This document shows, one piece after another, positions 1 to 64,000 of a DNA stretch of 64,000 bases. Position 1 is the first letter of the stretch; each line of letters starts with the position of its first letter. A program made the translations under genes and the position numbers. Source of the stretch: Crystallibacter degradans (GTDB lineage: Bacteria > Actinomycetota > Actinomycetes > Actinomycetales > Micrococcaceae); NCBI RefSeq assembly GCF_012952295.1, contig NZ_JABBCH010000003.1, forward strand, positions 248,001 to 312,000, written 5' to 3'. The notes under the pieces are model-generated. The model worked only from the letters and a program-made list of their open reading frames with translations. It had not been told where the DNA came from and made no database searches.

Positions 1-730
1 TGGCCTGCTCACCCATCCGGACAGCCAGTGACATGGTCTCCCACATACTCTTCACGAAAGCATCGCTGACCGTCTGCCCGTGGCCAGGCACCAGGACATC
101 GTATTCGTGGCGCAGGCCGGAGATCTTGCGGAGTGTTTCCACCCAGTCCCGCGGGTAGGAATCCTCGAACGCGGGATTCGCGCCCTGCTCCACCAGGTCG
201 CCGGCGAAGAGGGTCGACGGTGTACCCACCAGCAAATCGCCGTCGGTATGGCCACGGCCCAGGTAGAACAGCTTCACCGGCATGTCGCCGAGGTTCACGG
301 TGACTTCGGTATCCACCGGCTTGGTCGGGACACGGATGCGGGTGTGCTCCCCGGTCCCCTCGGCCATTTCGGGCTCGGTTTCCGCTACCTGCTCGCGCTG
401 GAGTGAGGCAGTTTCAGCCATATCGTGCGCGCAGTTGCGATGCGCATAAAAGTCATGGACGCCGTTGTCCGCGAAAAAGGCGTTGCCGAAGATGTGGTCG
501 AAATGCGAATGGGTGTTGACTACCACCAGCGGCAGCTTCGTTAGGGACCGGACAGCCTTGTATATCTGCCGTGCCTGTCGAGGGCCTGCCCCGGTGTCGA
601 TCACCATGGCTTTTTGCTTCCCGATCACCAGGCCGCTATTGAGCAAGTAGCTCCGCGTTCGGATCACATAGTTTCCGGGTGCCACCTGAACATGCTCGGC
701 CTTGTCCTCGGTTTGCACGGTCTCGCTCAT
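1..730 (-). CDS. MBL-fold metallo-hydrolase, 3' end beyond window
   Basis: A reading frame translated directly from the minus strand starts at 730 and runs off the left edge. Residues 74-79 read HSHFDH, the HxHxDH zinc-binding signature of the metallo-beta-lactamase fold. Further on are a GRGHTDGD segment (third metal histidine) and LFAGDLVEQG (bridging Asp region). The substrate cannot be told from the sequence; this fold includes thioesterases, lactonases and beta-lactamases. An AGGAGG lies 11 nt before the chosen ATG. An in-frame ATG at 739 is only 2 nt from it and is less likely. No signal peptide is seen, so a cytoplasmic enzyme is likely. Confidence 0.85.
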   Translation of the reverse strand, partial: MSETVQTEDKAEHVQVAPGNYVIRTRSYLLNSGLVIGKQKAMVIDTGAGPRQARQIYKAVRSLTKLPLVVVNTHSHFDHIFGNAFFADNGVHDFYAHRNCAHDMAETASLQREQVAETEPEMAEGTGEHTRIRVPTKPVDTEVTVNLGDMPVKLFYLGRGHTDGDLLVGTPSTLFAGDLVEQGANPAFEDSYPRDWVETLRKISGLRHEYDVLVPGHGQTVSDAFVKSMWETMSLAVRMGEQA

Positions 731-892
731 GCCGGCCATTTCCTCCTGGATCCGTTCCCAGGACGCAGCGTCATTGCGCGTCCAACCACTACCGTATCGC
801 GGTGGGCGGGAGGGAAGCAGTCACAGACCGGATAGCGCGTAACCGAACGCCCTCATTCCGGTGGGATGAGAACGAAAACCGATTTACTGGTC

Positions 893-900
893 CTTTAGTC
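893..900. repeat. Target-site duplication, left copy
   Basis: The 8 bases CTTTAGTC directly abut the left inverted repeat. The same 8 bases abut the outer edge of the right inverted repeat at 2485-2492. This is direct evidence of a transpositional insertion with 8-bp staggered cleavage. Confidence 0.9.
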
Positions 901-924
901 TGTGAATCGCAGCGGTAAATGGCG
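901..924 (+). repeat. Left terminal inverted repeat
   Basis: Matches the reverse complement of 2461-2484 at 23 of 24 positions; the one difference is G at 915 against C. The inner 17 bp (908-924, ending TAAATGGCG) form the unit that occurs twice at the right end, so they are probably a transposase-binding site. Confidence 0.88.
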
Positions 925-929
925 CACTT

Positions 930-1474
930 TTGTCAGAGATGTATGGCCGACTGAGCCCGCAGACCTGCCAAGCCGGGCTGGTCTTGCGGTGTACGGCCTG
1001 ATGCAGCGCCAGTGCTGTCTGCTCGGCCGTCGGTGCTCCGGTGAAGAGGGGTGTAGCTGGCGACGGCGCGGGAGTAGTCATCGAGCACAATGGTGAGCCA
1101 GGGCCGCACGGGGTTGCCGCCCTTGTCGACGACCATGATGTCGAGGAGGGTGTGGTCCGCCTGCCACTGCTCGTTCGGACGGGAGGCTGCACGGCGGAAC
1201 ACCAACTCGAACCTGTCCCGGTATGCAGCGTCGCCTTCCTGTGCGAGCGTGATCAGTCCTGGATCGATCGCCGTGACTACGGCTCGGACGCTGGAGTAGC
1301 TCGGTGCCGGCAGGTCCCGGTCCCGGGCGATGTCTCCGACCCGCCGGCAGATGAAGGCCATGGTCGGCGCTGGCCGGCGGAGGGCCAGCGCCTCGATCAC
1401 CTCGACGAGCTCGGCCGGGATCTTTTTGCCCAGGGGTGTTTCATAAACGGCCGTTAGCGGGCCACCGTTCCATT
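930..1474 (-). pseudogene. Mu/rve-type DDE transposase remnant
   Basis: Minus-strand reading from an in-frame stop near 1474 gives GKKIPAELVEVIEALALRRPAP, then a recognisable rve core with WQADHTLLDIMVVD (first catalytic Asp) and a PWLTIVLDDYSRAVASYTP stretch. Around 1041-1047 the frame shifts: the family continues in another frame as LFTGAPTAEQTALALHQAVHRKTSPAWQVCG and then stops matching near 960. The N-terminal DNA-binding part, the second Asp, the Glu and the Mu C-terminal domain are missing. At least two lesions plus truncation make it inactive. Relatives in actinobacteria are usually followed by a TniB-like ATPase gene, which is absent here. Confidence 0.8.
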
Positions 1475-1553
1475 ACGTAGAGGGCGCATCCCCATCGACC
1501 ACAACCTCCGAGGGACTGATGTTGCGCGTCGCAACTCCTGAGACGATCTAAAG

Positions 1554-2411
1554 ATGACTACTTGCTATCCCCACACCCGCATCGCGGCCGGTCGCCGACA
1601 CTCGGTAGGCGTTACCGCGCAGGGTTCGGTGCTAACCGCGGGCATCCCGAAAGCGGAGGAACGGCGCGTCGAGGGCTGGAATAGCATCGTCGCGGTGGCG
1701 GCTGGAAACGTGCACACAGCATCGAACACCGGGCGCTCTCACACGGTTGGACTGCGCGAGGACGGCACGGTGCTCGCGACCGGCTGGAACAACGAGGGGC
1801 AGTGCGACGTCGACGAATGGACAGACGTCGTGAGCATCGCCGCTGGTTGGCGACGCACGCTCGCAGTCATCGCAAACGGTACAGCCCGTGCGGCTGGTCG
1901 ACGGAACGAAGGAGCCAGCGACATTGAAGGTTGGAACGAACTGGTGGCCGTTGCGGCGGGAGACTGGCACTCCATAGGGCTTCGGGCGGATGGCACAGCA
2001 GTGGCTGCGGGAAACAATCGCAGGGGCCAATGCGAGGTGGCCGGATGGCGCGACCTGCGGGCGGTGGCCGCGGGCTACCTGCATACGGTCGCCCTCACCA
2101 GAGACGGACGAGTGATTGTGGCCGGAGACCGAGCGTCCTGGGTCGAAGAAGTGTCTGCGTGGCGTGACGTTGTAGCCGTGTCAGCAGGCAGTTATCACAC
2201 GGTTGCGGTGGTCGCTGGGGGCCAGGTGCGCGCGGCCGGCGACAACAGTCGCGGCCAATGCGATGTTGCATCGTGGCGTGACGTCGTGGCGGTTGCGGCT
2301 GGTTCCACTCACACGCTAGGCCTTCGCTCCGATGGGAGCGTTTTGGCGACCGGTAACAGCGATGACGGCCAATGCGACACTGTGAGCTGGTACCTCTCCT
2401 CAACCGACTAA
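1554..2411 (+). CDS. RCC1-like seven-repeat protein (transposon cargo)
   Basis: 285 aa built almost entirely of RCC1-like repeats of the form W-x-x-VVAVAAG-x-x-HTVGLR-x-DG-x-VLATG-x-N-x-x-GQCDV. The repeat tryptophans lie at residues 42, 89, 127, 165, 203, 241 and 279, so the last five spacings are exactly 38. The first spacing is 47 because of a 9-residue insertion after NVHT. With the partial N-terminal unit this makes seven units, as expected for a beta-propeller. There is no signal peptide, membrane segment or enzymatic domain. Such propellers usually bind proteins; the partner is unknown. It is the only intact gene in the insertion element. No clear Shine-Dalgarno sequence precedes the ATG. 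Confidence 0.85.
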   Translation: MTTCYPHTRIAAGRRHSVGVTAQGSVLTAGIPKAEERRVEGWNSIVAVAAGNVHTASNTGRSHTVGLREDGTVLATGWNNEGQCDVDEWTDVVSIAAGWRRTLAVIANGTARAAGRRNEGASDIEGWNELVAVAAGDWHSIGLRADGTAVAAGNNRRGQCEVAGWRDLRAVAAGYLHTVALTRDGRVIVAGDRASWVEEVSAWRDVVAVSAGSYHTVAVVAGGQVRAAGDNSRGQCDVASWRDVVAVAAGSTHTLGLRSDGSVLATGNSDDGQCDTVSWYLSSTD

Positions 2412-2436
2412 CGAGCGGCTTAGGCGCGGCGCGGGA

Positions 2437-2453
2437 CGCCATTTAGCGCCGCA
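2437..2453 (-). repeat. Internal copy of the transposon end motif
   Basis: On the minus strand this reads GCGGCGCTAAATGGCG, nearly the same as the unit in the terminal repeat and offset from it by 24 bp in the same orientation. Two tandem end-binding sites on one side are typical of Mu/Tn7/Tn552-like elements. The left end shows only one clear copy. Confidence 0.7.
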
Positions 2454-2460
2454 GATAAGC

Positions 2461-2484
2461 CGCCATTTAGCGCTGCGATTCACA
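2461..2484 (-). repeat. Right terminal inverted repeat
   Basis: Inverted partner of 901-924, identical at 23 of 24 positions, directly followed by the target duplication. Confidence 0.88.
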
Positions 2485-2492
2485 CTTTAGTC
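2485..2492. repeat. Target-site duplication, right copy
   Basis: CTTTAGTC, identical to 893-900. It contains the TAA stop codon (minus strand, 2487-2489) of the 68-codon gene, so the duplication kept that gene whole. Confidence 0.9.
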
Positions 2493-2693
2493 CCACATGT
2501 ACCCTTCGTGGATCTCGCCAAAGGGGACGCGAGGGTCGACGAGAGCCTGGACGTGGTGCGACCCCGCGCCACGGATCAGAATCCCATGGTCGCCTTCCGC
2601 CACAGACTCCAGAAATACCGGACGAATGGCGTCTGCCTCAGCAGAACTCAATCCGGCCAAATACAGTTCGTAGGCCTCAGGAAGAGCTTTCAT
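2487..2693 (-). CDS. Small conserved-looking protein, unknown function
   Basis: 68 aa, acidic, no membrane segment, ending in PRVPFGEIHEGYMWD. I recognise no domain. Support for a real gene: it is read from an ATG with a TACCCT box 6 nt upstream (leaderless arrangement also seen at many genes here), and it does not lie opposite another gene. Its stop codon lies inside the right target duplication of the insertion element. Before the insertion it would have been followed about 150 bp downstream by the MBL hydrolase on the same strand. Confidence 0.5.
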   Translation of the reverse strand: MKALPEAYELYLAGLSSAEADAIRPVFLESVAEGDHGILIRGAGSHHVQALVDPRVPFGEIHEGYMWD

Positions 2694-2855
2694 GTCACAA
2701 GGGTAGCCCGGGCAATGTCGGCGGTACAGGGATTTGTACGGCCGAGGTTCGGGCCGCCACTGGGTGGTGCCCTGCGAGCCTTCACATGGCCAACAGCCTC
2801 GGCATTTCCCCTAGCTATCACCACCTTTCTGGTTATCCACCGCTGGACTAAACGC

Positions 2856-2884
2856 TTGTGCCGTCCGTCACATCACCGTAGAAT
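2856..2884 (+). promoter_or_regulatory. Promoter for leaderless DUF222 gene
   Basis: TTGTGC at 2856-2861 and TAGAAT at 2879-2884 are separated by 17 bp. The -10 box ends 7 nt before the ATG at 2892, so the transcript probably begins at or next to the start codon. Confidence 0.65.
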
Positions 2885-2891
2885 CGAATGT

Positions 2892-4613
2892 ATGTTCGAG
2901 TCAATCGTTCCGGCGGAGATGGATCCGGTGAAGCCGGTCCCCGGTGATCCGGGTGCTGTACTGGTCCGGGCCGCGATCCTGGAACTGGCGAACATGGACC
3001 AGGACGTCGCCGAGGGGGTGCGGATCGACCGGATCACCGCACTGGAGGAACTTAAAGCCGCCGCGGCTGCCGCGCAGGCGCGCGAGACGGAAGCGTTTGC
3101 TGCTTCCCGCCGGGAAACCCGGGCAGCGGCCGGGGTCGCGGCGGAGAAGCGGAGCCGGGGCCTGGCCAAGGAGATCGGCCTGGCACGCAAGGACTCCCCG
3201 AACCGGGGCGGTAAGCACCTGGGCATGGCCACCACGCTGATCAGGGAAATGCCGCACACGTATAAGGCGTTGGCGGAGGGCCGGCTGAACGAGTGGCGGG
3301 CGACCATCCTGGTCCGCGAAACCGCGTGCCTGGGCGTGGAAGACCGGGCCCGCGTCGACCGGGAATTGTGTGCTGATCCGAAAACACTGCGCGGCTGCGG
3401 GGACAAGCGGATCGGGGCCATGGCGAAGCAGGCCGCGCTGCGGCTGGACCCACTGTCGGTGGTCCGTAGGGCCGCGAAAGCCGAAACCGAACGCCACGTC
3501 TCCTGCCGTCCCGCGCCGGACACCATGGCCCAGGTGTCCTGCCTGCTGCCGGTGGTGCAGGGCGTGGCCGTCCACGCGGCCCTGGCCAAGGAAGCCGACC
3601 GGCTCAAGGCGCAGGGCGATGAACGCGGCCGGGGCCAGCTCATGGCCGACATCCTCGTCGAACGCGTCACCGGCCAACCAGCCGAGAATCCCGCAAAAAT
3701 CGAGGTGCAGCTGGTCATGACCGACCGCACCCTGTTCCAAGGCGACTCCGAGCCTGCCCGTCTGGCCGGGTACGGCATCGTCCCCGCCCAATGGGCCCGC
3801 GACCTGCTCCACACCGGCGACACCGACACCGAGAACGGGAACGGGAACGCTGGCAAGGACGCCTCCGCCGCCGGTAGCCCGATGAAGGGCGCCGCTGGGA
3901 ACGGCGGCACAGATCATCCTGCGGTCGGCAATCCGATAAACGGCGCCGAGGAAGACACGATCGTTACCCGCGCAACGGATGCCGGCGCTGGGGACGGTGC
4001 TGCCGGCTCCGGCCCGCCAGACACAGCCGAACCCATACCGGCCAACGATGCAGGTGCCGACACCGCAGACACCGGAACCACCGAAGCCACCGGTACGCCA
4101 ACAGGGCCACCAGGTTCGGAGCGAACAGCCTCCGGAAACGCGATCGATGAGTCCGAGGTGGAAGTCTGGGTGCGCCGACTGTACACCGCGCCGGGCACCG
4201 GACAACTGCTCGGCGCGGATTCGCGGGCGCGGTTGATGCCGGCCGGGATGCAACGCATGATCCAGGCCAGGGACCAGCTCTGCCGCACGCCGTGGTGCGA
4301 CGCACCGATCCGCCACCACGACCACGTCGTGCCCTGGCGCGACGCCGGGGCGACCAGCGAGCTCAACGGGCAAGGGCTATGTGAAGCATGTAACCTGGCG
4401 AAGGAAACCGACGGCTGGCACGCCCGAAGGATCCCCGGTCCACGCCACACCGTCGAAACGACGACCCCGACCGGGCACACCTACCGCTCGACCGCGCCAG
4501 CCCTGCCCGGCACGCCACCGGCGACGGAGCAGGCGGACGAGACACTGGAGCCGTTGTCAGTCTTCGAGCAGGCCCTGGGCCGCATCGACTTCATCTACCG
4601 CCAAGCAGCCTGA
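2892..4613 (+). CDS. DUF222 domain / HNH endonuclease family protein
   Basis: 573 aa. Residues 1-300 match the DUF222 family (EGVRIDRITALEELKAA, then GLAKEIGLARKDSPNRGGKHL and RLNEWRATILVRETACL). A low-complexity Ala/Gly/Asp/Thr-rich linker follows at about 316-420. The C-terminal HNH-like domain has CRTPWCDAPIRHHDHVVPW and GQGLCEACNLAKE, giving two Cys pairs and the HDH core. These proteins occur in many copies in Arthrobacter and mycobacteria, and their role is not established. The frame is open upstream to 2508, but a leaderless promoter points to 2892 and the extension lacks family similarity. Confidence 0.85.
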   Translation: MFESIVPAEMDPVKPVPGDPGAVLVRAAILELANMDQDVAEGVRIDRITALEELKAAAAAAQARETEAFAASRRETRAAAGVAAEKRSRGLAKEIGLARKDSPNRGGKHLGMATTLIREMPHTYKALAEGRLNEWRATILVRETACLGVEDRARVDRELCADPKTLRGCGDKRIGAMAKQAALRLDPLSVVRRAAKAETERHVSCRPAPDTMAQVSCLLPVVQGVAVHAALAKEADRLKAQGDERGRGQLMADILVERVTGQPAENPAKIEVQLVMTDRTLFQGDSEPARLAGYGIVPAQWARDLLHTGDTDTENGNGNAGKDASAAGSPMKGAAGNGGTDHPAVGNPINGAEEDTIVTRATDAGAGDGAAGSGPPDTAEPIPANDAGADTADTGTTEATGTPTGPPGSERTASGNAIDESEVEVWVRRLYTAPGTGQLLGADSRARLMPAGMQRMIQARDQLCRTPWCDAPIRHHDHVVPWRDAGATSELNGQGLCEACNLAKETDGWHARRIPGPRHTVETTTPTGHTYRSTAPALPGTPPATEQADETLEPLSVFEQALGRIDFIYRQAA

Positions 4614-4627
4614 CAGCAACGGCAAAG

Positions 4628-6211
4628 TCAGAGATCGGCGAGAACCGTTCCCGGGCTTTCAATGGCGTCCGCTACATACCGAAGGAAGCCGCCGGCTGTG
4701 CCGCCGTCGCATACACGGTGGTCGAATGCCAGGGTCAGCTCGGTGACTTTACGGACCGCCAACTGTCCATTGACGACCCATGGCTTATCAATGATCCGGC
4801 CAACCCCAAGGATGGCCACTTCAGGGTAATTGATGATGGCTGCGCTGCCGTCTACCCCAAAGACTCCGTAGTTGTTCAGCGTAAAGGTTCCGCTGGTCAA
4901 TTCTGCCGGAGTGGCTTTGCCCTCGCGTGCGACGGCAGCCAGCCGGCGAATCTCGGCATCCAGTTCGCGGGCGCTGAGCTTATCGGCACCGCGGATGCTG
5001 GGGACCATCAGCCCACGCTCCGTTTGTGCCGCGAAACCGAGATTTACGCCGTCAAAGCCAACAATCTCGTCGTTTTCCACACGGGTATTCAGTTCAGGGA
5101 ACTTGGCCAAGCCTGCGGTGACAAAACGCGCGATGAAGGCCAGGAGACCCGGAGTGCTGTCCGGATCCCGTTTCTTCAACGCGGCACGCATTTCAAGCAG
5201 CGCGGTGGCGTCTACGTCTACCCATACTGTGGCTTCCGGGATCTCCCGCCGGCTCTGCGACATGGCTGCAGCTACCGTCTTCCGGACGCCCTTCATAGGC
5301 GTGCGCGTAGCGATCCCAAGTCCAGTGCGCGCATCGGTCTCAGCGCCGTCGGCGGCCACAGAAGTGGAAGCTGTGTCGGCCGATCCCACCGCGGTCCGGC
5401 TTCCGCTTGAGCCTGCGAGCGCAGCTTCAACGTCCCGACGCAGGATCAGCCCGCCGGGGCCCGAGCCCTGCATCTCGGAAATACTCAATCCGCCGTCCCG
5501 CGCCAGTTTGCGCACCAGTGGTGAGACCACTTGCGGCGCCAGACCAATGGGGGCCGATCCGTTAGACGGCGGGGCAGCTGCCAGAGCAGCAGGGTCACCG
5601 GCTTCGGCCGACCGCACGGCCTGGGCTACAGCGGCCCGCGGCGCTCGATCGGGTGCTGCGGCAACAGCCGGTGCGGAAGCGGAGACGGTCCTCGGCTCAG
5701 CCACCGGAGCGGCTGTCCCGGCCCGCACACCAGTGCTCCCCTTTGGCCGACGGGTACGCTTGGCGCCGCCGTGGCCGCCAGGTGTTCCATAGCCGATGAG
5801 GACATTTCCGGATCCGCTTTCTTCGGCCGGCTCAGCAGCCGCAGCCGGGGCTTGGACGCCGGCCCGTTCCTCGTTCCGATACGCTTCCGCGTCGGGGTGT
5901 GCTTCGGCAGCGCGTGCGCCGCCGGCAGCTGAAGTGGAACCTCCAGCCGGCCCGGCAGAACCTGCGGCTCCTGCGGCGTCGACGGAAATCAACGGTTTGC
6001 CAACATCAATGGTTTCCCCTGCCGCCCCGTGAAGCTCGGCAACAGTGCCGGCATACGGACTGGGTACTTCCACCATGGACTTGGCGGTTTCGACTTCGGC
6101 GATCGGTTGGTCGACCTTGATTTCATCGCCTACATTGACGAGCCAGTTGACCAGTTCGGCATCGGTCAGTCCCTCGCCCAGATCCGGAAGGTTGAATATC
6201 TGACGTGACAT
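4628..6211 (-). CDS. bkdC: 2-oxoacid dehydrogenase E2 (dihydrolipoyl acyltransferase)
   Basis: 527 aa core of a 2-oxoacid dehydrogenase complex. An N-terminal lipoyl domain has the lipoylated lysine in EVETAKSMVEV. An Ala/Pro-rich linker follows, then a peripheral subunit-binding domain (VSPLVRKLARDGGLSISEMQGSGPGGLILRRDV). The acyltransferase domain ends in TLAFDHRVCDGGTAGGFL, which holds the catalytic His and Asp. The start at 6211 follows the E1beta stop by 2 nt and is preceded by GGGAGG; the six codons before it are E1beta sequence in another frame. Third gene of the operon. The Lrp-type regulator next door favours branched-chain substrates over pyruvate, but that is inference. Confidence 0.88.
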   Translation of the reverse strand: MSRQIFNLPDLGEGLTDAELVNWLVNVGDEIKVDQPIAEVETAKSMVEVPSPYAGTVAELHGAAGETIDVGKPLISVDAAGAAGSAGPAGGSTSAAGGARAAEAHPDAEAYRNEERAGVQAPAAAAEPAEESGSGNVLIGYGTPGGHGGAKRTRRPKGSTGVRAGTAAPVAEPRTVSASAPAVAAAPDRAPRAAVAQAVRSAEAGDPAALAAAPPSNGSAPIGLAPQVVSPLVRKLARDGGLSISEMQGSGPGGLILRRDVEAALAGSSGSRTAVGSADTASTSVAADGAETDARTGLGIATRTPMKGVRKTVAAAMSQSRREIPEATVWVDVDATALLEMRAALKKRDPDSTPGLLAFIARFVTAGLAKFPELNTRVENDEIVGFDGVNLGFAAQTERGLMVPSIRGADKLSARELDAEIRRLAAVAREGKATPAELTSGTFTLNNYGVFGVDGSAAIINYPEVAILGVGRIIDKPWVVNGQLAVRKVTELTLAFDHRVCDGGTAGGFLRYVADAIESPGTVLADL

Positions 6212-6213
6212 GA

Positions 6214-7206
6214 TTATGCGTCCTCCCACTGAAGATCATCCACGGCGTCCAGGATGCGGTCCACGCTGGGCAGGTAGAACTGCTCCAACTTCGGCGCCGG
6301 GTAAGGAATGTCAAAACCGGTAACGCGCAGAACCGGCGCTGCCAGCGAGTGGAAGCAGCGTTCCTGCACCCGGGCCACGATTTCCGAGGCCACCGAGGCA
6401 AAGCCCGGGGCCTCGGCGATCACGACGGCGCGCCCCGTCTTACGCACGGATGCCGCCACGGTTTCGTCGTCGAAAGGAACGATGGAACGCACGTCGATTA
6501 CCTCCAGCGACCGGCCTTCTTCGGCAGCGGCGGCCGCGGCATTCATCGCGGTGGACACCGAAGGACCGTAGGCAATCAGCGTGGCGTCGCTGCCTTCGCG
6601 CGCAACGACAGCACGTCCGAAGGAGCCGACTGATTCGCGCAGGGACTCCAGTTCGAGGTCTTCCTTGGACCAATACAGCTTCTTCGGCTCCAGGAAAACC
6701 ACCGGGTCCGGATGGCGGATGGCCTCGCGGAGCATTGTGTAGGCGTCCTGCACGGTTGCCGGCGCCACCACCGTCAGCCCGGGCGTGTGCGCATAGTAGG
6801 ACTCGGAGGAGTCGCAATGGTGCTCCACGCCGCCAATGCCGCCCGCATACGGAATGCGGATAACCATGGGCAGCTTGACCTTGCCTTTGGTCCGGTTCGG
6901 CATCTTGGCGACGTGCGAAACGACCTGCTCAAAGGCAGGGTAGGCAAAGGCATCGAACTGCATCTCCACCACCGGACGCAGCCCGTTCATCGCCATGCCG
7001 ATGGCCATGCCCATAATGCCGGACTCGGCCAGCGGCGTGTCGAAGCAACGTTCCTCGCCGAAGCGTGCCGTCAGTCCGTCGGTAATCCGGAAGACGCCGC
7101 CAAGAAGGCCTACATCTTCACCAAATACGACGACGGTCGAATCCGATTCCATCTCATCGGCCAGTGCCGTGTTCAGCGCCTTGGCAAACGTCAGTGTTGT
7201 GCTCAT
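6214..7206 (-). CDS. bkdB: 2-oxoacid dehydrogenase E1 beta subunit
   Basis: 330 aa with the transketolase pyrimidine-binding and C-terminal domains of E1 beta subunits (VVVFGEDVGLLGGVFRITDGL; GIGGVEHHCDSSESYYAHTPGL; VIAEAPGFASVASEI). With the alpha subunit it forms the thiamine-diphosphate decarboxylase of a 2-oxoacid dehydrogenase, feeding acyl groups to the lipoyl domain of E2. It lies 24 bp after E1 alpha and 2 bp before the E2 start, so the three are one transcription unit. Confidence 0.9.
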   Translation of the reverse strand: MSTTLTFAKALNTALADEMESDSTVVVFGEDVGLLGGVFRITDGLTARFGEERCFDTPLAESGIMGMAIGMAMNGLRPVVEMQFDAFAYPAFEQVVSHVAKMPNRTKGKVKLPMVIRIPYAGGIGGVEHHCDSSESYYAHTPGLTVVAPATVQDAYTMLREAIRHPDPVVFLEPKKLYWSKEDLELESLRESVGSFGRAVVAREGSDATLIAYGPSVSTAMNAAAAAAEEGRSLEVIDVRSIVPFDDETVAASVRKTGRAVVIAEAPGFASVASEIVARVQERCFHSLAAPVLRVTGFDIPYPAPKLEQFYLPSVDRILDAVDDLQWEDA

Positions 7207-7230
7207 GGTGGGTTCCTCCGGTGGTAGCAG

Positions 7231-8391
7231 CTAGGCCGATTCGCGTGACAGCTCGTCGCGCAGCTTGGCCGCCTGTTCGTGCAGCTGGCTGGTCTTTTCG
7301 GTGAATACGTAGCGGAACAGGTCTTCCGGATCCACCTCGGACTCGGCGTTCAGCCCGTCCCGCATTGCGGCTGCCACGGTCTCCGCCTGCTCGGCAATGT
7401 TCTTTTCCACTGCTTCGTCCAGCAGGTTGAGGTCAGTCAGATAGGTGCGCATACGTTTGATCGGATCCTTCGGCACCCACTGCTGGACCTCGTCGTCTTC
7501 GCGGTAGCGGGTGGCATCGTCCGCGTTGGTGTGGGATTGCATGCGGTAGGTGTGTGCTTCCACCAAGGCCGGTCCGCCGCCGTCCCGTGCCCGCTCGACG
7601 GCCTTGCCCAGGACGGACAGCAGTGCGGCGAGGTCATTGCCGTCGACCCGCTCCCCGGGCATGCCGTAACCGATGGCTTTGTGAGCTAACGACGGCGCCA
7701 CGGTCTGGTGGTGCAACGGTACGGAGATGGCGTACTGGTTGTTCTGGACGAAGAACACCACCGGAACGTGGAAGACGGCGGCGAAGTTCAGTGCCTCGTG
7801 GAAGTCGCCTTCGCTGGTTGCACCGTCCCCGCACATGGCGATCACAACGGTGTTCTCGCCCTTGAGCTTGGCCGCATGGGCCACCCCGACGGCGTGCAGC
7901 AGCTGGGTGGCCAGCGGCGTAGCCTGGATGGAAACGTTATGTTCGTACGGGTCGTACCCGCTGTGCCAGTCGCCTCGCAGCAGGGTGAGCGCCTGGATGG
8001 GATCCACGCCCCGGGCCAGCACTGTGACGGTGTCGCGGTACGTAGGGAAGAGCCAGTCCTGCTTGTCGATGCAGACGGCTGCCGCAACCTGGCAGGCTTC
8101 CTGGCCATGTGAGGACGGATAAACGGCCATGCGGCCCTGGCGCACCAGCGCATTGGCCTGGTCATTGACACGGCGGCCAACCACGAGTTCGCGGTAGGCA
8201 GTCAGCAGTGCTTCGCCATTCGGCAGGGGGTATTTGTCGTTGTGGATGTGGCGGCCGTCGGGATCCACCAGCTGGACCGGCTGCCCGGACGGCAGCATGT
8301 AGGACTCGGCGGTTGCCTGCTGATCCAGGTCTGAACTGCGGGAGGGGTCCTGCATCGATCCCTCGAGCGGGTTTCCGGTTGAGATAGTCAT
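7231..8391 (-). CDS. bkdA: 2-oxoacid dehydrogenase E1 alpha subunit
   Basis: 386 aa thiamine-diphosphate-binding E1 alpha subunit. The diphosphate motif is GDGATSEGDFHEALNFAAVFHVPVVFFVQNN (GDG to NN spacing as in the family). The start at 8391 (MTISTGN) has AGGGAG 7 nt upstream; the frame is open to 8448 but the extra residues look non-coding. First gene of the operon and divergent from the Lrp/AsnC gene. Sequence alone cannot firmly separate branched-chain from pyruvate specificity, so the symbol is tentative. Confidence 0.88.
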   Translation of the reverse strand: MTISTGNPLEGSMQDPSRSSDLDQQATAESYMLPSGQPVQLVDPDGRHIHNDKYPLPNGEALLTAYRELVVGRRVNDQANALVRQGRMAVYPSSHGQEACQVAAAVCIDKQDWLFPTYRDTVTVLARGVDPIQALTLLRGDWHSGYDPYEHNVSIQATPLATQLLHAVGVAHAAKLKGENTVVIAMCGDGATSEGDFHEALNFAAVFHVPVVFFVQNNQYAISVPLHHQTVAPSLAHKAIGYGMPGERVDGNDLAALLSVLGKAVERARDGGGPALVEAHTYRMQSHTNADDATRYREDDEVQQWVPKDPIKRMRTYLTDLNLLDEAVEKNIAEQAETVAAAMRDGLNAESEVDPEDLFRYVFTEKTSQLHEQAAKLRDELSRESA

Positions 8392-8559
8392 CGTTTGCTC
8401 CCTCGCATCCTTCGCATACTGTTGGCCGCCAGGCGGATAATCGTTCACCGCAGCTGTGCCGGAGAGTAGAAACTGTGTTGCTTTAGTATGCGTTCGGATG
8501 ACTATTCGTATCCACTTCCAGCAAGAATCATGGAATTTTCAATTCTGACACCGTATTCT

Positions 8560-8611
8560 TGTAGACGAATTGTAAGTGTGAGCTGACTAACTAAACGAGG
8601 TGTAGACGAAT
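8560..8611 (+). repeat. Pair of 11-bp direct repeats in the bkd regulatory region
   Basis: TGTAGACGAAT occurs at 8560-8570 and again at 8601-8611, 41 bp apart start to start (about four helical turns). The second copy overlaps the regulator's start codon. Lrp/AsnC proteins often bind phased sites, so these are candidate operators. Confidence 0.45.
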
Positions 8612-9062
8612 GACAGATGGCGATTCGCCGAAACTGGACGACATTGACCGGAAGATCCTGGCAGAGCTCACCCGCGATGGCCGGTTGTCGGTTACGTCCG
8701 TAGCCGAGAACGTGCATATCTCCCGCGCGCACGCGTATTCGCGCATCGCTCGCCTGACCGAAGCCGGGGTCCTGACAAAGTTCACCGCCCTGGTGGATCC
8801 GATCAAAGCCGGCTTGAAGTCTTCCGCCTACGTAACGCTGAAATTGCGCCAGCATTCCTGGCGCGAACTCCGGGAAGCCCTGCGAGCCATCCCCGAGGTC
8901 CACCACATCGCGCTTGTCGGCGGTAACTTTGACGTGATCCTGCTGGTCCGCGCCATCGACAATGTGGACCTGCGCCGGGTGATTTTCGACCAGATCCAGT
9001 CAATGCCGGGGATTCTGGACACGCAGACGTTCCTCGTGTTCGAAGACCTCGACACCCGATAA
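8610..9062 (+). CDS. Lrp/AsnC family transcriptional regulator
   Basis: 150 aa. N-terminal winged HTH of AsnC type (LDDIDRKILAELTRDGRLSVTSVAENVHISRAHAYSRIARLTEAGVL) and C-terminal RAM effector domain (HHIALVGGNFDVILLVRAIDNVDLRRVIFDQI). GAGGTG lies 8 nt before the ATG. It is divergent from the E1alpha-E1beta-E2 operon, the usual position of BkdR, which senses branched-chain amino or keto acids. Control of that operon and of itself is likely but inferred from position. Confidence 0.85.
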   Translation: MTDGDSPKLDDIDRKILAELTRDGRLSVTSVAENVHISRAHAYSRIARLTEAGVLTKFTALVDPIKAGLKSSAYVTLKLRQHSWRELREALRAIPEVHHIALVGGNFDVILLVRAIDNVDLRRVIFDQIQSMPGILDTQTFLVFEDLDTR

Positions 9063-9362
9063 CAGCCGGGCTGGGCAAGGACCCCTGCAGCCGGCATTAA
9101 ACGGCAGTGCCGCCGGGTTCTTCCCGGCGGCGTCCCGTTAACCATGGTCAGGACTGGTGCGCTCCGACTGCAACAGCCTCGCGTCGCGGAACTGCCCTCC
9201 CCCATGTGGCCGCAGAAGCGGACCAGCCCTGCCATGCCTTGTGGGTTTCCCCAGCTCGGATCGTTTCATCGGTTAGAAAATCAGTTTGATAAATTCTCTG
9301 CCCGGGAGCATGACATGTCAAGGGTAGGAAGGGTGCGGCAGCCCCGATAGGAGAAAGGCCTG
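9063..9362. other. 300-bp intergenic stretch
   Basis: Apart from a hairpin just after the regulator gene, nothing convincing is seen. Short frames on both strands have no ribosome-binding site and no family resemblance. Confidence 0.6.
9109..9131 (+). terminator. Hairpin after the Lrp/AsnC gene
   Basis: GCCGCCGGG, loop TTCTT, CCCGGCGGC: a perfect 9-bp GC-only stem 47 bp after the stop. There is no clear U-tract, which is common in actinobacterial terminators. Confidence 0.6.
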
Positions 9363-10148
9363 CTAGCCCTTGAAAACCGGCTTGCGCTTTTCTTGGAACG
9401 CCTTGAAACCCTCGGCGTAGTCTTCGCTCTTGCACAGCTCGCCCTGGGCGGTGTTTTCCTCGTCGACGGCGGACCACAGTCCCAGCCGCTGGTCCCGGAT
9501 GTTCGCCACCAGTTCCTTCGATGCGCGGAAGGCACCGGTGGCACCTTGGGCAACCTTGGCCACCGTGGCCCGTGTGCTGTCCAACAGTTCGTCCGCCGGC
9601 ATGGCCCGGCTGAACAGGCCGGCGCGGACAGCTTCTTCGCCGCTCATCAGGTCGGCTGTGTAGATCAGATCCAGTGTGCGGTGGGCACCGAGCCGCTCGG
9701 TGAACAACCAGTGGCCGCCGGAATCCAGAGTGGCGCCAAGGTTGGCGAACGGTGAACCGATCTTCGCGTTGTCGGCAACGTAGACTACGTCGGTGGCGAT
9801 GAGCAGGCCCAGTCCGACGCCGAGACATGCCCCCTGTGCCGCCGCGAACGTGGGTGCCGGGAAGGCTGCCATCTTTTTCAGCAGCGGCGTCACCAGGTTT
9901 CCGAGGTAGCCGTACGCGTCGTCGGTTTCGGGTACGACGCCGGAGATGTCCCGTCCGGCGCAGAAGCCCCGGCCTTCACCGCGGAGCAGCAACGCGCGGA
10001 CGGAACCGTCAGCGGCAGCCGCGGCGGCGTCGTCGTACGCCTTTTCCAGTTCAGCCAAGGCCTCTTCGTTGAGCGCGTTCATCTTCTGCGGCGCGTTCAG
10101 CACCACTTCGGCGACGTTGTTAGCGATCGACAACTCGATCATGCCCAC
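9363..10148 (-). CDS. paaG: 2-(epoxy)phenylacetyl-CoA isomerase, PaaG-type
   Basis: 261 aa crotonase-fold protein. The oxyanion-hole segment is FCAGRDISG. The two glutamates of true enoyl-CoA hydratases are absent: the first position sits in GVGLGLLIATD and the second in NLGATLDSGG. An Asp in the second segment matches PaaG isomerases, and the ending SEDYAEGFKAFQEKRKPVFKG also resembles PaaG. It should convert the ring epoxide to the oxepin in phenylacetate breakdown. The GTG at 10148 has AGGAG at good distance. It follows paaE by 47 bp and is last in the paaABCDE operon. Confidence 0.82.
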   Translation of the reverse strand: MGMIELSIANNVAEVVLNAPQKMNALNEEALAELEKAYDDAAAAAADGSVRALLLRGEGRGFCAGRDISGVVPETDDAYGYLGNLVTPLLKKMAAFPAPTFAAAQGACLGVGLGLLIATDVVYVADNAKIGSPFANLGATLDSGGHWLFTERLGAHRTLDLIYTADLMSGEEAVRAGLFSRAMPADELLDSTRATVAKVAQGATGAFRASKELVANIRDQRLGLWSAVDEENTAQGELCKSEDYAEGFKAFQEKRKPVFKG

Positions 10149-10195
10149 GGTTTTCTCCTTCGGTGCAGGTGCAGTGCAGGTAAATTCAGCGGCGT

Positions 10196-11386
10196 TTACG
10201 CGTCGTAGTTGACGGTGATTTCATCGCCGGTGGGCCGGGTCTGGCAGGTCAGCACGTAGCCGCGCTCGATCTCCTCCGGCTCCAGCGCGTAGTTCTCATC
10301 CATCTCGAACGTCCCGGAGACCACCTTGGCGCGGCAGGTGCCGCAGACGCCGCCGGCGCAGGCGAAGGGAACATCGGGACGGACGCGCAGTGCCGCGTTG
10401 AGCACGGTTTCGCGGGCATGTTTGGGGCTGGCCACCTGGGCGGAGAGTCCGTCGAGCTGGAAGTTGATTTCGTAGTTGTCGGCGTTCGGGTCCACCTCGA
10501 CCGGGCGGCCGATGTTGCCCTGCGGCTTGGTCGGCTCGCCGGTGGTGAAGAGCTCGAACCGGATTTTCTCCGCCGGCACTCCGCGCTCGGCCAGGGTGTC
10601 GCGGCAGAGCTGGACCAATTCGAACGGACCGCAGAGGAACCACTCGTCGACGTCGTCCGTACGCAGCACGTCATCGAAGAGGCTGGTGAGTTTTTCGGCG
10701 TCGATCCTGCCCGAGAGCAGCGGCGAGATGCGCTGTTCGCGGGAGAGCACGTGATGGACGGCAAAACGCGCCGGGTATTTGTCCTTCAGGTCCGCCAGTT
10801 CCTCCACGAACATGACGTCCATGGCGGCCTTGTTCGCATACACCAGGTCAAAACGGACGTTGTCGTTCGCGGCCAAAACGGTGCGGGCAATGGAGATCAC
10901 CGGGGTGATGCCGGAACCGGCAGCGAACGCCACGAAAACGTCTTCGGCGTCCGTGTCGATGGCCTCCGGGCGGTTGATCTCCGTCATCTGGTGCTTGGAG
11001 ATGAACGCACCCGTGGGGCTCATGACGTCCAGGACGTCGCCGGCCTTCAGGTTCTCGTTGGCCCAGTTGGAGAACAAGCCCCCGATGTCGCGTTTGATCG
11101 CCACGCGGATCTCCCCCGGGCGAGGCTCGGCGCAGATGGAGTAGCTGCGGCGGACTTCCTGGCCCTCCATGGTGGTGCGCAGCGCTACGTACTGGCCGGG
11201 GACATAGTCGTACTGGCCCTGCAGCTCCTCGGGCACGGCGAAGGTGACCTCGATGGCCTCGTCGGTGAGGCGGCGGACCTCGGCAACGCTCAGCGGGTGG
11301 AAGGAGCCGCGCTTTTTGGCCGGCGCGTCGGTGGCGGTACCGCCGGAAGCGTCGGAAGCTGAGGCCGGCGATGTGGAAGTAGTCAT
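10196..11386 (-). CDS. paaE: Phenylacetyl-CoA epoxidase reductase PaaE
   Basis: 396 aa. N-terminal FAD-binding and NAD(P)H-binding ferredoxin-reductase domains (GQYVALRTTMEGQEVRRSYSI; FAAGSGITPVISIARTVL) and a C-terminal plant-type 2Fe-2S domain with cysteines at 343, 348, 351 and 381 (C-x4-C-x2-C-x29-C). It passes electrons from NADPH to the PaaAC di-iron centre. Its first about 30 residues are a Ser/Thr/Ala-rich tail. It starts at the base after the paaD stop codon (TAA then ATG), so translation is probably coupled. Confidence 0.95.
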   Translation of the reverse strand: MTTSTSPASASDASGGTATDAPAKKRGSFHPLSVAEVRRLTDEAIEVTFAVPEELQGQYDYVPGQYVALRTTMEGQEVRRSYSICAEPRPGEIRVAIKRDIGGLFSNWANENLKAGDVLDVMSPTGAFISKHQMTEINRPEAIDTDAEDVFVAFAAGSGITPVISIARTVLAANDNVRFDLVYANKAAMDVMFVEELADLKDKYPARFAVHHVLSREQRISPLLSGRIDAEKLTSLFDDVLRTDDVDEWFLCGPFELVQLCRDTLAERGVPAEKIRFELFTTGEPTKPQGNIGRPVEVDPNADNYEINFQLDGLSAQVASPKHARETVLNAALRVRPDVPFACAGGVCGTCRAKVVSGTFEMDENYALEPEEIERGYVLTCQTRPTGDEITVNYDA

Positions 11387-11926
11387 TTAGAGCACCTTGA
11401 AGTAATCGAAAGGTTCTTTGCACTCATTGCACTGATAGAGCGCCTTGCAGGAGGTGGAGCCAAACCGGGTCAGTTCACGGGTGTTGAGCGAGTTGCACTG
11501 CGGGCATTTCACGCTGAGTCCCAGGCTGATCGGACCGCTTCGGAGGGCAGCCATGCCGGTGGGCGGCGCGATGCCGTACTCCTCCAGCTTGGCCTTGCCC
11601 GAATCCGTCATCCAGTCCGTGGTCCAGGCCGGCGCCAAGACGAGCCTGACCCGCACGTCACCGTAACCCTGTTCGCCAAGGGCGGCAACGACGTCGTCCT
11701 TGATGGCATCCATGGCGGGGCAGCCGGAATAGGTGGGCGTGATGGTGACGTCCACTGCCGGGTTGCCGTTGTCGTCGAATTCTCCAGGCACGACGTCGAC
11801 ACTGCGCAGGATTCCCAGTTCGGCGATATTGATGACGGGAATCTCAGGGTCGCAGACCGTCGCCGCGATGTCCCAGGCCCTGGCTGCTTCAGCCTCGGCC
11901 GGGCGCACTGCTGTGTTGGTAGACAT
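11387..11926 (-). CDS. paaD: Phenylacetate degradation protein PaaD
   Basis: 179 aa. An N-terminal MIP18/DUF59 domain (ATVCDPEIPVINIAELGILRSVDV; PTYSGCPAMDAI) is followed by a C-terminal four-cysteine metal-binding segment (CPQCNSL ... CKALYQCNECKEPFDYFKVL). PaaD is needed for a working epoxidase, probably through iron-sulphur or di-iron maturation, and is not a catalytic subunit. Fourth gene of the operon, directly abutting paaE. Confidence 0.93.
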   Translation of the reverse strand: MSTNTAVRPAEAEAARAWDIAATVCDPEIPVINIAELGILRSVDVVPGEFDDNGNPAVDVTITPTYSGCPAMDAIKDDVVAALGEQGYGDVRVRLVLAPAWTTDWMTDSGKAKLEEYGIAPPTGMAALRSGPISLGLSVKCPQCNSLNTRELTRFGSTSCKALYQCNECKEPFDYFKVL

Positions 11927-11971
11927 ACCTGCTCCGTTATCTTTTGTTGACTCGTCTTGGCTCTTGCCGAT

Positions 11972-12799
11972 TTACCAGGTGGCGCCCGGGTGTTCGCGCG
12001 CGATGACCTGCATTTCCGCGAGGATGTAGCCCAGGTGTTCGCTGTGCTTGCCGCCGCGGCCACCGGTCATTGCCGGCTGCACGTCGGGGAGCTCCAGCCC
12101 TGCCTCATCCAGCACCTGCGCCATGAGCGCGTCGAAGGGTGCGCGCATTTCGGACGGATGCGCGGCAACTCCGCCAAGCCGTTCAATGAGTTCGTCATCC
12201 TGGAACAGTTCGGCCACGTAGGGCCAGACCGATTCAAGACCCGCCTGGATGCGGCGCTTGGACTCCTCCGTGCCGTCTCCGAGGCGGATGGTCCACTGGA
12301 TCGCGTGGTCCCGGTGGTAATCCACTTCCTTAAGCGCCTTAGCCGAGATGGCGGCGATCGTCTCGTCCGCGGAATCGACCAGTCGTGAGTACAGCTCGTG
12401 CTGGAAGATGGAGAACACCAGCTGGCGGGCGATGGTCTTGCCGAAGTCACCGTTAGGCTGCTCGACCAGGAAGCAGGAGCGGAATTCAGACTCGCCGCGC
12501 CAGTAGGCCAGGTCATCCTCGGTCTTGCCCCAGGCGGAGCCGGCATAGGTGAGGAACGAGCGCGCGTGTCCGAGGAGGTCCAGGGCGATGTTGCCCAGGG
12601 CCACGTCTTCTTCGAGCTCGGGCGCACGGGAGATCCACCAGCCGAGCCGCTGGGCCAGGATCAGGGCGTCGTCCCCGAGGCGCAGTGCATATTCGCCGAC
12701 GTCTTCGCCGACCTGGACACCACCGGCAACCCGCTCGGCCACGTCCTCGGGACGCAGGGCGTTGCCCGGCGTGATGCGTGTTGCGCTTTCGCCGCTCAC
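11972..12799 (-). CDS. paaC: Phenylacetyl-CoA epoxidase subunit PaaC
   Basis: 275 aa ferritin-like structural partner of PaaA, recognised by YALRLGDDALILAQRLGWWISRAPELEEDVALGNIALDLLGHARSFLTYAG and by DYHRDHAIQWTIRLGDGTEESKRRIQ. It stabilises the AC heterodimer. The GTG start overlaps the paaB stop by 4 nt (GTGA), so translation is probably coupled. Confidence 0.94.
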   Translation of the reverse strand: MSGESATRITPGNALRPEDVAERVAGGVQVGEDVGEYALRLGDDALILAQRLGWWISRAPELEEDVALGNIALDLLGHARSFLTYAGSAWGKTEDDLAYWRGESEFRSCFLVEQPNGDFGKTIARQLVFSIFQHELYSRLVDSADETIAAISAKALKEVDYHRDHAIQWTIRLGDGTEESKRRIQAGLESVWPYVAELFQDDELIERLGGVAAHPSEMRAPFDALMAQVLDEAGLELPDVQPAMTGGRGGKHSEHLGYILAEMQVIAREHPGATW

Positions 12800-13152
12800 A
12801 GGTGCTTCACCCCTTCACTCTTCTTGTAGTACGTGGCGTGGCGGTAGTCCTTGCCTTTGGGCGATTCGAAGAACTCACCCTTGGCATCCGGATCGCTGGC
12901 AACAATGGACGACGCCGGTACGACCCACAGCGATACACCTTCGTTGCGCCGTGTGTACAGATCCCGTGCGTTACGCACTGCCATCTCGGCGTCCGGCGCG
13001 TGCAGGGAACCTGCGTGCACGTGCGAAAGTCCGCGGGATGACCTGACGAAAACCTCCCAGAGCGGCCAGGGGGCCTTCTCCGGCGTGTGGCCGATTTCCG
13101 TGGCGGGGGTCTTGTCCGACGTCCCCATAGCGGTCTGGTCTGATGTTGCCAT
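12796..13152 (-). CDS. paaB: Phenylacetyl-CoA epoxidase subunit PaaB
   Basis: 118 aa. The conserved core WPLWEVFVRSSRGLSHVHAGSLHAPDAEMAVRNARDLYTRRNEGVSLWVV identifies PaaB, which bridges the two AC dimers in the epoxidase complex. A 30-residue polar N-terminus precedes it. The ATG overlaps the paaA stop codon by one base (TAATG). Confidence 0.95.
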   Translation of the reverse strand: MATSDQTAMGTSDKTPATEIGHTPEKAPWPLWEVFVRSSRGLSHVHAGSLHAPDAEMAVRNARDLYTRRNEGVSLWVVPASSIVASDPDAKGEFFESPKGKDYRHATYYKKSEGVKHL

Positions 13153-14147
13153 TAGGCTACCTGTGCTTTCTGTGCCTTCTTAGCTGCGTAGGCAGCTGCT
13201 GCTTCGCGTACCCATGCGCCGTTCTCGTGCGCCTCGCGGCGGCGTTCCATCCGCTGGGCGTTGCAGGGGCCGCGGCCCTTGAGGACCTCGTAGAACTCAT
13301 TCCAATCGAGTTCGCCGTACTCCCACTTGCCGGTTTCTTCGTTGAAGCGGATCTCGTCATCGGGCAGGGTCAGTCCGAGGACCCTAACCTGCTCCTGGAT
13401 CATGCCCACAAAACGCTGGCGCAGCTCGTCATTGGAGAAGCGCTTGATGTTCCAGCGCATGGACTGCTGCGAGTTCGGGGATTCGTCGTCGTTCGGACCG
13501 AACATCATCAGCGCCGGAGCGTAGAAGCGGTTGACCGCATCCTGGGCCATCTGCTTCTGCGCAGGCGTTCCGCTGGCCAGCTCGAGCAGGATCTCGAAGC
13601 CCTGCCGCTGGTGGAAGGACTCTTCCTTGCACACGCGCACCATGGCCCGGCCGTAGGGACCGTAGGAAGCACGGCACAGCGGCACCTGGTTGACGATAGC
13701 GGCACCGTCCACCAGCCAGCCGATGGCACCCATGTCCGCCCAGGTGAGCGCGGGGTAGTTGAAGATGGAGGAGTACTTCGCCTTGCCGCTGAGCAGCTGG
13801 TCAAAGAGCTCGTCGCGGGGCGTGCCCAGCGTCTCCGCCGCGGAGTACAGGTAGAGGCCGTGCCCGGCTTCGTCCTGCACCTTGGCCATCAGGATGGCCT
13901 TGCGCTTCAGCGACGGGGCGCGCGTGATGAAGTTCGCCTCCGGCTGCATCCCGATGATTTCGGAGTGGGCGTGCTGGGAAATCTGCCGGGTCAGGGTCTT
14001 CCGGTACCCGGCCGGCATCCAGTCCGCCGGCTCGATCCGTGAATCCTCGGCGATGATCTTGTCAAAGTAGGCCTGGCCGGCCTCGTCCTCAGCGGACGGA
14101 ACAGGCTGCAACTGTGCGTCTCTGGGGGATTGCGTCTTCGTTGCCAT
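13152..14147 (-). CDS. paaA: Phenylacetyl-CoA epoxidase catalytic subunit PaaA
   Basis: 331 aa ferritin-like di-iron subunit that epoxidises the aromatic ring of phenylacetyl-CoA. The Glu/His clusters are in [36 protein letters not shown] and [18 protein letters not shown]. The start at 14147 (MATKTQ) has GAGG 9-10 nt upstream; a GTG at 14156 would sit on that site. First gene of a paaABCDE-paaG operon. A 22-bp palindrome at 14190-14211, 43 bp upstream, is the proposed operator. Confidence 0.95.
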
Positions 14148-14189
14148 GATGGTCACCTCACTATGGGGGGAAATTCCGGCGCGAAATAT

Positions 14190-14211
14190 TTACCGACCGT
14201 TCGTTCAGGAT
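14190..14211. promoter_or_regulatory. Proposed TetR operator A (paaA promoter)
   Basis: TTACCGACCG, TT, CGTTCAGGAT. The left arm matches the palindromic consensus TTACCGAACG-NN-CGTTCGGTAA at 9 of 10 positions and the core CGTTC of the right arm is kept. It lies between divergent paaA and the S9 peptidase gene. The same motif recurs at 16674, 18559, 22127 and 28374. Confidence 0.75.
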
Positions 14212-14314
14212 ATAGTCACGTCGACGAGCCCGTCAAGCGTCACTCGCCGAGCGTTCGGTTCACCTGTCAGCCAAACCTGGCGGCCACACGGAACCCGGTC
14301 TATATATTTGGGGC

Positions 14315-16543
14315 ATGAGCCACTCTCCCGCAGACACCGCAGCAGACTCCCCCACCACTGGCACTGCCAACCCGGCCGGCCAGACCCGGCCCACAGGATT
14401 GCCGCAGCCACCGGTCGCCCGGAAGGAACCGGTGGAGCGCACGCACCACGGGGACACGTTCGTGGACAACTACGAATGGCTCCGCGAGAAGGAGAACCCG
14501 GAAGTCGTCGCCCATCTGCAGGCCGAAAACCAGTACACCGAAACCGTCACTGCCGACCAGCAGCCGCTGCGCGAGGCGATCTTCAACGAGATCAAGAACC
14601 GCACGCAGGAGACCGATCTCTCCGTCCCGGTCCGCAAGGACGGCTGGTGGTACTACGGTCGGATGGAAGAGGGCAAGCAGTACGGCATCCAGTGCCGGGT
14701 CAAGGCACAGGACACCGGCGACACCAAGGCAGACTGGACCCCGCCGCAGGTTGAACCGGCCACCGAAGTGCAGGGCGAGCAGATCCTGCTGGACGGCAAC
14801 GCCGAGGCCGAGGGCCACCCCTTCTTCTCCCTTGGCGGCGCGGCAGTCACCCGTGACGGCAACCTCTATGCCTACGCGGTGGACAACGCCGGCGACGAAC
14901 GCTTCACACTGCGGATCAAGGACCTGCGGACCGGCGAACTGCTTCCGGACGTGGTGGAGAACGTTTTCTATTCGCTGGCCTTCTCCCCCGACGGCAGCCA
15001 GGTCTTCTACACCGTGGTGGACGATTCCTGGCGGCCGCACCAGATCAAATCCCACACGCTCGGCACCGAGGTGAGCGCCGACGTCGTTGTTTATCAGGAA
15101 GACGATCCCGCAATGTGGACCGGTTTCGAGCTCTCCGCCGACCGCCGGCACCTGGTCATCGGGATCGGCTGCTCCGAATACAGCGAAACGCGCCTGCTTG
15201 ATTTCGCGCACCAGGAGACCGGCCTGCGCACCATCATTTCGCGCAACGAGCGCATCCTCTACGAGGCCGAACCGTTCCTGCTCGACGGGGTGGAGAAGGT
15301 CCTGCTCACGCACAACAAGGACGCGGTCAACTCCATGGTTTCCGTGGTGGACGCGGCCGAGTTCGCCAAGCCGCTGGCACAGCAGCGCTGGGATACCGTC
15401 ACAGCGCACGACGACGGCGTGCGGGTCAACGGCGCGGGGGTTACCGCTACGCACGTGGTGCTTTCCGTACGCAAAGACACGATCGAGAGGGTCCAGGTCA
15501 TCCCGCTGGCGGGGCTGGGGACGCCCGGGCAGGCGCAACCGGTGGAGCCGGACTTCGACGAGGAGCTTTACACCGCCGGTGTCGGCGGCTCCGACTACGA
15601 CGCGCCGGTCATCCGGCTCGGCTACAGCTCCTTCCTCACGCCGCCCCGGGTCTATGACTACGAGCTGGCTACCGGGGAGCTGTTCCTGCGCAAGGAGACG
15701 CCGGTCCTGGGCGGCTACCGATCCGAGGACTACGTCGCCGAGCGGGCCTGGGCCACTGCGCAGGACGGGACGCAGATTCCACTCTCGGTCGTCCGCAAGG
15801 CCACGCTGGAGCGTAATTCCGCCAATCCCGCGCTCATCTACGGCTACGGCAGCTACGAGCTCAGCATGGATCCGGGCTTCAACACCGCCCGGCTCTCGCT
15901 GCTGGACCGCGGCGTCGTGTTCGTCATTGCGCACGTGCGCGGCGGCGGCGAGGTGGGACGCAAGTGGTACGACGACGGCAAGAAGCTGGCCAAGAAGAAC
16001 ACCTTTACCGACTTCATCGACGCCACCGACTGGCTGGCGGCTTCCGGCTGGGCCGATCCCGCGCGGATCGCCGCGATGGGCGGTTCCGCCGGCGGCCTGC
16101 TGATGGGTGCCATTGCCAACCTGGCGCCGGAAAAGTACGCGGCCGTCGTCGCCCAGGTGCCGTTTGTGGACCCGCTGACCTCGATCCTTGATCCGGACCT
16201 GCCGCTCTCCGCCCTGGAGTGGGAAGAATGGGGCAATCCGATCACCGATCCCGAGGTCTACACCTACATGAAGTCCTACTCCCCGTACGAGAACGTGCAT
16301 AAGGCGGCCTACCCGCGCATCGCCGCGGTGACCAGCTTCCATGACACCCGCGTGCTCTACGTGGAACCGGCCAAGTGGGTGGCACGGCTGCGCGAGGCCG
16401 CCACGGCGTCGGAGCCGATTGTGCTCAAGACGGAGATGGACGGCGGCCACGGCGGTGCCTCGGGGCGGTACGAAGCCTGGAAGGACCGGGCCTGGGACTA
16501 CGCCTTCGTCCTTGCGGCCTTGGATGCCCGCGAACTGATCTAG
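14315..16543 (+). CDS. ptrB: S9 family prolyl oligopeptidase / oligopeptidase B
   Basis: 742 aa serine oligopeptidase, cytoplasmic (no signal peptide). An N-terminal seven-bladed propeller region covers about residues 35-450. The alpha/beta-hydrolase domain has GGSAGGLLMG with Ser591 as nucleophile, the Asp in TSFHDTRVLYVEPAKW and the His in DGGHGGASGRY. It cleaves short peptides, probably after basic residues if it is protease II-like. A TATATT box 6 nt before the ATG suggests a leaderless message. It shares its upstream region with paaA, but a role in phenylacetate use is not evident. Confidence 0.9.
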   Translation: MSHSPADTAADSPTTGTANPAGQTRPTGLPQPPVARKEPVERTHHGDTFVDNYEWLREKENPEVVAHLQAENQYTETVTADQQPLREAIFNEIKNRTQETDLSVPVRKDGWWYYGRMEEGKQYGIQCRVKAQDTGDTKADWTPPQVEPATEVQGEQILLDGNAEAEGHPFFSLGGAAVTRDGNLYAYAVDNAGDERFTLRIKDLRTGELLPDVVENVFYSLAFSPDGSQVFYTVVDDSWRPHQIKSHTLGTEVSADVVVYQEDDPAMWTGFELSADRRHLVIGIGCSEYSETRLLDFAHQETGLRTIISRNERILYEAEPFLLDGVEKVLLTHNKDAVNSMVSVVDAAEFAKPLAQQRWDTVTAHDDGVRVNGAGVTATHVVLSVRKDTIERVQVIPLAGLGTPGQAQPVEPDFDEELYTAGVGGSDYDAPVIRLGYSSFLTPPRVYDYELATGELFLRKETPVLGGYRSEDYVAERAWATAQDGTQIPLSVVRKATLERNSANPALIYGYGSYELSMDPGFNTARLSLLDRGVVFVIAHVRGGGEVGRKWYDDGKKLAKKNTFTDFIDATDWLAASGWADPARIAAMGGSAGGLLMGAIANLAPEKYAAVVAQVPFVDPLTSILDPDLPLSALEWEEWGNPITDPEVYTYMKSYSPYENVHKAAYPRIAAVTSFHDTRVLYVEPAKWVARLREAATASEPIVLKTEMDGGHGGASGRYEAWKDRAWDYAFVLAALDARELI

Positions 16544-16573
16544 TTATTTAGCCCCCTCGGGGAGAGTATGACG

Positions 16574-16607
16574 GCGAGGCTGTCGCAGCTTTCTGCGGCA
16601 GCCTCGC
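16574..16607 (+). terminator. Terminator after the S9 peptidase
   Basis: 15-bp stem with one G-U pair (GCGAGGCTGTCGCAG / CTGCGGCAGCCTCGC) and loop CTTT, 30 bp after the stop. Confidence 0.8.
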
Positions 16608-16673
16608 TTCCGGCTGGGTGCTGCTGGTGCCTTCTGCTGACTGGGATGACTTGACTTGGCTCACAAATCAGGA

Positions 16674-16695
16674 TTACCTAATGAACATTCGGTAA
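16674..16695. promoter_or_regulatory. Proposed TetR operator E (paaI-paaK promoter)
   Basis: The best palindrome of the five in its outer arms: TTACC-T-AATG-AA-CATT-C-GGTAA. It keeps TTACC/GGTAA but has AATG/CATT in place of AACG/CGTT. It lies 20 bp before the paaI start. Confidence 0.65.
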
Positions 16696-16714
16696 AGAAC
16701 AGGGAGGGGCCCAC

Positions 16715-17206
16715 ATGACGGAAATCGACGTCGACACCAACCTCGGCGGGCAGCCCGACAGCCCCGCCGCGGAATCTGCTGCGCCCTTCCATCCTGCCTT
16801 CGTCAACGACCAGGCCGCCGCGTGGATGGGCGTGGAACTGGTTCGCGCGGAGTTCGGTGATGTTGTCATCCGGATGCGCTTGCGGGACGAGATGCTCAAT
16901 GGCTTCGGCATGGCGCAGGGCGGCATGATCTTCGCCTTCGCCGACGTCGCCTTCGCACTGGCCTGCAACGATCCGCACGGTGACGGCAGCACCATTACCG
17001 TTGCCTCCGGCGTCGATGTTAATTTCATGAATCCGGGGTTTTCAGGCCGTCAGCTGACTGCCACCGCCACCCTCGTCAACCAGACCGGCCGCAGCGGTCT
17101 GTACGACATCCGCGTGACCCAGGAGTCCGGGAGCGGCGAGGAAGTCCTCGCCGAGTTCCGCGGCAGATCGCGCACCGTACCCAACCCCGCCGCCAAAAAG
17201 CACTAG
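16715..17206 (+). CDS. paaI: Phenylacetate-pathway thioesterase PaaI
   Basis: 163 aa hotdog-fold thioesterase. The active-site segment GMAQGGMIFAFADVAFALACN matches PaaI (HGG...FADSAFAxACN), although Gln replaces the usual His before GG. PaaI hydrolyses ring-hydroxylated phenylacetyl-CoA and frees trapped CoA. A strong GGGAGGGG lies 6-7 nt before the ATG. It is followed 14 bp later by paaK and preceded by operator E, so paaI-paaK-TetR gene is one regulated block. Confidence 0.88.
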   Translation: MTEIDVDTNLGGQPDSPAAESAAPFHPAFVNDQAAAWMGVELVRAEFGDVVIRMRLRDEMLNGFGMAQGGMIFAFADVAFALACNDPHGDGSTITVASGVDVNFMNPGFSGRQLTATATLVNQTGRSGLYDIRVTQESGSGEEVLAEFRGRSRTVPNPAAKKH

Positions 17207-17220
17207 CAAGGACCTCTTTA

Positions 17221-18561
17221 ATGACCACCACCACCGGAACGAAAGCCCGCAAGTCCACTCCGGCTGAGCCCGAGACCCTCGATCCCGAGGAGCTGATGAG
17301 CCGGGACGAACTCGAAGCCCTTCAGCTTGCGCGCCTGCAGCACACTGTGGCTTACGCCTACGAACGTGTGCCGATGTACAAAAAGAAGTTCGACGACGCC
17401 GGGGTGCGCCCGGAGGACCTGAAGGAACTGGCCGACCTGGCGAAGTTCCCGTACACGGACAAGGAAGACCTCCGCCAGTCCTACCCGTTCGGCATGTTCG
17501 CCGTTCCGCAGAACGAGGTGGCACGCATCCACGCGTCTTCCGGCACTACCGGCCGGGCCACGGTGGTCGGCTATACCAAGGGCGACCTTGAACGCTGGGA
17601 GACGCTGTTCGCCCGGTCGCTGCGCGCCTCCGGCGTCAAGAAGGGCTGGAAGGTCCACAACGCGTACGGCTATGGCCTCTTCACCGGGGGCCTCGGCGCA
17701 CACTACGGTGCCGAAAAGCTTGGCTGCACGGTTATCCCCATGTCCGGCGGCCAGACCGAAAAGCAGATCCAGCTGATCCAGGACTTCGAGCCGGATGCCA
17801 TCCTCTGCACCCCCACCTACCTGCTGACCATCGTTGATGCCATGGAACGCAAGGGCCTGGACCCGCGCCAGACCTCGCTGAAGGTTGCCGTGCTCGGTGC
17901 TGAACCGTGGACCGAGGAAATGCGCCACGAGCTCGAAACCAAGCTCGACATTGACGCCTGCGACATCTACGGCCTCTCCGAAGTCATGGGTCCGGGCGTC
18001 GCCGGCGAGTGCATCGATTACAAGGACGGCTCCACGATCTGGGAGGACCATTTCCGCCCCGAGATCATCGATCCGTCAACGGACGAAGTGCTGGCCGACG
18101 GCGAACACGGCGAACTGGTGTTCACCTCGCTGACCAAGGAAGCCATGCCGGTCATCCGCTACCGCACCCACGACTTGACCCGGCTGCTGCCGGGCACGGG
18201 CCGGGCCAACATGCGCCGCATCGGGCGGATCACCGGGCGCAGCGATGACATGATCATCCTGCGCGGCGTAAACCTGTTCCCCACCCAGATCGAGGAAATC
18301 GCGCTGCGCGTTCCGGGCCTGAGCCCGCACTTCCAGCTCGAGATCACCCGGCCGGGCCGGATGGACGAGCTGACCGTGAAGATCGAACGTCGCGACGACT
18401 GCACGGCCGAAACCGCCGCCACGGCTGCCAAGGACCTGCAGAAGCAGATCAAGATCCATGTCGGCTCCAGCTGCCGGATCGACATCGTTGAACCAGGCTC
18501 CCTCGAGCGGTCCAACGGCAAGCTCCGCAGGGTCTACGACCTGCGCAAGCTCGAGGGCTGA
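17221..18561 (+). CDS. paaK: Phenylacetate-CoA ligase
   Basis: 446 aa adenylate-forming ligase that makes phenylacetyl-CoA from phenylacetate, ATP and CoA, the first step of the pathway. Visible motifs: ASSGTTGRATVVGYT (ATP-binding loop), YGLSEVMGPGVAGEC (adenine loop), RYRTHDLTRLLPG and GRSDDMIILRGVNLFPTQIE (hinge), and SNGKLRRVYDLR with the C-terminal Lys. AAGGACC precedes the ATG. Its stop codon overlaps operator B of the TetR gene. Confidence 0.95.
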   Translation: MTTTTGTKARKSTPAEPETLDPEELMSRDELEALQLARLQHTVAYAYERVPMYKKKFDDAGVRPEDLKELADLAKFPYTDKEDLRQSYPFGMFAVPQNEVARIHASSGTTGRATVVGYTKGDLERWETLFARSLRASGVKKGWKVHNAYGYGLFTGGLGAHYGAEKLGCTVIPMSGGQTEKQIQLIQDFEPDAILCTPTYLLTIVDAMERKGLDPRQTSLKVAVLGAEPWTEEMRHELETKLDIDACDIYGLSEVMGPGVAGECIDYKDGSTIWEDHFRPEIIDPSTDEVLADGEHGELVFTSLTKEAMPVIRYRTHDLTRLLPGTGRANMRRIGRITGRSDDMIILRGVNLFPTQIEEIALRVPGLSPHFQLEITRPGRMDELTVKIERRDDCTAETAATAAKDLQKQIKIHVGSSCRIDIVEPGSLERSNGKLRRVYDLRKLEG

Positions 18562-18580
18562 CCGACCGAACGTTCATGGA
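18559..18580. promoter_or_regulatory. Proposed TetR operator B (autoregulation)
   Basis: TGACCGACCG, AA, CGTTCATGGA. The ACCGACCG and CGTTC cores match the other four sites. It overlaps the paaK stop codon and ends 12 bp before the TetR start, so the regulator probably controls itself. Confidence 0.7.
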
Positions 18581-18592
18581 AAGATAGTTGTC

Positions 18593-19222
18593 ATGGTGAA
18601 GACGAAGAATCCGGAAACAGCCCGGCGCGGACGTCCGGGATACGACCAGCAGTCAGTGCTGAGCGTAGCCGTCACCGTCTTCAACAAGCATGGCTACGAG
18701 GCTACCTCCATGGGCATCCTGGCGGAAAACCTCGGCATTTCCAAGAGCGCTATCTACCACCATGTTCCGTCCAAGGGGGACCTGCTGCGGTTGGCGCTGG
18801 AGGAGGCACTGGGCTCGCTGGAAGCAATTCTGGAAGAGCCCGGTGCCTCCGCCGGCCGGGCGGATGACCGGCTGGAGTACGTGCTGCGCCGGACCATCGA
18901 CGTCCTGACGGAAAAACTCCCCTACGTCACCTTGCTGCTGCGGCTGCGCGGAAACACCGAGGTGGAGCGCAACGCACTGGAACGCCGCCGCGAGTTCGAC
19001 CACAAGGTTGCGGCCCTGATGGACGCGGCCCGCGAAGAAGGCAGCCTGCGCAGCGATATCGATCCGCGCACCACCACGCGCCTGCTCTTCGGCACGATTA
19101 ACTCCATCGTCGAGTGGTACAAGCCCGGCGGAAAGCTGACCTCGCAAAAGCTGGCCGATGACCTGATTTCCATGATGTTCGACGGTCTTCACCTGCCAAC
19201 GGCTGCCCGCGTTATCGCCTGA
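18593..19222 (+). CDS. paaR: TetR family regulator, probable paa repressor
   Basis: 209 aa. N-terminal TetR HTH (QSVLSVAVTVFNKHGYEATSMGILAENLGISKSAIYHHVPSKGDLLRLAL) and an all-helical ligand domain with TRLLFGTINSIVEWYKPGGKLT at the end, typical of TetR proteins in CoA-ester pathways. The start at 18593 (MVKTKN) was chosen over the upstream-open frame, which is paaK read out of frame. Operator B lies just upstream, and similar palindromes precede the other paa operons. By analogy with TetR-type PaaR of actinobacteria, phenylacetyl-CoA is the likely inducer. Confidence 0.88.
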   Translation: MVKTKNPETARRGRPGYDQQSVLSVAVTVFNKHGYEATSMGILAENLGISKSAIYHHVPSKGDLLRLALEEALGSLEAILEEPGASAGRADDRLEYVLRRTIDVLTEKLPYVTLLLRLRGNTEVERNALERRREFDHKVAALMDAAREEGSLRSDIDPRTTTRLLFGTINSIVEWYKPGGKLTSQKLADDLISMMFDGLHLPTAARVIA

Positions 19223-19288
19223 GAGTCTCCCGCCCCCGGCCGCCGGACTGTTACGCTGGCAGCAACCAATCGGCGTCAGGGGGACGTT

Positions 19289-19939
19289 ATGGACTGGTTC
19301 GCGGATTTTCCAGGGGAAACCGGACCGTATATGTGGATATCGCTGGCGAACATGGGTCTCACCATTGCCGGCATTGCGCTCTTTGCCTACAGGTTCCGAT
19401 GGGTCTGGCTCTTTCCCATCGCCACCACCATCGCCTTTCTCAGTCTCAGCATCCAGGCCCAAGGCATCCGGACCAGTTTCGGCCCAGTGCTCACGCTCGC
19501 CGTCTGCATCTACGGCCTATGGCGCTGGCAGCTATACAAAGACGGCGCTACCGCTTCAATCCCGCTAAGACATGCGTACCCAGTGGAGTGGGGCATCGCG
19601 GCCGGGCTATTGATCCTCTTCACCCTGATCACAGGTTTTGCCGGCTTCGAGCTGCTGTCCTTTGTCGGTCCCGGGTACGTCCTGAGCAGCCTGCTGTCGT
19701 CCCTGCCGCTGGTGATGTACTTGGGGTTCGCGCACGGCATCTTCGAGTCCTGGTATGTGGGTGCCGCTTTCGGGGCCTTGAACCTGGCCAGCCTGGCCGT
19801 GCTGGTCCCGGCCCCGCCTGCGGCATTCGCCTATACCGCCGTCGTCCTGGGTCTCTACGTCTTCGGACTGCTTAAATGGAGGGCGGCCCTGAATCATCAG
19901 GGCCGCCTTGCTCCGGTGGCTCACCCTGCCGGCAGCTGA
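19289..19939 (+). CDS. PnuC-like integral membrane protein
   Basis: 216 aa with about seven hydrophobic segments. It resembles PnuC nicotinamide-mononucleotide transporters in pattern (LAVCIYGLWRWQLYK; GIFESWYVGAAFGALNLASLAV; LGLYVFGLLKWRAAL), but the match is distant and the substrate is uncertain. GGGGGACGTT precedes the ATG. A diverged, frameshifted paralogue sits at 37203-37869, and the shared blocks RHAxxxxWxI, GFAHGIxESWxxG and GLYVxGxxKWRxAL are clear. It follows the TetR gene by 66 bp and may be read through from it. Confidence 0.6.
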   Translation: MDWFADFPGETGPYMWISLANMGLTIAGIALFAYRFRWVWLFPIATTIAFLSLSIQAQGIRTSFGPVLTLAVCIYGLWRWQLYKDGATASIPLRHAYPVEWGIAAGLLILFTLITGFAGFELLSFVGPGYVLSSLLSSLPLVMYLGFAHGIFESWYVGAAFGALNLASLAVLVPAPPAAFAYTAVVLGLYVFGLLKWRAALNHQGRLAPVAHPAGS

Positions 19940-19970
19940 TACCGCCGGGCAGGAGCAACCGTCACCGCTG

Positions 19971-22043
19971 CTACTTTTCGACGAGCGTCAGCACGTCGTA
20001 GGTGGCAACGATCTCATCGTTCTGGTTGGTCAGGACTGCATCCCAGGCAACCTCGCCGTACTCGTCCGTTTCACGCGGCGTGATCCGCTTCGCGGTTAGT
20101 GTCACGCGGATGGAATCGCCGGCCGCAACCGGCGTGATGAAGCGCAGGTTTTCCAGACCGTAGTTGGCCAGCACCGGCCCCGGAGCGGGCTCCACGAAGA
20201 GGCCTGCGCCCCAGGCAATCAGCAGGTAGCCATGCGCCACGATGCCGGGGAAGAACGGATTGGTCTCCGCAGCTTCCTGGTTGGTGTGCGCGTAGAACGT
20301 ATCCCCGGTCTCGTTTGCGAAGGCCGTGATGTCCTCCAGGGTGACCTGCCGCAGGTCCGAGCGCAGCGCATCGCCGATCTTGAGTTCGGCGAGGCTCTTC
20401 CGGAAGGGGTGCACCTCGTCGAAATTGCGGTCGGCGCCGGTGTGCCAGACACCGGTAATCGCCGTGAGCATGTTGGGCGAGCCCTGGACCGCGGTGCGCT
20501 GCATGTGGTGCAGCACGGAACGGATGCCGCCGAGTTCCTCGCCGCCGCCTGCGCGTCCCGGACCGCCGTGGACCAGGTGCGGCACCGGGGAGCCGTGGCC
20601 TGTTGAGGTGCGCGCATCCTCGCGGTTGAGCACCAGCACGCGGCCGTGGTGGGCGGCGATTCCCGTGACCAGTTTGCGCGCGGTCTCGGGGTCGTTGGTG
20701 GCGACGGTGGCAACCAGGGAGCCTGAGCCCATGGCTGCGAGCCGGATGGCGTCATCCAGGTCCTTGTAGCCGATGACGGAGGAAACCGGCCCGAACGCCT
20801 CGCGCGAGTGCACCGCCTCCGCCTCTGCGTCGGCAAACTTCAGCAGCACCGGGGACATAAATGCGCCGTCGTCGACGCTCCCGACGGTTCCGTCCTGCAT
20901 GGTGACCTTAGGGGAATCCAGCGTGCCATACGCCAGTTCGCCACCGGCGTCGAGCATTTCCTGAACTGCCGCGCGCACGTCGGCAAGCTGCTCCAGCGAA
21001 GCCAGGGCGCCCATGGTCACGCCTTCGGCCCGCGGATCGCCGACGACAACCCGCTCCTCGATCCGCGTCCGCACGGCGTCGACAACGTCCTGCACACGCT
21101 CGGTCGGGACGATGGTGCGGCGGATGGAGGTGCACTTTTGGCCGGCCTTGGCCGTCATTTCGGTGACCAGCGACTTGATGAAGGCGTCGAACTCAGGGGT
21201 GCCCGGCACGGCATCGGGACCCAGGATCGCTGCGTTCAAGGAGTCAGCTTCCGCCGTGAAGCGAATACCGCCCTGGGCGACATTCGGATGGGACTTCAGC
21301 AGATTTGCGGTGGTAGCCGAACCGGTGAAGGAGACCGCATCGCGGTAGTCAAGGTGGTCCAGCATGTCCCGGGCGGAGCCGGAAATAAGCTGCAGGGAGC
21401 CGGCCGGCAGAATGTTGGACTCGATGATGAGCTTGACCGCGGCGGCCGTGACGTAGCCGGTGGGAGTGGCCGGCTTGACGATGGTGGGAACGCCCGCGAT
21501 GAACGCCGGCGCGAACTTCTCCAGCATGCCCCACACGGGGAAGTTGAAGGCGTTGATCTGCACGGCCACACCCGGAATACGGGTGTAGATGTGCTCACCG
21601 ATGAAGGAACCGTCCTTGGCGAGCACTTCGGCGGGCCCGTCGATGACCACCTGGGAATTGGGTAGTTCACGCCGGCCCTTGGAACCGAAGGTGAAAAGGA
21701 CGCCGATGCCGCCGTCGATGTCGATCATATTGTCGATCTTGGTGGCGCCCGAGCGGTGGGAAAGCTCGTAGAGCGCCTCACGGTGGCTGTTGAGGAACTG
21801 TGCCAGTTCCTTGAGTTTCAGCGCACGCTGGTGGAAGGTCAGCTTGCCCAATTCGGTCTGGCCGACGCTCCGGCCGTACCGGACCATTTCTGCCAGATCC
21901 AGCCCGTCCGTGCTCACTTGGGCCAGCACATCGCCTGTGCTGGCGTCACGGACCTCGGTACCGGTTACCCCGGATTCCGGCGTCCACCAGGCGTCCTGGA
22001 CGAAACTCGGCACAAATTCAACACCAACGGAGGTTGTGGTCAT
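19971..22043 (-). CDS. paaZ: Bifunctional oxepin-CoA hydrolase / semialdehyde dehydrogenase PaaZ
   Basis: 690 aa fusion. Residues 1-530 are an aldehyde dehydrogenase with FTAEADSLNAAIL (catalytic Glu) and AGQKCTSIRR (catalytic Cys). The C-terminal MaoC/R-hydratase domain has DITAFANETGDTFYAHTNQEAAETNPFFPGIVAHGYLL. It opens the oxepin ring and oxidises the resulting semialdehyde. The start at 22043 (MTTTSVG) has GAAGGAAAGG upstream; the longer frame to 22151 has no family match and crosses operator C. It is a single-gene unit divergent from a second thioesterase gene. Confidence 0.95.
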   Translation of the reverse strand: MTTTSVGVEFVPSFVQDAWWTPESGVTGTEVRDASTGDVLAQVSTDGLDLAEMVRYGRSVGQTELGKLTFHQRALKLKELAQFLNSHREALYELSHRSGATKIDNMIDIDGGIGVLFTFGSKGRRELPNSQVVIDGPAEVLAKDGSFIGEHIYTRIPGVAVQINAFNFPVWGMLEKFAPAFIAGVPTIVKPATPTGYVTAAAVKLIIESNILPAGSLQLISGSARDMLDHLDYRDAVSFTGSATTANLLKSHPNVAQGGIRFTAEADSLNAAILGPDAVPGTPEFDAFIKSLVTEMTAKAGQKCTSIRRTIVPTERVQDVVDAVRTRIEERVVVGDPRAEGVTMGALASLEQLADVRAAVQEMLDAGGELAYGTLDSPKVTMQDGTVGSVDDGAFMSPVLLKFADAEAEAVHSREAFGPVSSVIGYKDLDDAIRLAAMGSGSLVATVATNDPETARKLVTGIAAHHGRVLVLNREDARTSTGHGSPVPHLVHGGPGRAGGGEELGGIRSVLHHMQRTAVQGSPNMLTAITGVWHTGADRNFDEVHPFRKSLAELKIGDALRSDLRQVTLEDITAFANETGDTFYAHTNQEAAETNPFFPGIVAHGYLLIAWGAGLFVEPAPGPVLANYGLENLRFITPVAAGDSIRVTLTAKRITPRETDEYGEVAWDAVLTNQNDEIVATYDVLTLVEK

Positions 22044-22126
22044 CGTTGACTGCCCTTTCCTTCTCTGGGGACGAATCGCAGTATCGTCCACAGTATCGAC
22101 AAGCATCTGAACAACGCAGGATAAAC

Positions 22127-22148
22127 AAACTGAACGGTCGTTCGGTAA
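22127..22148. promoter_or_regulatory. Proposed TetR operator C (paaZ / thioesterase)
   Basis: On the minus strand TTACCGAACG, AC, CGTTCAGTTT: the left arm is a perfect match to the consensus. It lies between divergent paaZ and the thioesterase gene, next to a TACACT -10 box at 22155-22160, where binding would block the thioesterase promoter. Confidence 0.75.
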
Positions 22149-22208
22149 CATGTCTACACTACATGAATGCGTCCGAAGCCAACAGGACGGAAGGGTCAGG
22201 ATCGACTA

Positions 22209-22643
22209 ATGCAGCCGGATATCAAGACAGAAAACGAGCAGGATCAGCCATGGAAGATCGTCCTCGGCGAACTGGACGAGAAGATGGGCGTTAAGATCCT
22301 GGAAGAATCTGCCCAGCGCGTCGTCGCCACCATGCCGGTGGAGGGAAACCGGCAGTCTTTCGGCCTGCTGCACGGAGGTGCCTCCCTGGCGTTCGGCGAG
22401 GCCATCGGGTCCTGGGCGGCCGTGATCCATGCCGGCAAGGGCCGCTCCGCCGTCGGTGTCGATGTCTCAGCCACGCATCACCGTTCGGCACGCAGCGGCA
22501 GGATCACAGGCGTGGCCACCGCGATCCACCTGGGCCGCACCACCACCAGCCATGAGGTCGTGATTTACGACGACGAGGAACGCCGGCTGTGCTCCATGCG
22601 CATCACCAACCTCATTCTGGACCGCCCCAAACCCGGCGAATAG
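22209..22643 (+). CDS. Hotdog-fold thioesterase, PaaI/YbdB-like
   Basis: 144 aa. FGLLHGGASLAFGEAIGSWAA is the HGG active-site helix of 4HBT/PaaI-type acyl-CoA thioesterases, and Glu in GEAIGS is the probable catalytic acid. Members act on hydroxyphenylacetyl-CoA, DHNA-CoA or similar aromatic thioesters. The shared operator with paaZ suggests a phenylacetate role beside the PaaI at 16715. AGGA lies 7 nt before the ATG at 22209. An alternative start at 22167 has TACACT 6 nt upstream and would be leaderless; the choice is uncertain. Confidence 0.82.
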   Translation: MQPDIKTENEQDQPWKIVLGELDEKMGVKILEESAQRVVATMPVEGNRQSFGLLHGGASLAFGEAIGSWAAVIHAGKGRSAVGVDVSATHHRSARSGRITGVATAIHLGRTTTSHEVVIYDDEERRLCSMRITNLILDRPKPGE

Positions 22644-22953
22644 TGCGCCGGCTACTCAAGAAAGACCAGTAGAAAATCGAGTAGTGGAGATCCTCCCTTC
22701 TCCCCTAACCGGCCGGTAGTGTTTCAAGCACGAAGCCCGCACCGGCGTCAGCGGAGGCCCGGCAGACCGCCCAGCAGAAATTGCTGACGGTAAAGCAGCC
22801 ACCATCCGCGGACTCCTGCCCCGCACGTTCAAGACGAACATGACGACGGCAGCGGGCGGACCGTCGAGTGCAGCACCGTGTATGCATGAGTCCCTCGGCG
22901 GCGTTGGGGAAGGCCGCGGTGGCAGCTTGGGGAAGCTGCCACCGCCGCCAAAG
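22644..22953. other. 310-bp intergenic stretch
   Basis: No credible gene on either strand. It holds one strong hairpin at its right end (22916-22945). Confidence 0.6.
22916..22945. terminator. Strong hairpin between convergent genes
   Basis: GCGGTGGCAGCTT, loop GGGG, AAGCTGCCACCGC: a perfect 13-bp stem. It sits 8 bp after the tyrosine phosphatase stop (minus strand) and could also end the thioesterase transcript. Confidence 0.8.
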
Positions 22954-23667
22954 TCAGTCCAGATGCAACCGGCTCCGTAGTTGCCGCAGCTCCGTCTCGC
23001 CCAGTCCGTTCCGCAACAGGTACTTTGCGGCGTCGAAACCTTCCGCGGCTGCCTCTACCGCTGCGCGGGTGTCCTCGATCCGCGCAGCAAGCTCCGGACC
23101 GGAGACGTACCGTTCAATCGGATGCCGATAAGGGCTGATGCGGTGCCACTCGTTGATGCCACGCAGGCCGAACTCGTAGTGGTCCGCAATGGTGCCGGTG
23201 TCCGCGCCGGCGAGGTTCAGCAGCAGCATCGCGATGAGTCCGGTGCGGTCGCGTCCGGCCGAGCAATGAATAACGACGGCGCCCTCCGCCCCTGCCAGGG
23301 ACCGGGCTATCGCTGTGATCTTGTGCGGAAAGAGCCGGAGGTTGTCCGGGTAGGAACTCGGATGGCTCATGTACGGTCCGCTGAGCTCGCGGAACTCCGC
23401 GTGGTCTGGTTCTTCCGTCGGGCAGTTAAGCACGGTAAAGGGCGAGCGGACCTCGGCCGCGACCTCGGGATCCGTTTCGCGGCGCAAGCGCTCCCCCACG
23501 TTCCGCAAATCGATAACGGTACGCACCCCGTCGTCGTACATCTGGCGCCAGCCGGTCTCCGTCAGCCATTCCGAACGGCCCATACCGAAAATGTCCCCGG
23601 CAATCCGGCGCGCATTGACCGCGCCCTCCCACTCCATCGGGCGGATCCGCTCCAGCCGTGCCGTCAT
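22954..23667 (-). CDS. Tyrosine-protein phosphatase (PtpB/DSP-like)
   Basis: 237 aa. The P-loop AVVIHCSAGRDRTGLIA contains the full HCxxGxxRTG signature, and VIDLRNVGER is the upstream conserved block of PtpB-type and lipid/tyrosine dual phosphatases. It probably dephosphorylates phosphotyrosine or phosphoinositides; no signal peptide is visible. It follows the GNAT gene by 4 bp and has GGTGAGGG close to its ATG, so the two are co-transcribed. Confidence 0.87.
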   Translation of the reverse strand: MTARLERIRPMEWEGAVNARRIAGDIFGMGRSEWLTETGWRQMYDDGVRTVIDLRNVGERLRRETDPEVAAEVRSPFTVLNCPTEEPDHAEFRELSGPYMSHPSSYPDNLRLFPHKITAIARSLAGAEGAVVIHCSAGRDRTGLIAMLLLNLAGADTGTIADHYEFGLRGINEWHRISPYRHPIERYVSGPELAARIEDTRAAVEAAAEGFDAAKYLLRNGLGETELRQLRSRLHLD

Positions 23668-23671
23668 GCCC

Positions 23672-24283
23672 TCACCGGTCCCCTGCGTCAGTACGGACTT
23701 TGTCCAGCCTGGCCTGGAGACCGCGCTTGACTATGGGCCACTCGGAATCGAGCACGGAGTAAACAACCGTGTCGCGCACGGTTCCGTCCGGCATTTTTGT
23801 ATGGTTGCGCAGCACGCCGTCCTGCTTCGCCCCGAGACGTTCGATGGCTTCGCGGGACTGATGGTTCATCCAATGCGTCCGGAACTCCACTGCGCGACAG
23901 CCGAGCTTTTCGAAGGCATGCGTCATCAGGACCATCTTGCTGTCCGGGTTTGCTCCGGTCCCCTGCGCGCTGGCCCGGGTCCACGTGTAGCCGATCTCCA
24001 CCCGCGGGGTGTCCGTATCGATGTTGCAGAAGGTGGTCATGCCGAGGACCACGCCGTCGGAGAGCCGGCTGACGGTGAACGGCAGCATGGTGCCCTGGTC
24101 CTGTTTCTCCATCCGGCGGCGGATCTCCAGTTCCATGGTCTCCGGGGAGGGAACCCGCGTATACCAGAGGTTCCACAGCTCGCCGTCGCGTACAGCATCC
24201 TCCAGTGCTGGCATGTGGCGCCTGCGCAAAGGCTGCAGTCGGACGTACTTACCGGTCAGGGTCAGCGGCTCGAACAGTGACAT
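23672..24283 (-). CDS. GNAT N-acetyltransferase, RimJ-like
   Basis: 203 aa acetyl-CoA-dependent acetyltransferase of the RimJ/RimL type: LTGKYVRLQPLRRRHMPALEDAVRDGE at the start, VEIGYTWTRASAQGTGANPDSKMVLMTHAFEKLGC as the acetyl-CoA region, VEFRTHWMNHQSREAIERLGAKQDGVLRNH near the end. The acceptor, a protein N-terminus or a small molecule, cannot be told. First gene of a two-gene unit with the tyrosine phosphatase. Confidence 0.85.
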   Translation of the reverse strand: MSLFEPLTLTGKYVRLQPLRRRHMPALEDAVRDGELWNLWYTRVPSPETMELEIRRRMEKQDQGTMLPFTVSRLSDGVVLGMTTFCNIDTDTPRVEIGYTWTRASAQGTGANPDSKMVLMTHAFEKLGCRAVEFRTHWMNHQSREAIERLGAKQDGVLRNHTKMPDGTVRDTVVYSVLDSEWPIVKRGLQARLDKVRTDAGDR

Positions 24284-24422
24284 GGACTCATCTTAGGACC
24301 TTGGAAAAACCTTGGGATCCCGAAAATTTGACGCATCCCATCGGCGTGTCGCAAAACTTCTTGTTAGCCGACACGACGTGAAACGTGCCACGTCGGCAGC
24401 CGTCACGGGTATTTTGGGACGC

Positions 24423-25322
24423 ATGAAAGCCAATTTTCGAGGCCGTACCGGCCTGACTAAGCGCGTTGGTGCGCTGACAGTTCTGGTTGCCGGTCTTGTA
24501 GCCGGGTCTGTCGCTGCACCTGCCGTCGCCCATGAGGACTCCGTTGATCTGGTCGTTCTCGGCGACTCCTACTCGGCCGGCATCGGTGCCGGCACATTCA
24601 TGGACAGCACCGTGCTTCCGGGCGCGAACTGCCTCATTACAGATTCCGGGTATGCCGAAGCTCTGGAAGAGCGCCGCCATGCTGTCAACGCTACCAATGC
24701 AGCCTGCTCGGGTGCCAAGGCTTTGGTTGACGTCGACGATGATCCGGACGTTCCGGACGTTCCCGATCAAATTCTTGCGGCTACCGATGATCTCGGCGAG
24801 CACACAGACCTAGTGGCCATCACGGCAGGTGGAAACGACGTCTCGTTTGGCACGATCATTTACGCATGCGCAAAGCTGACGTTGAAGGACTGCAACGACG
24901 CAGTGGCCGGAGCCGTCTTCGTGGCCGAAAAGCAGGTCGCCCCGGCACTGAAACACGACTACAAACTGATACGTGATGAGGCGCCAGATGCGGCCATCGT
25001 CGCACTCGGCTATCCACACTTGTTCTCTACCGAGGGCGCCACAGCCTCGCCCCTGTCTCCCGAAGCCGCAAAGGTATTCAACGACGGAGTGGACCGGCTA
25101 AACAGCATCATCAAGCAAACTGCGGAAAGTTCCGAGTCCAATGCGGTCTACGTCGATGTGACCAAACGATTCCGGAATCATGGGATCGGGTCATCCGACC
25201 CGTGGATCAACTTCGATCCCGCCAATCTGCAGCACCCCAACAACTACCACCCGACTGAAAAAGGCTATGAGAAGGGCTACGCGAAGGTCCTGAAACCTGT
25301 AGTCCGTTCCTTGCGGGACTAG
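24423..25322 (+). CDS. Secreted SGNH/GDSL hydrolase
   Basis: 299 aa. A signal peptide of about 40 residues (basic MKANFRGRTGLTKR, hydrophobic stretch, cut near AVA-HED) precedes a GDSL lipase/esterase domain. Block I is VVLGDSYSAGIGAG (catalytic Ser), block III AGGNDVSFG, and block V NNYHPTEKGYEKG (His). Cysteines in ANCLI, AACSG, YACAK and KDCND suggest disulphides. An esterase on extracellular lipids is likely. TATTTT lies 7 nt before the ATG, suggesting a leaderless message. The frame extends upstream, but without a signal-peptide-like start. Confidence 0.87.
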   Translation: MKANFRGRTGLTKRVGALTVLVAGLVAGSVAAPAVAHEDSVDLVVLGDSYSAGIGAGTFMDSTVLPGANCLITDSGYAEALEERRHAVNATNAACSGAKALVDVDDDPDVPDVPDQILAATDDLGEHTDLVAITAGGNDVSFGTIIYACAKLTLKDCNDAVAGAVFVAEKQVAPALKHDYKLIRDEAPDAAIVALGYPHLFSTEGATASPLSPEAAKVFNDGVDRLNSIIKQTAESSESNAVYVDVTKRFRNHGIGSSDPWINFDPANLQHPNNYHPTEKGYEKGYAKVLKPVVRSLRD

Positions 25323-25346
25323 TAGTCAACCGAAAGTAATAGTCAT

Positions 25347-25389
25347 AAACAATCGCCCGTCGGAGAAACTCTCCGACGGGCGATTGTTT
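25347..25389. terminator. Bidirectional terminator
   Basis: A perfect 20-bp inverted repeat with loop AAC, outer ends AAACAATCG / CGATTGTTT, giving A- and T-rich flanks on both strands. It lies between the convergent SGNH hydrolase and paaH genes. Confidence 0.92.
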
Positions 25390-25415
25390 GCCTGCTTAGT
25401 GCGTTTGGGGTGTGC

Positions 25416-26279
25416 CTAGCTATCCCAGCTGAAGAAACCCTTGCCGCTCTTGCGTCCGAGCTCGCCCTTTGCCACCTTGTCCCGCAGGATCTGCGGCGGC
25501 GCAAAGCGCTCCCCCAGGGTGGAGTGCAGGTACTCGGCGATGCCCAGTCGGACGTCCAAGCCCACGATGTCCGTCGTCTTCAGCGGCCCCACGGGGTGCT
25601 TGTAGCCGAGAACCATGGCCGCATCGATGTCTTCCGCCGAGGCCACGCCTTCCTCCACCATGCGCATGGCTTCCAGGGCGATGGCCACCCCCAGACGCGA
25701 TGAAGCGAAGCCAGGGGCGTCATTGACGACGACGGCGGTCTTGCCCAGCGACTGGACCCATGACCGGGCCGCAGCGGCCGACTCATCCGAGGTCTCCTCG
25801 GCCAGCACCACCTCGACCAGCAGCGAAGCCGGCACCGGATTGAAGAAGTGCAGGCCGCAGAAGTTGGCAGGCCGTTCGAGCTGTTCGGCGAGCTTGCCAA
25901 CCGAGAGCGACGAGGTGTTGGTGGCCAGCCAGGCGTTCGGAGGCAGCTGCGCTTCCACGGCTTTGAGCGCCGTCGACTTCAGTTCGAAGTCTTCCGGTAC
26001 GGCTTCAACTACCAGGCCGCAGCTGCCGAAGGAGTTGTAGTTGACCGAGACCGACAGCCGCTGGGTCAGCGCCTCGATGGTCTCGGTGGTGGTGCCGCGC
26101 TGCACGCTCTTGAGCAACGCATCGGTGACCCGGCGGCGCGCGCCTTCCGCGGCGTCGTCGTCCCTTTCCACCACAACTACCTCGGCACCGGCGGTCAGGA
26201 AGGCGTGGGCGATGCCTGCACCCATGCGGCCGCCGCCGAGCACGCCTACTTTGCTAGGTACCGTATCTACTGTTTCCAT
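25416..26279 (-). CDS. paaH: 3-hydroxyacyl-CoA dehydrogenase
   Basis: 287 aa NAD-dependent dehydrogenase. The Rossmann motif is VGVLGGGRMGAGIAHAFLTAGAEVVVVERD; CGLHFFNPVPASLLVEVV holds the catalytic His; VNDAPGFASSRLGVAIALEAMRMVEEGVAS starts the C-terminal domain. It oxidises 3-hydroxyadipyl-CoA to 3-oxoadipyl-CoA in the lower phenylacetate pathway; a general beta-oxidation role cannot be excluded. Last gene of the paaJ-paaF-paaH unit, 5 bp after paaF. Confidence 0.88.
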   Translation of the reverse strand: METVDTVPSKVGVLGGGRMGAGIAHAFLTAGAEVVVVERDDDAAEGARRRVTDALLKSVQRGTTTETIEALTQRLSVSVNYNSFGSCGLVVEAVPEDFELKSTALKAVEAQLPPNAWLATNTSSLSVGKLAEQLERPANFCGLHFFNPVPASLLVEVVLAEETSDESAAAARSWVQSLGKTAVVVNDAPGFASSRLGVAIALEAMRMVEEGVASAEDIDAAMVLGYKHPVGPLKTTDIVGLDVRLGIAEYLHSTLGERFAPPQILRDKVAKGELGRKSGKGFFSWDS

Positions 26280-26284
26280 GTGGC

Positions 26285-27088
26285 TTACTTGCTTTCTGTC
26301 TGCTTTTCCTTGGCCGCCCGCTTGGCAGCGCTCTTGTCGAGAAACGCCTGCATACGGTCGAATTTGGCTTCGGATTCGAACAGGATTCCCTGCGCGATCG
26401 TATCGATGACGGGGTGGACTTCCCGCGGAGTGTGGAACACGCTCTTGGTGATCCGGACGGCCAGCGGGTCCTGGGCCCCGATCCGGTCCGCCAGCGCGTG
26501 GGCGGCGTCGATCAGGACCTCCGCCTCGTGAACTTCGGTGACCAGATGCACCGCCAGGGCTTCCTGCGCACCGAGGATGCGGCCGGCCAGCAGGATTTCC
26601 TTGGCCAGCGGTTCGCCGACCAGTTCCTTCAGGCGCCAGGTGGCTCCGGCGGCTGCCATGATGCCAAGGTTGGTCTCCGGCTGGCCGATCTTCACACTCG
26701 GTGTGGCCAGGCGGAAGTCCGCGGCGTAAGCCAGTTCGGCCCCGCCTCCGAGGGCATAGCCGTCGAGGGCGGCGATGACCGGCATGGGCAGCTGGGCTAT
26801 CCGGTTGAAGATGGTCGAGTTAATCCCGGCCAAGGCATCCTCACGACGGCGTTCGCGCAGCTGTGCGATATCCGCACCGGAGGCGAAGATCCCCTTACCG
26901 TTGACCTGCGTACCTGACAGGATCATGATCCGCGGCTGCCGCTCCAGCACTGCACAGATGGCATGCAGTTCATCGACCATGGCCTGGTCGATGGCGTTGC
27001 GGACCTCCGGCCGGTGCAGCTGGACGTGGATCCGGTCCTCGCGCTCTTCGAGCAGCAGGGTGGAGAACTCGTGCGTTTCGAAGAGCAT
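26285..27088 (-). CDS. paaF: Enoyl-CoA hydratase, PaaF-type
   Basis: 267 aa crotonase-fold hydratase with both catalytic glutamates in place (GYALGGGAELAYAADFRLA and GQPETNLGIMAAAGATWRL) and the oxyanion segment IFASGADIAQL. It hydrates 2,3-dehydroadipyl-CoA. The start MLFETHEF at 27088 overlaps the thiolase stop by one base (TGATG). The frame extends to 27136, but that part is the thiolase C-terminus out of frame. An AKRAAKEKQTESK tail makes it slightly longer than usual. Confidence 0.88.
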   Translation of the reverse strand: MLFETHEFSTLLLEEREDRIHVQLHRPEVRNAIDQAMVDELHAICAVLERQPRIMILSGTQVNGKGIFASGADIAQLRERRREDALAGINSTIFNRIAQLPMPVIAALDGYALGGGAELAYAADFRLATPSVKIGQPETNLGIMAAAGATWRLKELVGEPLAKEILLAGRILGAQEALAVHLVTEVHEAEVLIDAAHALADRIGAQDPLAVRITKSVFHTPREVHPVIDTIAQGILFESEAKFDRMQAFLDKSAAKRAAKEKQTESK

Positions 27089-28299
27089 CAGACCCGCTCG
27101 ATGATCATCGACGTTCCCTGGCCCACGCCCACACACATGGTGGCCAGGCCGCGCTGGGCGTTCTCGCGTTCCATCCGACCCAGCAGGGTCACCACCAGAC
27201 GTGAGCCGCTGGAACCGAGCGGATGCCCCAAGGCGATGGCCCCGCCGTCGTTGTTTACGATGCTCTGGTCGATCTTCAGGTCGCGCAGCACGGCCAGGGA
27301 CTGGGTGGCGAAGGCTTCGTTGAGTTCGACGGCGCCGAGGTCCTCGACGCTCCAGCCGGCCTTGTCCAGCACCTTGCGGGTGGCCGGGACCGGGCCGACG
27401 CCCATGATTTCCGGGGCGACGCCGGCGGAGGCGCCTTCCACAATGCGGGCGCGCGGGGTCAGGCCGAACTTCTTCACGGCCGCCTCGGACGCCACGATGA
27501 TCGCGGACGAGCCGTCGTTGAGGGAGCTGGAGTTGCCGGCCGTGACCACGCCGCCGGGCTTGATGATGGGCTTGAGCCCGGCGAGGACCTCGAGGCTGGT
27601 GCCCGGGCGCGGGCCCTCGTCCGTGTCGACGACGGAGGTGCCCTTGCGGCTCTTGACCGTGACGGGGACAATCTCGTCCTTCAGCCGGCCGCCCTCGATT
27701 GCCGCGATCGCCCGCTCGTGCGACTGCACGGCGAAGGCGTCAGCGTCCTCGCGGGAGATGCCGTAGACATCGGCGACCTCCTCGGCCGTCTCCGGCATGG
27801 AGTAGGTCATTTTGCCATCGCGCGACAGGTCGCCCTTGGCGAAGCGCTCGTTGACGAACCGCCAGCCGATGGACGTGTCGAACTGCTCGCCGGGCTTAGC
27901 GAAGGCCTTCATCGGCTTTTCCTGCACCCAGGGCGCGCGGCTCATCGACTCGACGCCGCCGGCCACGACGATGTCCGCGGCGCCGGCCTTGATCATGTGC
28001 GAGGCCATAATGATGGCGCTCAGCCCCGACGCGCACAGGCGGTTGACGGTAATGCCGGGCACGTGGTCCCCGTAGCCGGCCAGCAGCCAGGCCATGCGGG
28101 CAACGTTGCGGTTTTCCTCGCCGGCACCGTTGGCGTTGCCGAAGATGACCTCGTCCACGGCGTCCGGATCCACGCCCGCGCGGTGCACGGCTTCCTTGAC
28201 CACGAGCGCGGCCAGATCGTCCGGGCGTACCGCGGACAGTGCGCCTCCATAGCGGCCAACCGGGGTACGGGCCCCGCCAATCAGGAATGCCTCAGCCAT
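27088..28299 (-). CDS. paaJ: Thiolase, probable 3-oxoadipyl-CoA thiolase
   Basis: 403 aa. Nucleophilic Cys89 in VNRLCASGLSAI; GGVESMSRAPWV; His in NNDGGAIALGHPLGSSGSR; second Cys in MCVGVGQGTSMIIE. The length and motifs fit PaaJ/PcaF thiolases that split 3-oxoadipyl-CoA into acetyl-CoA and succinyl-CoA. First gene of the paaJ-paaF-paaH unit. Operator D lies 75 bp upstream. Confidence 0.88.
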   Translation of the reverse strand: MAEAFLIGGARTPVGRYGGALSAVRPDDLAALVVKEAVHRAGVDPDAVDEVIFGNANGAGEENRNVARMAWLLAGYGDHVPGITVNRLCASGLSAIIMASHMIKAGAADIVVAGGVESMSRAPWVQEKPMKAFAKPGEQFDTSIGWRFVNERFAKGDLSRDGKMTYSMPETAEEVADVYGISREDADAFAVQSHERAIAAIEGGRLKDEIVPVTVKSRKGTSVVDTDEGPRPGTSLEVLAGLKPIIKPGGVVTAGNSSSLNDGSSAIIVASEAAVKKFGLTPRARIVEGASAGVAPEIMGVGPVPATRKVLDKAGWSVEDLGAVELNEAFATQSLAVLRDLKIDQSIVNNDGGAIALGHPLGSSGSRLVVTLLGRMERENAQRGLATMCVGVGQGTSMIIERV

Positions 28300-28373
28300 T
28301 GAATTTTCCCTCGCGCTCGAGTGTCTTGGATGACGATGTGCGGACGGCTCCGACGGATTTTGCCCGGCAGAAA

Positions 28374-28395
28374 TTACCGACCGACCGTTCTATAA
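28374..28395. promoter_or_regulatory. Proposed TetR operator D (paaJFH promoter)
   Basis: TTACCGACCG, AC, CGTTCTATAA: left arm 9 of 10 to consensus, CGTTC core and the outer TAA of the right arm kept. On the minus strand a TTGACC (28419-28424) upstream of it may be the -35 box of the thiolase operon. Confidence 0.72.
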
Positions 28396-28495
28396 AGAAT
28401 CCCACGCGCGCTGGCGAGGGTCAACTGAAGCATCAGTCCAAGGCGTTACATGACTCCGGGCGCTGTCAACATAACGACGACGGCGGGCGGCTTAC

Positions 28496-28984
28496 TTACT
28501 GCCCCAGCGCCTCGCTGTAGTGCCGGACGAGTTCTTCATGGGACTGCCCCGCGGCGGCGGCGGAGCCGTCCAGGAAAGCCGCCAGCTGCTCCAGGCAGCC
28601 GTGCCAGCCGGCAGCAACGTTGGCAACCCTGGCCGGATCCTGAATGGTGTTCGTGAGCAGGAGCAGGCTGCCGCCGGCATCGGGCTGCAGCTGCCAGCGA
28701 AGCACTTCCTGGTCCCAGCTGAAGGCGAGCAGGTGCGGCGGATCCAGCTCCAGGACCTTGCCTTCGTCAGGTTCTTCATCCGGAAAACGGAACTCGATGA
28801 CTCCGCCGACGTGCTGTTCCAGCCGGACCGCGCAGGGGAACCACGCCGAAAGTTCAGAGTCCTCGCTCAGCGCGCGCCACAACCGTTCGACGTCGTGGCC
28901 GTACCGGCGGCGGAAACGCAGCACCGGCTGGCCCTCCACCGTGCTGTCCAGACTGACATCCACCTTGAATTTTCCTGCCGTCAT
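28496..28984 (-). CDS. SRPBCC / AHSA1-like domain protein
   Basis: 162 aa. LRFRRRYGHDVERLWRALSEDSELSAWFPCAV and WDQEVLRWQLQPDAGGSLLLLTNTI, with the C-terminal HEELVRHYSEALG, fit the START-like SRPBCC fold of activator-of-Hsp90 (AHSA1) relatives. These bind hydrophobic ligands or act as polyketide cyclase-like proteins; no ligand can be assigned. GAGGAGGA precedes the ATG. It follows a second SRPBCC gene by 9 bp, so they are an operon. Confidence 0.75.
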   Translation of the reverse strand: MTAGKFKVDVSLDSTVEGQPVLRFRRRYGHDVERLWRALSEDSELSAWFPCAVRLEQHVGGVIEFRFPDEEPDEGKVLELDPPHLLAFSWDQEVLRWQLQPDAGGSLLLLTNTIQDPARVANVAAGWHGCLEQLAAFLDGSAAAAGQSHEELVRHYSEALGQ

Positions 28985-28993
28985 ACTTCCTCC

Positions 28994-29455
28994 TCAGGCA
29001 CGGTTTTCGGCCTTGGCCGCGATGTCCTTCAAGTCCTGTGCCATCGCTTTACGGGCGGCGTTCATGCCGAACTTGCCGAACACAGCCATCATCAGCTTGG
29101 TCAGCGCGCCCGGGCGGGCCTGCTCGGCACCGAAGAACATTGTCAGTTCCGTACCGCCCGCCACCGGACGCAAGGTGAAGCGCGTGGTGTAGTCGGCGCC
29201 GCCGGACTGCGCCTTAACCGTGGTGGCATGGGGAGCCTGGGCGTCTGCAACCCACATCTCTTCGGTGGCTTCCTTCCCCATCATTTTCCGGGTTTCCCGC
29301 CAACGGAAGCCTTCGGTGTAGGGGCCGGGTGTGAGGACCTCCACCTTGGTTACACCGGACAGCGTTCCCGCGGCACCGTCGATATCCGTCAACACCTCCC
29401 ACACGGCCTCCACCGGTGCATTCACGTGCTGGGTCAACTCCAGTTGATGCGCCAT
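28994..29455 (-). CDS. SRPBCC family (polyketide cyclase-like) protein
   Basis: 153 aa START-like fold: MAHQLELTQHVNAPVEAVWEVLTDIDGAAGTLSGVTKVEVLTPGPYTEGFRWRETRKMMGKEATEEMWV, then TTRFTLRPVAGGTELTMFFGAE. It resembles bacterial ligand-binding CoxG/cyclase-like proteins. AGAGGGA lies before the ATG. Function unknown; it pairs with the neighbouring AHSA1-like gene. Confidence 0.75.
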   Translation of the reverse strand: MAHQLELTQHVNAPVEAVWEVLTDIDGAAGTLSGVTKVEVLTPGPYTEGFRWRETRKMMGKEATEEMWVADAQAPHATTVKAQSGGADYTTRFTLRPVAGGTELTMFFGAEQARPGALTKLMMAVFGKFGMNAARKAMAQDLKDIAAKAENRA

Positions 29456-29517
29456 TGATCCCTCTGGTTTCTAACATGTGTATCCGCGATGGTCTGCCCA
29501 ACACAGTAGCCCATGGG

Positions 29518-31164
29518 TCAGACAGCCACTGGGAAAGGCGCGACCCGGCCGTCGACCAGCCGCAGTTCCGCGCCGGGCCCGGTGCCGCCGAAGCGCCCGG
29601 CGAACCAGGCACCCAGTTGGCGGTCGTGGCTGACCATGACAAGGGTTCCCGCGTAGGCGGCGAGCGCTTCCTCCAGCTCACCCACCAACGCCGGAGCGAG
29701 ATGGTTGGTGGGCTCGTCGAACAGCAGCACGTCGTAATGGCCAACCAGCAGCCGGGCCAGCGCCAGCCGGCGATACTGCCCCACGGACAGCGCCCCGACC
29801 GGCACAAAGAAGTCCGCGGTGCGGAACAGCCCGAGGGCCAGCAGCTTCTCCGCGTGTTCCTCGGTATCGCCGGGCAGTCCGGTGCCGAAAGCCTGCAGCA
29901 GCCGGTGCTCCGGGTGGGCCGGCGGGGCAAGCTCCTGGGGCAGGTAGCCCAGCCGCCCGCGACGGCGCACAGTTCCGCTGTCGGGTACCAGCCGGCCGGC
30001 CAGCACATCCAGCAGCGTGGTTTTACCCGCACCGTTGGGGCCGGAGACCAGCAGTTTCTGCCCGGCCGCCAGTTGAAGGCCGTCCATCTGCAACCTGCCT
30101 TCAACCACGACGCCGGACGCCTCCAGCATGGTTCCGGTCAGGCCGGTGCCGCCGAAGTCCGCGGCCAGCTTCAGTGGTTCGGGCGGCCGCTGCACGGGCC
30201 GGGCCTGCAGCCGGCGCAGCCGTTCCTGGGCGTTGCGCAGCCGGCTGGTCCGTGCCGACTCCACGGTGCTGGTCTTGAAATCGAAGGCCATCTTGTCTTT
30301 GTCCGGCCGGTCCGGAACGTCGTCGAACTGCTCCTGGTGCCGGGCAATTTTCGCCTTTTCCGCCGCGATCGCGTCCAGCCAGGTGCCGTAGGCCTGAGCC
30401 CAGCGCTGGCGCTCGGCCGCTTTCTCCCGCAGATATCCGGTGTAGCCGTTGCCGTAGCGCGTCAAGGTACGGCGGTCCGCGTCCACTTCCACCACGGTGG
30501 TGGCGACGCGTTGCAGGAAGGTTCGGTCATGCGAAACGGCGACGACGGTGCCCGGGTGCGCGGCGAGGGCATGTTCCAGCCACTCGACCGCGCTGTTGTC
30601 CAGGTGGTTGGTCGGCTCGTCCAGCAGCAGCACCGGGGCGGGATCCGCCAGCAGGCAGGCGAGCGCCAGGCGTCCCTGTTCGCCGCCAGAGAGCGAGCCG
30701 ATCTTCCGGTCCCTGGTGATATGCCCGAGGCCCAGCCCGTTCAGCGCGCCGTCCACGCGGGCATCCGCGGCGTAGCCATCGCGCAGCCGGTAGGCCGCGA
30801 GCAGCTCGTCGTACCGGCCGCTTTCCTGCGCCTTGCCGCCGGCCATAGCGGCCTCGAGTCCGCGGAGTTCCGATTCCATGGTGCGCAGTCCGGACAAGGA
30901 CGCGTCGATGGCCTGTCCAACAGAGGACGACGGCGGCAGGTCCAGCGTCTGCCCCAGGTAACCGTGGGTGCCGTGGACGGCAACGGTTCCAGCGTCCGGC
31001 TGTTCAAGACCGGCCAGCAGCCTGAGCAAGGTGGACTTGCCGGCGCCGTTCTCGCCGATGATGGCCAGGTGTTCGCCGAACGGGATGACAAGGCTGACGT
31101 TGTCCAGCAGGAGCCGGCCGCCGTAGCCGTGCGAAAGGTGTGAGAGATGAATATGACCGGTCAC
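29518..31164 (-). CDS. ABC-F family ATPase
   Basis: 548 aa with two ABC domains and no membrane segments, as in ABC-F translation factors. Domain 1: GENGAGKSTLL, LSGGEQGRLALACLL, LLLDEPTNHLD. Domain 2: GPNGAGKTTLLDVL, LSVGQYRRLALARLL, LLFDEPTNHL. The inter-domain linker (about 240-320) is Arg/Lys/Gln-rich. ABC-F proteins bind the ribosomal E site, and some give resistance to macrolides, lincosamides or pleuromutilins. Whether this one is a resistance factor cannot be decided from sequence. A GTG start at 31164 is used; no good Shine-Dalgarno is seen, and 272 bp of gene-free DNA precede it. Confidence 0.88.
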   Translation of the reverse strand: MTGHIHLSHLSHGYGGRLLLDNVSLVIPFGEHLAIIGENGAGKSTLLRLLAGLEQPDAGTVAVHGTHGYLGQTLDLPPSSSVGQAIDASLSGLRTMESELRGLEAAMAGGKAQESGRYDELLAAYRLRDGYAADARVDGALNGLGLGHITRDRKIGSLSGGEQGRLALACLLADPAPVLLLDEPTNHLDNSAVEWLEHALAAHPGTVVAVSHDRTFLQRVATTVVEVDADRRTLTRYGNGYTGYLREKAAERQRWAQAYGTWLDAIAAEKAKIARHQEQFDDVPDRPDKDKMAFDFKTSTVESARTSRLRNAQERLRRLQARPVQRPPEPLKLAADFGGTGLTGTMLEASGVVVEGRLQMDGLQLAAGQKLLVSGPNGAGKTTLLDVLAGRLVPDSGTVRRRGRLGYLPQELAPPAHPEHRLLQAFGTGLPGDTEEHAEKLLALGLFRTADFFVPVGALSVGQYRRLALARLLVGHYDVLLFDEPTNHLAPALVGELEEALAAYAGTLVMVSHDRQLGAWFAGRFGGTGPGAELRLVDGRVAPFPVAV

Positions 31165-31436
31165 GGTAACCCCATTGCGTCGAATAGTTATGCCTGCGGG
31201 GCGCGCGCGGCCACGGGGCCGGTGTGCAGCGGGCAGGCAAATGGACGAAAGCGGGTTACAGCTTCATGCCTTCCAGTGTGGGAGCGCCGGGATGGAGCTG
31301 TCAACGTTTCAACGCCCCTCCGTGCAGTTGCGGGCCGTGGACGCCGCATGTGCTGGACCAACCGTCGTCGCTTTCGCGGACAATAGCTGTCCGGAAGACT
31401 CTGGCGCACGAATGGCCGGGCGCCTACCGTCGAAAC

Positions 31437-31874
31437 ATGACCTACAACTTGCAGATAGTCGTCGATTGCGCCGACGCCCACAGCCAGGCCGACTGGTGGG
31501 CCGAAACCCTGGGCTGGTCGGTGGAGCAAACGGACCCGGAATTCATCAGCGAAATGATCGCCAAGGGCCACGCCCGCGAGGAAGACACCGTCATCCATAA
31601 CGGCATGCTGGTTTGGCGGGCCGGCGCCGCCATTTCTCCGCCGGGGGAAAAGGACTTGCCCGATGGCCGGCGGATCCTCTTCCAGCCGGTCCCGGAACCG
31701 AAGACGGTGAAGAACAGGCTGCACTGGGACGTGCGCCTTGCCGGCGACGACAGGGACGTGGTCCGGGCGCGGCTTGAAGCACGCGGTGCCAAGTTCCTGT
31801 ATGACGCCCAGCAGGGACCGTACAGCTGGGAGACCATGGCCGATCCGGAAGGCAACGAATTCTGCCTCACGTGA
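31437..31874 (+). CDS. VOC-superfamily (glyoxalase-like) protein
   Basis: 145 aa. MTYNLQIVVDCADAHSQADWWAETLGW and NRLHWDVRL, with WETMADPEGNEFCLT at the end, form the paired beta-alpha-beta-beta-beta units of the vicinal-oxygen-chelate/glyoxalase-like domain. Metal-ligand candidates are His in LHWD and Glu in GNEFC. Substrate unknown. The start follows a TACCGT box by 7 nt (leaderless); the frame is open to 31224, but that extension is unlike the family. Confidence 0.8.
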   Translation: MTYNLQIVVDCADAHSQADWWAETLGWSVEQTDPEFISEMIAKGHAREEDTVIHNGMLVWRAGAAISPPGEKDLPDGRRILFQPVPEPKTVKNRLHWDVRLAGDDRDVVRARLEARGAKFLYDAQQGPYSWETMADPEGNEFCLT

Positions 31875-31897
31875 CAGGTCGGTTTTGGGCCCGGGGC

Positions 31898-31903
31898 TAA
31901 ACT
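31898..31903 (+). promoter_or_regulatory. -10 box for leaderless menB
   Basis: TAAACT ends 6 nt before the GTG start of menB, which would make the transcript begin at or very near the start codon. Confidence 0.5.
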
Positions 31904-31909
31904 CGCTAT

Positions 31910-32923
31910 GTGAGCTTTGAGAATTCTGCCCCCGCGCCCGCCACTGCCGTTCCGGAAGCCAGCAACCAAGCACAGGCCGCCGCCCTGCCCGCAAAGGTGT
32001 CAGATGTCTTCGACCCCGCCCAGTGGCGCGAGGTATCCGGTTTCGACTTCCAGGACATGACGTACCACCGCCAGGTGGAACGGGACACGTCCGGCGCCGT
32101 GCTGCGCGATCTGCCCACGGTGCGTATCGCCTTCAACCGGCCCGAGGTCCGCAATGCTTTCCGGCCCGGCACGGTGGACGAGCTCTACCGTGCACTGGAC
32201 CACGCCCGGATGACGCCGGATGTGGCGACCGTCCTGCTGACCGGCAACGGCCCCTCCCCCAAGGACGGCGGGCACTCGTTCTGCTCCGGCGGCGACCAGC
32301 GGATCCGCGGCCGCGACGGCTACCGCTACGCCGACGGCGAGACGCAGGAAACCATCGACCCGGCCCGCGCCGGACGGCTGCACATCCTCGAAGTCCAGCG
32401 CTTGATGCGCACCATGCCCAAGGTGGTCATCGCCGTCGTTAATGGTTGGGCGGCCGGCGGCGGCCACAGCCTCCACGTGGTCGCTGACCTGACCATCGCC
32501 TCCCGCCAGTACGGCAAGTTCAAGCAGACCGATGCCACCGTCGGCAGTTTCGACGCCGGCTACGGCTCGGCGCTGCTGGCCCGCCAGATCGGCCAGAAGG
32601 CCGCCCGCGAAATCTTCTTCCTGGCCCGCGAGTACTCCGCCGAAGACATGGTCCGGATGGGCGCCGTCAACGAGGCCGTGGACCACGAGCGTCTCGAAGC
32701 GACCGCACTGGAGTACGCCGCGGATATCGCCCGGCAGTCGCCGCAGGCCATCCGCATGCTCAAGTTCGCGTTCAACCTCGCGGACGACGGGCTGGCCGGC
32801 CAGCAGGTCTTCGCCGGCGAGGCCACCCGCTTGGCCTACATGACGGACGAGGCCGTGGAGGGCAAGGAAGCCTTCCTGGAAAAGCGCGATCCCGACTGGT
32901 CCCGCTTTCCGCACTACTTCTAG
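31910..32923 (+). CDS. menB: 1,4-dihydroxy-2-naphthoyl-CoA synthase
   Basis: 337 aa crotonase-fold enzyme of menaquinone synthesis that cyclises o-succinylbenzoyl-CoA. Diagnostic segments: IAFNRPEVRNAFRPGTVDELYRAL, GGHSFCSGGDQRIRGRDGYRY, NGWAAGGGHSLHVVADLTIASRQYGKFKQTDATVGSFDAGYGSALLARQIG with the catalytic Asp in GSFD, and KRDPDWSRFPHYF at the C-terminus. An N-terminal Ala/Pro-rich extension of about 30 residues is present. First gene of menB-menE-menA. Confidence 0.95.
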   Translation: MSFENSAPAPATAVPEASNQAQAAALPAKVSDVFDPAQWREVSGFDFQDMTYHRQVERDTSGAVLRDLPTVRIAFNRPEVRNAFRPGTVDELYRALDHARMTPDVATVLLTGNGPSPKDGGHSFCSGGDQRIRGRDGYRYADGETQETIDPARAGRLHILEVQRLMRTMPKVVIAVVNGWAAGGGHSLHVVADLTIASRQYGKFKQTDATVGSFDAGYGSALLARQIGQKAAREIFFLAREYSAEDMVRMGAVNEAVDHERLEATALEYAADIARQSPQAIRMLKFAFNLADDGLAGQQVFAGEATRLAYMTDEAVEGKEAFLEKRDPDWSRFPHYF

Positions 32924-32933
32924 GGCTGCCCGG

Positions 32934-34049
32934 ATGAACATCGATCCGGCGCTGAAGGCACTGTCCGCGGCGCTGGCAGGCGCGGGCCCCGCCGTCGAAA
33001 TCGCACCTGATGGCACCCCCGAGCCGGTTACCTCGGCCGGTCTGGCGCCGGAGACCGCAGCGGTAGTGCGGACCTCGGGCTCGACCGGCACGCCGAAGGC
33101 CACCATGCTGGGCATTGAGGCGCTGGCCGCGTCCTCGATGGCCACGGCCATGCGGCTGCAGGGCGAGGGCCAGTGGCTGCTGACGCTGAGCCCCAACTAT
33201 GTGGCCGGCCTGCAGGTGCTGGTGCGTTCGCTCTACGCGGGCACCCGCCCCTGGGTGATGGACCTGTCGGCGGGCTTCACCCCGGAGGCATTCACCGCCG
33301 CGGCGGGCGAGCTCACGGATAGGTTCCGGCTGGTCTCGCTGGTCCCCACCCAGCTGCACCGGCTGCTCACGGACCCGTCCCCGGAAACGGTCCAGGTGCT
33401 GCGCCGCTTCGACACCATCCTGCTTGGCGGCGCCCGGATGTCCGACGACCTGCGCGCGGCGGCCCGGAAGCATTCACTGCGGATTGTCCGTACCTACGGC
33501 ATGAGCGAGACCTGCGGCGGCTGCATTTACGACGGCGTACCGCTGGACGGCGTGCAGCTGGGGCTGGATGCAGGCCGGATTTCCATCGGCGGCGACGTCC
33601 TGGCCTCGGGCTACCTGGACAACCCCGAGCTCACGGACGCGCACTTCAGTACCACTCCGGACAAGGATGGCTCGGCCACCCGCTGGTTCCTCACCGAGGA
33701 TCTGGGTGAAATGCACGACGGCGTTCTGACCGTCAGCGGGCGGGCGGACGATGTGCTCATCACCGGTGGCGTCAAGGTTTCCGCCGCCGCCGTCGCCGCG
33801 GCCGTCGAGACCGTCCCCGGGGTGGAGGCCGCCCTGGCGGCCGGGGTCGAGGACCCGGAATGGGGCACCCGGGTGGGCGCCGCCGTCGTCGGTCAGGCGG
33901 ACGATGAGCTGATCCGCCGCACGGTCCGCGAGACGCTGGGGCCGGCCGCGGTGCCGCGCATCCTCGTGCGGCTGGATGCCCTGCCGCTGCTGGCCAACGG
34001 CAAGCCGGACCGGTTGGCCGTGGCGCAGGCGCTGCGCGAAGCCGGCTGA
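32934..34049 (+). CDS. menE: o-Succinylbenzoate-CoA ligase
   Basis: 371 aa adenylate-forming ligase. RTSGSTGTPKATML is the ATP loop, TYGMSETCGGCIYDGVPLDGV the adenine-binding region, TEDLGEMHDGVLTVSGRADDVLITGGVKVSAAAV the hinge, and LANGKPDRLAV holds the C-terminal Lys. It is shorter than typical ligases, as actinobacterial MenE often is. It makes the substrate of MenB and starts 10 bp after menB. Confidence 0.92.
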   Translation: MNIDPALKALSAALAGAGPAVEIAPDGTPEPVTSAGLAPETAAVVRTSGSTGTPKATMLGIEALAASSMATAMRLQGEGQWLLTLSPNYVAGLQVLVRSLYAGTRPWVMDLSAGFTPEAFTAAAGELTDRFRLVSLVPTQLHRLLTDPSPETVQVLRRFDTILLGGARMSDDLRAAARKHSLRIVRTYGMSETCGGCIYDGVPLDGVQLGLDAGRISIGGDVLASGYLDNPELTDAHFSTTPDKDGSATRWFLTEDLGEMHDGVLTVSGRADDVLITGGVKVSAAAVAAAVETVPGVEAALAAGVEDPEWGTRVGAAVVGQADDELIRRTVRETLGPAAVPRILVRLDALPLLANGKPDRLAVAQALREAG

Positions 34050-34149
34050 TACCCGCCGCCCACCAGCGATAAGCGAGAATAGTTCATTGCGGCCGGCACC
34101 GGATCCGGTCCGCCGCCATCATTACCGTTCACGAAAGCAGGATCTTCAC

Positions 34150-35031
34150 GTGGCTACAGTTGCCCAATGGTTTGAAGGCGCACGCCCCCGCACGCTGCCG
34201 ATGGCGGCTGCCCCGGTCATCGTGGGCAGCGCCGCGGCCTTCGACCTCGAGGCCTTCAACCCAACGCGGGCTTTGCTGGCGCTGCTGATCGCCCTGCTCT
34301 TCCAGATCGGCGTCAACTATGCCAACGACTACTCGGATGGCATCCGCGGCACCGACGACGTCCGCGTGGGACCCATCCGCCTGACCGCTTCCGGCGTGGC
34401 CTCGCCGAAGTCCGTCAAGTTCGCGGCGTTCGGCTGTTTTGGGCTGGCGTTGATCGCCGGGCTGGCCCTGATTATTTTGTCCCAGACCTGGCCGCTGCTG
34501 CTGGTGGGCGCTGGCTGTGTCATTGCCGCGTGGGGCTATACCGGCGGCAGCAACCCCTATGGTTACCGGGGCCTGGGCGAGGTCTTCGTGTTCTTGTTTT
34601 TCGGCATCGTGGCGACCATGGGCACCACCTACACCCAGGCGCTGCAGGTCAACTGGGCTTCATTCGTAGGTGCAGTAGGCACCGGGCTGATCGCCACGGC
34701 GCTGCTGATGGCCAACAACGTGCGGGACATTCCCACGGACCGCGAGGTCGGGAAGATCACCCTTGCCGTCCGGCTGGGCGACGAGGCGGCACGGATCAGC
34801 TACGTGATGATGCTGGCCGTTGCCATCCTGCTGCCGCTGGTCCTGGTCAACGAGCATCCGTGGATCCTGCTGGTGCTGCTGCTGGCCCCAGTGTGCCTGA
34901 TGCCCAGCTGGGTCATGCTCAAGGGCAAGAAGCGCAAGGACCTGATCCCGGTGCTGAAGCAGACCGGCATCATCAACCTGTGCTTCGCCGTCGCCTTCTC
35001 GCTGGGTCTGGCGCTGACCCGGCTGATGTAG
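34150..35031 (+). CDS. menA: 1,4-dihydroxy-2-naphthoate polyprenyltransferase
   Basis: 293 aa UbiA-type membrane enzyme with about eight transmembrane helices. It attaches the polyprenyl chain to DHNA. The first Asp-rich motif is GVNYANDYSDGIRGTDD and the second is NVRDIPTDREVGK. A GTG at 34150 (VATVAQWFEGARPRTLPMAAAPVIVG) is the start, preceded by AGCAGGA; the open frame upstream covers menE sequence out of frame. Third gene of the men cluster. Confidence 0.95.
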   Translation: MATVAQWFEGARPRTLPMAAAPVIVGSAAAFDLEAFNPTRALLALLIALLFQIGVNYANDYSDGIRGTDDVRVGPIRLTASGVASPKSVKFAAFGCFGLALIAGLALIILSQTWPLLLVGAGCVIAAWGYTGGSNPYGYRGLGEVFVFLFFGIVATMGTTYTQALQVNWASFVGAVGTGLIATALLMANNVRDIPTDREVGKITLAVRLGDEAARISYVMMLAVAILLPLVLVNEHPWILLVLLLAPVCLMPSWVMLKGKKRKDLIPVLKQTGIINLCFAVAFSLGLALTRLM

Positions 35032-35034
35032 CGG

Positions 35035-35373
35035 TCAGTCCGCCGTCGGCTTGTCTTCGGGCTTGGTGTCTTTGGGCTTGCGGTCCGCGTCCACCCGGAG
35101 CTCGCCATAGCGGTCCACGGCCTCGTCTTCGGCCATCGCATCCGAGATCTCGGTTGAGGTCCGCAGGGGCGCGGCCTTGCCCGAGAACCGGTGCCGCAGG
35201 GACTCCGAAGCGGCGTCGCGCATTTCGCGGAAGAACAGGTACGTGATGCACCACCCAGCCACGGCAGCCACGAGGGCGGAGAAGATCAGGCCAACGCCCA
35301 ACCACATGCAGATGACGAAGATTACGGCAACAATACCTAGCCGCAGAGCGGTAAATTTCCAGAAAGCCACCAC
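35035..35373 (-). CDS. DUF4229 membrane protein
   Basis: 112 aa. Two N-terminal transmembrane helices (FTALRLGIVAVIFVICMWLGVGLIFSALVAAVAGWCITYLFF) and then a basic FFREMRDAASESLRHRF segment and a charged cytoplasmic tail. The arrangement fits the actinobacterial DUF4229 family, which is often found beside menaquinone or cytochrome genes. Function unknown. Convergent with menA, 3 bp apart. Confidence 0.75.
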   Translation of the reverse strand: MVAFWKFTALRLGIVAVIFVICMWLGVGLIFSALVAAVAGWCITYLFFREMRDAASESLRHRFSGKAAPLRTSTEISDAMAEDEAVDRYGELRVDADRKPKDTKPEDKPTAD

Positions 35374-35464
35374 ACAAGTTTACGCTGTCGGCGCCAGCCG
35401 GGCCTCCGGTCGCGCTCAGAGCGGAAAGCCTGCTACGCGCGCAGTGGCGACGCCCCGGCTCAAC

Positions 35465-35470
35465 TACACT
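35465..35470 (+). promoter_or_regulatory. -10 box for leaderless transcript
   Basis: TACACT ends exactly 6 nt before the ATG at 35477; no Shine-Dalgarno sequence is present. Confidence 0.55.
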
Positions 35471-35476
35471 TAATGC

Positions 35477-35881
35477 ATGGCCCGTGTCTACATAATGCTC
35501 GTTGTACTCGCAGTCGCAATCATCATTTATGCGCTGATCGAGTGCATCCGCTCGCGGCCGCAGGAAGTCCGCAGCATCTCAAAACCGGGCTGGATCCTCA
35601 CCATCATCCTGGTCCCGCTGATCGGCGCCCTGCTCTGGTTTGCCTTCGGGCGGCCGCGCGCTTCAAAACAGGCCCAGCAGGCGGCCCCGCGCCGGCCCAT
35701 GGCGCCCGATGAGGACGTCGCGTTCTTGCGCAACCTGGACGTGCAGCGCCGGCAACGCCAGCGCGAGGAAGCGCTGAAGAAGCGCGAAGAGGAACTCAAG
35801 AGGCAGGCCAAGGACAAGGGCCGCAGCGGCACGAACCAGGTCAGCGAAGAGGATCCGGAAAATCCGAACACCCCGCGCTGA
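35477..35881 (+). CDS. PLDc_N-type small membrane protein
   Basis: 134 aa. Two transmembrane helices with the PLDc_N (phospholipase D N-terminal-like) pattern: VLAVAIIIYALIECIRSRPQEVRSISKPGWILTIILVPLIGALLWFAFGRP. The C-terminal half is a charged, probably helical RQRQREEALKKREEELKRQ segment. No catalytic domain is present, so it is an accessory membrane protein of unknown role. Confidence 0.75.
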   Translation: MARVYIMLVVLAVAIIIYALIECIRSRPQEVRSISKPGWILTIILVPLIGALLWFAFGRPRASKQAQQAAPRRPMAPDEDVAFLRNLDVQRRQRQREEALKKREEELKRQAKDKGRSGTNQVSEEDPENPNTPR

Positions 35882-35951
35882 CGGATTACGACGGCGGGCC
35901 CTCCTCACCAGCGCAGCGCTGACCATCGCTGCCGGGCTGCTGGTCCGGTTC

Positions 35952-36323
35952 GTGGGCAGCGGCACCTGGACCAACCACACCGGCGACGCACTCTACGCGG
36001 CGCTGGTCTACCTTCTGGTGGCCGCCGTGGCTCCGCGGATCCCAAGCGTGCTGACCGCGGCCGCCGCATTGGCGGTGTGCACCGCCGTCGAACTCCTCCA
36101 GCTTTCGCCCCTGCCCGCCGCACTCGGCGAAATCTTCCCGCCGGCGCGCCTGGTTTTCGGCACCACGTTCGGCATGCTGGACCTGGTTTCCTACGGAACG
36201 GGTGTGCTGGCAGCGGGCCTGCTGGACGGCGTGCTGCGCCGCCGGCTCCGCGTCCAGCGTCCTGGCAGCCGGAGTCACGGCGGCGCCGCCCCCGCAGAAA
36301 CCTCAGGTCAGAATGTGCCGTAG
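35952..36323 (+). CDS. DUF2809 membrane protein, true start unclear
   Basis: 123 aa from the GTG used here, with the DUF2809 pattern (GDALYAALVYLLVAAVAPRI; AVELLQLSPLPAAL; FDxLDL-like GMLDLVSYGTGVLAAG). Hydrophobic residues typical of the first helix (RRRALLTSAALTIAAGLLVRFV) continue in frame upstream to about 35886, but no ATG, GTG or TTG lies there; the codon at 35886 is TTA. A mutated start, a non-standard start or a small sequence error is possible. The 3' end overlaps the convergent AAA gene by 21 bp. Confidence 0.65.
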   Translation: MGSGTWTNHTGDALYAALVYLLVAAVAPRIPSVLTAAAALAVCTAVELLQLSPLPAALGEIFPPARLVFGTTFGMLDLVSYGTGVLAAGLLDGVLRRRLRVQRPGSRSHGGAAPAETSGQNVP

Positions 36324-37031
36324 GTAGCGTTCCGGCGCGTCCAGATAGGACTTCCAGTTGATGACCAGATCCAGCTCATCCCAGTCCTTGCGCCCAATGC
36401 CGTGCTCGCCGGTCTCATAGATAGTGGCTCCGGGCAGTGACGCGAGCACCGGCGAATGCGTGGCACACAGTACCTGCGACCCGTTCGCTGCGAGGTCGGA
36501 GAGGACTCCGATCATGGCGAGCGTCGAGCTGAAGGACAGTGCCGCTTCCGGCTCGTCCAGACAGTAGAAGCCGGGCATTGCGAGATAAGTCTCGGCAACC
36601 GCGAGGAATGACTCTCCGTGGCTCATCCGGTGGAAGTCGTGTCCGCCTTCCAACCCGCGCTGGAAGGAGTAGTAGCCGTGCATGGTTTCCGCGCGCAGGA
36701 AGAATCCCCATTTTGGGATTCCCGGGGTTTTGACCAGTGAGAGCCAATCGCTCAGCGGTGATTCGGAGTCGTACGTGGCGTGCGAGGAATTAACGCTGCC
36801 TCCCTCGGGCCCCAACCCGTAAGCGGCGGCGATTGCTTCGACGAGCGTCGACTTCCCGCTGCCGTTCTCCCCCACCAGGAAGGTCACGCCTTCCGGCAGT
36901 TCCAATCCCGACTCCAGCACACTGGCGACTGCCGGGATGTTTGCCGGCCATGCATCCGGCTCGATGGCCGCATCGCCTCTGGCGCGGATTTCCCGCACGA
37001 TCCGGCGGTCGTTGGAGGCTGTTCCGCTCAT
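36303..37031 (-). CDS. AAA-family (ABC-type) ATPase
   Basis: 242 aa single-domain ATPase: Walker A FLVGENGSGKSTLVEAIAA, signature-like RMSHGESFLA, Walker B GFYCLDEPEAALSF, switch His in CATHSPVLAS. It resembles the small AAA_21/RecF-like ATPases found alone or with toxin or nuclease partners; no partner is beside it here. Cytoplasmic. It precedes, on the same strand, nothing but convergent DUF2809. Confidence 0.8.
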   Translation of the reverse strand: MSGTASNDRRIVREIRARGDAAIEPDAWPANIPAVASVLESGLELPEGVTFLVGENGSGKSTLVEAIAAAYGLGPEGGSVNSSHATYDSESPLSDWLSLVKTPGIPKWGFFLRAETMHGYYSFQRGLEGGHDFHRMSHGESFLAVAETYLAMPGFYCLDEPEAALSFSSTLAMIGVLSDLAANGSQVLCATHSPVLASLPGATIYETGEHGIGRKDWDELDLVINWKSYLDAPERYLRHILT

Positions 37032-37202
37032 CTATGACCAATATCCATGAGTCCAGCACCCTCCCCTTTTTGCGCCCAAGTACAGATCCTAGGTCCTCCG
37101 GATGCGTTGTTGCTGGCAGCACCGCCTGCGACTGTCTCGAAGCAAGGGTATCTGCCCGTCATGCAGTCGGTAGTTGCGGCCCGCGTCCTGTCCGTGCAGG
37201 GA

Positions 37203-37869
37203 TCAAGCAGGCTTGGGCGGCCCGTGAGGCTGACGCCGAACGGACAATTGGTCCCTGAGCGCCTGTCTCCACTTCTCGTGGCCATACACGTAGAGGCCCG
37301 CCAACGCGACAGCGAAGATGAGATTCCCGCCAAGGTGCAGCGGTGGGCCGTCGAGGGCGACCAGCGCGTCGACGAGATCAGCTGCCGCCAAGGCACCTCC
37401 GATCCACCAGGACTCGATGATCCCGTGGGCAAACCCAACGAACACAACCATCCTGCAAGGCGGTCAAAACGAGAACCTGGATGAACGGCGGCGGGCCGGC
37501 AATGGCCAGCATCTCCTGGGCTCCCGGTGCTACAGCGGCCGCGAAGAGCAGGACCAGGACCGCGCCAATGGACCAATCACGTTTCGTGGCGTGCCGTACG
37601 GCGATTCTGCCGGTGCCCGCATCACGGCGGCCCAGCCAGCGGCATAGTCCGTAGAGGATAACGGCCAGCAGGACGAAGCCGCCAAGATGGCCAATCCCCA
37701 GCGCCCACGCCAGCAGGACCGACACCAGGCCTAGGGCCAGCGGAATCAGCCATGCCGCCCATTGACGATGGCCGAAGAGCAGGATCGACAGCAGATTCAG
37801 GAACGTAGATGTTAGCCACAACCAGGTCAGCAGGCCAGTACCGATGAGGAAGTCCCTTACTTGCTCCAC
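37203..37869 (-). pseudogene. Frameshifted PnuC-like membrane protein
   Basis: Two adjoining frames together match the 216-aa protein at 19289-19939. The first (37869 down to about 37450) gives LTWLWLTSTFLNLLSILLF ... VRHATKRDWSIGAVLVLLF ... VLVLTALQ. The second (from 37451) continues with MVVFVGFAHGIIESWWIGG ... GLYVYGHEKWRQAL. The shift lies in GCAGGATGG near 37449-37455. One 1-nt change restores about 221 codons, so this is a single-lesion pseudogene, a recent mutation or a sequencing error. Confidence 0.75.
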
Positions 37870-37962
37870 GCAGCCCCCCGTCGAAACGATTCCCCTCAGC
37901 CTAGTTCGCCCGTCCCGATCCAGCGCTGTAAGGCGGCTCCTTGTGGTGAACCGGCGGACAAA

Positions 37963-38004
37963 AACGGGACCTGCGCACCGGTTGTCCAGTGCGCAGGTCC
38001 CGTT
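37963..38004. terminator. Terminator after ccsB
   Basis: A perfect 16-bp stem (AACGGGACCTGCGCAC and its complement) with a 10-nt loop. On the minus strand it is followed by TTTTTG, a proper U-tract ending the cytochrome c maturation operon. Confidence 0.9.
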
Positions 38005-38027
38005 CGGAAATTAGCGGTGCGATCCGT

Positions 38028-39065
38028 TTATTGAATTCCGGAGTAGCTGTGCAGCCCGGAGAAGAAGACGTTCACAATGGTGAAGTTAAAGACCACGCAG
38101 AGGTAGCCGACGATGGAAAGCCAGGCGGCCCGGGTTCCGGTCCAGCCGCGGGTGGCGCGGGCGTGCAGGTAGCCGGCGTAGACCACCCAGATCACGAAGG
38201 TCCAGACTTCCTTGGTGTCCCAGCCCCAGTAGCGGCCCCACGCCTTCTCTGCCCAGATGGCGCCTGCCATCAAGGTAAAGGTCCACAGCACGAAGGCGAT
38301 GGCATTCACCCGGTACGCGAAGTTCTCCAGCGACAAGGCCGACGGCACGAGGCGCAGGAAGCCCATGCGCTCCGGCTGCCCGGCGCGGGCGCGGGCTTCT
38401 CGGTTTGCCTGCAGCAGTTGCAGCACGGACATAGCGAAAGTCAGGGTGAACAAAGCGGAGGCGATCACGGCGATCGAGACGTGGATGATCAGCCAGTAGC
38501 TCTGCAGGGCCGGCACCAGGTGGGCCACCGGCGTCGGGAAGCCGATCGCAGCCGCGCACAGCATGATGACAACCAGGCCAATAACAAACGAGCCCAGAAA
38601 GCGTACGTCCTTGCGGGTGAGGACCACCAGGAATACGACGGCGACAACCAGGCCGCCGGTGGTGCAGAACTCGTACATGTTGCCCCACGGCACCCGATGC
38701 GCCGCGATGGCCCGGGAGATCACGCCGGCCGCGTGGACGAGGGCAGCCACGATGGTTATGGCGACGCCAATTCGAGCGGCGACGCGACGTTCCTTGGTGT
38801 AGACCATGGCTTCGTCTGCCGTTTCGACGGACGCGCCGGCCCCTGCTTTTCCAGCGGAACCGGTTGCTGATGTCCCGGCGCCCGCTCCGGCCAGGACCTT
38901 CTGCTCGGACTGCTCGCGGGCCAGGCGGGATTCGACCGACCGGATGGTCTTGCTGGAGGTTGCCAGGTCCCAGCAGAAGGCTATGAACGCCACGGTGTAT
39001 GCCATGGCAGCCAGCAGGATGAACAGCTCGCTGTACTGGCCGAGCGTCTCGTCAATGGAGGGCAT
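38028..39065 (-). CDS. ccsB: Cytochrome c maturation protein CcsB/CcsA
   Basis: 345 aa, about eight transmembrane helices. The WWD-type heme-handling motif is WGRYWGWDTKEVWTFVIWVVYAGYLHAR; conserved histidines lie in AAHRVPWGNMYEF and LIIHVSIAV. With ResB it forms the System II heme exporter and cytochrome c synthetase. A Ala/Gly-rich cytoplasmic loop lies at about 55-85. It is 12 bp after resB and last in the operon. Confidence 0.92.
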   Translation of the reverse strand: MPSIDETLGQYSELFILLAAMAYTVAFIAFCWDLATSSKTIRSVESRLAREQSEQKVLAGAGAGTSATGSAGKAGAGASVETADEAMVYTKERRVAARIGVAITIVAALVHAAGVISRAIAAHRVPWGNMYEFCTTGGLVVAVVFLVVLTRKDVRFLGSFVIGLVVIMLCAAAIGFPTPVAHLVPALQSYWLIIHVSIAVIASALFTLTFAMSVLQLLQANREARARAGQPERMGFLRLVPSALSLENFAYRVNAIAFVLWTFTLMAGAIWAEKAWGRYWGWDTKEVWTFVIWVVYAGYLHARATRGWTGTRAAWLSIVGYLCVVFNFTIVNVFFSGLHSYSGIQ

Positions 39066-39077
39066 TGGAGTGGATCC

Positions 39078-40841
39078 TTAGGAGTTTTTTACGCCGACGG
39101 CGCTTTTGTTATTGTCTGCCTGCTGGTCCTGGTTGGCCAGCCATTCCTTCTCGAAGAGTTTGCGCAGGGCCGCGGATTCGCCTTCCAGCCTGGGGTCTTC
39201 GCCGCGGGCCAGCAGCCCCCACTCAACCATGGTCCGGCCGTCCTCGTGGGTACCGGCACGGACCCAGACGCGGCGGCGGCCGATGAACAGGGAGGCGCTC
39301 AGGCCGATGATGGCGAGCGTCGAGAACACCAGCGCGCCGGCCTGGCCCGGGTCGTGGTCGATATCCAGGGCAACGTAGCGCTTCAGTCCGTCGAACTTGA
39401 CGCTGCCCAGTCCGTTCGGCAACTCGTAGCTTTCGTAGGCGCCGAGGGAGAATTCGCCGGCCTCGTCCTCGCCGTCGCTCATGGATGTCAGGGTGGAGGT
39501 GTCCAACACGTAGACGTTCTTCGGGTCGCCTTCGTCCAGGCCCAGGTCGCCGTAGTAACCGTTCAGGTACAGCCGGGGGTTGAACGGATCCGGGTCGCTG
39601 CCTACGGCCACGCCGTCGGAACCTTCCACCGCGGTGGGCAGGAAGAAACCCACAAAGCCCAGCTGTTCCGGCTGGGCGTCCGGGACCTTGATGACCATGG
39701 TGGAGGTATAGGCGCCGTCGTTCGGCACCGACACCACGGGCCCCTGCAGCGCGATGTTGCCGTCGCCATCGCGGATCGTCACGACCGGGGCATAGCCGTT
39801 GCCGACCAGATACACGCTCGTTCCGCCGATGGACAGCGGCTCGTTGACCTTCAGGGTCTGCTGCTCAGGTTCCGCTTCGGGCGATTCCTTGGTGGTCAGG
39901 ACGGCGGTGAAGTCCAGCGGCTGGCCGTAGTGCGTGTCCGATTCACGGTCGAAGACCACATCGAAGCTGTCCAGCTGCAGCGAATACGGCTCCAGCTGGT
40001 CCTCGTGGAAATTGCTGCCCGGGGAGAAGTTGTCGTAGCCCACCAAAGTGTTGACGAAGGATTCACCCTCGACGATGATCTTCTGGCCGCGGTAGCCGAA
40101 CAACCCGCCGACGGCCACGGAGACCAGGACGCCGATCAGCGAGACGTGGAAGACCAGGTTGCCGATTTCCTTCAGGAAGCCGCGCTCGGCACCGACGGAA
40201 GGCATCGCGCCGTCCTTGCCGCGCACTTCCACCCGGTAGCCGCGGCGTTTGAGCAGGCGGGCGGCGTCGTCGACGGCGGATTCCCGCGTGACCTCCAAGC
40301 TGGACGGCAGTGCCATCGAACCGTATTCCGGCAGCCGGGAGAGCCGGCGCGGGGTCCGCGGCGGCTGGGAACGCATGGCCTTCCAGTGCTGGATGGCGCG
40401 CGGGACCACACAGCCGATCAGCGAGATGAACAACAGCAGGTAGATTGCCGAGAACCAGACCGACGAGTAGACGTCGAACAGCTGGAAACGGTCCAGCCAG
40501 GGGCCGGTTTCCGGGTTGTCCGTGAGGTATTGGGTGACGACGGCGGGGTTCGCCGGCCGCTGCGGGAACAGCGAGCCCGGCACGGCGGCGACGGCCAGCA
40601 GCAGCAGCAAAAACAGCGCAGTGCGCATGCTCGTCAGCTGCGTCCAGATCCAGCGCAAGGTGCCGACGAAACCCAAGGCGGGCAGGGCGACGTCGTTCTT
40701 CGCCGAAGGCATTTTGTCCTTCTTCGCCGGGCCCCAACCGCGGGCGGCATCCGCCTTGCCGGCCGGGCCTGCCTGCTCCACGCCCGGCGTCTGGGGCGCG
40801 TCGGACGCGGGCGTCTCGGGAGTCTTAGGTGTTTCGCTCAT
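39078..40841 (-). CDS. resB: Cytochrome c biogenesis protein ResB
   Basis: 587 aa. Three N-terminal transmembrane helices begin after a 70-residue Pro/Ala-rich tail (WIWTQLTSMRTALFLLLLLAVAAVPGSLFPQRP is the family signature). A large extracellular domain follows, and a last helix near 510 (GALVFSTLAIIGLSASLFI). Partner of CcsB. The start overlaps the ccdA stop by one base (TGATG). Confidence 0.93.
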   Translation of the reverse strand: MSETPKTPETPASDAPQTPGVEQAGPAGKADAARGWGPAKKDKMPSAKNDVALPALGFVGTLRWIWTQLTSMRTALFLLLLLAVAAVPGSLFPQRPANPAVVTQYLTDNPETGPWLDRFQLFDVYSSVWFSAIYLLLFISLIGCVVPRAIQHWKAMRSQPPRTPRRLSRLPEYGSMALPSSLEVTRESAVDDAARLLKRRGYRVEVRGKDGAMPSVGAERGFLKEIGNLVFHVSLIGVLVSVAVGGLFGYRGQKIIVEGESFVNTLVGYDNFSPGSNFHEDQLEPYSLQLDSFDVVFDRESDTHYGQPLDFTAVLTTKESPEAEPEQQTLKVNEPLSIGGTSVYLVGNGYAPVVTIRDGDGNIALQGPVVSVPNDGAYTSTMVIKVPDAQPEQLGFVGFFLPTAVEGSDGVAVGSDPDPFNPRLYLNGYYGDLGLDEGDPKNVYVLDTSTLTSMSDGEDEAGEFSLGAYESYELPNGLGSVKFDGLKRYVALDIDHDPGQAGALVFSTLAIIGLSASLFIGRRRVWVRAGTHEDGRTMVEWGLLARGEDPRLEGESAALRKLFEKEWLANQDQQADNNKSAVGVKNS

Positions 40842-41629
40842 CAGATGGGGAGCCTCACTTCATTTGCGAACCAGTCCTGCAATTGCGTTACCCAGATCCC
40901 CCACATCCCGGTGGCCATCAGCACACCGAGAACCACCAGCAGCGCCCCGCCTGCCCGCTGCAGGAACAGGCGGTGCTTGCGGAAGAAGGCCATGGCGCCC
41001 ATGCCCCGCCGCACGCCAAGCGCGATCAGCAGGAACGGTATGCCGAGCCCCAGGCAGTACACAAAGGCCAGGAAGGCGCCCTTGGTCGCATCGGCGCCGC
41101 CGGAATACGCCAGCGCCTGGACGGCGGAGAATGTAGGGCCGATGCACGGCGCCCAGCCCAGGCCGAAGGTCATCCCTAGGACCGGAGCGCCCCAGAGCCC
41201 GGCCGGCGGGCGGGAGTGGATCTTGCGGTCGCGCTGGAACCAGGCCAGACCGCCCATGAAGATCACGCCCATCGCAATAACGACGACGCCGAGCGCCTGC
41301 GTGACCCACGCGGCTTCGGATCCCTTCAGCCACGCTCCCAGTTGCCCGAATACCGCCCCGATGGCCACGAAGACAATGGAGAAGCCCAGCACAAACAGGC
41401 CGATGCCGGCAAGCATCCGGCCGCGCCGCTGGCGTTCCAGGTCCACGCCGGTCAGGCCGGTGACGTAGCCGAGGTAGCCCGGCACCAGGGGCAGGACGCA
41501 GGGGGAAAGGAAAGACACCAGCCCTGCCAGCATGGCCACCGGGATGGCGAGCAGGACGGAGCCGTTCAGGACAGTATCGCCGAAGGCGCTGCCGATGCTC
41601 AGGGGGACGTAGGCCGCAGTCAGTTCCAC
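40841..41629 (-). CDS. ccdA: CcdA thiol-disulphide transporter
   Basis: 262 aa with about six transmembrane helices. The two reactive cysteines are in SFLSPCVLPLVPGYLGYVTGL and GLGWAPCIGPTFSAVQAL, with conserved prolines around them. It carries reducing power across the membrane to keep apocytochrome c thiols reduced. It starts 2 bp after the TlpA-like gene stop. Confidence 0.93.
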   Translation of the reverse strand: MELTAAYVPLSIGSAFGDTVLNGSVLLAIPVAMLAGLVSFLSPCVLPLVPGYLGYVTGLTGVDLERQRRGRMLAGIGLFVLGFSIVFVAIGAVFGQLGAWLKGSEAAWVTQALGVVVIAMGVIFMGGLAWFQRDRKIHSRPPAGLWGAPVLGMTFGLGWAPCIGPTFSAVQALAYSGGADATKGAFLAFVYCLGLGIPFLLIALGVRRGMGAMAFFRKHRLFLQRAGGALLVVLGVLMATGMWGIWVTQLQDWFANEVRLPI

Positions 41630-41631
41630 GG

Positions 41632-42246
41632 TCAGGCGGCCGCTGTGTCTCTGATCAGCGCTTTCAGCGTGCCCTTGTCCGCGACGCCCAGGATGCGGGC
41701 CGCAACCCGACCTTTCTTGTCGAGCACGAGCGTGGTGGGGACGGCCTGCGGCGGGACGTAGTTGGTCATTGCCAGCAGGATGCCGCCGTCTTTGTCATTA
41801 AAGCTGGGGTAGGTCACGCCGAAATTGCGCTCAAAGGCTTCCGCCGTTGCCCGTTCGTCGCGGATGTTCACGCCGTAGAACTGCGCCTCGTCGGTGAACT
41901 CCTCGCTCAGCGCCTGCAGGTCCGGGGCTTCCAGCCGGCACGGTGCGCAGGCGGCGTACCAGAAGTTCAGCACCGTGACCTGGCCGGCGAAATCGGCGGC
42001 CTCCACGGCGGTGCCGTCGAAGAGCTTCCCGGAGAGCTGGACCGGTTCACCGCGGGTGGCGGCATCATATTCGGTCACCGAGCCGTCCCCGGCGATGTAG
42101 TTTTTGTTGTCGCCGGCATTGGCCTGCTGGGCCAGCGAATCCTCCACGGTGCAGGCGGCCAGGGGCAGGGCAAAGACCAGTCCCGCACCAAGCTTGAGCA
42201 GGGAACGGCGGTTGAACGGCTGGGGGGTTTGGGCAGTCACAATCAC
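41632..42246 (-). CDS. TlpA/ResA-like thioredoxin lipoprotein
   Basis: 204 aa. Signal with a twin-arginine-like RRSL and lipobox LPLAAC (Cys about 32). The thioredoxin-like domain has NFWYAACAPCRLEAPDLQAL, whose CAPC is the redox centre, and the cis-Pro in QAVPTTLVLD. It probably reduces apocytochrome c thiols outside the membrane, recharged by CcdA. First gene of the four-gene cytochrome c maturation operon. Confidence 0.9.
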   Translation of the reverse strand: MIVTAQTPQPFNRRSLLKLGAGLVFALPLAACTVEDSLAQQANAGDNKNYIAGDGSVTEYDAATRGEPVQLSGKLFDGTAVEAADFAGQVTVLNFWYAACAPCRLEAPDLQALSEEFTDEAQFYGVNIRDERATAEAFERNFGVTYPSFNDKDGGILLAMTNYVPPQAVPTTLVLDKKGRVAARILGVADKGTLKALIRDTAAA

Positions 42247-42300
42247 ACTTTTCTTCGTGGGCTGGGAAGTATCCCACTTCTACAACGCGTAGTAATTCTA

Positions 42301-42963
42301 TTACGCTCCCGGGATATTCGCCGCACCGGGCAAAAGATCGGCGCTGGGCTCGCAATATTCAACCCCGACGAGGCGTTCGCCGTCGAACTTCAGGCTGGTG
42401 ACCGAGGTCAAAGTACATTGCCGACGGCGGGGGTCATGCCACAGCCTGCGTTGTTCCGCTGCCAATCGCGTCACCCAGATGGGCAACTGATGGCTCACCA
42501 ACACTGCTTCGGCACCTTCTCCGCCGCGTTCGACGGCGGCGCGCCGGGCATCCTCGACCGCTTCCATGACCCGGGCGACCTGCCCGGCATAGGGCTCGCC
42601 CCAGGACGGCAGCATCGGGTTGCGCAAATACCTCCAGTGCCGCGGATCCCGCAGATGCCGCTTAACGTCCGAGAGTCCCTCGAAACGGTTCTCTGCCTCG
42701 ATGATCCGCTCATCGGTCACGATTTCGAGCCCCAGGGCGACGGCGGTTGGCTGCGCCGTCTCCTGCGCGCGGGTAAGGGGCGAGGCCACCAGGTAGCTGA
42801 TCTTGGCGCCGTCTTCGGCCCGTTGGGCAAAGTAGTCCGCCGCCCGCTGGGCCATCTCACGTCCAAGCTCGGAGAGACGGAAATTAGGCAGCCGGCCGTA
42901 GAGGACGCGGTCCGGGTTATGGACCTCGCCGTGGCGGAGTAAATGCACAGTGGATAGGGGCAT
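42301..42963 (-). CDS. Histidine phosphatase family protein
   Basis: 220 aa. The N-terminal VHLLRHGEVHNPDRVLYGRLPNFRLSELG carries the RHG phosphohistidine motif, and the second His is in VLVSHQLPIWV. The superfamily includes phosphoglycerate mutases and many small-molecule phosphatases; the substrate is unknown. The start at 42963 was chosen because MPLSTVHLLRHG is the family start. It lies 54 bp upstream of the cytochrome c maturation operon and may be co-transcribed. Confidence 0.87.
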   Translation of the reverse strand: MPLSTVHLLRHGEVHNPDRVLYGRLPNFRLSELGREMAQRAADYFAQRAEDGAKISYLVASPLTRAQETAQPTAVALGLEIVTDERIIEAENRFEGLSDVKRHLRDPRHWRYLRNPMLPSWGEPYAGQVARVMEAVEDARRAAVERGGEGAEAVLVSHQLPIWVTRLAAEQRRLWHDPRRRQCTLTSVTSLKFDGERLVGVEYCEPSADLLPGAANIPGA

Positions 42964-43087
42964 GGTCTTAATTCTCTCAAAGTCAAGGGGATTGCCCAAA
43001 GCCGGGGGCGTGGCAAGAATGGGCGGTGAGTGAAGATCTGCTGCTCAGCCCTGATGGAACCGTTTTTCCCCACGTAAGGAGATCGTT

Positions 43088-43633
43088 ATGACATTGCCAC
43101 AAGGTCTGGCTCAAGGCGTCTGGACTCTTGACCTGGCGCATAGTGAAATCGGCTTCACCGTCCGCCACGCCGGAATCAGCAAGGTCCGCGGCCGATTCAC
43201 TGATGCCTCGGCCGAGGCACGTGTTGGCCAGTCACTCGCGGAGTCCACTCTGCACGCTACGGTCAATACAGCCAGTTTCGAATCCGGCGACGCCAACCGC
43301 GATGCCCATGTCAAGGGTCCCGATTTCTTCGACGTCGAGCAGTTCCCTGAGATGACCTTCGTCGCCACCGGTGTCGAAGGCGACGGCGAGGACTACACGG
43401 TTACCGGCGACCTGACGATCCGCGGCGTGACAAAGCCCGTGGAAGTCGAAGTGGAATTCACCGGCGTGGCTGTCGACCCGTTCGGGGCGACCAGGGCCGG
43501 ATTCACCGGTGAAACCGAAATCAGCCGCAAGGAGTTCGGCCTGACCTGGAACGCCGCGCTCGAGGCCGGCGGCGTCTTGGTCAGCGACAAGGTGAAGATC
43601 AATCTGGATGCGGCGCTGGTCAAGCAGGCCTGA
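43088..43633 (+). CDS. YceI family protein
   Basis: 181 aa. GVWTLDLAHSEIGFTVRHAGISKVRGRF, DVEQFPEMTFVATGVE and DLTIRGVTKPVEVEVEF are the hallmark blocks of YceI proteins, beta-barrel lipocalin-like binders of polyisoprenoids. No signal peptide is present, so this member is cytoplasmic. AAGGAGAT lies before the ATG. A strong terminator follows. Confidence 0.92.
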   Translation: MTLPQGLAQGVWTLDLAHSEIGFTVRHAGISKVRGRFTDASAEARVGQSLAESTLHATVNTASFESGDANRDAHVKGPDFFDVEQFPEMTFVATGVEGDGEDYTVTGDLTIRGVTKPVEVEVEFTGVAVDPFGATRAGFTGETEISRKEFGLTWNAALEAGGVLVSDKVKINLDAALVKQA

Positions 43634-43653
43634 ACCGCCCGATCCGATGCATG

Positions 43654-43695
43654 GATTTTGCCCGGCCGGGACAGCTGTTCCGGCCGGGCAAAATC
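43654..43695 (+). terminator. Terminator after the YceI gene
   Basis: A perfect 16-bp stem (GATTTTGCCCGGCCGG) with loop GACAGCTGTT, 20 bp after the stop. Confidence 0.88.
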
Positions 43696-43825
43696 ATCCT
43701 TCAGAGCTAGTCACTACCGGCATGCCTGCGCTGTAGGGTTGCAGTAGGAGCTGTCCCGTCCTGCCTTGTCACACGCGGTACCGGCGGCTATCTGCAGTGT
43801 CGATCGACAGAAGAAGGATGCGACC

Positions 43826-44626
43826 ATGTCCACTCCCGAAAACAATCCGAATCCGTCCGAGAAACCGGACCAGCAACCGGGACAGTCCGGCCAGAACGGC
43901 GACGTCGCACCCCGCTACGGGCAGAACGCGCCCTACGGTCAGAACCAGCCGCAGTACGGCCAGAACTCCCCCTACGGCCAGCAATCCGGACAGCCGGGCC
44001 AGGCCAGCCCTTACGGCCAGAATTCCCCCTATGGCCAGAACCACCCGTACGGACAACAGCCCTATGGCCAGAACGCCCCGTCACCGTACGGCTACCAGAA
44101 CGCACAGCCCGGCCAGTACAGCTATCCGAGCAGCCAGCCGCAAGGCGGCACCGGGAAGCCCGAAGCTCCCAAAGAAGTGATGATCGCCTTCTGGCTGATC
44201 ATCGCCGCGGCCGCGCTGACGGCTATTGAGATCATCATTTCTTTGGCCACCATGGATACCGTACTGGCCGAGCTGGCGGACGATCCGGCTGTCCGGGACG
44301 CCGTGGCGCAGACCGGTGGCCAGATCAGCGAACAGGAATTCATCGACATGGCCAGCGGCATGGCGGGCGTGGTGATGGTCGTCGTCGGGCTTATCGGCAT
44401 CGGGCTCTACCTGATGGTTGCCTTTGGCGTGAAGGCCGGCAAGAACTGGGCCCGGATCACCGGAACCGTCTTCGCCGCGCTGTCGCTGCTGGGCATCATT
44501 CCGTTCGGACTGCACACCCTGACGATCCTGCTCGGCATCGCCGCCATCGTGCTGCTGTTCATGCCGCCGTCGAACAACTTCTTCAAGGCAGTGGCCGCAC
44601 GCAAGTTCGGCATCTACGGCCGCTGA
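43826..44626 (+). CDS. Membrane protein with YGQN-repeat N-terminus
   Basis: 266 aa. Residues 1-115 are disordered and carry eight YGQN/YGQQ units, the first at residue 31 and the last at 80. Four hydrophobic segments follow (IAFWLIIAAAALTAIEIIIS; MVVVGLIGIGLYLMVAFGV; TGTVFAALSLLGIIPFGL; TILLGIAAIVLLFMP). Gln/Tyr/Pro-rich tails before small membrane domains are common in actinobacteria and may phase-separate or bind partners. No function assigned. The start at 43826 has AGAAGG upstream. Confidence 0.75.
   Translation: MSTPENNPNPSEKPDQQPGQSGQNGDVAPRYGQNAPYGQNQPQYGQNSPYGQQSGQPGQASPYGQNSPYGQNHPYGQQPYGQNAPSPYGYQNAQPGQYSYPSSQPQGGTGKPEAPKEVMIAFWLIIAAAALTAIEIIISLATMDTVLAELADDPAVRDAVAQTGGQISEQEFIDMASGMAGVVMVVVGLIGIGLYLMVAFGVKAGKNWARITGTVFAALSLLGIIPFGLHTLTILLGIAAIVLLFMPPSNNFFKAVAARKFGIYGR
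43916..44074 (+). repeat. Short imperfect coding repeat (YGQN units)
   Basis: A 12-bp unit of the type TACGGCCAGAAC recurs eight times with varied spacing, encoding YGQN or YGQQ. It is in frame and protein-level. Confidence 0.7.
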
Positions 44627-44632
44627 CGTTTC

Positions 44633-45361
44633 CTACTGCGCCTTGCGGGCGCGGGTTTCGGAGTCCAACTCCGATTCCTGCGCCCGTTGTGCGTGGTAGG
44701 CCAGGATCTGCAGTTCGGTGGCCATGTCGACCTTCCGCACCTGCACATGCGGCGGCACCTGCAGCACCACGGGGGCGAAACTGAGGATGCTGGTGATTCC
44801 GGCAGCGACGAGCTTGTCGCAGAGTTCCTGCGCCACGCGGCCCGGCACGGCCAGCACCACCATGTTCGCGCCGGTCCGGTGCAGCACGGTTTCCAAATCG
44901 GCCGTGTTGTGGATTTTCAGGCCACCGATCTCGGTTCCGATGATTGACGGGTCGGCGTCGAAAATGGCCGCAACTTCGAATCCACGCGTGGTGAAACCCG
45001 AATAGCCGGCCAGGGCCCGGCCGAGGTTACCGGCGCCAATGATGGCGACGCGCCACTCCTGGGTCAGCCCCAGTCGGGCGGAAATAGTCCGCGTCAGCAG
45101 CTGCACGTCGTAGCCGACACCGCGCGTGCCGTAGGAACCGAGGTAGGACAGATCCTTGCGGAGCATGGGGGATTTCACCCCGGCGGCTTCCGCAAGTTCC
45201 TCGGATGACGCCCGTTCCACGCCCTCGGCAAGCAGGGAGTTCAGGGCGCGCAGGTAGATCGTCAGCCGCGCAACGGACGCCGGCGGAATAGTGCGGCCCG
45301 AACTTTCGGGACTCCCAGCGGTACTGGGAAGATCCTGCGTGGTCACGATGTGGCTCTCCAT
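44633..45361 (-). CDS. rex: Redox-sensing transcriptional repressor Rex
   Basis: 242 aa. Winged helix IPPASVARLTIYLRALNSLLAEGVERASSEELAEAAGVKSPMLRKDLSYLGSYGTRGVGY, then the NAD-binding Rossmann domain WRVAIIGAGNLGRALAGYSGF and the domain-swapped C-terminal helix. Rex senses the NADH/NAD ratio and controls respiratory genes. It lies close to the cytochrome c maturation operon but is separately transcribed; no Rex operator was recognised nearby. Confidence 0.95.
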   Translation of the reverse strand: MESHIVTTQDLPSTAGSPESSGRTIPPASVARLTIYLRALNSLLAEGVERASSEELAEAAGVKSPMLRKDLSYLGSYGTRGVGYDVQLLTRTISARLGLTQEWRVAIIGAGNLGRALAGYSGFTTRGFEVAAIFDADPSIIGTEIGGLKIHNTADLETVLHRTGANMVVLAVPGRVAQELCDKLVAAGITSILSFAPVVLQVPPHVQVRKVDMATELQILAYHAQRAQESELDSETRARKAQ

Positions 45362-45422
45362 TGCTTAGCTGTAGTCCCACTTTAGGCGCTGGGCAAAACG
45401 GCAACCAATTGGCTCCGCGCGC

Positions 45423-45686
45423 TCAGGACGTCAACAGGCGCCGCAGCCGCTCCGGATCGATGCGCCAGAAATCGCGCTGTACGCCGTCGATCATGACCAC
45501 CGGAATCTCCTCGGCGAACCGCCGTTCCAGCTCCGGATCCTCCAGAATGGACTTCTCCTGCCACTCCAACCCAAGGTCGTCGGCAACTGCCGACACAGTT
45601 TCCCGTGCCGCTTCACAAAGATGGCAGTCCGGCTTGGTGAGCAGCACCAGTTCATGATTGGGGCGGGGAGCAGCTGAGTCCGTCAT
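45423..45686 (-). CDS. Glutaredoxin-like (DUF836) protein
   Basis: 87 aa thioredoxin-fold protein: LVLLTKPDCHLCEAARETVSAV has the CHLC active site, and EEIPVVMIDGV has the cis-Pro. In actinobacteria this gene commonly stands beside rex, as here (61 bp upstream on the same strand). The start MTDSAAP at 45686 was chosen; the frame runs on to 45737 without family match. Confidence 0.87.
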   Translation of the reverse strand: MTDSAAPRPNHELVLLTKPDCHLCEAARETVSAVADDLGLEWQEKSILEDPELERRFAEEIPVVMIDGVQRDFWRIDPERLRRLLTS

Positions 45687-45779
45687 AGCTAACAACGTAG
45701 CCCCACCGGGGCAGGAGTCAATAACCGGACACCACACTGCCCCACGCAGGGCCGCTCGGCATGGATGCCTCCGGCTCGT

Positions 45780-45785
45780 TAGACT
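45780..45785 (+). promoter_or_regulatory. -10 box for leaderless HAD gene
   Basis: TAGACT ends 6 nt before the ATG at 45792, with no Shine-Dalgarno sequence between. Confidence 0.55.
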
Positions 45786-45791
45786 CGAGGC

Positions 45792-46610
45792 ATGCCCTCA
45801 GCCGCCACAGGTCCTGCCCACCGAAAGCCTGATCCCGCCGGCGCAGAAACCGGGGCCGCGTTTTTCGACGTCGACAATACATTGATGCGAGGGGCAAGCC
45901 TGTTCCATGTGGGGCGCAAGATGTACCAACGCGGCGCCTTCCGGATGCGGGACGTTGCCGGGTTCGCCATCAAGCAGGGGAAGTTCCTGTGGCGCGGGGA
46001 AAACCTGAAGGACATCCAATCTGTTCGCGATACCGCGATGGCGCTCGGCGCGGGGCTGATGGTGACGGATGTGAAGGCCCTGGGCGAGGAGGTCTATGAC
46101 GAGATCATCGCGTCCAAGATCTGGCCCGGTACACGCGCCCTGGCGGACCAGCACCTGCGGGCCGGACGCAAAGTGTGGCTGGTGACCGCCACTCCCCTGA
46201 CGGTCGCGGAAGTCATCGCGGACCGGCTGGGCCTGGACGGGGCTTTGGGGACCGTGGCCGAAATTTCCGACGGCGCTTACACCGGTGCCCTGGTCGGTGA
46301 AATCCTGCATGGGCCGGCCAAAGCCTACGCCGTCGCCGAGCTCGCCAAGCTGGAAGGGCTCGAGTTGGAGAACTGCTGGGCCTACAGCGACTCCTACAAC
46401 GATGTTCCACTGCTGTCGCTGGTGGGTAATCCGGTGGCTATCAATCCGGACGCGAGGCTGCGCAGGCATGCCCGGGACCGCAACTGGCCGATCTATGACT
46501 TCCGCAGCGGCCGCAAGGCTGCAACCCTTGGCCTCAAAGCCGCCACCGGTGCCGGCGCCGTGTACGGGCTCTGGCGCGGGGTGCACAAGTTCCGCGGTCC
46601 GCGCGGCTGA
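45792..46610 (+). CDS. HAD-IB family hydrolase, SerB-like
   Basis: 272 aa. Motif [14 protein letters not shown] (Asp26 nucleophile, Asp28), motif II VTATP, and motif [31 protein letters not shown]. These fit HAD-IB phosphatases related to phosphoserine phosphatase; many actinobacterial members act on lipid or sugar phosphates. A C-terminal stretch ([20 protein letters not shown]) may contact the membrane. Confidence 0.87.
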
Positions 46611-46678
46611 ACAAGCGGCGCTGGGGCGTCCTCGCCACGGCACGGTCCGGGTCCGTCCGGCACGGATTAACGCAAACG

Positions 46679-46702
46679 GCCCGCCAGTTACCTGGCGGAC
46701 CG
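46679..46702. terminator. Hairpin after the bS22 gene
   Basis: GGTCCGCCAG / CTGGCGGGCC with loop GTAA (minus strand), containing one G-U pair, 26 bp after the bS22 stop. Confidence 0.6.
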
Positions 46703-46727
46703 AGAAGCATGCTGTAAAGCTGAAGCT

Positions 46728-46826
46728 CTACTTCTTATTGCGACGCTGGTGGCGTGTCTTACGAAGCAGTTTACGGTGCTTCTTCTTGGCCATACGCTTG
46801 CGGCGCTTCTTAATAACTGAACCCAC
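46728..46826 (-). CDS. 30S ribosomal protein bS22 (AURKAIP1/COX24 domain)
   Basis: 32 aa, too short for usual ORF calls. The translation MGSVIKKRRKRMAKKKHRKL followed by LRKTRHQRRNKK is extremely basic and matches the conserved actinobacterial mini-protein bS22 found on the 30S subunit. It starts with GTG, with GAGGAACTC directly before it, and ends at TAG. Confidence 0.93.
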   Translation of the reverse strand: MGSVIKKRRKRMAKKKHRKLLRKTRHQRRNKK

Positions 46827-47002
46827 GAGTTCCTCACAAATTCACTTCGATTAACACCCGACTGCCACAGTTTGCCCTTGAGAACAGCAGTGGCCGGCGG
46901 ATTCTTACGATGACGTAAAACGTTCCTTAACAGGGTACCGCCTAAATCAGGCGACAATTTACCGGCCGTTGGCGGCGGGCCCGTTGCCAGGCCCAAAACC
47001 GC

Positions 47003-47215
47003 CTACGCGGTATCCGACTGGCCCTCCACAACGGCACCGCGAAGATACTGCTCCACGGCCGATTCCGGCACCCGGTAGGAGCGGCCGAAACGCACAGCAG
47101 GCATCTCTCCGGAGTGGATCAACCGGTAAACGGTCATCTTGGAAACACGCATCACTTCGGCCACTTCCGACACCGTCAAGAAGCGGACGTTCGAGAAGTT
47201 CTTCTCCTCAGCCAT
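47003..47215 (-). CDS. bldC: BldC-type MerR/excisionase-like DNA-binding protein
   Basis: 70 aa. FLTVSEVAEVMRVSKMTVYRLIHSGEMPAVRFGRSYRVPESAVEQYL is the winged HTH of BldC, a small regulator that controls development in Streptomyces and binds DNA as head-to-tail oligomers. In non-sporulating relatives its role is less clear. AAAGGA lies 8 nt before ATG at 47215. Its position close to bS22 is typical for actinobacteria. Confidence 0.9.
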   Translation of the reverse strand: MAEEKNFSNVRFLTVSEVAEVMRVSKMTVYRLIHSGEMPAVRFGRSYRVPESAVEQYLRGAVVEGQSDTA

Positions 47216-47362
47216 TTCCAAAATCCTTTACTCCGGTCGGGCCGAACGGCATGCCGCCTTGCCCTGCGGGTAATTACCGTCTAGCTAGACACTCTAGAGG
47301 GCCAAGTGACCAAAGTGAAAGTTGCCATGTTGATTAAGCGTTACATGATTGACGCCGATTTT

Positions 47363-48475
47363 TCAGCGGGACACTCCGGCGCGTTGAACACTGCTCAGGG
47401 CCAGCTGGGCGAGGGTGTAAACCGTCATCTCCCAGTCCATGCAGGCGTCAGTCACGCTCTGCCCGTAAACCAGTTCGGCGTCGCCTGCGGCTTGGTCAGC
47501 GACATCGAGTTTCTGCGCGCCCGCAACGAGGAAGCTTTCCAGCATGATTCCGGCAATGGCGGAGGCGCTGTGGCCTGCCCCCTCCAGTTGGGCCGCGACG
47601 TCCAGCGCCACCTCAGCTTGACGGTGGTGGCTCTTACCGCTGTTGGCGTGGCTGGCGTCTACGATTAGGCGCGGGTTCAGCCCCGCTTCCGCCAGCAGCT
47701 CCGAGGCGCGGACAACATTGGTAGCGTCGTAATTTGGGCCTGCATTGCCGCCGCGCAAAATCAGGTGAGCATCGGCGTTTCCCGCCGTCGAGACCATGGA
47801 GGCCCGGCCGGCTTCGTCGATGCCGAGGAAAGTCTGGGCAGCCGAGGCGGCGGCGCAAGCATCGAGCGCGACCTGCAGCCCGCCGTCGGTCCCGTTCTTG
47901 AAGCCGATCGGCATGGACAGTCCCGAGGCGAGCTGGCGGTGGATCTGGCTTTCCGTGGTGCGCGCACCGATCGCTCCCCAGCTGACCAGATCCGCCACGT
48001 ACTGCGGGCTGATCGGCTCGAGGAACTCGGTAGCCACAGGGAGCCCGAGGTCGGCTACGTCGAGCAGGAACCGGCGCGCCGTCCGCAGTCCGGTGGCAAC
48101 GTCATGGGAGCCGTCCAGGCGTGGGTCGTTAATCAGGCCCTTCCAGCCCACGGTGGTGCGTGGCTTTTCGAAGTACGCACGCATGACGATGAGCAGTTCA
48201 GAGCTATGCTGCCGGGCCACCACGGCCAGGCGCCGGGCGTATTCCAGCCCTGCTTCCGGATCGTGGATGGAGCATGGGCCGACGATCACCAGCAGCCGGT
48301 CATCGACGCCGTCCATGACCGCACGGATCTCGGCGCGGCCGCGTTCGACGACGGCGGACTGTTCGGCAGTTGCCGGCAGCTCTTCGATGATCTCCTGCGG
48401 CGTCGGCAGCGCACTGAAGGAGGTAACCCGCAGATTGCTGGTCTGGATCTTGTCTGCGTTCAGTACCGGATTCAT
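47363..48475 (-). CDS. aroG: 3-deoxy-7-phosphoheptulonate (DAHP) synthase, class I
   Basis: 370 aa AroF/G/H-type enzyme that joins phosphoenolpyruvate and erythrose-4-phosphate to start aromatic amino acid synthesis. Motifs: LLVIVGPCSIHDPEAGLEYA, MRAYFEKPRTTVGWKGLINDP, FKNGTDGGLQVALDA, HLILRGGNAGPNYD, VDASHANSGKSH. Metal ligands (Cys in GPCS, His in DASH) are present. A 175-bp leader with an aromatic leader peptide and terminator-like hairpin precedes it, so control by attenuation is likely. Confidence 0.94.
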   Translation of the reverse strand: MNPVLNADKIQTSNLRVTSFSALPTPQEIIEELPATAEQSAVVERGRAEIRAVMDGVDDRLLVIVGPCSIHDPEAGLEYARRLAVVARQHSSELLIVMRAYFEKPRTTVGWKGLINDPRLDGSHDVATGLRTARRFLLDVADLGLPVATEFLEPISPQYVADLVSWGAIGARTTESQIHRQLASGLSMPIGFKNGTDGGLQVALDACAAASAAQTFLGIDEAGRASMVSTAGNADAHLILRGGNAGPNYDATNVVRASELLAEAGLNPRLIVDASHANSGKSHHRQAEVALDVAAQLEGAGHSASAIAGIMLESFLVAGAQKLDVADQAAGDAELVYGQSVTDACMDWEMTVYTLAQLALSSVQRAGVSR

Positions 48476-48494
48476 GGTTTTCCCGTCCTATGGT

Positions 48495-48518
48495 GGCGGG
48501 AACCGATCAGAACCCGCC
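48495..48518 (-). other. Second hairpin between attenuator and aroG
   Basis: GGCGGG / CCCGCC with a 12-nt loop, located 19 bp before the aroG ATG. It leaves the AGGA Shine-Dalgarno region free, so its role is uncertain. Confidence 0.4.
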
Positions 48519-48532
48519 GTGGAAATGGCGAA

Positions 48533-48554
48533 GGGCAGAGAATGATCTCTGCCC
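48533..48554 (-). terminator. Attenuator-type terminator hairpin upstream of aroG
   Basis: GGGCAGAGA, loop TCAT, TCTCTGCCC on the minus strand: a perfect 9-bp stem followed by TTCGCC, a weak U-tract. It lies between the leader peptide and aroG. Confidence 0.65.
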
Positions 48555-48555
48555 T

Positions 48556-48621
48556 GTTGGCTCTGAAGGTGTCGGTTGCGCACGCCGCTAGGCAGTCACG
48601 TTAGGCCCCTCCAGAGCCAAC
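48556..48621 (-). promoter_or_regulatory. Anti-/pro-terminator pairing segments of aroG leader
   Basis: GTTGGCTCTG (48621 to 48612, inside the leader peptide codons 10-13) and CAGAGCCAAC (48565 to 48556) are perfect 10-bp complements. The second segment lies one base before the terminator hairpin. A ribosome stalled on the aromatic codons would cover the first segment and change which hairpins form. Confidence 0.65.
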
Positions 48622-48650
48622 GGAAAATACGCATACCAACGGGTTGTCAT
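48588..48650 (-). CDS. Leader peptide of the aroG attenuator
   Basis: 20 codons, ATG to TAG. Residues 5-9 read Trp-Tyr-Ala-Tyr-Phe, so four of five consecutive codons specify aromatic amino acids, the end products of the pathway. A TATGCT box 7 nt before the ATG suggests a leaderless transcript. Aromatic-rich leader peptides upstream of DAHP synthase genes have been described in Corynebacterium, so the principle is known. The peptide itself has no other function. Confidence 0.82.
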   Translation of the reverse strand: MTTRWYAYFPLALEGPNVTA

Positions 48651-48657
48651 GTCCACG

Positions 48658-48688
48658 AGCATAAGCGACGGTTTCCATGCTGCGGCAA
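48658..48688 (-). promoter_or_regulatory. Promoter of the aroG leader transcript
   Basis: TATGCT (48663-48658) and TTGCCG (48688-48683) on the minus strand, 19 bp apart. The -10 box ends 7 nt before the leader ATG. Confidence 0.5.
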
Positions 48689-48697
48689 TTATGACGT

Positions 48698-49615
48698 TTA
48701 TGACTTCGGCCGTGGCGTATCCGACGCGGCGGGGTTTTGGCGTCCGGCGGGATCATCGAGCAGGTCCACGCCATAGACCGGTTCCCGGTCCAGCTGGCGC
48801 ACGTCGTCGAAGCCATGCGGGGCCAGGGCTGCGGCTATGCCGGCGGCCAGTTGAGGCACGTTTGCCCCCAGCCCGCCGCCGAGGATCACAGGCCCGGAGA
48901 TGTCCAGCCGGCCGGCGACCTGCAGGATGAGCCGCGCGAGATCATTGACGGCAACGGCCAGCAGCTCCGCGGCCACCGGATCGTCCGCGGCGGCCTCGAC
49001 CACCAACCGCGAGCGCTGCGCCCAGTAGCGGCGGCCGGTGGGACCGTGGAAATGTGCGATCAGTTCCACCGTGTCCGCCAGCGAGCAGTCGGCCAGCAGT
49101 GCACGGGTCAGCGCATCGGGCTCCAGGCCTTGGTCGAGGCGGCGCAGCGCGTGCCGGACCAGTTCCCGGCCCAGCCAGTAGCCGCTGCCCTCGTCCCCCA
49201 ACAGGTAACCCCAGCCTCCTGCCCGGGCTTCGCGCCCGGCGCCGTCGGTGCCCCAGACCGCCGACCCGGTGCCGGCGATAACCGCAATGCCCCGGCGGGC
49301 GCGCCCCGCGGCGAGCACCAGGCGCGAATCGTGCACGGCGCGGATCTCCGCGTGCGGAGCAAAAGGCGAGATGAGCCCGGCAAGGCCGCTGGCATCGTTC
49401 GCTGTATCTATCCCGCCGGCACCGGCGACCACCTTGTCCGCATCGCTGCCCAGCGCCGAGAAAACTTCGGCCAACGCGGTGGACGCCGCCTCGCGGGAAA
49501 CGTTCTGCACGTTGGCACTGCCTGCGATGGCTTCGGCCGTGACGGCGCCGTCCTCCAGCCGGATGGCATGGGTTTTGGTGCCGCCGATGTCCAGCCCGAT
49601 CAGAATGTGCGCCAT
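48698..49615 (-). CDS. BadF/BadG-type ATPase, N-acetylglucosamine kinase-like
   Basis: 305 aa actin-fold kinase: phosphate-1 loop ILIGLDIGGTKTHAIRLED, GIAVIAGTGSAVWGTDGAGREARAGGWGYLLGDEGSGYWLG, and ISGPVILGGGLGANVP. This layout fits BadF/BadG/BcrA ATPases related to N-acetylglucosamine kinase. Phosphorylation of an amino sugar is likely but not proven. It lies between the aroG leader promoter and lldD; it may read toward aroG but has its own unit. Confidence 0.82.
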   Translation of the reverse strand: MAHILIGLDIGGTKTHAIRLEDGAVTAEAIAGSANVQNVSREAASTALAEVFSALGSDADKVVAGAGGIDTANDASGLAGLISPFAPHAEIRAVHDSRLVLAAGRARRGIAVIAGTGSAVWGTDGAGREARAGGWGYLLGDEGSGYWLGRELVRHALRRLDQGLEPDALTRALLADCSLADTVELIAHFHGPTGRRYWAQRSRLVVEAAADDPVAAELLAVAVNDLARLILQVAGRLDISGPVILGGGLGANVPQLAAGIAAALAPHGFDDVRQLDREPVYGVDLLDDPAGRQNPAASDTPRPKS

Positions 49616-49850
49616 AGCGATAGAGCTTACTGCGGCCCTGGGTATCCGAAGTTTATGCCGGCTTCGGCATAGTAGCCTTCAAAGTGGCGGCGGATGATCC
49701 CGCCAGCATCCTCAGCGTGACCGCTGCGCAAGGCTGTAGCGCTGCAGGGACTCCCGCAGTTCCCGTGGCACTAGCCCTTGCCGTGGTCCTACCATATGCC
49801 TTAGGCTGTGGTTGGACCACACAGGTTTCCACCCACGAGGGAGCTAAGCC

Positions 49851-51089
49851 ATGCATGAAGAATTGCCCCCGGCCCTCAAACGCCGGATCCCCAAAGTTGC
49901 AGATCTCGCCCCGCTGATGCAGTTCAAGCGGCCTACCTTCGGCAGCGCCGCCCGGTTGCAGCGCGCCAACACCATCTGGGAGCTGCGTGCTATGGCCAAG
50001 CGGCGCACGCCCAAGGCGCCCTTCGACTACACCGACGGGGCCGCGGAAGCCGAGATCACCCTGAACCGGGCACGCCAGGCATTCCTGGACCTGGAGTTCC
50101 GGCCCGGGATCCTGCGCAACGTCCAGACCGTGGACTTGAGCACCGAGGTGCTGGGCAAGCGGTCGGCGCTTCCCGTCGGAATCGCTCCCACCGGCTTTAC
50201 CCGGATGATGCAGTCCGAGGGCGAGTACGCCGGTTCCCGCGCCGCGGCCGCGGCGGGCATCCCCTACACGCTTTCCACGATGGGCACCGCATCCATCGAG
50301 GATGTCGCCGCTGCCGCGCCGCACGGCCGCAACTGGTTCCAGCTCTACCTCTGGACCGACCGCGATAAGTCCCTGGCGCTGATCGACCGCGCGGCCAAGG
50401 CGGGGATGGATACGTTGATGGTCACGGTGGATACTCCCGTGGGCGGGGCCCGGCTGCGCGATGTCCGCAACGGCATGACGATCCCGCCGGCGCTGACCGC
50501 GAAGACCGTGCTGGACGCTTCCTACCGGCCCGCCTGGTGGTTCAACTTCCTCACCCACGAGCCACTGTCCTTCGCCTCGCTCTCGCGCTACTCGGGGACC
50601 GTGTCCGAGCTGATCGACTCCATGTTCGACCCAACCCTGAGCTTCGACGACCTCGCCTGGCTGCGTGACACGTGGAAGGGCAAGCTGGTGGTCAAGGGGC
50701 TGCAGACGCTGGAAGACACCAGGAAAGTAGTCGACTACGGCGCTGACGGGATCGTGCTCTCCAACCATGGCGGCCGCCAGCTGGACCGCGCGCCCATCCC
50801 CCTGCACTTGCTCAGCCAGGTGGCGCGGGAGCTGAAAGGCAAGACGTCCATCATGCTGGACACCGGCGTCATGAGCGGCGGCGACATCGTGGCAGCGATC
50901 GCGCTGGGAGCCGATTTCACCCTCATCGGCCGGGCCTACTTATACGGGCTCATGGCCGGTGGACGAATGGGCGTGGACCGTGCCCTGGAGATCCTCTCCG
51001 GCGAGATGGCCCGCACCATGCGCCTGCTCGGTGTCAACAAGGTCGAAGACCTGAACCCGGATCACGTGAAACTCCCGGCCGGCCTCTGA
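49851..51089 (+). CDS. lldD: FMN-dependent L-lactate dehydrogenase (LldD-like)
   Basis: 412 aa alpha-hydroxy-acid dehydrogenase. [18 protein letters not shown] (start of the barrel), [67 protein letters not shown] with the catalytic His, and [16 protein letters not shown]. It oxidises L-lactate to pyruvate, passing electrons to the quinone pool. Mycofactocin-linked relatives have a similar layout, but no such genes are here. GGGAGC precedes the ATG. Confidence 0.9.
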
Positions 51090-51130
51090 CCCACCGGAGG
51101 GAGAGCCTCTGTTTCGAACGCTGCTGCAAA

Positions 51131-51174
51131 GAACGACGGCGGGGCTCACCTTTTGGTGAGCCCCGCCGTCGTTC
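51131..51174. terminator. Bidirectional terminator between lldD and gdhA
   Basis: A perfect 20-bp stem (GAACGACGGCGGGGCTCACC) with loop TTTT, 42 bp after lldD and 14 bp after gdhA, which are convergent. Confidence 0.93.
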
Positions 51175-51187
51175 GCTGTAATTTCCC

Positions 51188-52549
<1,362 letters not shown>

Positions 52550-52702
52550 CTATCGGAGTGCGGGCAGGTGCCTGTACGGAAAAAACTCGTGACTGAAAGA
52601 CGCAGCTGCGCAACCTTCAAATCGAAACATACCCGGTGGGCAAGATGATAACGGGAACGAAATAACGCCCGGCAGCGGCGTAATGAATCCGGCCCTCCGC
52701 CG

Positions 52703-53167
52703 CTAACCGCGGCGGCTGCGCCGCAGCTTCGGCAGGTGCGCAAAAAGGTCCGCTGCCTGCTTGGCAGCTTGGTTGGCCGCATGGCCCAGGGACCGGCCCA
52801 GCTGCGGCGGTATCTGGTTCTCTCCGTCGCCGTCCAGCTCCGCGGCGGAGGCCGAGACCAGCGACACGGCAGGCGCCAGCGGTTCCTCCACGGGCAGGTT
52901 GACCGACGCCAGTCCGAAGCCGGCAACCCAGTCCGCTACGTCGTGCAGCGGGTCCGTCTGCAGAGCGTAAAAACGCTTCTGCCCCTGGGCCCGCATCGAG
53001 ACCAACCCGGCCTCGCGCAGCACCTTGAGATGTTTTGAGACGGTAGGCTGGCTGACCTCGAGTTCCTCGACCAGCTCGCCCACGGATTTGTCGCCCTCAC
53101 GCAGGGAGCCGAGTATTTCGCGGCGCGTCCCCTCTGCGATTACGGCGAAAACATCATCGATGACCAT
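52703..53167 (-). CDS. ArsR family transcriptional regulator
   Basis: 154 aa. MVIDDVFAVIAEGTRREILGSLREGDKSVGELVEELEVSQPTVSKHLKVLREAGLVSMRAQGQKRFYAL is a complete ArsR winged helix. No Cys metal-site (CxC) is present in the HTH, so it is not an arsenic-type sensor. The C-terminal 70 residues are unique and basic at the end (RRSRRG). TAGGGT lies 6 nt before the ATG (leaderless). Confidence 0.87.
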   Translation of the reverse strand: MVIDDVFAVIAEGTRREILGSLREGDKSVGELVEELEVSQPTVSKHLKVLREAGLVSMRAQGQKRFYALQTDPLHDVADWVAGFGLASVNLPVEEPLAPAVSLVSASAAELDGDGENQIPPQLGRSLGHAANQAAKQAADLFAHLPKLRRSRRG

Positions 53168-53247
53168 TCCATTACCCTAGCCACATATACGCGGTGCGGC
53201 ATCCCCCGCAGCGTCCGTGGCGGGCAACCGCATGGAAATCGTTATGC

Positions 53248-54450
53248 TCAGTCAAACCAAGGGTCCAGCCCGTGATACGGGAACACTTCCTTGCGGGTTG
53301 CTATGACCGTACGGTCAACCGCGTCGTTGGGGTCGTAACCGACTTCCCAGGAGCGCCACCAGAGCTGGGCGTCGTCGTTCATCAGGAATGGAGCGGTCTG
53401 CCCGTAGCGTTCCAGCACGTAGTCCCGCCACCGTTGCGGTACTTCCGCCCGCAACGGAACGGGCTGGCCGGAAACAATTGCCACCAGATGGCTCCACGAA
53501 CGCGGCACCACATTAAAAATGTCGTAGCCCCCGCCGCCGGTGGCAATCCAGCGGTCATCAGTCACCTCACGAGCCAGTTCCGCAATGTCCAGCATCATCT
53601 GCCGTTGAGCGTCGATGCTGAGGCGGACGCTGCTGAGGATGTCCCGGGCATGGCTGTCGCAGCCGTGCTGGCTGACGATGACCTCTGGCCTGAAGGCATG
53701 TGCCAGTTGCGGGACCACCGCATGGAAGGCCCGCATCCAGGCGGCATCCCCGGTGCGCGGCGGGACCGCCACGTTCACGGCGCTGCCCAACGCGTCCGGA
53801 CCGCCGATCTCATTGGCAAAGCCTGTACCGGGGAACAACGACATGCCCGTTTCATGGATGGAGACGGTGAGCACCCGCGGATCGTTCCAGAAAAGGTTCT
53901 GGGTGCCGTCGCCGTGGTGCGCATCGACGTCGATATACAGGACGCGCTGGACCCCGCCGTCGAGCAGGCGCTGAATCCCCAGCGCGCAATCGTTGTAGAT
54001 GCAGAAGCCGCTGGCTTTGTCGCGCGCGGCATGGTGCATTCCGCCACCGAAATTGACCGCATGCACCGCCTCCGAACTCAGCAGGGCTTCCGCCGCTTGC
54101 AATGTCCCACCCGCCAGGCGGGCACTGGCCTCGTGCATCCCGGCAAAAGCCGGGTCGTCCTCGGTACCCAGCCCCCGGGACTCATCCGGCTCGTCCGGAT
54201 TGGCGCTGACGGCATGCACTGCCGCGACATACTCCGCGTCGTGCACGGCCTCCAACTGTTCATCCGTCGCGACCTCGGGTGCCACGACCGAGACGTTGTT
54301 CCGCTCGAAAAGGCCGAAGTCTGCCGACAGCCGTGCAGTCAGGTCCAACCTGATCGGCGACATCGGATGTTGCGGCCCAAAGTTGTAAGCAAGCATCGAC
54401 TCATCCCACATCACGTGAGTTGGAACACTGGCCGCTGGGTTCGCTTGCAT
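53248..54450 (-). CDS. acuC: Acetoin utilisation protein AcuC (class I deacetylase-like)
   Basis: 400 aa histone-deacetylase fold: NFGPQHPMSPIRLDLT at the start, FGGGMHHAARDKASGFCIYND with the tandem catalytic His, and VLYIDVDAHHGDGTQNLFWNDPRVLTVSIHE with zinc ligands. AcuC deacetylates and so activates acetyl-CoA synthetase in Bacillus. No acs gene is in the window. Confidence 0.93.
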   Translation of the reverse strand: MQANPAASVPTHVMWDESMLAYNFGPQHPMSPIRLDLTARLSADFGLFERNNVSVVAPEVATDEQLEAVHDAEYVAAVHAVSANPDEPDESRGLGTEDDPAFAGMHEASARLAGGTLQAAEALLSSEAVHAVNFGGGMHHAARDKASGFCIYNDCALGIQRLLDGGVQRVLYIDVDAHHGDGTQNLFWNDPRVLTVSIHETGMSLFPGTGFANEIGGPDALGSAVNVAVPPRTGDAAWMRAFHAVVPQLAHAFRPEVIVSQHGCDSHARDILSSVRLSIDAQRQMMLDIAELAREVTDDRWIATGGGGYDIFNVVPRSWSHLVAIVSGQPVPLRAEVPQRWRDYVLERYGQTAPFLMNDDAQLWWRSWEVGYDPNDAVDRTVIATRKEVFPYHGLDPWFD

Positions 54451-54586
54451 CAGGGACAGGCTACGCGAAACGGTGGCCGGGGTGCATGATTAGCGTCCCC
54501 GATGACGACAGATAGATGATTTACTACTGCAAGGACCAAGTCCCCAAACCCGCCGAAAACCACTCAGCCCGTCAGAAGCGAACCGT

Positions 54587-55999
54587 ATGACAATTAACCA
54601 GCCGTACAGCCGGCCGGATCGGAAGCAAGGGAAGCTCTCCTTCCTGCTGAGCATCCGCGATTTTGTCGACAACGTCGCCAACAGTTCTCCGGCGCGGCTG
54701 GCCCTTATTGTCTACGCCGGCGTTGTCTTGGTCTTCACGGGCCTGTTGTCACTGCCCAGCGCCGCTGCGGACGGAAACATCACGCCGCTGCACGACGCCT
54801 TCTTCACCGCCGTTTCGGCCGTGTGCGTGACCGGACTGACGGTAGTCTCCACGGCCGCCCACTGGACCTTCTTCGGTCAGGCGATTATTTTGCTCGGTAT
54901 CTTCATTGGCGGGTTGGGCACCCTGACGCTGGCGTCCATGCTGGCACTGATGGTGAGCAAACGGCTGGGCGTCCGGGGCAAGCTGATCGCCCAGCAGGCC
55001 ATGAACAATGCCGGCCGGCTCGGCGAAGTCGGCACGTTGCTGCGGATCGTCATCACCACCTCTGTGCTCATCGAACTCGCGCTGGCCCTGATGCTCATCC
55101 CCCGGTTCATCATCCTGGGTGAGTCGTTCGGCGAGGCCGTCTGGCACGGCGTCTTCTACTCCATCTCGGCGTTCAACAACGCCGGCTTCACGCCGCACTC
55201 GGATGGCCTGGTCCCCTATGAGACGGATGAATGGATCCTGCTGCCGCTGATGGCCGGAGGTTTCCTCGGCAGCCTCGGCTTCCCCGTTGTCATGGTCCTG
55301 CTGGAACGCGGCTGGCGGTTCAGCAGGTGGAACCTGCACACCAAGCTCACTATCCAGGTCTCGCTGGTCCTGCTGGTCATTGGTGCCGTGGGCTGGGGAG
55401 CTTTGGAATGGAACAGTCCCGACACGCTCGCCGGCATGACGGTTTGGGACAAAGTCCTGCACTCGGTCTTCGCGTCGGTCATGACCCGTTCCCTGGGGTT
55501 CAACCTGGTGGATATGAACAATATTGAACCGAGCACGATGTTGCTGTCCGATGCGCTGATGTTTGCCGGCGGCGGCTCGGCCTCGACCGCCGGCGGCATC
55601 AAGGTGACCACCATCGCCATCGTCTTCCTTGCCATTGCCGCCGAGGCGCGCGGCAACAGGGACGTCAACGCCTACGGCCGGACAGTTCCCGAGGGTGCCA
55701 TGCGCGTGGCGATCTCCGTCATTGTTATGGGGGCAACGTTCGTGGCCGTGGCTTCAGGCATGCTGCTGTCAATGACCGATGAGGATCTGGACCGCGTCCT
55801 GTTCGAAGTGATCTCGGCTTTCGCTACCTGCGGGCTGAGCACCAACCTCAGCGCCGAACTGCCCCCCGAGGGGAAGTACATCCTCTCGGCCCTGATGTTC
55901 GCCGGCAGGGTAGGTACTATCACGCTGGCCTCCGCGCTAGCCTTGCGTGAAAGCCGACAATTGTTCCATTACCCGGAAGAGAGGCCGATCATTGGCTGA
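54587..55999 (+). CDS. ktrB: K+ transporter subunit KtrB/TrkH
   Basis: 470 aa, four membrane-pore-membrane repeats. Filter glycines are visible in AVCVTGLTVVST, AFNNAGFTPHSDG, VMTRSLGFNLVDM and FATCGLSTNLS. It moves K+ (with Na+ in Ktr systems) into the cell. The start is ATG at 54587. The last 8 nt overlap the ktrA start, so the two subunits are translationally coupled. Confidence 0.93.
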   Translation: MTINQPYSRPDRKQGKLSFLLSIRDFVDNVANSSPARLALIVYAGVVLVFTGLLSLPSAAADGNITPLHDAFFTAVSAVCVTGLTVVSTAAHWTFFGQAIILLGIFIGGLGTLTLASMLALMVSKRLGVRGKLIAQQAMNNAGRLGEVGTLLRIVITTSVLIELALALMLIPRFIILGESFGEAVWHGVFYSISAFNNAGFTPHSDGLVPYETDEWILLPLMAGGFLGSLGFPVVMVLLERGWRFSRWNLHTKLTIQVSLVLLVIGAVGWGALEWNSPDTLAGMTVWDKVLHSVFASVMTRSLGFNLVDMNNIEPSTMLLSDALMFAGGGSASTAGGIKVTTIAIVFLAIAAEARGNRDVNAYGRTVPEGAMRVAISVIVMGATFVAVASGMLLSMTDEDLDRVLFEVISAFATCGLSTNLSAELPPEGKYILSALMFAGRVGTITLASALALRESRQLFHYPEERPIIG

Positions 56000-56675
56000 C
56001 AAGTCGAACAGCAACCGTCCGGCGCATAACGCTCCGGTGCTGGTGGTGGGCCTGGGCCGCTTCGGCGCGGCCACCGCCGAGCAGCTGGTGAAACAGGGCC
56101 GGGAAGTCCTGGCCATCGAGCGCGACCCTGCCCTGGTCCAGAAATGGTCCGGCCAGCTGACCCATATCGTCGAAGCCGACGCCACCAACATCGACGCGCT
56201 GCGCCAGCTCGGCGCACAGGACTTTACGTCCGCCGTCGTCGGTGTGGGTACCTCGATCGAGTCTTCCGTGCTGATCACGGTCAACCTGGTGGATCTGGGC
56301 ATCGAGCACCTGTGGGTCAAGGCCATTACGGCCTCGCACGGCAAGATACTCACCCGCATCGGTGCCAACCACGTGATCTACCCGGAAGCCGACGCCGGCC
56401 GCCGCGCTGCGCACCTGGTGGGCGGCCGGATGCTGGATTTCATCGAGTTCGACGACGGTTTCGCGATCGTGAAGATGTACCCGCCGAAGGAGACCCAGGG
56501 GTTCACCCTCGGCGAGTCGGGGGTCCGCTCGAAGTACGGCATCACCGTGGTCGGCGTGAAGTCGCCCGGCGAGGATTTCACTTACGCACGGCCCGAGACC
56601 AAGGTGTCCAGCCGCGACATGCTGATCGTGTCGGGCCATGTGGACCTCCTGGAGCGATTCGCGGCGCGGCCGTAA
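55992..56675 (+). CDS. ktrA: K+ transporter regulatory subunit KtrA/TrkA
   Basis: 227 aa RCK protein: APVLVVGLGRFGAATAEQLVKQGREVLAIERDP (nucleotide-binding Rossmann loop) and a C-terminal RCK_C domain (GFTLGESGVRSKYGITVVGVKSPGEDFTYARPETKVSSRDMLIVSGHVDLLERF). It gates KtrB on ATP/ADP or NAD(H) binding. Start is TTG at 55992 inside the ktrB end (TTGGCTGA overlap), preceded by AAGAGAGG. An ATG at 55947 is in frame but lies inside ktrB without a ribosome-binding site. Confidence 0.9.
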   Translation: MADKSNSNRPAHNAPVLVVGLGRFGAATAEQLVKQGREVLAIERDPALVQKWSGQLTHIVEADATNIDALRQLGAQDFTSAVVGVGTSIESSVLITVNLVDLGIEHLWVKAITASHGKILTRIGANHVIYPEADAGRRAAHLVGGRMLDFIEFDDGFAIVKMYPPKETQGFTLGESGVRSKYGITVVGVKSPGEDFTYARPETKVSSRDMLIVSGHVDLLERFAARP

Positions 56676-56678
56676 CGC

Positions 56679-57533
56679 TCAGGCGAGTTCGCGGGAGATC
56701 TCCGCAGCACGCTCGGCGGCCGCACGCGCACCAGCGGCGATGATGTCGGGCAACCCAGCCTCGTCGAAGGCGGCAATAGCGCGCTCGGTGGTTCCATTGG
56801 GGCTGGTGACCGCCTTGCGCAGCGCCGCGGGGTCTGCTCTGTCCTGGGCCAGCATGGCGCCGGCGCCGGCAACCGTATCGCGGGCGAGCACCATGGCCAG
56901 CTCCGGATCGAGGCCGAGCTTCACGCCGGCTTGCGCCATCGCTTCGGCAAGGTAGAAGGCATAGGCCGGGCCAGAACCGCTGATAGCTGAGACTGCGTCG
57001 AGGTTCTCTTCCGGAACGACGACTGTGGTGCCTGCGCCGGAGAACACCGCGGCTGCCGCCGCCAGTTGTTCCTCGGTAACATTGCTGCCGGCCGAGAGCC
57101 CGACGGCGCCGCGGCCAACCTTGAGCGGTGTGTTGGGCATGGTACGCACGAGCGGCTGGCCCTCGGGCAGCACAGCCTCCATGGTGGCGATCGTGACTGC
57201 GGCCGCAACGCTGAGGACCACGGTCTGCGGCGACAGCGCGGACGCAATGCTGCGGCACAAGTCCACAATGCCGACCGGCTTAACCCCCAGCACGACCAGC
57301 GCGGCCCCCTCCACCGCCTTGATGTTGGCGTGCGCGTCCTCGTTTTCGGCCAGCACGGTCAAACCCTCGTATCGGCTGCGCAGTTCCTCCGCCCGCTCGC
57401 TCCGGCGGACCGTGGCCGTCACGTTCGCTGCAGCAGTGCCGGTGGCCAACAGGCCCGCGAGCACCGCTTCGTTCATGGAACCGCATCCCAGAAAGACGAT
57501 CCGGCCGGTGGTTTCAGTAATCTGCGCTGTCAT
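56679..57533 (-). CDS. proC: Pyrroline-5-carboxylate reductase
   Basis: 284 aa. Rossmann loop IVFLGCGSMNEAVLAGLLATG and family signature region VSAISGSGPAYAFYLAEAMAQAGVKLGLDPELAMVLARDTVAGAGAML. It makes proline from pyrroline-5-carboxylate with NAD(P)H. Convergent with ktrA, 3 bp apart. Confidence 0.95.
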   Translation of the reverse strand: MTAQITETTGRIVFLGCGSMNEAVLAGLLATGTAAANVTATVRRSERAEELRSRYEGLTVLAENEDAHANIKAVEGAALVVLGVKPVGIVDLCRSIASALSPQTVVLSVAAAVTIATMEAVLPEGQPLVRTMPNTPLKVGRGAVGLSAGSNVTEEQLAAAAAVFSGAGTTVVVPEENLDAVSAISGSGPAYAFYLAEAMAQAGVKLGLDPELAMVLARDTVAGAGAMLAQDRADPAALRKAVTSPNGTTERAIAAFDEAGLPDIIAAGARAAAERAAEISRELA

Positions 57534-57693
57534 GTTGCCATTGAATCACGCACTCATTGGCCCGGCATGTTCTGTGTCGGCCCTGATTCACAGTCTTTTC
57601 CCAGCCTCTTAAAGGCGAGGTCCCAACAAGGAAACCTACCGTAATGAGTACCTCATAAAGGTGCGAGTGATTATGGATCGGGTCTCCTGGTCC

Positions 57694-57749
57694 GGTGCCG
57701 GCAACCCCGCGGATGTCTCCCCCAACCGTCCGCAGGTTGTGCCGGCACC
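57694..57749. other. Imperfect hairpin between proC and ppx
   Basis: Outer arms GGTGCCGGCA / TGCCGGCACC pair perfectly; further inside, GCGGA / TCCGC can also pair with a bulge. It is 31 bp after the ppx/gppA stop, so it may end that transcript. No U-tract is seen on the minus strand. Confidence 0.5.
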
Positions 57750-57779
57750 TTCTCTTTAACCTCTTTAACCAGCAACTGG

Positions 57780-58805
57780 CTAAGGTATCGCGCTGCCCAG
57801 CCTTTCGACAGTCGGAGCTGGTTCCAGCGCCTTCTGGACGAGGGCGGTCCCCACTGGGCGAACAGGTGCATCGCTGTCGTACAGCAGATGGTCGAAACGT
57901 TTGAGGATGAGTCCTTCGCGCAAGGCCCACGGGCAGATCAACATCGAGCTGACGTTGAACATTTCCATCGCCGCCTCCGCAACCAGTGCTCCGGCCAGCA
58001 ACTGCGGCGCCCGCACCAGCGACACACCGGGCAGGTTGGCCCGGTCGCTGGCCGGCATGGCGGACAGCCGCTGGGTCCACAGGGAGAGATCCTCGCGGCG
58101 CAACTCGCGGCGGATATATGGACCGGCAGCGGACGGAGCCGCTCCCGTGATGCGGGCCAAGGACCTGAACGTCTTGGAAGTGCCGGCGACGAGATCCGGC
58201 AACCCCGCGCCGTCGAACTCTTTAACGGCCGGCGCAAGAGTTTCCCTGATGTAGTGCCGGAGGTCCTTAACGCTGCCGGCGCTGGGCGGATCCAAAGGCA
58301 GCCAGTCGCGGGTCAACCGTCCGGCGCCCAGCGGAACCGATGCCGCCACCTCCGGTTGTTCATCCTGCCCGATGGCCATTTCGAATGAGCCACCGCCGAT
58401 GTCCATGTCCAGAATGGTGCCGGCGCCCCAGCCGTACCAACGCCTGACCGCTACCAGCGTCATCGCCGCTTCCTGCGGACCGGTCAGTTCCTGCAAGGCG
58501 ACATTGGTTTCGGCCTGCACGCGGGCAAGCACGGCGTCGCCGTTGGCCGCCTCGCGGATAGCAGAGGTACAGAACGCCAACATGTCCTCGGCGCTGTGCT
58601 GGCCGGCGAAAGCCCACGCTTCCCGGATAAACCCGATCAGCTCCTGCTGGCCGGCTTCACTGATGTTCCCGTCGCCGTCCAGATAAGCCACCAGCGACAG
58701 CGGGCGCTTGTGCGAGGCGAACGGAACGGGCCGGGCACCCGGATGGGCATCGACCAATAACAGGTGGACGGTGTTCGAACCGATATCGAGAACGCCTAGA
58801 CGCAT
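57780..58805 (-). CDS. Ppx/GppA family phosphatase
   Basis: 341 aa actin-fold phosphatase: MRLGVLDIGSNTVHLLLVDA at the start, TSAIREAANGD, and GTILDMDIGGGSFEMAIG as the phosphate-binding loop. It is the short actinobacterial form without the C-terminal HD-like domain. It hydrolyses polyphosphate or pppGpp; which one is unclear. CATAAT lies 6 nt before the ATG (leaderless). Confidence 0.88.
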   Translation of the reverse strand: MRLGVLDIGSNTVHLLLVDAHPGARPVPFASHKRPLSLVAYLDGDGNISEAGQQELIGFIREAWAFAGQHSAEDMLAFCTSAIREAANGDAVLARVQAETNVALQELTGPQEAAMTLVAVRRWYGWGAGTILDMDIGGGSFEMAIGQDEQPEVAASVPLGAGRLTRDWLPLDPPSAGSVKDLRHYIRETLAPAVKEFDGAGLPDLVAGTSKTFRSLARITGAAPSAAGPYIRRELRREDLSLWTQRLSAMPASDRANLPGVSLVRAPQLLAGALVAEAAMEMFNVSSMLICPWALREGLILKRFDHLLYDSDAPVRPVGTALVQKALEPAPTVERLGSAIP

Positions 58806-58844
58806 GCTCTTATTATGTCGGCTGACAGCACGGCTGGTTGTGCC

Positions 58845-61571
58845 TTACTTCTTGGCCGTGGCCTTGCGCCGGGTGGCTGGCTTTTTGGCCGGGCCCTTGG
58901 CGCGCTTTTCGGCCAGCAGTTCAATGGCCTGTTCGCGGGTCAGTTCCTCGATGCTCATCGAACGGGGCACCGTAATATTGGTCGCGCCGTCGGTAATGTA
59001 CGGGCCGAAGCGGCCGTCCTTGACCACGATGTTCTTCTCCGAGACGGGATCAGTGCCGAACTCGGCCAGCGGCGGCGCCGCGGTCCGGCCACCGCGCTGC
59101 TTCGGCTGGGAGTAGATCTCCAGCGCCTGCTCCAGCGTGATGGTGAAGATCTCCTCCTCGGAACCGATAGAGCGGGAGTCCGTGCCCTTCTTCAAGTACG
59201 GGCCGAAGCGGCCGTTCTGCACGGTGATTTCGTTGCCCTCGGCATCTGCGCCCAGCACCCTGGGCAGGCTCATCAGCTTCAGTGCGTCTTCCAGCGTGAC
59301 CGTCTCCACGGTCATGGACTTGAAGAGGGAACCGGTACGCGGCTTGACCTTGACCGGTTTCTTCGGCGGCTTGGGCTTGCCGTTCTTGTAGTACTCCACG
59401 GGCTGGTTCGCCAGTTCCTCGGCCGTGAGCTCAGGAATGATCTCGGTGACGTACGCACCGTAGCGGCCCTCCCTGGCCACGATGGTGCGGCCGGTCTCCG
59501 GGTCCTGCCCCAGTTCGCGTTCGCCGGGGCCCTGGTTCTCCATCAGTTCCACGGCCTTTTCCGCGGTCAGTTCGTCCGGCGCCAGATCATCCGGAACATT
59601 CGCGCGCTGCGGGTCGGCCAGTTCGCCGGTTTCCGGATCGAGCACGGCCGCCCGTTCCAGGTAGGGCCCGAACTTGCCCACGCGCAGGGTGATGCCCTCG
59701 GCGATCTGGATCGAGTTGATCTCCCGCGGGTCGATTTCGCCCAGGTCGTTGACGATGGTATTCAGGCCCGTTTCTTTGCGGTCCCCGTAGTAGAACCCGT
59801 CGAGCCAGTCCACCCGCTTCGCCTCGCCGCGGGCAATGCGGTCCAGGTCTTCTTCGAGCGCTGCCGTGAAGTCATAGTCCACGTAGTCGCGGAAGTGCTC
59901 TTCGAGCAAGCGGACCACGGAGAACGCGATCCAGCTGGGCACCAGGGCCGAGCCGCGGGTGCTGACATAGCCGCGGTCCATGATGGTGGAAATGGTCGCC
60001 GCGTAGGTGGACGGCCGGCCGATGCCACGCTCTTCCAGGGTCTTGATCAGCGAGGCTTCGGTGTAGCGCGGCGGAGCGGATGTTTCGTGTCCGACGGCGG
60101 CAACGTCCTGGGCCTTCAGCGCATCCTTTTCCGCGAGCCGGGGCAGGCGGCCGGTGGCGGCGTCGTCGTCCTCATCGCGTGCGGCGTCCTTGCCTTCCTC
60201 ATAGGCGGCCATGAAGCCGGGGAAGGTGATGACCGTGCCGGAAGCCGAGAACACTGCGTCCCGGCCGTCCGGAGCAACCGCGCCCAGACGAACGGTGGAG
60301 GTCGAGCCCTTGGCATCGGCCATCTGGGAGGCGACCGTGCGCTTCCAGATCAGTTCGTAGAGCTTGTATTCGTCGCTGCTGAGCTGGCTGCGGACCTGGC
60401 CCGGCGTGCGGAAGGAGTCACCGGCGGGACGGATTGCCTCGTGGGCTTCCTGGGCGTTCTTGTCCTTGCCCTTGTAGACGCGGCGGGCGTCCGGCACGTA
60501 CTCCGGGCCGTAGAGTTCCGAGGCCTGGCGGCGGGCGGCGTTGACAGCCTGGTCGCTCAGCGCCGGCGAGTCGGTACGCATATAGGTGATGTAGCCGTTT
60601 TCGTACAGCCGCTGGGCCACCTGCATGGTGATCCGGGCGGAGAAGCGGAGCTTGCGGGCGGATTCCTGCTGCAGCGTCGAGGTAGTGAACGGCGCGGCCG
60701 GACGGCGGGTATACGGCTTGTTCTCCACCGAACGGACAGCGAACTCAGCCGTGCGCAAGCCATCGGCGAGGGACGTAGCAGCAGCCTCATCGAGGTGCAC
60801 AGCGGACTTGGCGGTGAGCACACCGGTGTCGTTGAAGTCTTTGCCGGTGGCCACACGGGAGCCGTCAAGCGAAACGAGCTTGGCCTTGAATGCGCCGCCC
60901 TTGGCTGCATCCTCGGGCTCGACCGTGGCCAGCAGATCCCAGTAGGCCGCGGAACGGAAGGCCATGCGCTCACGTTCGCGCTCGACCACCAAGCGGGTGG
61001 CGACCGACTGCACGCGGCCGGCTGACAGCCCCGCCTTGACCTTGCGCCACAGCACCGGGGACAGCTCATAGCCGAAGAGCCGGTCGACAATGCGGCGCGT
61101 TTCCTGGGCGTCCACCAGGTCCGTGTCCACATCGCGCATTTCCAGCAGGGCGCGCTGGATGGCTTCGCGGGTAATTTCGGGGAAGGTCAGCCGGTGGACC
61201 GGGACCTTGGGCTTGAGCACCTCAAGCAGGTGCCACGCGATGGCCTCGCCCTCGCGGTCACCGTCAGTTGCGAGATAGAGCTCGTCGGCGTCTTTGAGCA
61301 GGCTCTTGAGCTCGGCGACCTTCTTCTTCTTGTCCGCAGAGACGACGTAGTAAGGCTCGAAGTTTTTCTCGACATCGACGGCGAATTTGCCCACCGACGT
61401 TTTCTTCAGTTCGGCCGGCAGGTCCGACGGCTGCGGCAGGTCCCGGATGTGGCCCATCGAGGCCGTGACCTCAAAACCCTCGCCGAGATACCCGGCAATA
61501 GTCTTGCCCTTGGCAGGAGACTCGACAATGACGAGTTTCATACCGGTTTTTTCGCGGGCCTTGGGTGGCAC
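58845..61571 (-). CDS. topA: DNA topoisomerase I
   Basis: 908 aa type IA topoisomerase. Toprim domain MKLVIVESPAKGKTIAGYL and LATDGDREGEAIAWHL; catalytic Tyr in ENGYITYMRTDSPALSDQ; GRPSTYAATISTIMDRGYV. The C-terminal part has four repeated one-strand-type motifs (GRYGPY or RFGPYL blocks) in place of zinc fingers, and a Lys/Arg tail (KKPATRRKATAKK), as in mycobacteria. The GTG start has AGGAG upstream; an ATG ten codons further (61541) is possible. Confidence 0.96.
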   Translation of the reverse strand: MPPKAREKTGMKLVIVESPAKGKTIAGYLGEGFEVTASMGHIRDLPQPSDLPAELKKTSVGKFAVDVEKNFEPYYVVSADKKKKVAELKSLLKDADELYLATDGDREGEAIAWHLLEVLKPKVPVHRLTFPEITREAIQRALLEMRDVDTDLVDAQETRRIVDRLFGYELSPVLWRKVKAGLSAGRVQSVATRLVVERERERMAFRSAAYWDLLATVEPEDAAKGGAFKAKLVSLDGSRVATGKDFNDTGVLTAKSAVHLDEAAATSLADGLRTAEFAVRSVENKPYTRRPAAPFTTSTLQQESARKLRFSARITMQVAQRLYENGYITYMRTDSPALSDQAVNAARRQASELYGPEYVPDARRVYKGKDKNAQEAHEAIRPAGDSFRTPGQVRSQLSSDEYKLYELIWKRTVASQMADAKGSTSTVRLGAVAPDGRDAVFSASGTVITFPGFMAAYEEGKDAARDEDDDAATGRLPRLAEKDALKAQDVAAVGHETSAPPRYTEASLIKTLEERGIGRPSTYAATISTIMDRGYVSTRGSALVPSWIAFSVVRLLEEHFRDYVDYDFTAALEEDLDRIARGEAKRVDWLDGFYYGDRKETGLNTIVNDLGEIDPREINSIQIAEGITLRVGKFGPYLERAAVLDPETGELADPQRANVPDDLAPDELTAEKAVELMENQGPGERELGQDPETGRTIVAREGRYGAYVTEIIPELTAEELANQPVEYYKNGKPKPPKKPVKVKPRTGSLFKSMTVETVTLEDALKLMSLPRVLGADAEGNEITVQNGRFGPYLKKGTDSRSIGSEEEIFTITLEQALEIYSQPKQRGGRTAAPPLAEFGTDPVSEKNIVVKDGRFGPYITDGATNITVPRSMSIEELTREQAIELLAEKRAKGPAKKPATRRKATAKK

Positions 61572-61712
61572 GATTCTCCTACGTCAATTGCTGTGTCGGT
61601 GCGGCAGATGCATCCTGTCCCTCAAGTATCCGGGACAGCTGCCAGCTCTAGGTTAGCCCCAAGAATGGCACAACGAAGAAAATCGGGTAGAGGCACCGGG
61701 CCAGCAGGAGGT

Positions 61713-62366
61713 CTACGCGTCGTCGATATCCCCGGGCAGGAAAGAGAATACGTAGTACAGCTTTTGGGCGTCTTCGCCCCGGTTTTCGGGATTTGTGGTG
61801 GGGCTGAACTCGAGCAGGATCTCGCCGATCCGCCGGCCCAGATCCGCGCGCTGCTCCTCGGTCAGGTAGAACCGCCCGGTGCTCAGGGCGGCGAGGTGGC
61901 CCTCTTGGCGCCAGGTGTCCGGGTTCGGTGCCTGCCTGTCCCGCTTGACGTACTTGGAGAGGCGCTGGCGCAGGTCATTGAGCTCAACATCGACGACGCC
62001 GAGGGTTGCCGCCCGGCTGTCCGCCACCGAGGTTACGTCCAGCCGTCCCGCGGCTGCCTGCCAGTGCCGCTCGCGGCCGTCGCCCTGGTTGGCGCTGCGC
62101 TTGACGAAGCCCCACTTTTCCAAGGCCCGCAAGTGGTAGCTCATGGCACTCGGCGTGAGCCCGTGCCGCTGCGCCAGTTCCGTCGCGGTGGCCGGCTGCT
62201 GCGTATCGAAGAGTTCCTCGATCACTTTCAGGCGCACCGCATGGGCGAGCGCACGGATGGCCCTCGCATCTGAAATGTTGACCCGGTCCCCCGAGCCCGC
62301 CTGCGCCCCGGCTCCGGAAATTTCGCCGGGCGCTGGGTCGGTAAATGGCGCTGCACCTTTGGTCAT
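61713..62366 (-). CDS. ArsR-like winged-helix transcriptional regulator
   Basis: 217 aa. ISDARAIRALAHAVRLKVIEELFDTQQPATATELAQRHGLTPSAMSYHLRALEKWGFVKRS is an ArsR/HTH_20-type DNA-binding domain after a 30-residue Pro/Gly/Ala-rich N-terminus. The C-terminal region (TGRFYLTEEQRADLGRRIGEILLEF) resembles the ligand part of this group. Ligand and targets unknown. A TAGACT box lies 8 nt upstream. Confidence 0.82.
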   Translation of the reverse strand: MTKGAAPFTDPAPGEISGAGAQAGSGDRVNISDARAIRALAHAVRLKVIEELFDTQQPATATELAQRHGLTPSAMSYHLRALEKWGFVKRSANQGDGRERHWQAAAGRLDVTSVADSRAATLGVVDVELNDLRQRLSKYVKRDRQAPNPDTWRQEGHLAALSTGRFYLTEEQRADLGRRIGEILLEFSPTTNPENRGEDAQKLYYVFSFLPGDIDDA

Positions 62367-62440
62367 GGAAGGTAAGTCTAATGCCCTTCAGAGCGCGGCC
62401 GTGAGCCGGTTCACTTGCGAAACGGCAACGATTAAGGCAC

Positions 62441-63982
62441 CTATCCTTCGGCAGGAACGAGGAAGCCGTCCGCCACGAGGTTGCGCACCTCGGAGGTCAG
62501 CTGCTCGGCGAACTCCGTGTCCGGCCTCTCCAGCAGGGCTGCGAGCGCAGCCACGAGTTGGCCGACGGTCAGTTCGCCGTCGCTGGCGGAGACGAAGCCC
62601 GCCAGCTCTGAACTCATCAAATTGGTGCGGCGGAAGCCGGCTCCCTGCCGCAGCAGGATCACTCCCGGATGTTCCGCCCCGGGGCGCTGATGGCGTTCCT
62701 CCGTCACATCCTCGGCCGGCTGCAGCCGCTGGTCCGCGAAGTCCCCCGCATGTGCCTGGAGCCAATCGTGCCGCTCAACGGCGGCGGCCAGATGCGCGCC
62801 GATGGGCTGCTCAATGGCGTACCCGATTTCCTCGAACCTGCGCAGCCGCGCAGCGCTTTCGGTACGCCGCAGCCAGATCATCCCGAACCCCACGCTCACC
62901 ACATCGCGGGAAGCGAAATCCTCCAGATACGCCGCGTAGGAACGCCCGTAGAGATCCGGATCGCGGTTTTCCGAAGCGTCCCGCAGCCAGGTCTGTGCGT
63001 ACGACGACGGGGTGAGCTGTTCGCGCTGGATCACCCAGGCCTCGGTTTTCGGATCGAGCCAGACTTCGAGCCGGTCATGCCAGGAACCCGCACCGGCGGG
63101 AATCTCCCAGTTTCCCAGCAGCTGCGCCACCCCGCCTGCCTCCAGTGCCGAGGGCAGCCGGCGGACCAGCGTGGAGACAATATCGTCACCGGGCAGTCCG
63201 CCGTCGCGGTACGTGAACTGCTCCTCATCGGCCGTCTCCTCGGTCCGCGGTGTGATGACGAACGGCGGATTGCTCACCACCAGCCCGAACTGCTCGCCGG
63301 CCACCGGGTCGAGCAGGCTGCCCAGCCGGAGGCTGACCCGCGCCGCCAGGTTCCGCGGGTCCAGGTCCAGTGCCCCGGCGTTGAGCAGCAGGTTGAACCG
63401 GGCGAAGGCCAACGCACGTTCCGAAATGTCCGTAGCCGTGACATGCCGCGCATGGCCCAGCAGGTGGAAGAGCTGGATACCGCAGCCGGTACCCAGATCC
63501 AGTGCACGTTCCACCGGAGCGCGGACGGTCAGTTGCGCCAGCGTCAGCGAGGCTTGCCCGATCCCGAGGACGTGGTCGCGCCGCAGCACGCCGGGCGCCT
63601 GATGCGCGCCCAGGTCGCTGGCCACCCACAGCTGCGTTTCGTCGAACGCGTATGGCCGGAGGTCAACAGCGGGACGGAAGCGTCCGCCGTCGTTGTTCAT
63701 CAGCCCCAGCGCCAGCAGCCCTTCGGGCGTGACTGTGGGAAAGGCCGATGCCAGCTGGTCCCGGTCCAGCGTGCCGCCCAGCAGCCACAAACGTACGACG
63801 GCGGCCAACGGCTTGGGTCCGGCAGCGGCAAGTTCGCGATCGGTTACCAGCTGGGCCGGAACCAGCTGGTCCCGGCCCAAGGCCTCGTAGGCTTCGTCGC
63901 CCAGCAGTTGCTGGACCCCGTCCACCGTGTAATCCAGTGCCGTCAGATCCCGGGCCAGAGCCGCCATCAGCTGCAGGTCCAT
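62441..63982 (-). CDS. SAM-dependent methyltransferase, N5-Gln/RNA type
   Basis: 513 aa. An N-terminal domain of about 150 residues precedes a class I methyltransferase core: VERALDLGTGCGIQLFHLL (SAM loop) and FGLVVSNPPFVITPRTEE (NPPF motif as in HemK/RsmC-type enzymes). The C-terminal 130 residues (LRRFEEIGYAIEQPIGAHL) are of unknown fold. Actinobacterial homologues are annotated as methyltransferases of unknown substrate. NPPF points to an amide or nucleobase nitrogen acceptor. Confidence 0.85.
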   Translation of the reverse strand: MDLQLMAALARDLTALDYTVDGVQQLLGDEAYEALGRDQLVPAQLVTDRELAAAGPKPLAAVVRLWLLGGTLDRDQLASAFPTVTPEGLLALGLMNNDGGRFRPAVDLRPYAFDETQLWVASDLGAHQAPGVLRRDHVLGIGQASLTLAQLTVRAPVERALDLGTGCGIQLFHLLGHARHVTATDISERALAFARFNLLLNAGALDLDPRNLAARVSLRLGSLLDPVAGEQFGLVVSNPPFVITPRTEETADEEQFTYRDGGLPGDDIVSTLVRRLPSALEAGGVAQLLGNWEIPAGAGSWHDRLEVWLDPKTEAWVIQREQLTPSSYAQTWLRDASENRDPDLYGRSYAAYLEDFASRDVVSVGFGMIWLRRTESAARLRRFEEIGYAIEQPIGAHLAAAVERHDWLQAHAGDFADQRLQPAEDVTEERHQRPGAEHPGVILLRQGAGFRRTNLMSSELAGFVSASDGELTVGQLVAALAALLERPDTEFAEQLTSEVRNLVADGFLVPAEG

Positions 63983-64000
63983 ACTCTGCGGGGCGTCCCG

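Follow-up and report, generated by a model that had tools for sequence, protein, structure and literature searches.

Does the short stretch of Crystallibacter degradans DNA that holds one intact RCC1-type propeller gene between transposon-like ends represent a true mobile element, and if so, of which kind, how did it lose its transposition genes, and what does its passenger do? The locus lies in the 64-kb window (the whole stretch of DNA that was analysed, from genome G000), for which an earlier note had proposed a non-autonomous transposon, recently moved by a transposase supplied in trans and carrying a possible mobile effector. As set out below, the element is real, recently inserted, and now non-autonomous, and it very probably derives by deletion from a Tn552-like transposon that belongs to the ISArsp9/ISArsp14 group.

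Boundaries and empty site of the insertion

The element occupies positions 901–2484 (1,584 bp). It is bounded by 24-bp inverted ends with a single mismatch between them (23/24) and is flanked by perfect 8-bp direct repeats, all as previously described; each outer end is followed inward by a second repeat (Table 1).

Table 1. Features of the element and its immediate flanks (positions in the window).
Position	Strand	Feature	Remarks
893..900		Left copy of the target duplication, CTTTAGTC (8 bp)	Single in the empty site of G007
901..924	+	Left inverted end	Equivalent to the end on the tniB side of intact relatives
925..948	+	Second, weaker end repeat, left	Putative inner transposase site
961..1430	-	tniA remnant	About residues 63–220 of 485; frameshifted about 1048–1049
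1461..2484	+	Module common with G001	97.3 % over 1,024 bp
1554..2411	+	Gene for a seven-bladed propeller of RCC1/BLIP-II type	285 aa; intact ORF
2437..2460	-	Second end repeat, right	17/24 like the outer one
2461..2484	-	Right inverted end	Cargo side
2485..2492		Right copy of the target duplication, CTTTAGTC (8 bp)	

Could such an arrangement arise from chance repeats, with no transposon involved? The 64-kb window contains 24,260 pairs of identical 8-mers with a spacing of 300–10,000 bp. Of all these, only the CTTTAGTC pair encloses inverted ends of at least 17/24 (it has 23), the next best being three other pairs at 16/24. The end sequence furthermore recurs across genomes of the family (see below), and the empty site of the same-genus relative G007 refutes the chance reading, which we therefore reject with virtually no residual doubt. 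In G007, the alignment of the left flank extends up to G007:C4:249570, and that of the right flank begins at G007:C4:249563 (96 % and 94 % identical to the flanks of the element), such that the flanks meet with an 8-bp overlap and the 8 bp are present there once, reading CTTTAGTC letter for letter. Two further relatives of the same genus, G001 and G003, are likewise uninterrupted at this site, but their target bases have changed. The comparison of empty sites in close strains, which had been suggested previously, thus identifies the direct repeats as a true target duplication and shows that the insertion is real and postdates the split from G007. To the right of the element (window 2893–4613) lies a gene that we take to be DUF222/HNH 13E12-like; further copies of its start are scattered over the genomes G000, G001, G003, and G007.

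Relationship to described transposons

The designation as a transposon was borne out and can be extended, as the ends proved to be those of a described group. ISArsp9 and ISArsp14 of Antarctic Arthrobacter are assigned to the ISfinder class ISNCY and encode a resolvase, a transposase, an ATP-binding protein, and passengers, according to the accessible part of the source (PMC6305408). The left end of ISArsp14 (pA2H2) printed there contains the left end of the present element whole, the two being identical after the first C of the printed sequence (PMC6305408). While the accessible text prints the ISArsp14 repeat as 7 bp (PMC6305408), we read the duplication in pA2H2 as 9 bp. ISArsp14 and ISArsp9 (pA58H2) are 17.5 and 13 kb long with intact transposition genes and 11–12 passengers, as far as the accessible descriptions go, whereas the present element has 1.6 kb, one passenger, and a broken transposase. 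ISArsp14 and ISBli29 also appear as large ISNCY elements with passengers in the available part of a second report (PMC10045372).

Allowing for up to two mismatches, the end sequence was found in 50 of 295 family genomes, compared to none among the matches listed for a reversed-pattern control. In G168, 6.9 kb lie between two such ends, with genes for a resolvase, for a DDE transposase of 485 aa that contains rve and Mu-transpos_C domains, and for an ATPase of the AAA type; a 9-bp duplication flanks the element. Full-length relatives with these ends and an intact transposase, for which a search had been proposed, consequently exist, and their gene order is resolvase–tniA–tniB. A scan for paired ends with duplications gave 11 rows out of 241 pairs, one of which was dropped as doubtful (L044 5518–7396, left end with 9 mismatches); L001, being the window itself, was not counted. 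Altogether, 13 elements were delimited, comprising 11 distinct ones with ends and duplication, ISArsp14, and a degenerate one in Flavimobilis (L094), which is counted with reserve (its ends deviate from a loose pattern at 5 and 4 positions). The duplication amounts to 8 bp in five elements (window, L136, L137, L146, L150) and 9 bp in seven (L009, L041, L044, L133, L141, L144, L201), and matches at 8 of 9 positions in Flavimobilis. When the compared flanks of the 11 distinct elements were shifted 15, 20, or 25 bp outward, no duplications were seen. With its 8 bp, the window copy falls within the 8–9 bp of the ISArsp9/ISArsp14 group.

Tn552 of staphylococci agrees with the intact relatives in gene order. 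Its transposase shares 44 % identity over 85 % with that of the intact relative L041, which shows both the p480-type transposase and the Tn552 gene order; the window has a remnant only. Since the duplications of Tn552 are 6 or 10 bp in the available part of the source (PMC3276174), in contrast to the 8 bp found here, the element is termed Tn552-like only. Tn552 is further described there with inverted repeats of about 120 bp and bla passengers (PMC3276174). Tn5053/Tn402 share TniA/TniB-type machinery and short ends with the present group, and res-site hunting with relatives of the element, judging by the accessible text (PMC7765201). They have tniQ and 5-bp duplications (PMC7765201, in part). 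No 5-bp duplication occurs in the element or its relatives; as to tniQ, the space from tniB to the end of L041 is too small for it, and the annotation of L201 shows none. Plasmid genes annotated as tniA are about 28 % identical to the group transposase, and its nearest solved structures by sequence are TnsB proteins. A plain IS481/ISL3 element was considered and rejected, with the intact transposase scoring below the NCBIfam cut-offs for IS481, IS3, and IS21 and a TniB gene following it. The kind of element is thus already known; its reduced form and the RCC1 passenger are the new part.

Seven resolvase queries over the 13 delimited elements revealed a foreign serine resolvase gene 90–119 bp from one end in seven (L009, L041, L136, L141, L144, L146, L201). 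Insertion beside resolvase genes is a habit of Tn552 (PMC3276174) and Tn5053, according to the available portions of the literature. The other six, window included, lack an adjacent resolvase, although L137 has one 2.95 kb off. With the same queries, no resolvase gene was found in the window, and the copy there does not follow the habit of res-site hunters. This target, as well as the left inner repeat with just 11/24 likeness to the outer left end, counts against the favored reading as a deletion derivative.

Several other loci deserve mention. The genome of the window contains a second element of the group (G000:C49, L009 5996–9007), which carries genes for a resolvase, a TetR regulator, and a FabF/KasA-like ketosynthase and lies 111 bp from another resolvase gene. 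Two group ends just 167 bp apart form a MITE-like structure in G199 (L220 1639–1805), without matching duplication. In G164, a 9.2-kb element directly adjoins a sequence (L044 7140–7259) similar to the end that is printed for Tn6516, a transposon of the Tn3 family.

Loss of the transposition genes

The sole transposase gene is truncated and frameshifted, in agreement with the first description. Starting from 1430 on the minus strand, the remnant matches residues 63–189 of the 485-aa relative with 80 %, and continues in another frame after about 1048. Similarity at the DNA level, which links 961–1422 to the middle of the G168 tniA, stops at 961; the protein match down to 911 therefore runs into the end of the element and is unreliable there. 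Because the left end of the element matches the tniB-side end of the G168 element and 961–1422 corresponds to mid-tniA, tniB and the later part of tniA were lost between 948 and 961. On the other side of the remnant, the first 62 tniA codons and the resolvase are missing. In sum, tniB, the resolvase, and roughly two thirds of tniA are absent, which renders the element non-autonomous as had been supposed, while both ends and the intact passenger gene are kept. With the resolvase–transposase–ATPase core of the ISArsp9/ISArsp14 group reduced to this tniA remnant, the element counts as a deletion derivative instead of a full member. An intact tniA is absent in four of the 13 delimited elements (window, L009, L044, L094), which represents no frequency because many loci were chosen for having tniA; in L150, tniA aligned in two pieces.

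The ancestor would have had the layout end–RCC1–resolvase–tniA–tniB–end. TniA and the ATPase TniB presumably bound the tandem repeats on either side of the element and may have joined the ends to an ordinary intergenic (non-res) target, thereby duplicating 8 bp. At least two deletions would have removed the transposition genes, either before or after insertion, and movement would now be possible only with TniA and TniB supplied from elsewhere.

The order of deletion and insertion is the point at which the earlier note went too far: it had taken a perfect duplication next to a dead transposase to suggest a recent move in trans, but decay after insertion fits these observations as well. If the transposition genes had already been lost, TniA and TniB would have come from another copy that has since disappeared, a scenario we consider conceivable at slightly less than even confidence. 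Both ends are intact with their inner repeats, and the clean 9-bp duplication of L009, which shows no tniA/tniB match, demonstrates that transposase-less forms with clean duplications occur, even in this very genome. Moreover, a transposase-less Tn552 flanked by 10-bp repeats is a published precedent (PMC3276174, available part). However, no further copy that shares these internal deletions came to light, which counts against proven movement of the deleted form. Apart from the remnant itself, which appears as two pieces, the transposase matches in the own genome are limited to a homologue with 31 % identity on C35 and another match on C47 that is short and weak; a close intact transposase was hence not found in this draft of 124 contigs, in which a copy may have been missed. 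The distant tniA-like gene on C35 (G000:C35:41567–42718, L198; 588-aa open frame) probably belongs to another transposon.

Conversely, a complete element may have inserted and only then lost the resolvase, tniB, and most of tniA, for which our confidence likewise stays just below the halfway mark. Such decay in place is simpler and needs no helper, the remnant is little decayed (127 open codons and one frameshift), and the G001 region shows that deletions do happen at such elements. On the other hand, at least two deletions would be required, each of which spared the ends, the duplication, and the passenger. Under either order, the element is best explained as a deletion derivative of the ISArsp9/ISArsp14 group.

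The RCC1-type passenger

The cargo gene had been called intact, and its reading frame is indeed uninterrupted. The 285-aa product contains seven RCC1_2 stretches, and its structure model (mean pLDDT 90.9) displays seven groups of three strands, which together correspond to the repeats and the seven-bladed fold of RCC1/BLIP-II propellers. BLIP-II is a secreted inhibitor of class A beta-lactamase. It shares the RCC1 repeats and seven blades with the passenger and ranks first in Foldseek (28–29 % identity), yet it is absent from the sequence matches. By phmmer, only eukaryotic RCC1 relatives were retrieved at E <0.001, with UVR8 and other eukaryotic RCC1 proteins as best solved relatives, a discrepancy that weighs against the preferred explanation. 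No signal sequence was apparent by inspection. Values of dN/dS are 0.35 to G001 (18 codon differences) and 0.165, 0.138, and 0.140 to three others. We infer a predicted cytoplasmic binding protein under purifying selection, which would be a passenger and no part of the transposition machinery. An NTGR insertion in the second blade (residues 58–61) is invariant in 14 of 14 aligned RCC1 proteins and constitutes a candidate binding site.

Other copies of the cargo, for which a search had also been proposed, could be traced in part. The module common with G001 sits at another place with other flanking bases, where it takes the place of a portion of a region that G003 retains, but it has neither a recognisable left end nor a duplication, which again does not favor the deletion-derivative reading. 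Related RCC1 genes were found in 20 of 295 family genomes, and a species collection contributed 20 loci (some records being the same genomes). Their neighbours vary, except in four Arthrobacter genomes and the pair G095/G178, and no neighbours are shared beyond a few close relatives. Paired ends of the group surround an RCC1 gene in only one of 40 scanned loci, namely in Flavimobilis, where an in-frame stop at codon 13 interrupts the gene and likewise speaks against the best explanation. The view of RCC1 as an unusual cargo thus holds for its place within a transposon, but not for the RCC1 proteins themselves; no report of RCC1 genes as transposon passengers was found in the open PMC literature. 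In G214, two RCC1 genes of the family lie about 21 kb apart (L165, L166). Two candidate associations were discarded: in G166, RCC1 and tniA are about 12 kb apart without convincing ends, and in Cryobacterium (L107), RCC1 is separated by 4–8 kb from an end, which points away from it, and from pieces of tniA.

Might the RCC1 gene drive the spread of the element, as an active mobile effector or as a defence gene? The gene is patchy with changing neighbours and under purifying selection. In a tree, the window and G001 copies form one branch while Flavimobilis groups with Sanguibacter, and the two captures therefore look independent. Nevertheless, we regard this role as improbable. Besides the single locus with paired ends and its stop codon, genomes with RCC1 and tniA overlap about as expected (5 of 20 observed vs. 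3.9, with tniA in 58 of 295), which gives no sign of a general link, and PADLOC yielded no model match. The proposal of a mobile effector, also considering the lack of an apparent signal sequence and of neighbours shared beyond a few close relatives, was accordingly not upheld. Similarly improbable is the broader idea that RCC1/BLIP-II-type genes are roaming intracellular binders in actinobacteria, repeatedly captured by Tn552-like elements and kept as sole passenger for the benefit of host or element; if true, the propeller could, for example, block some protein that belongs to a phage or to a competing mobile element.

The deletion derivative links a small insertion in a chromosome with large passenger-carrying transposons that form a widespread group, and its empty site shows how much reduced a form can stand behind a perfect duplication. 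The ISArsp9/ISArsp14 group itself gains a longer duplication than printed and a res-hunting habit, while the RCC1 passenger represents a conserved bacterial propeller and a simple gene to test.
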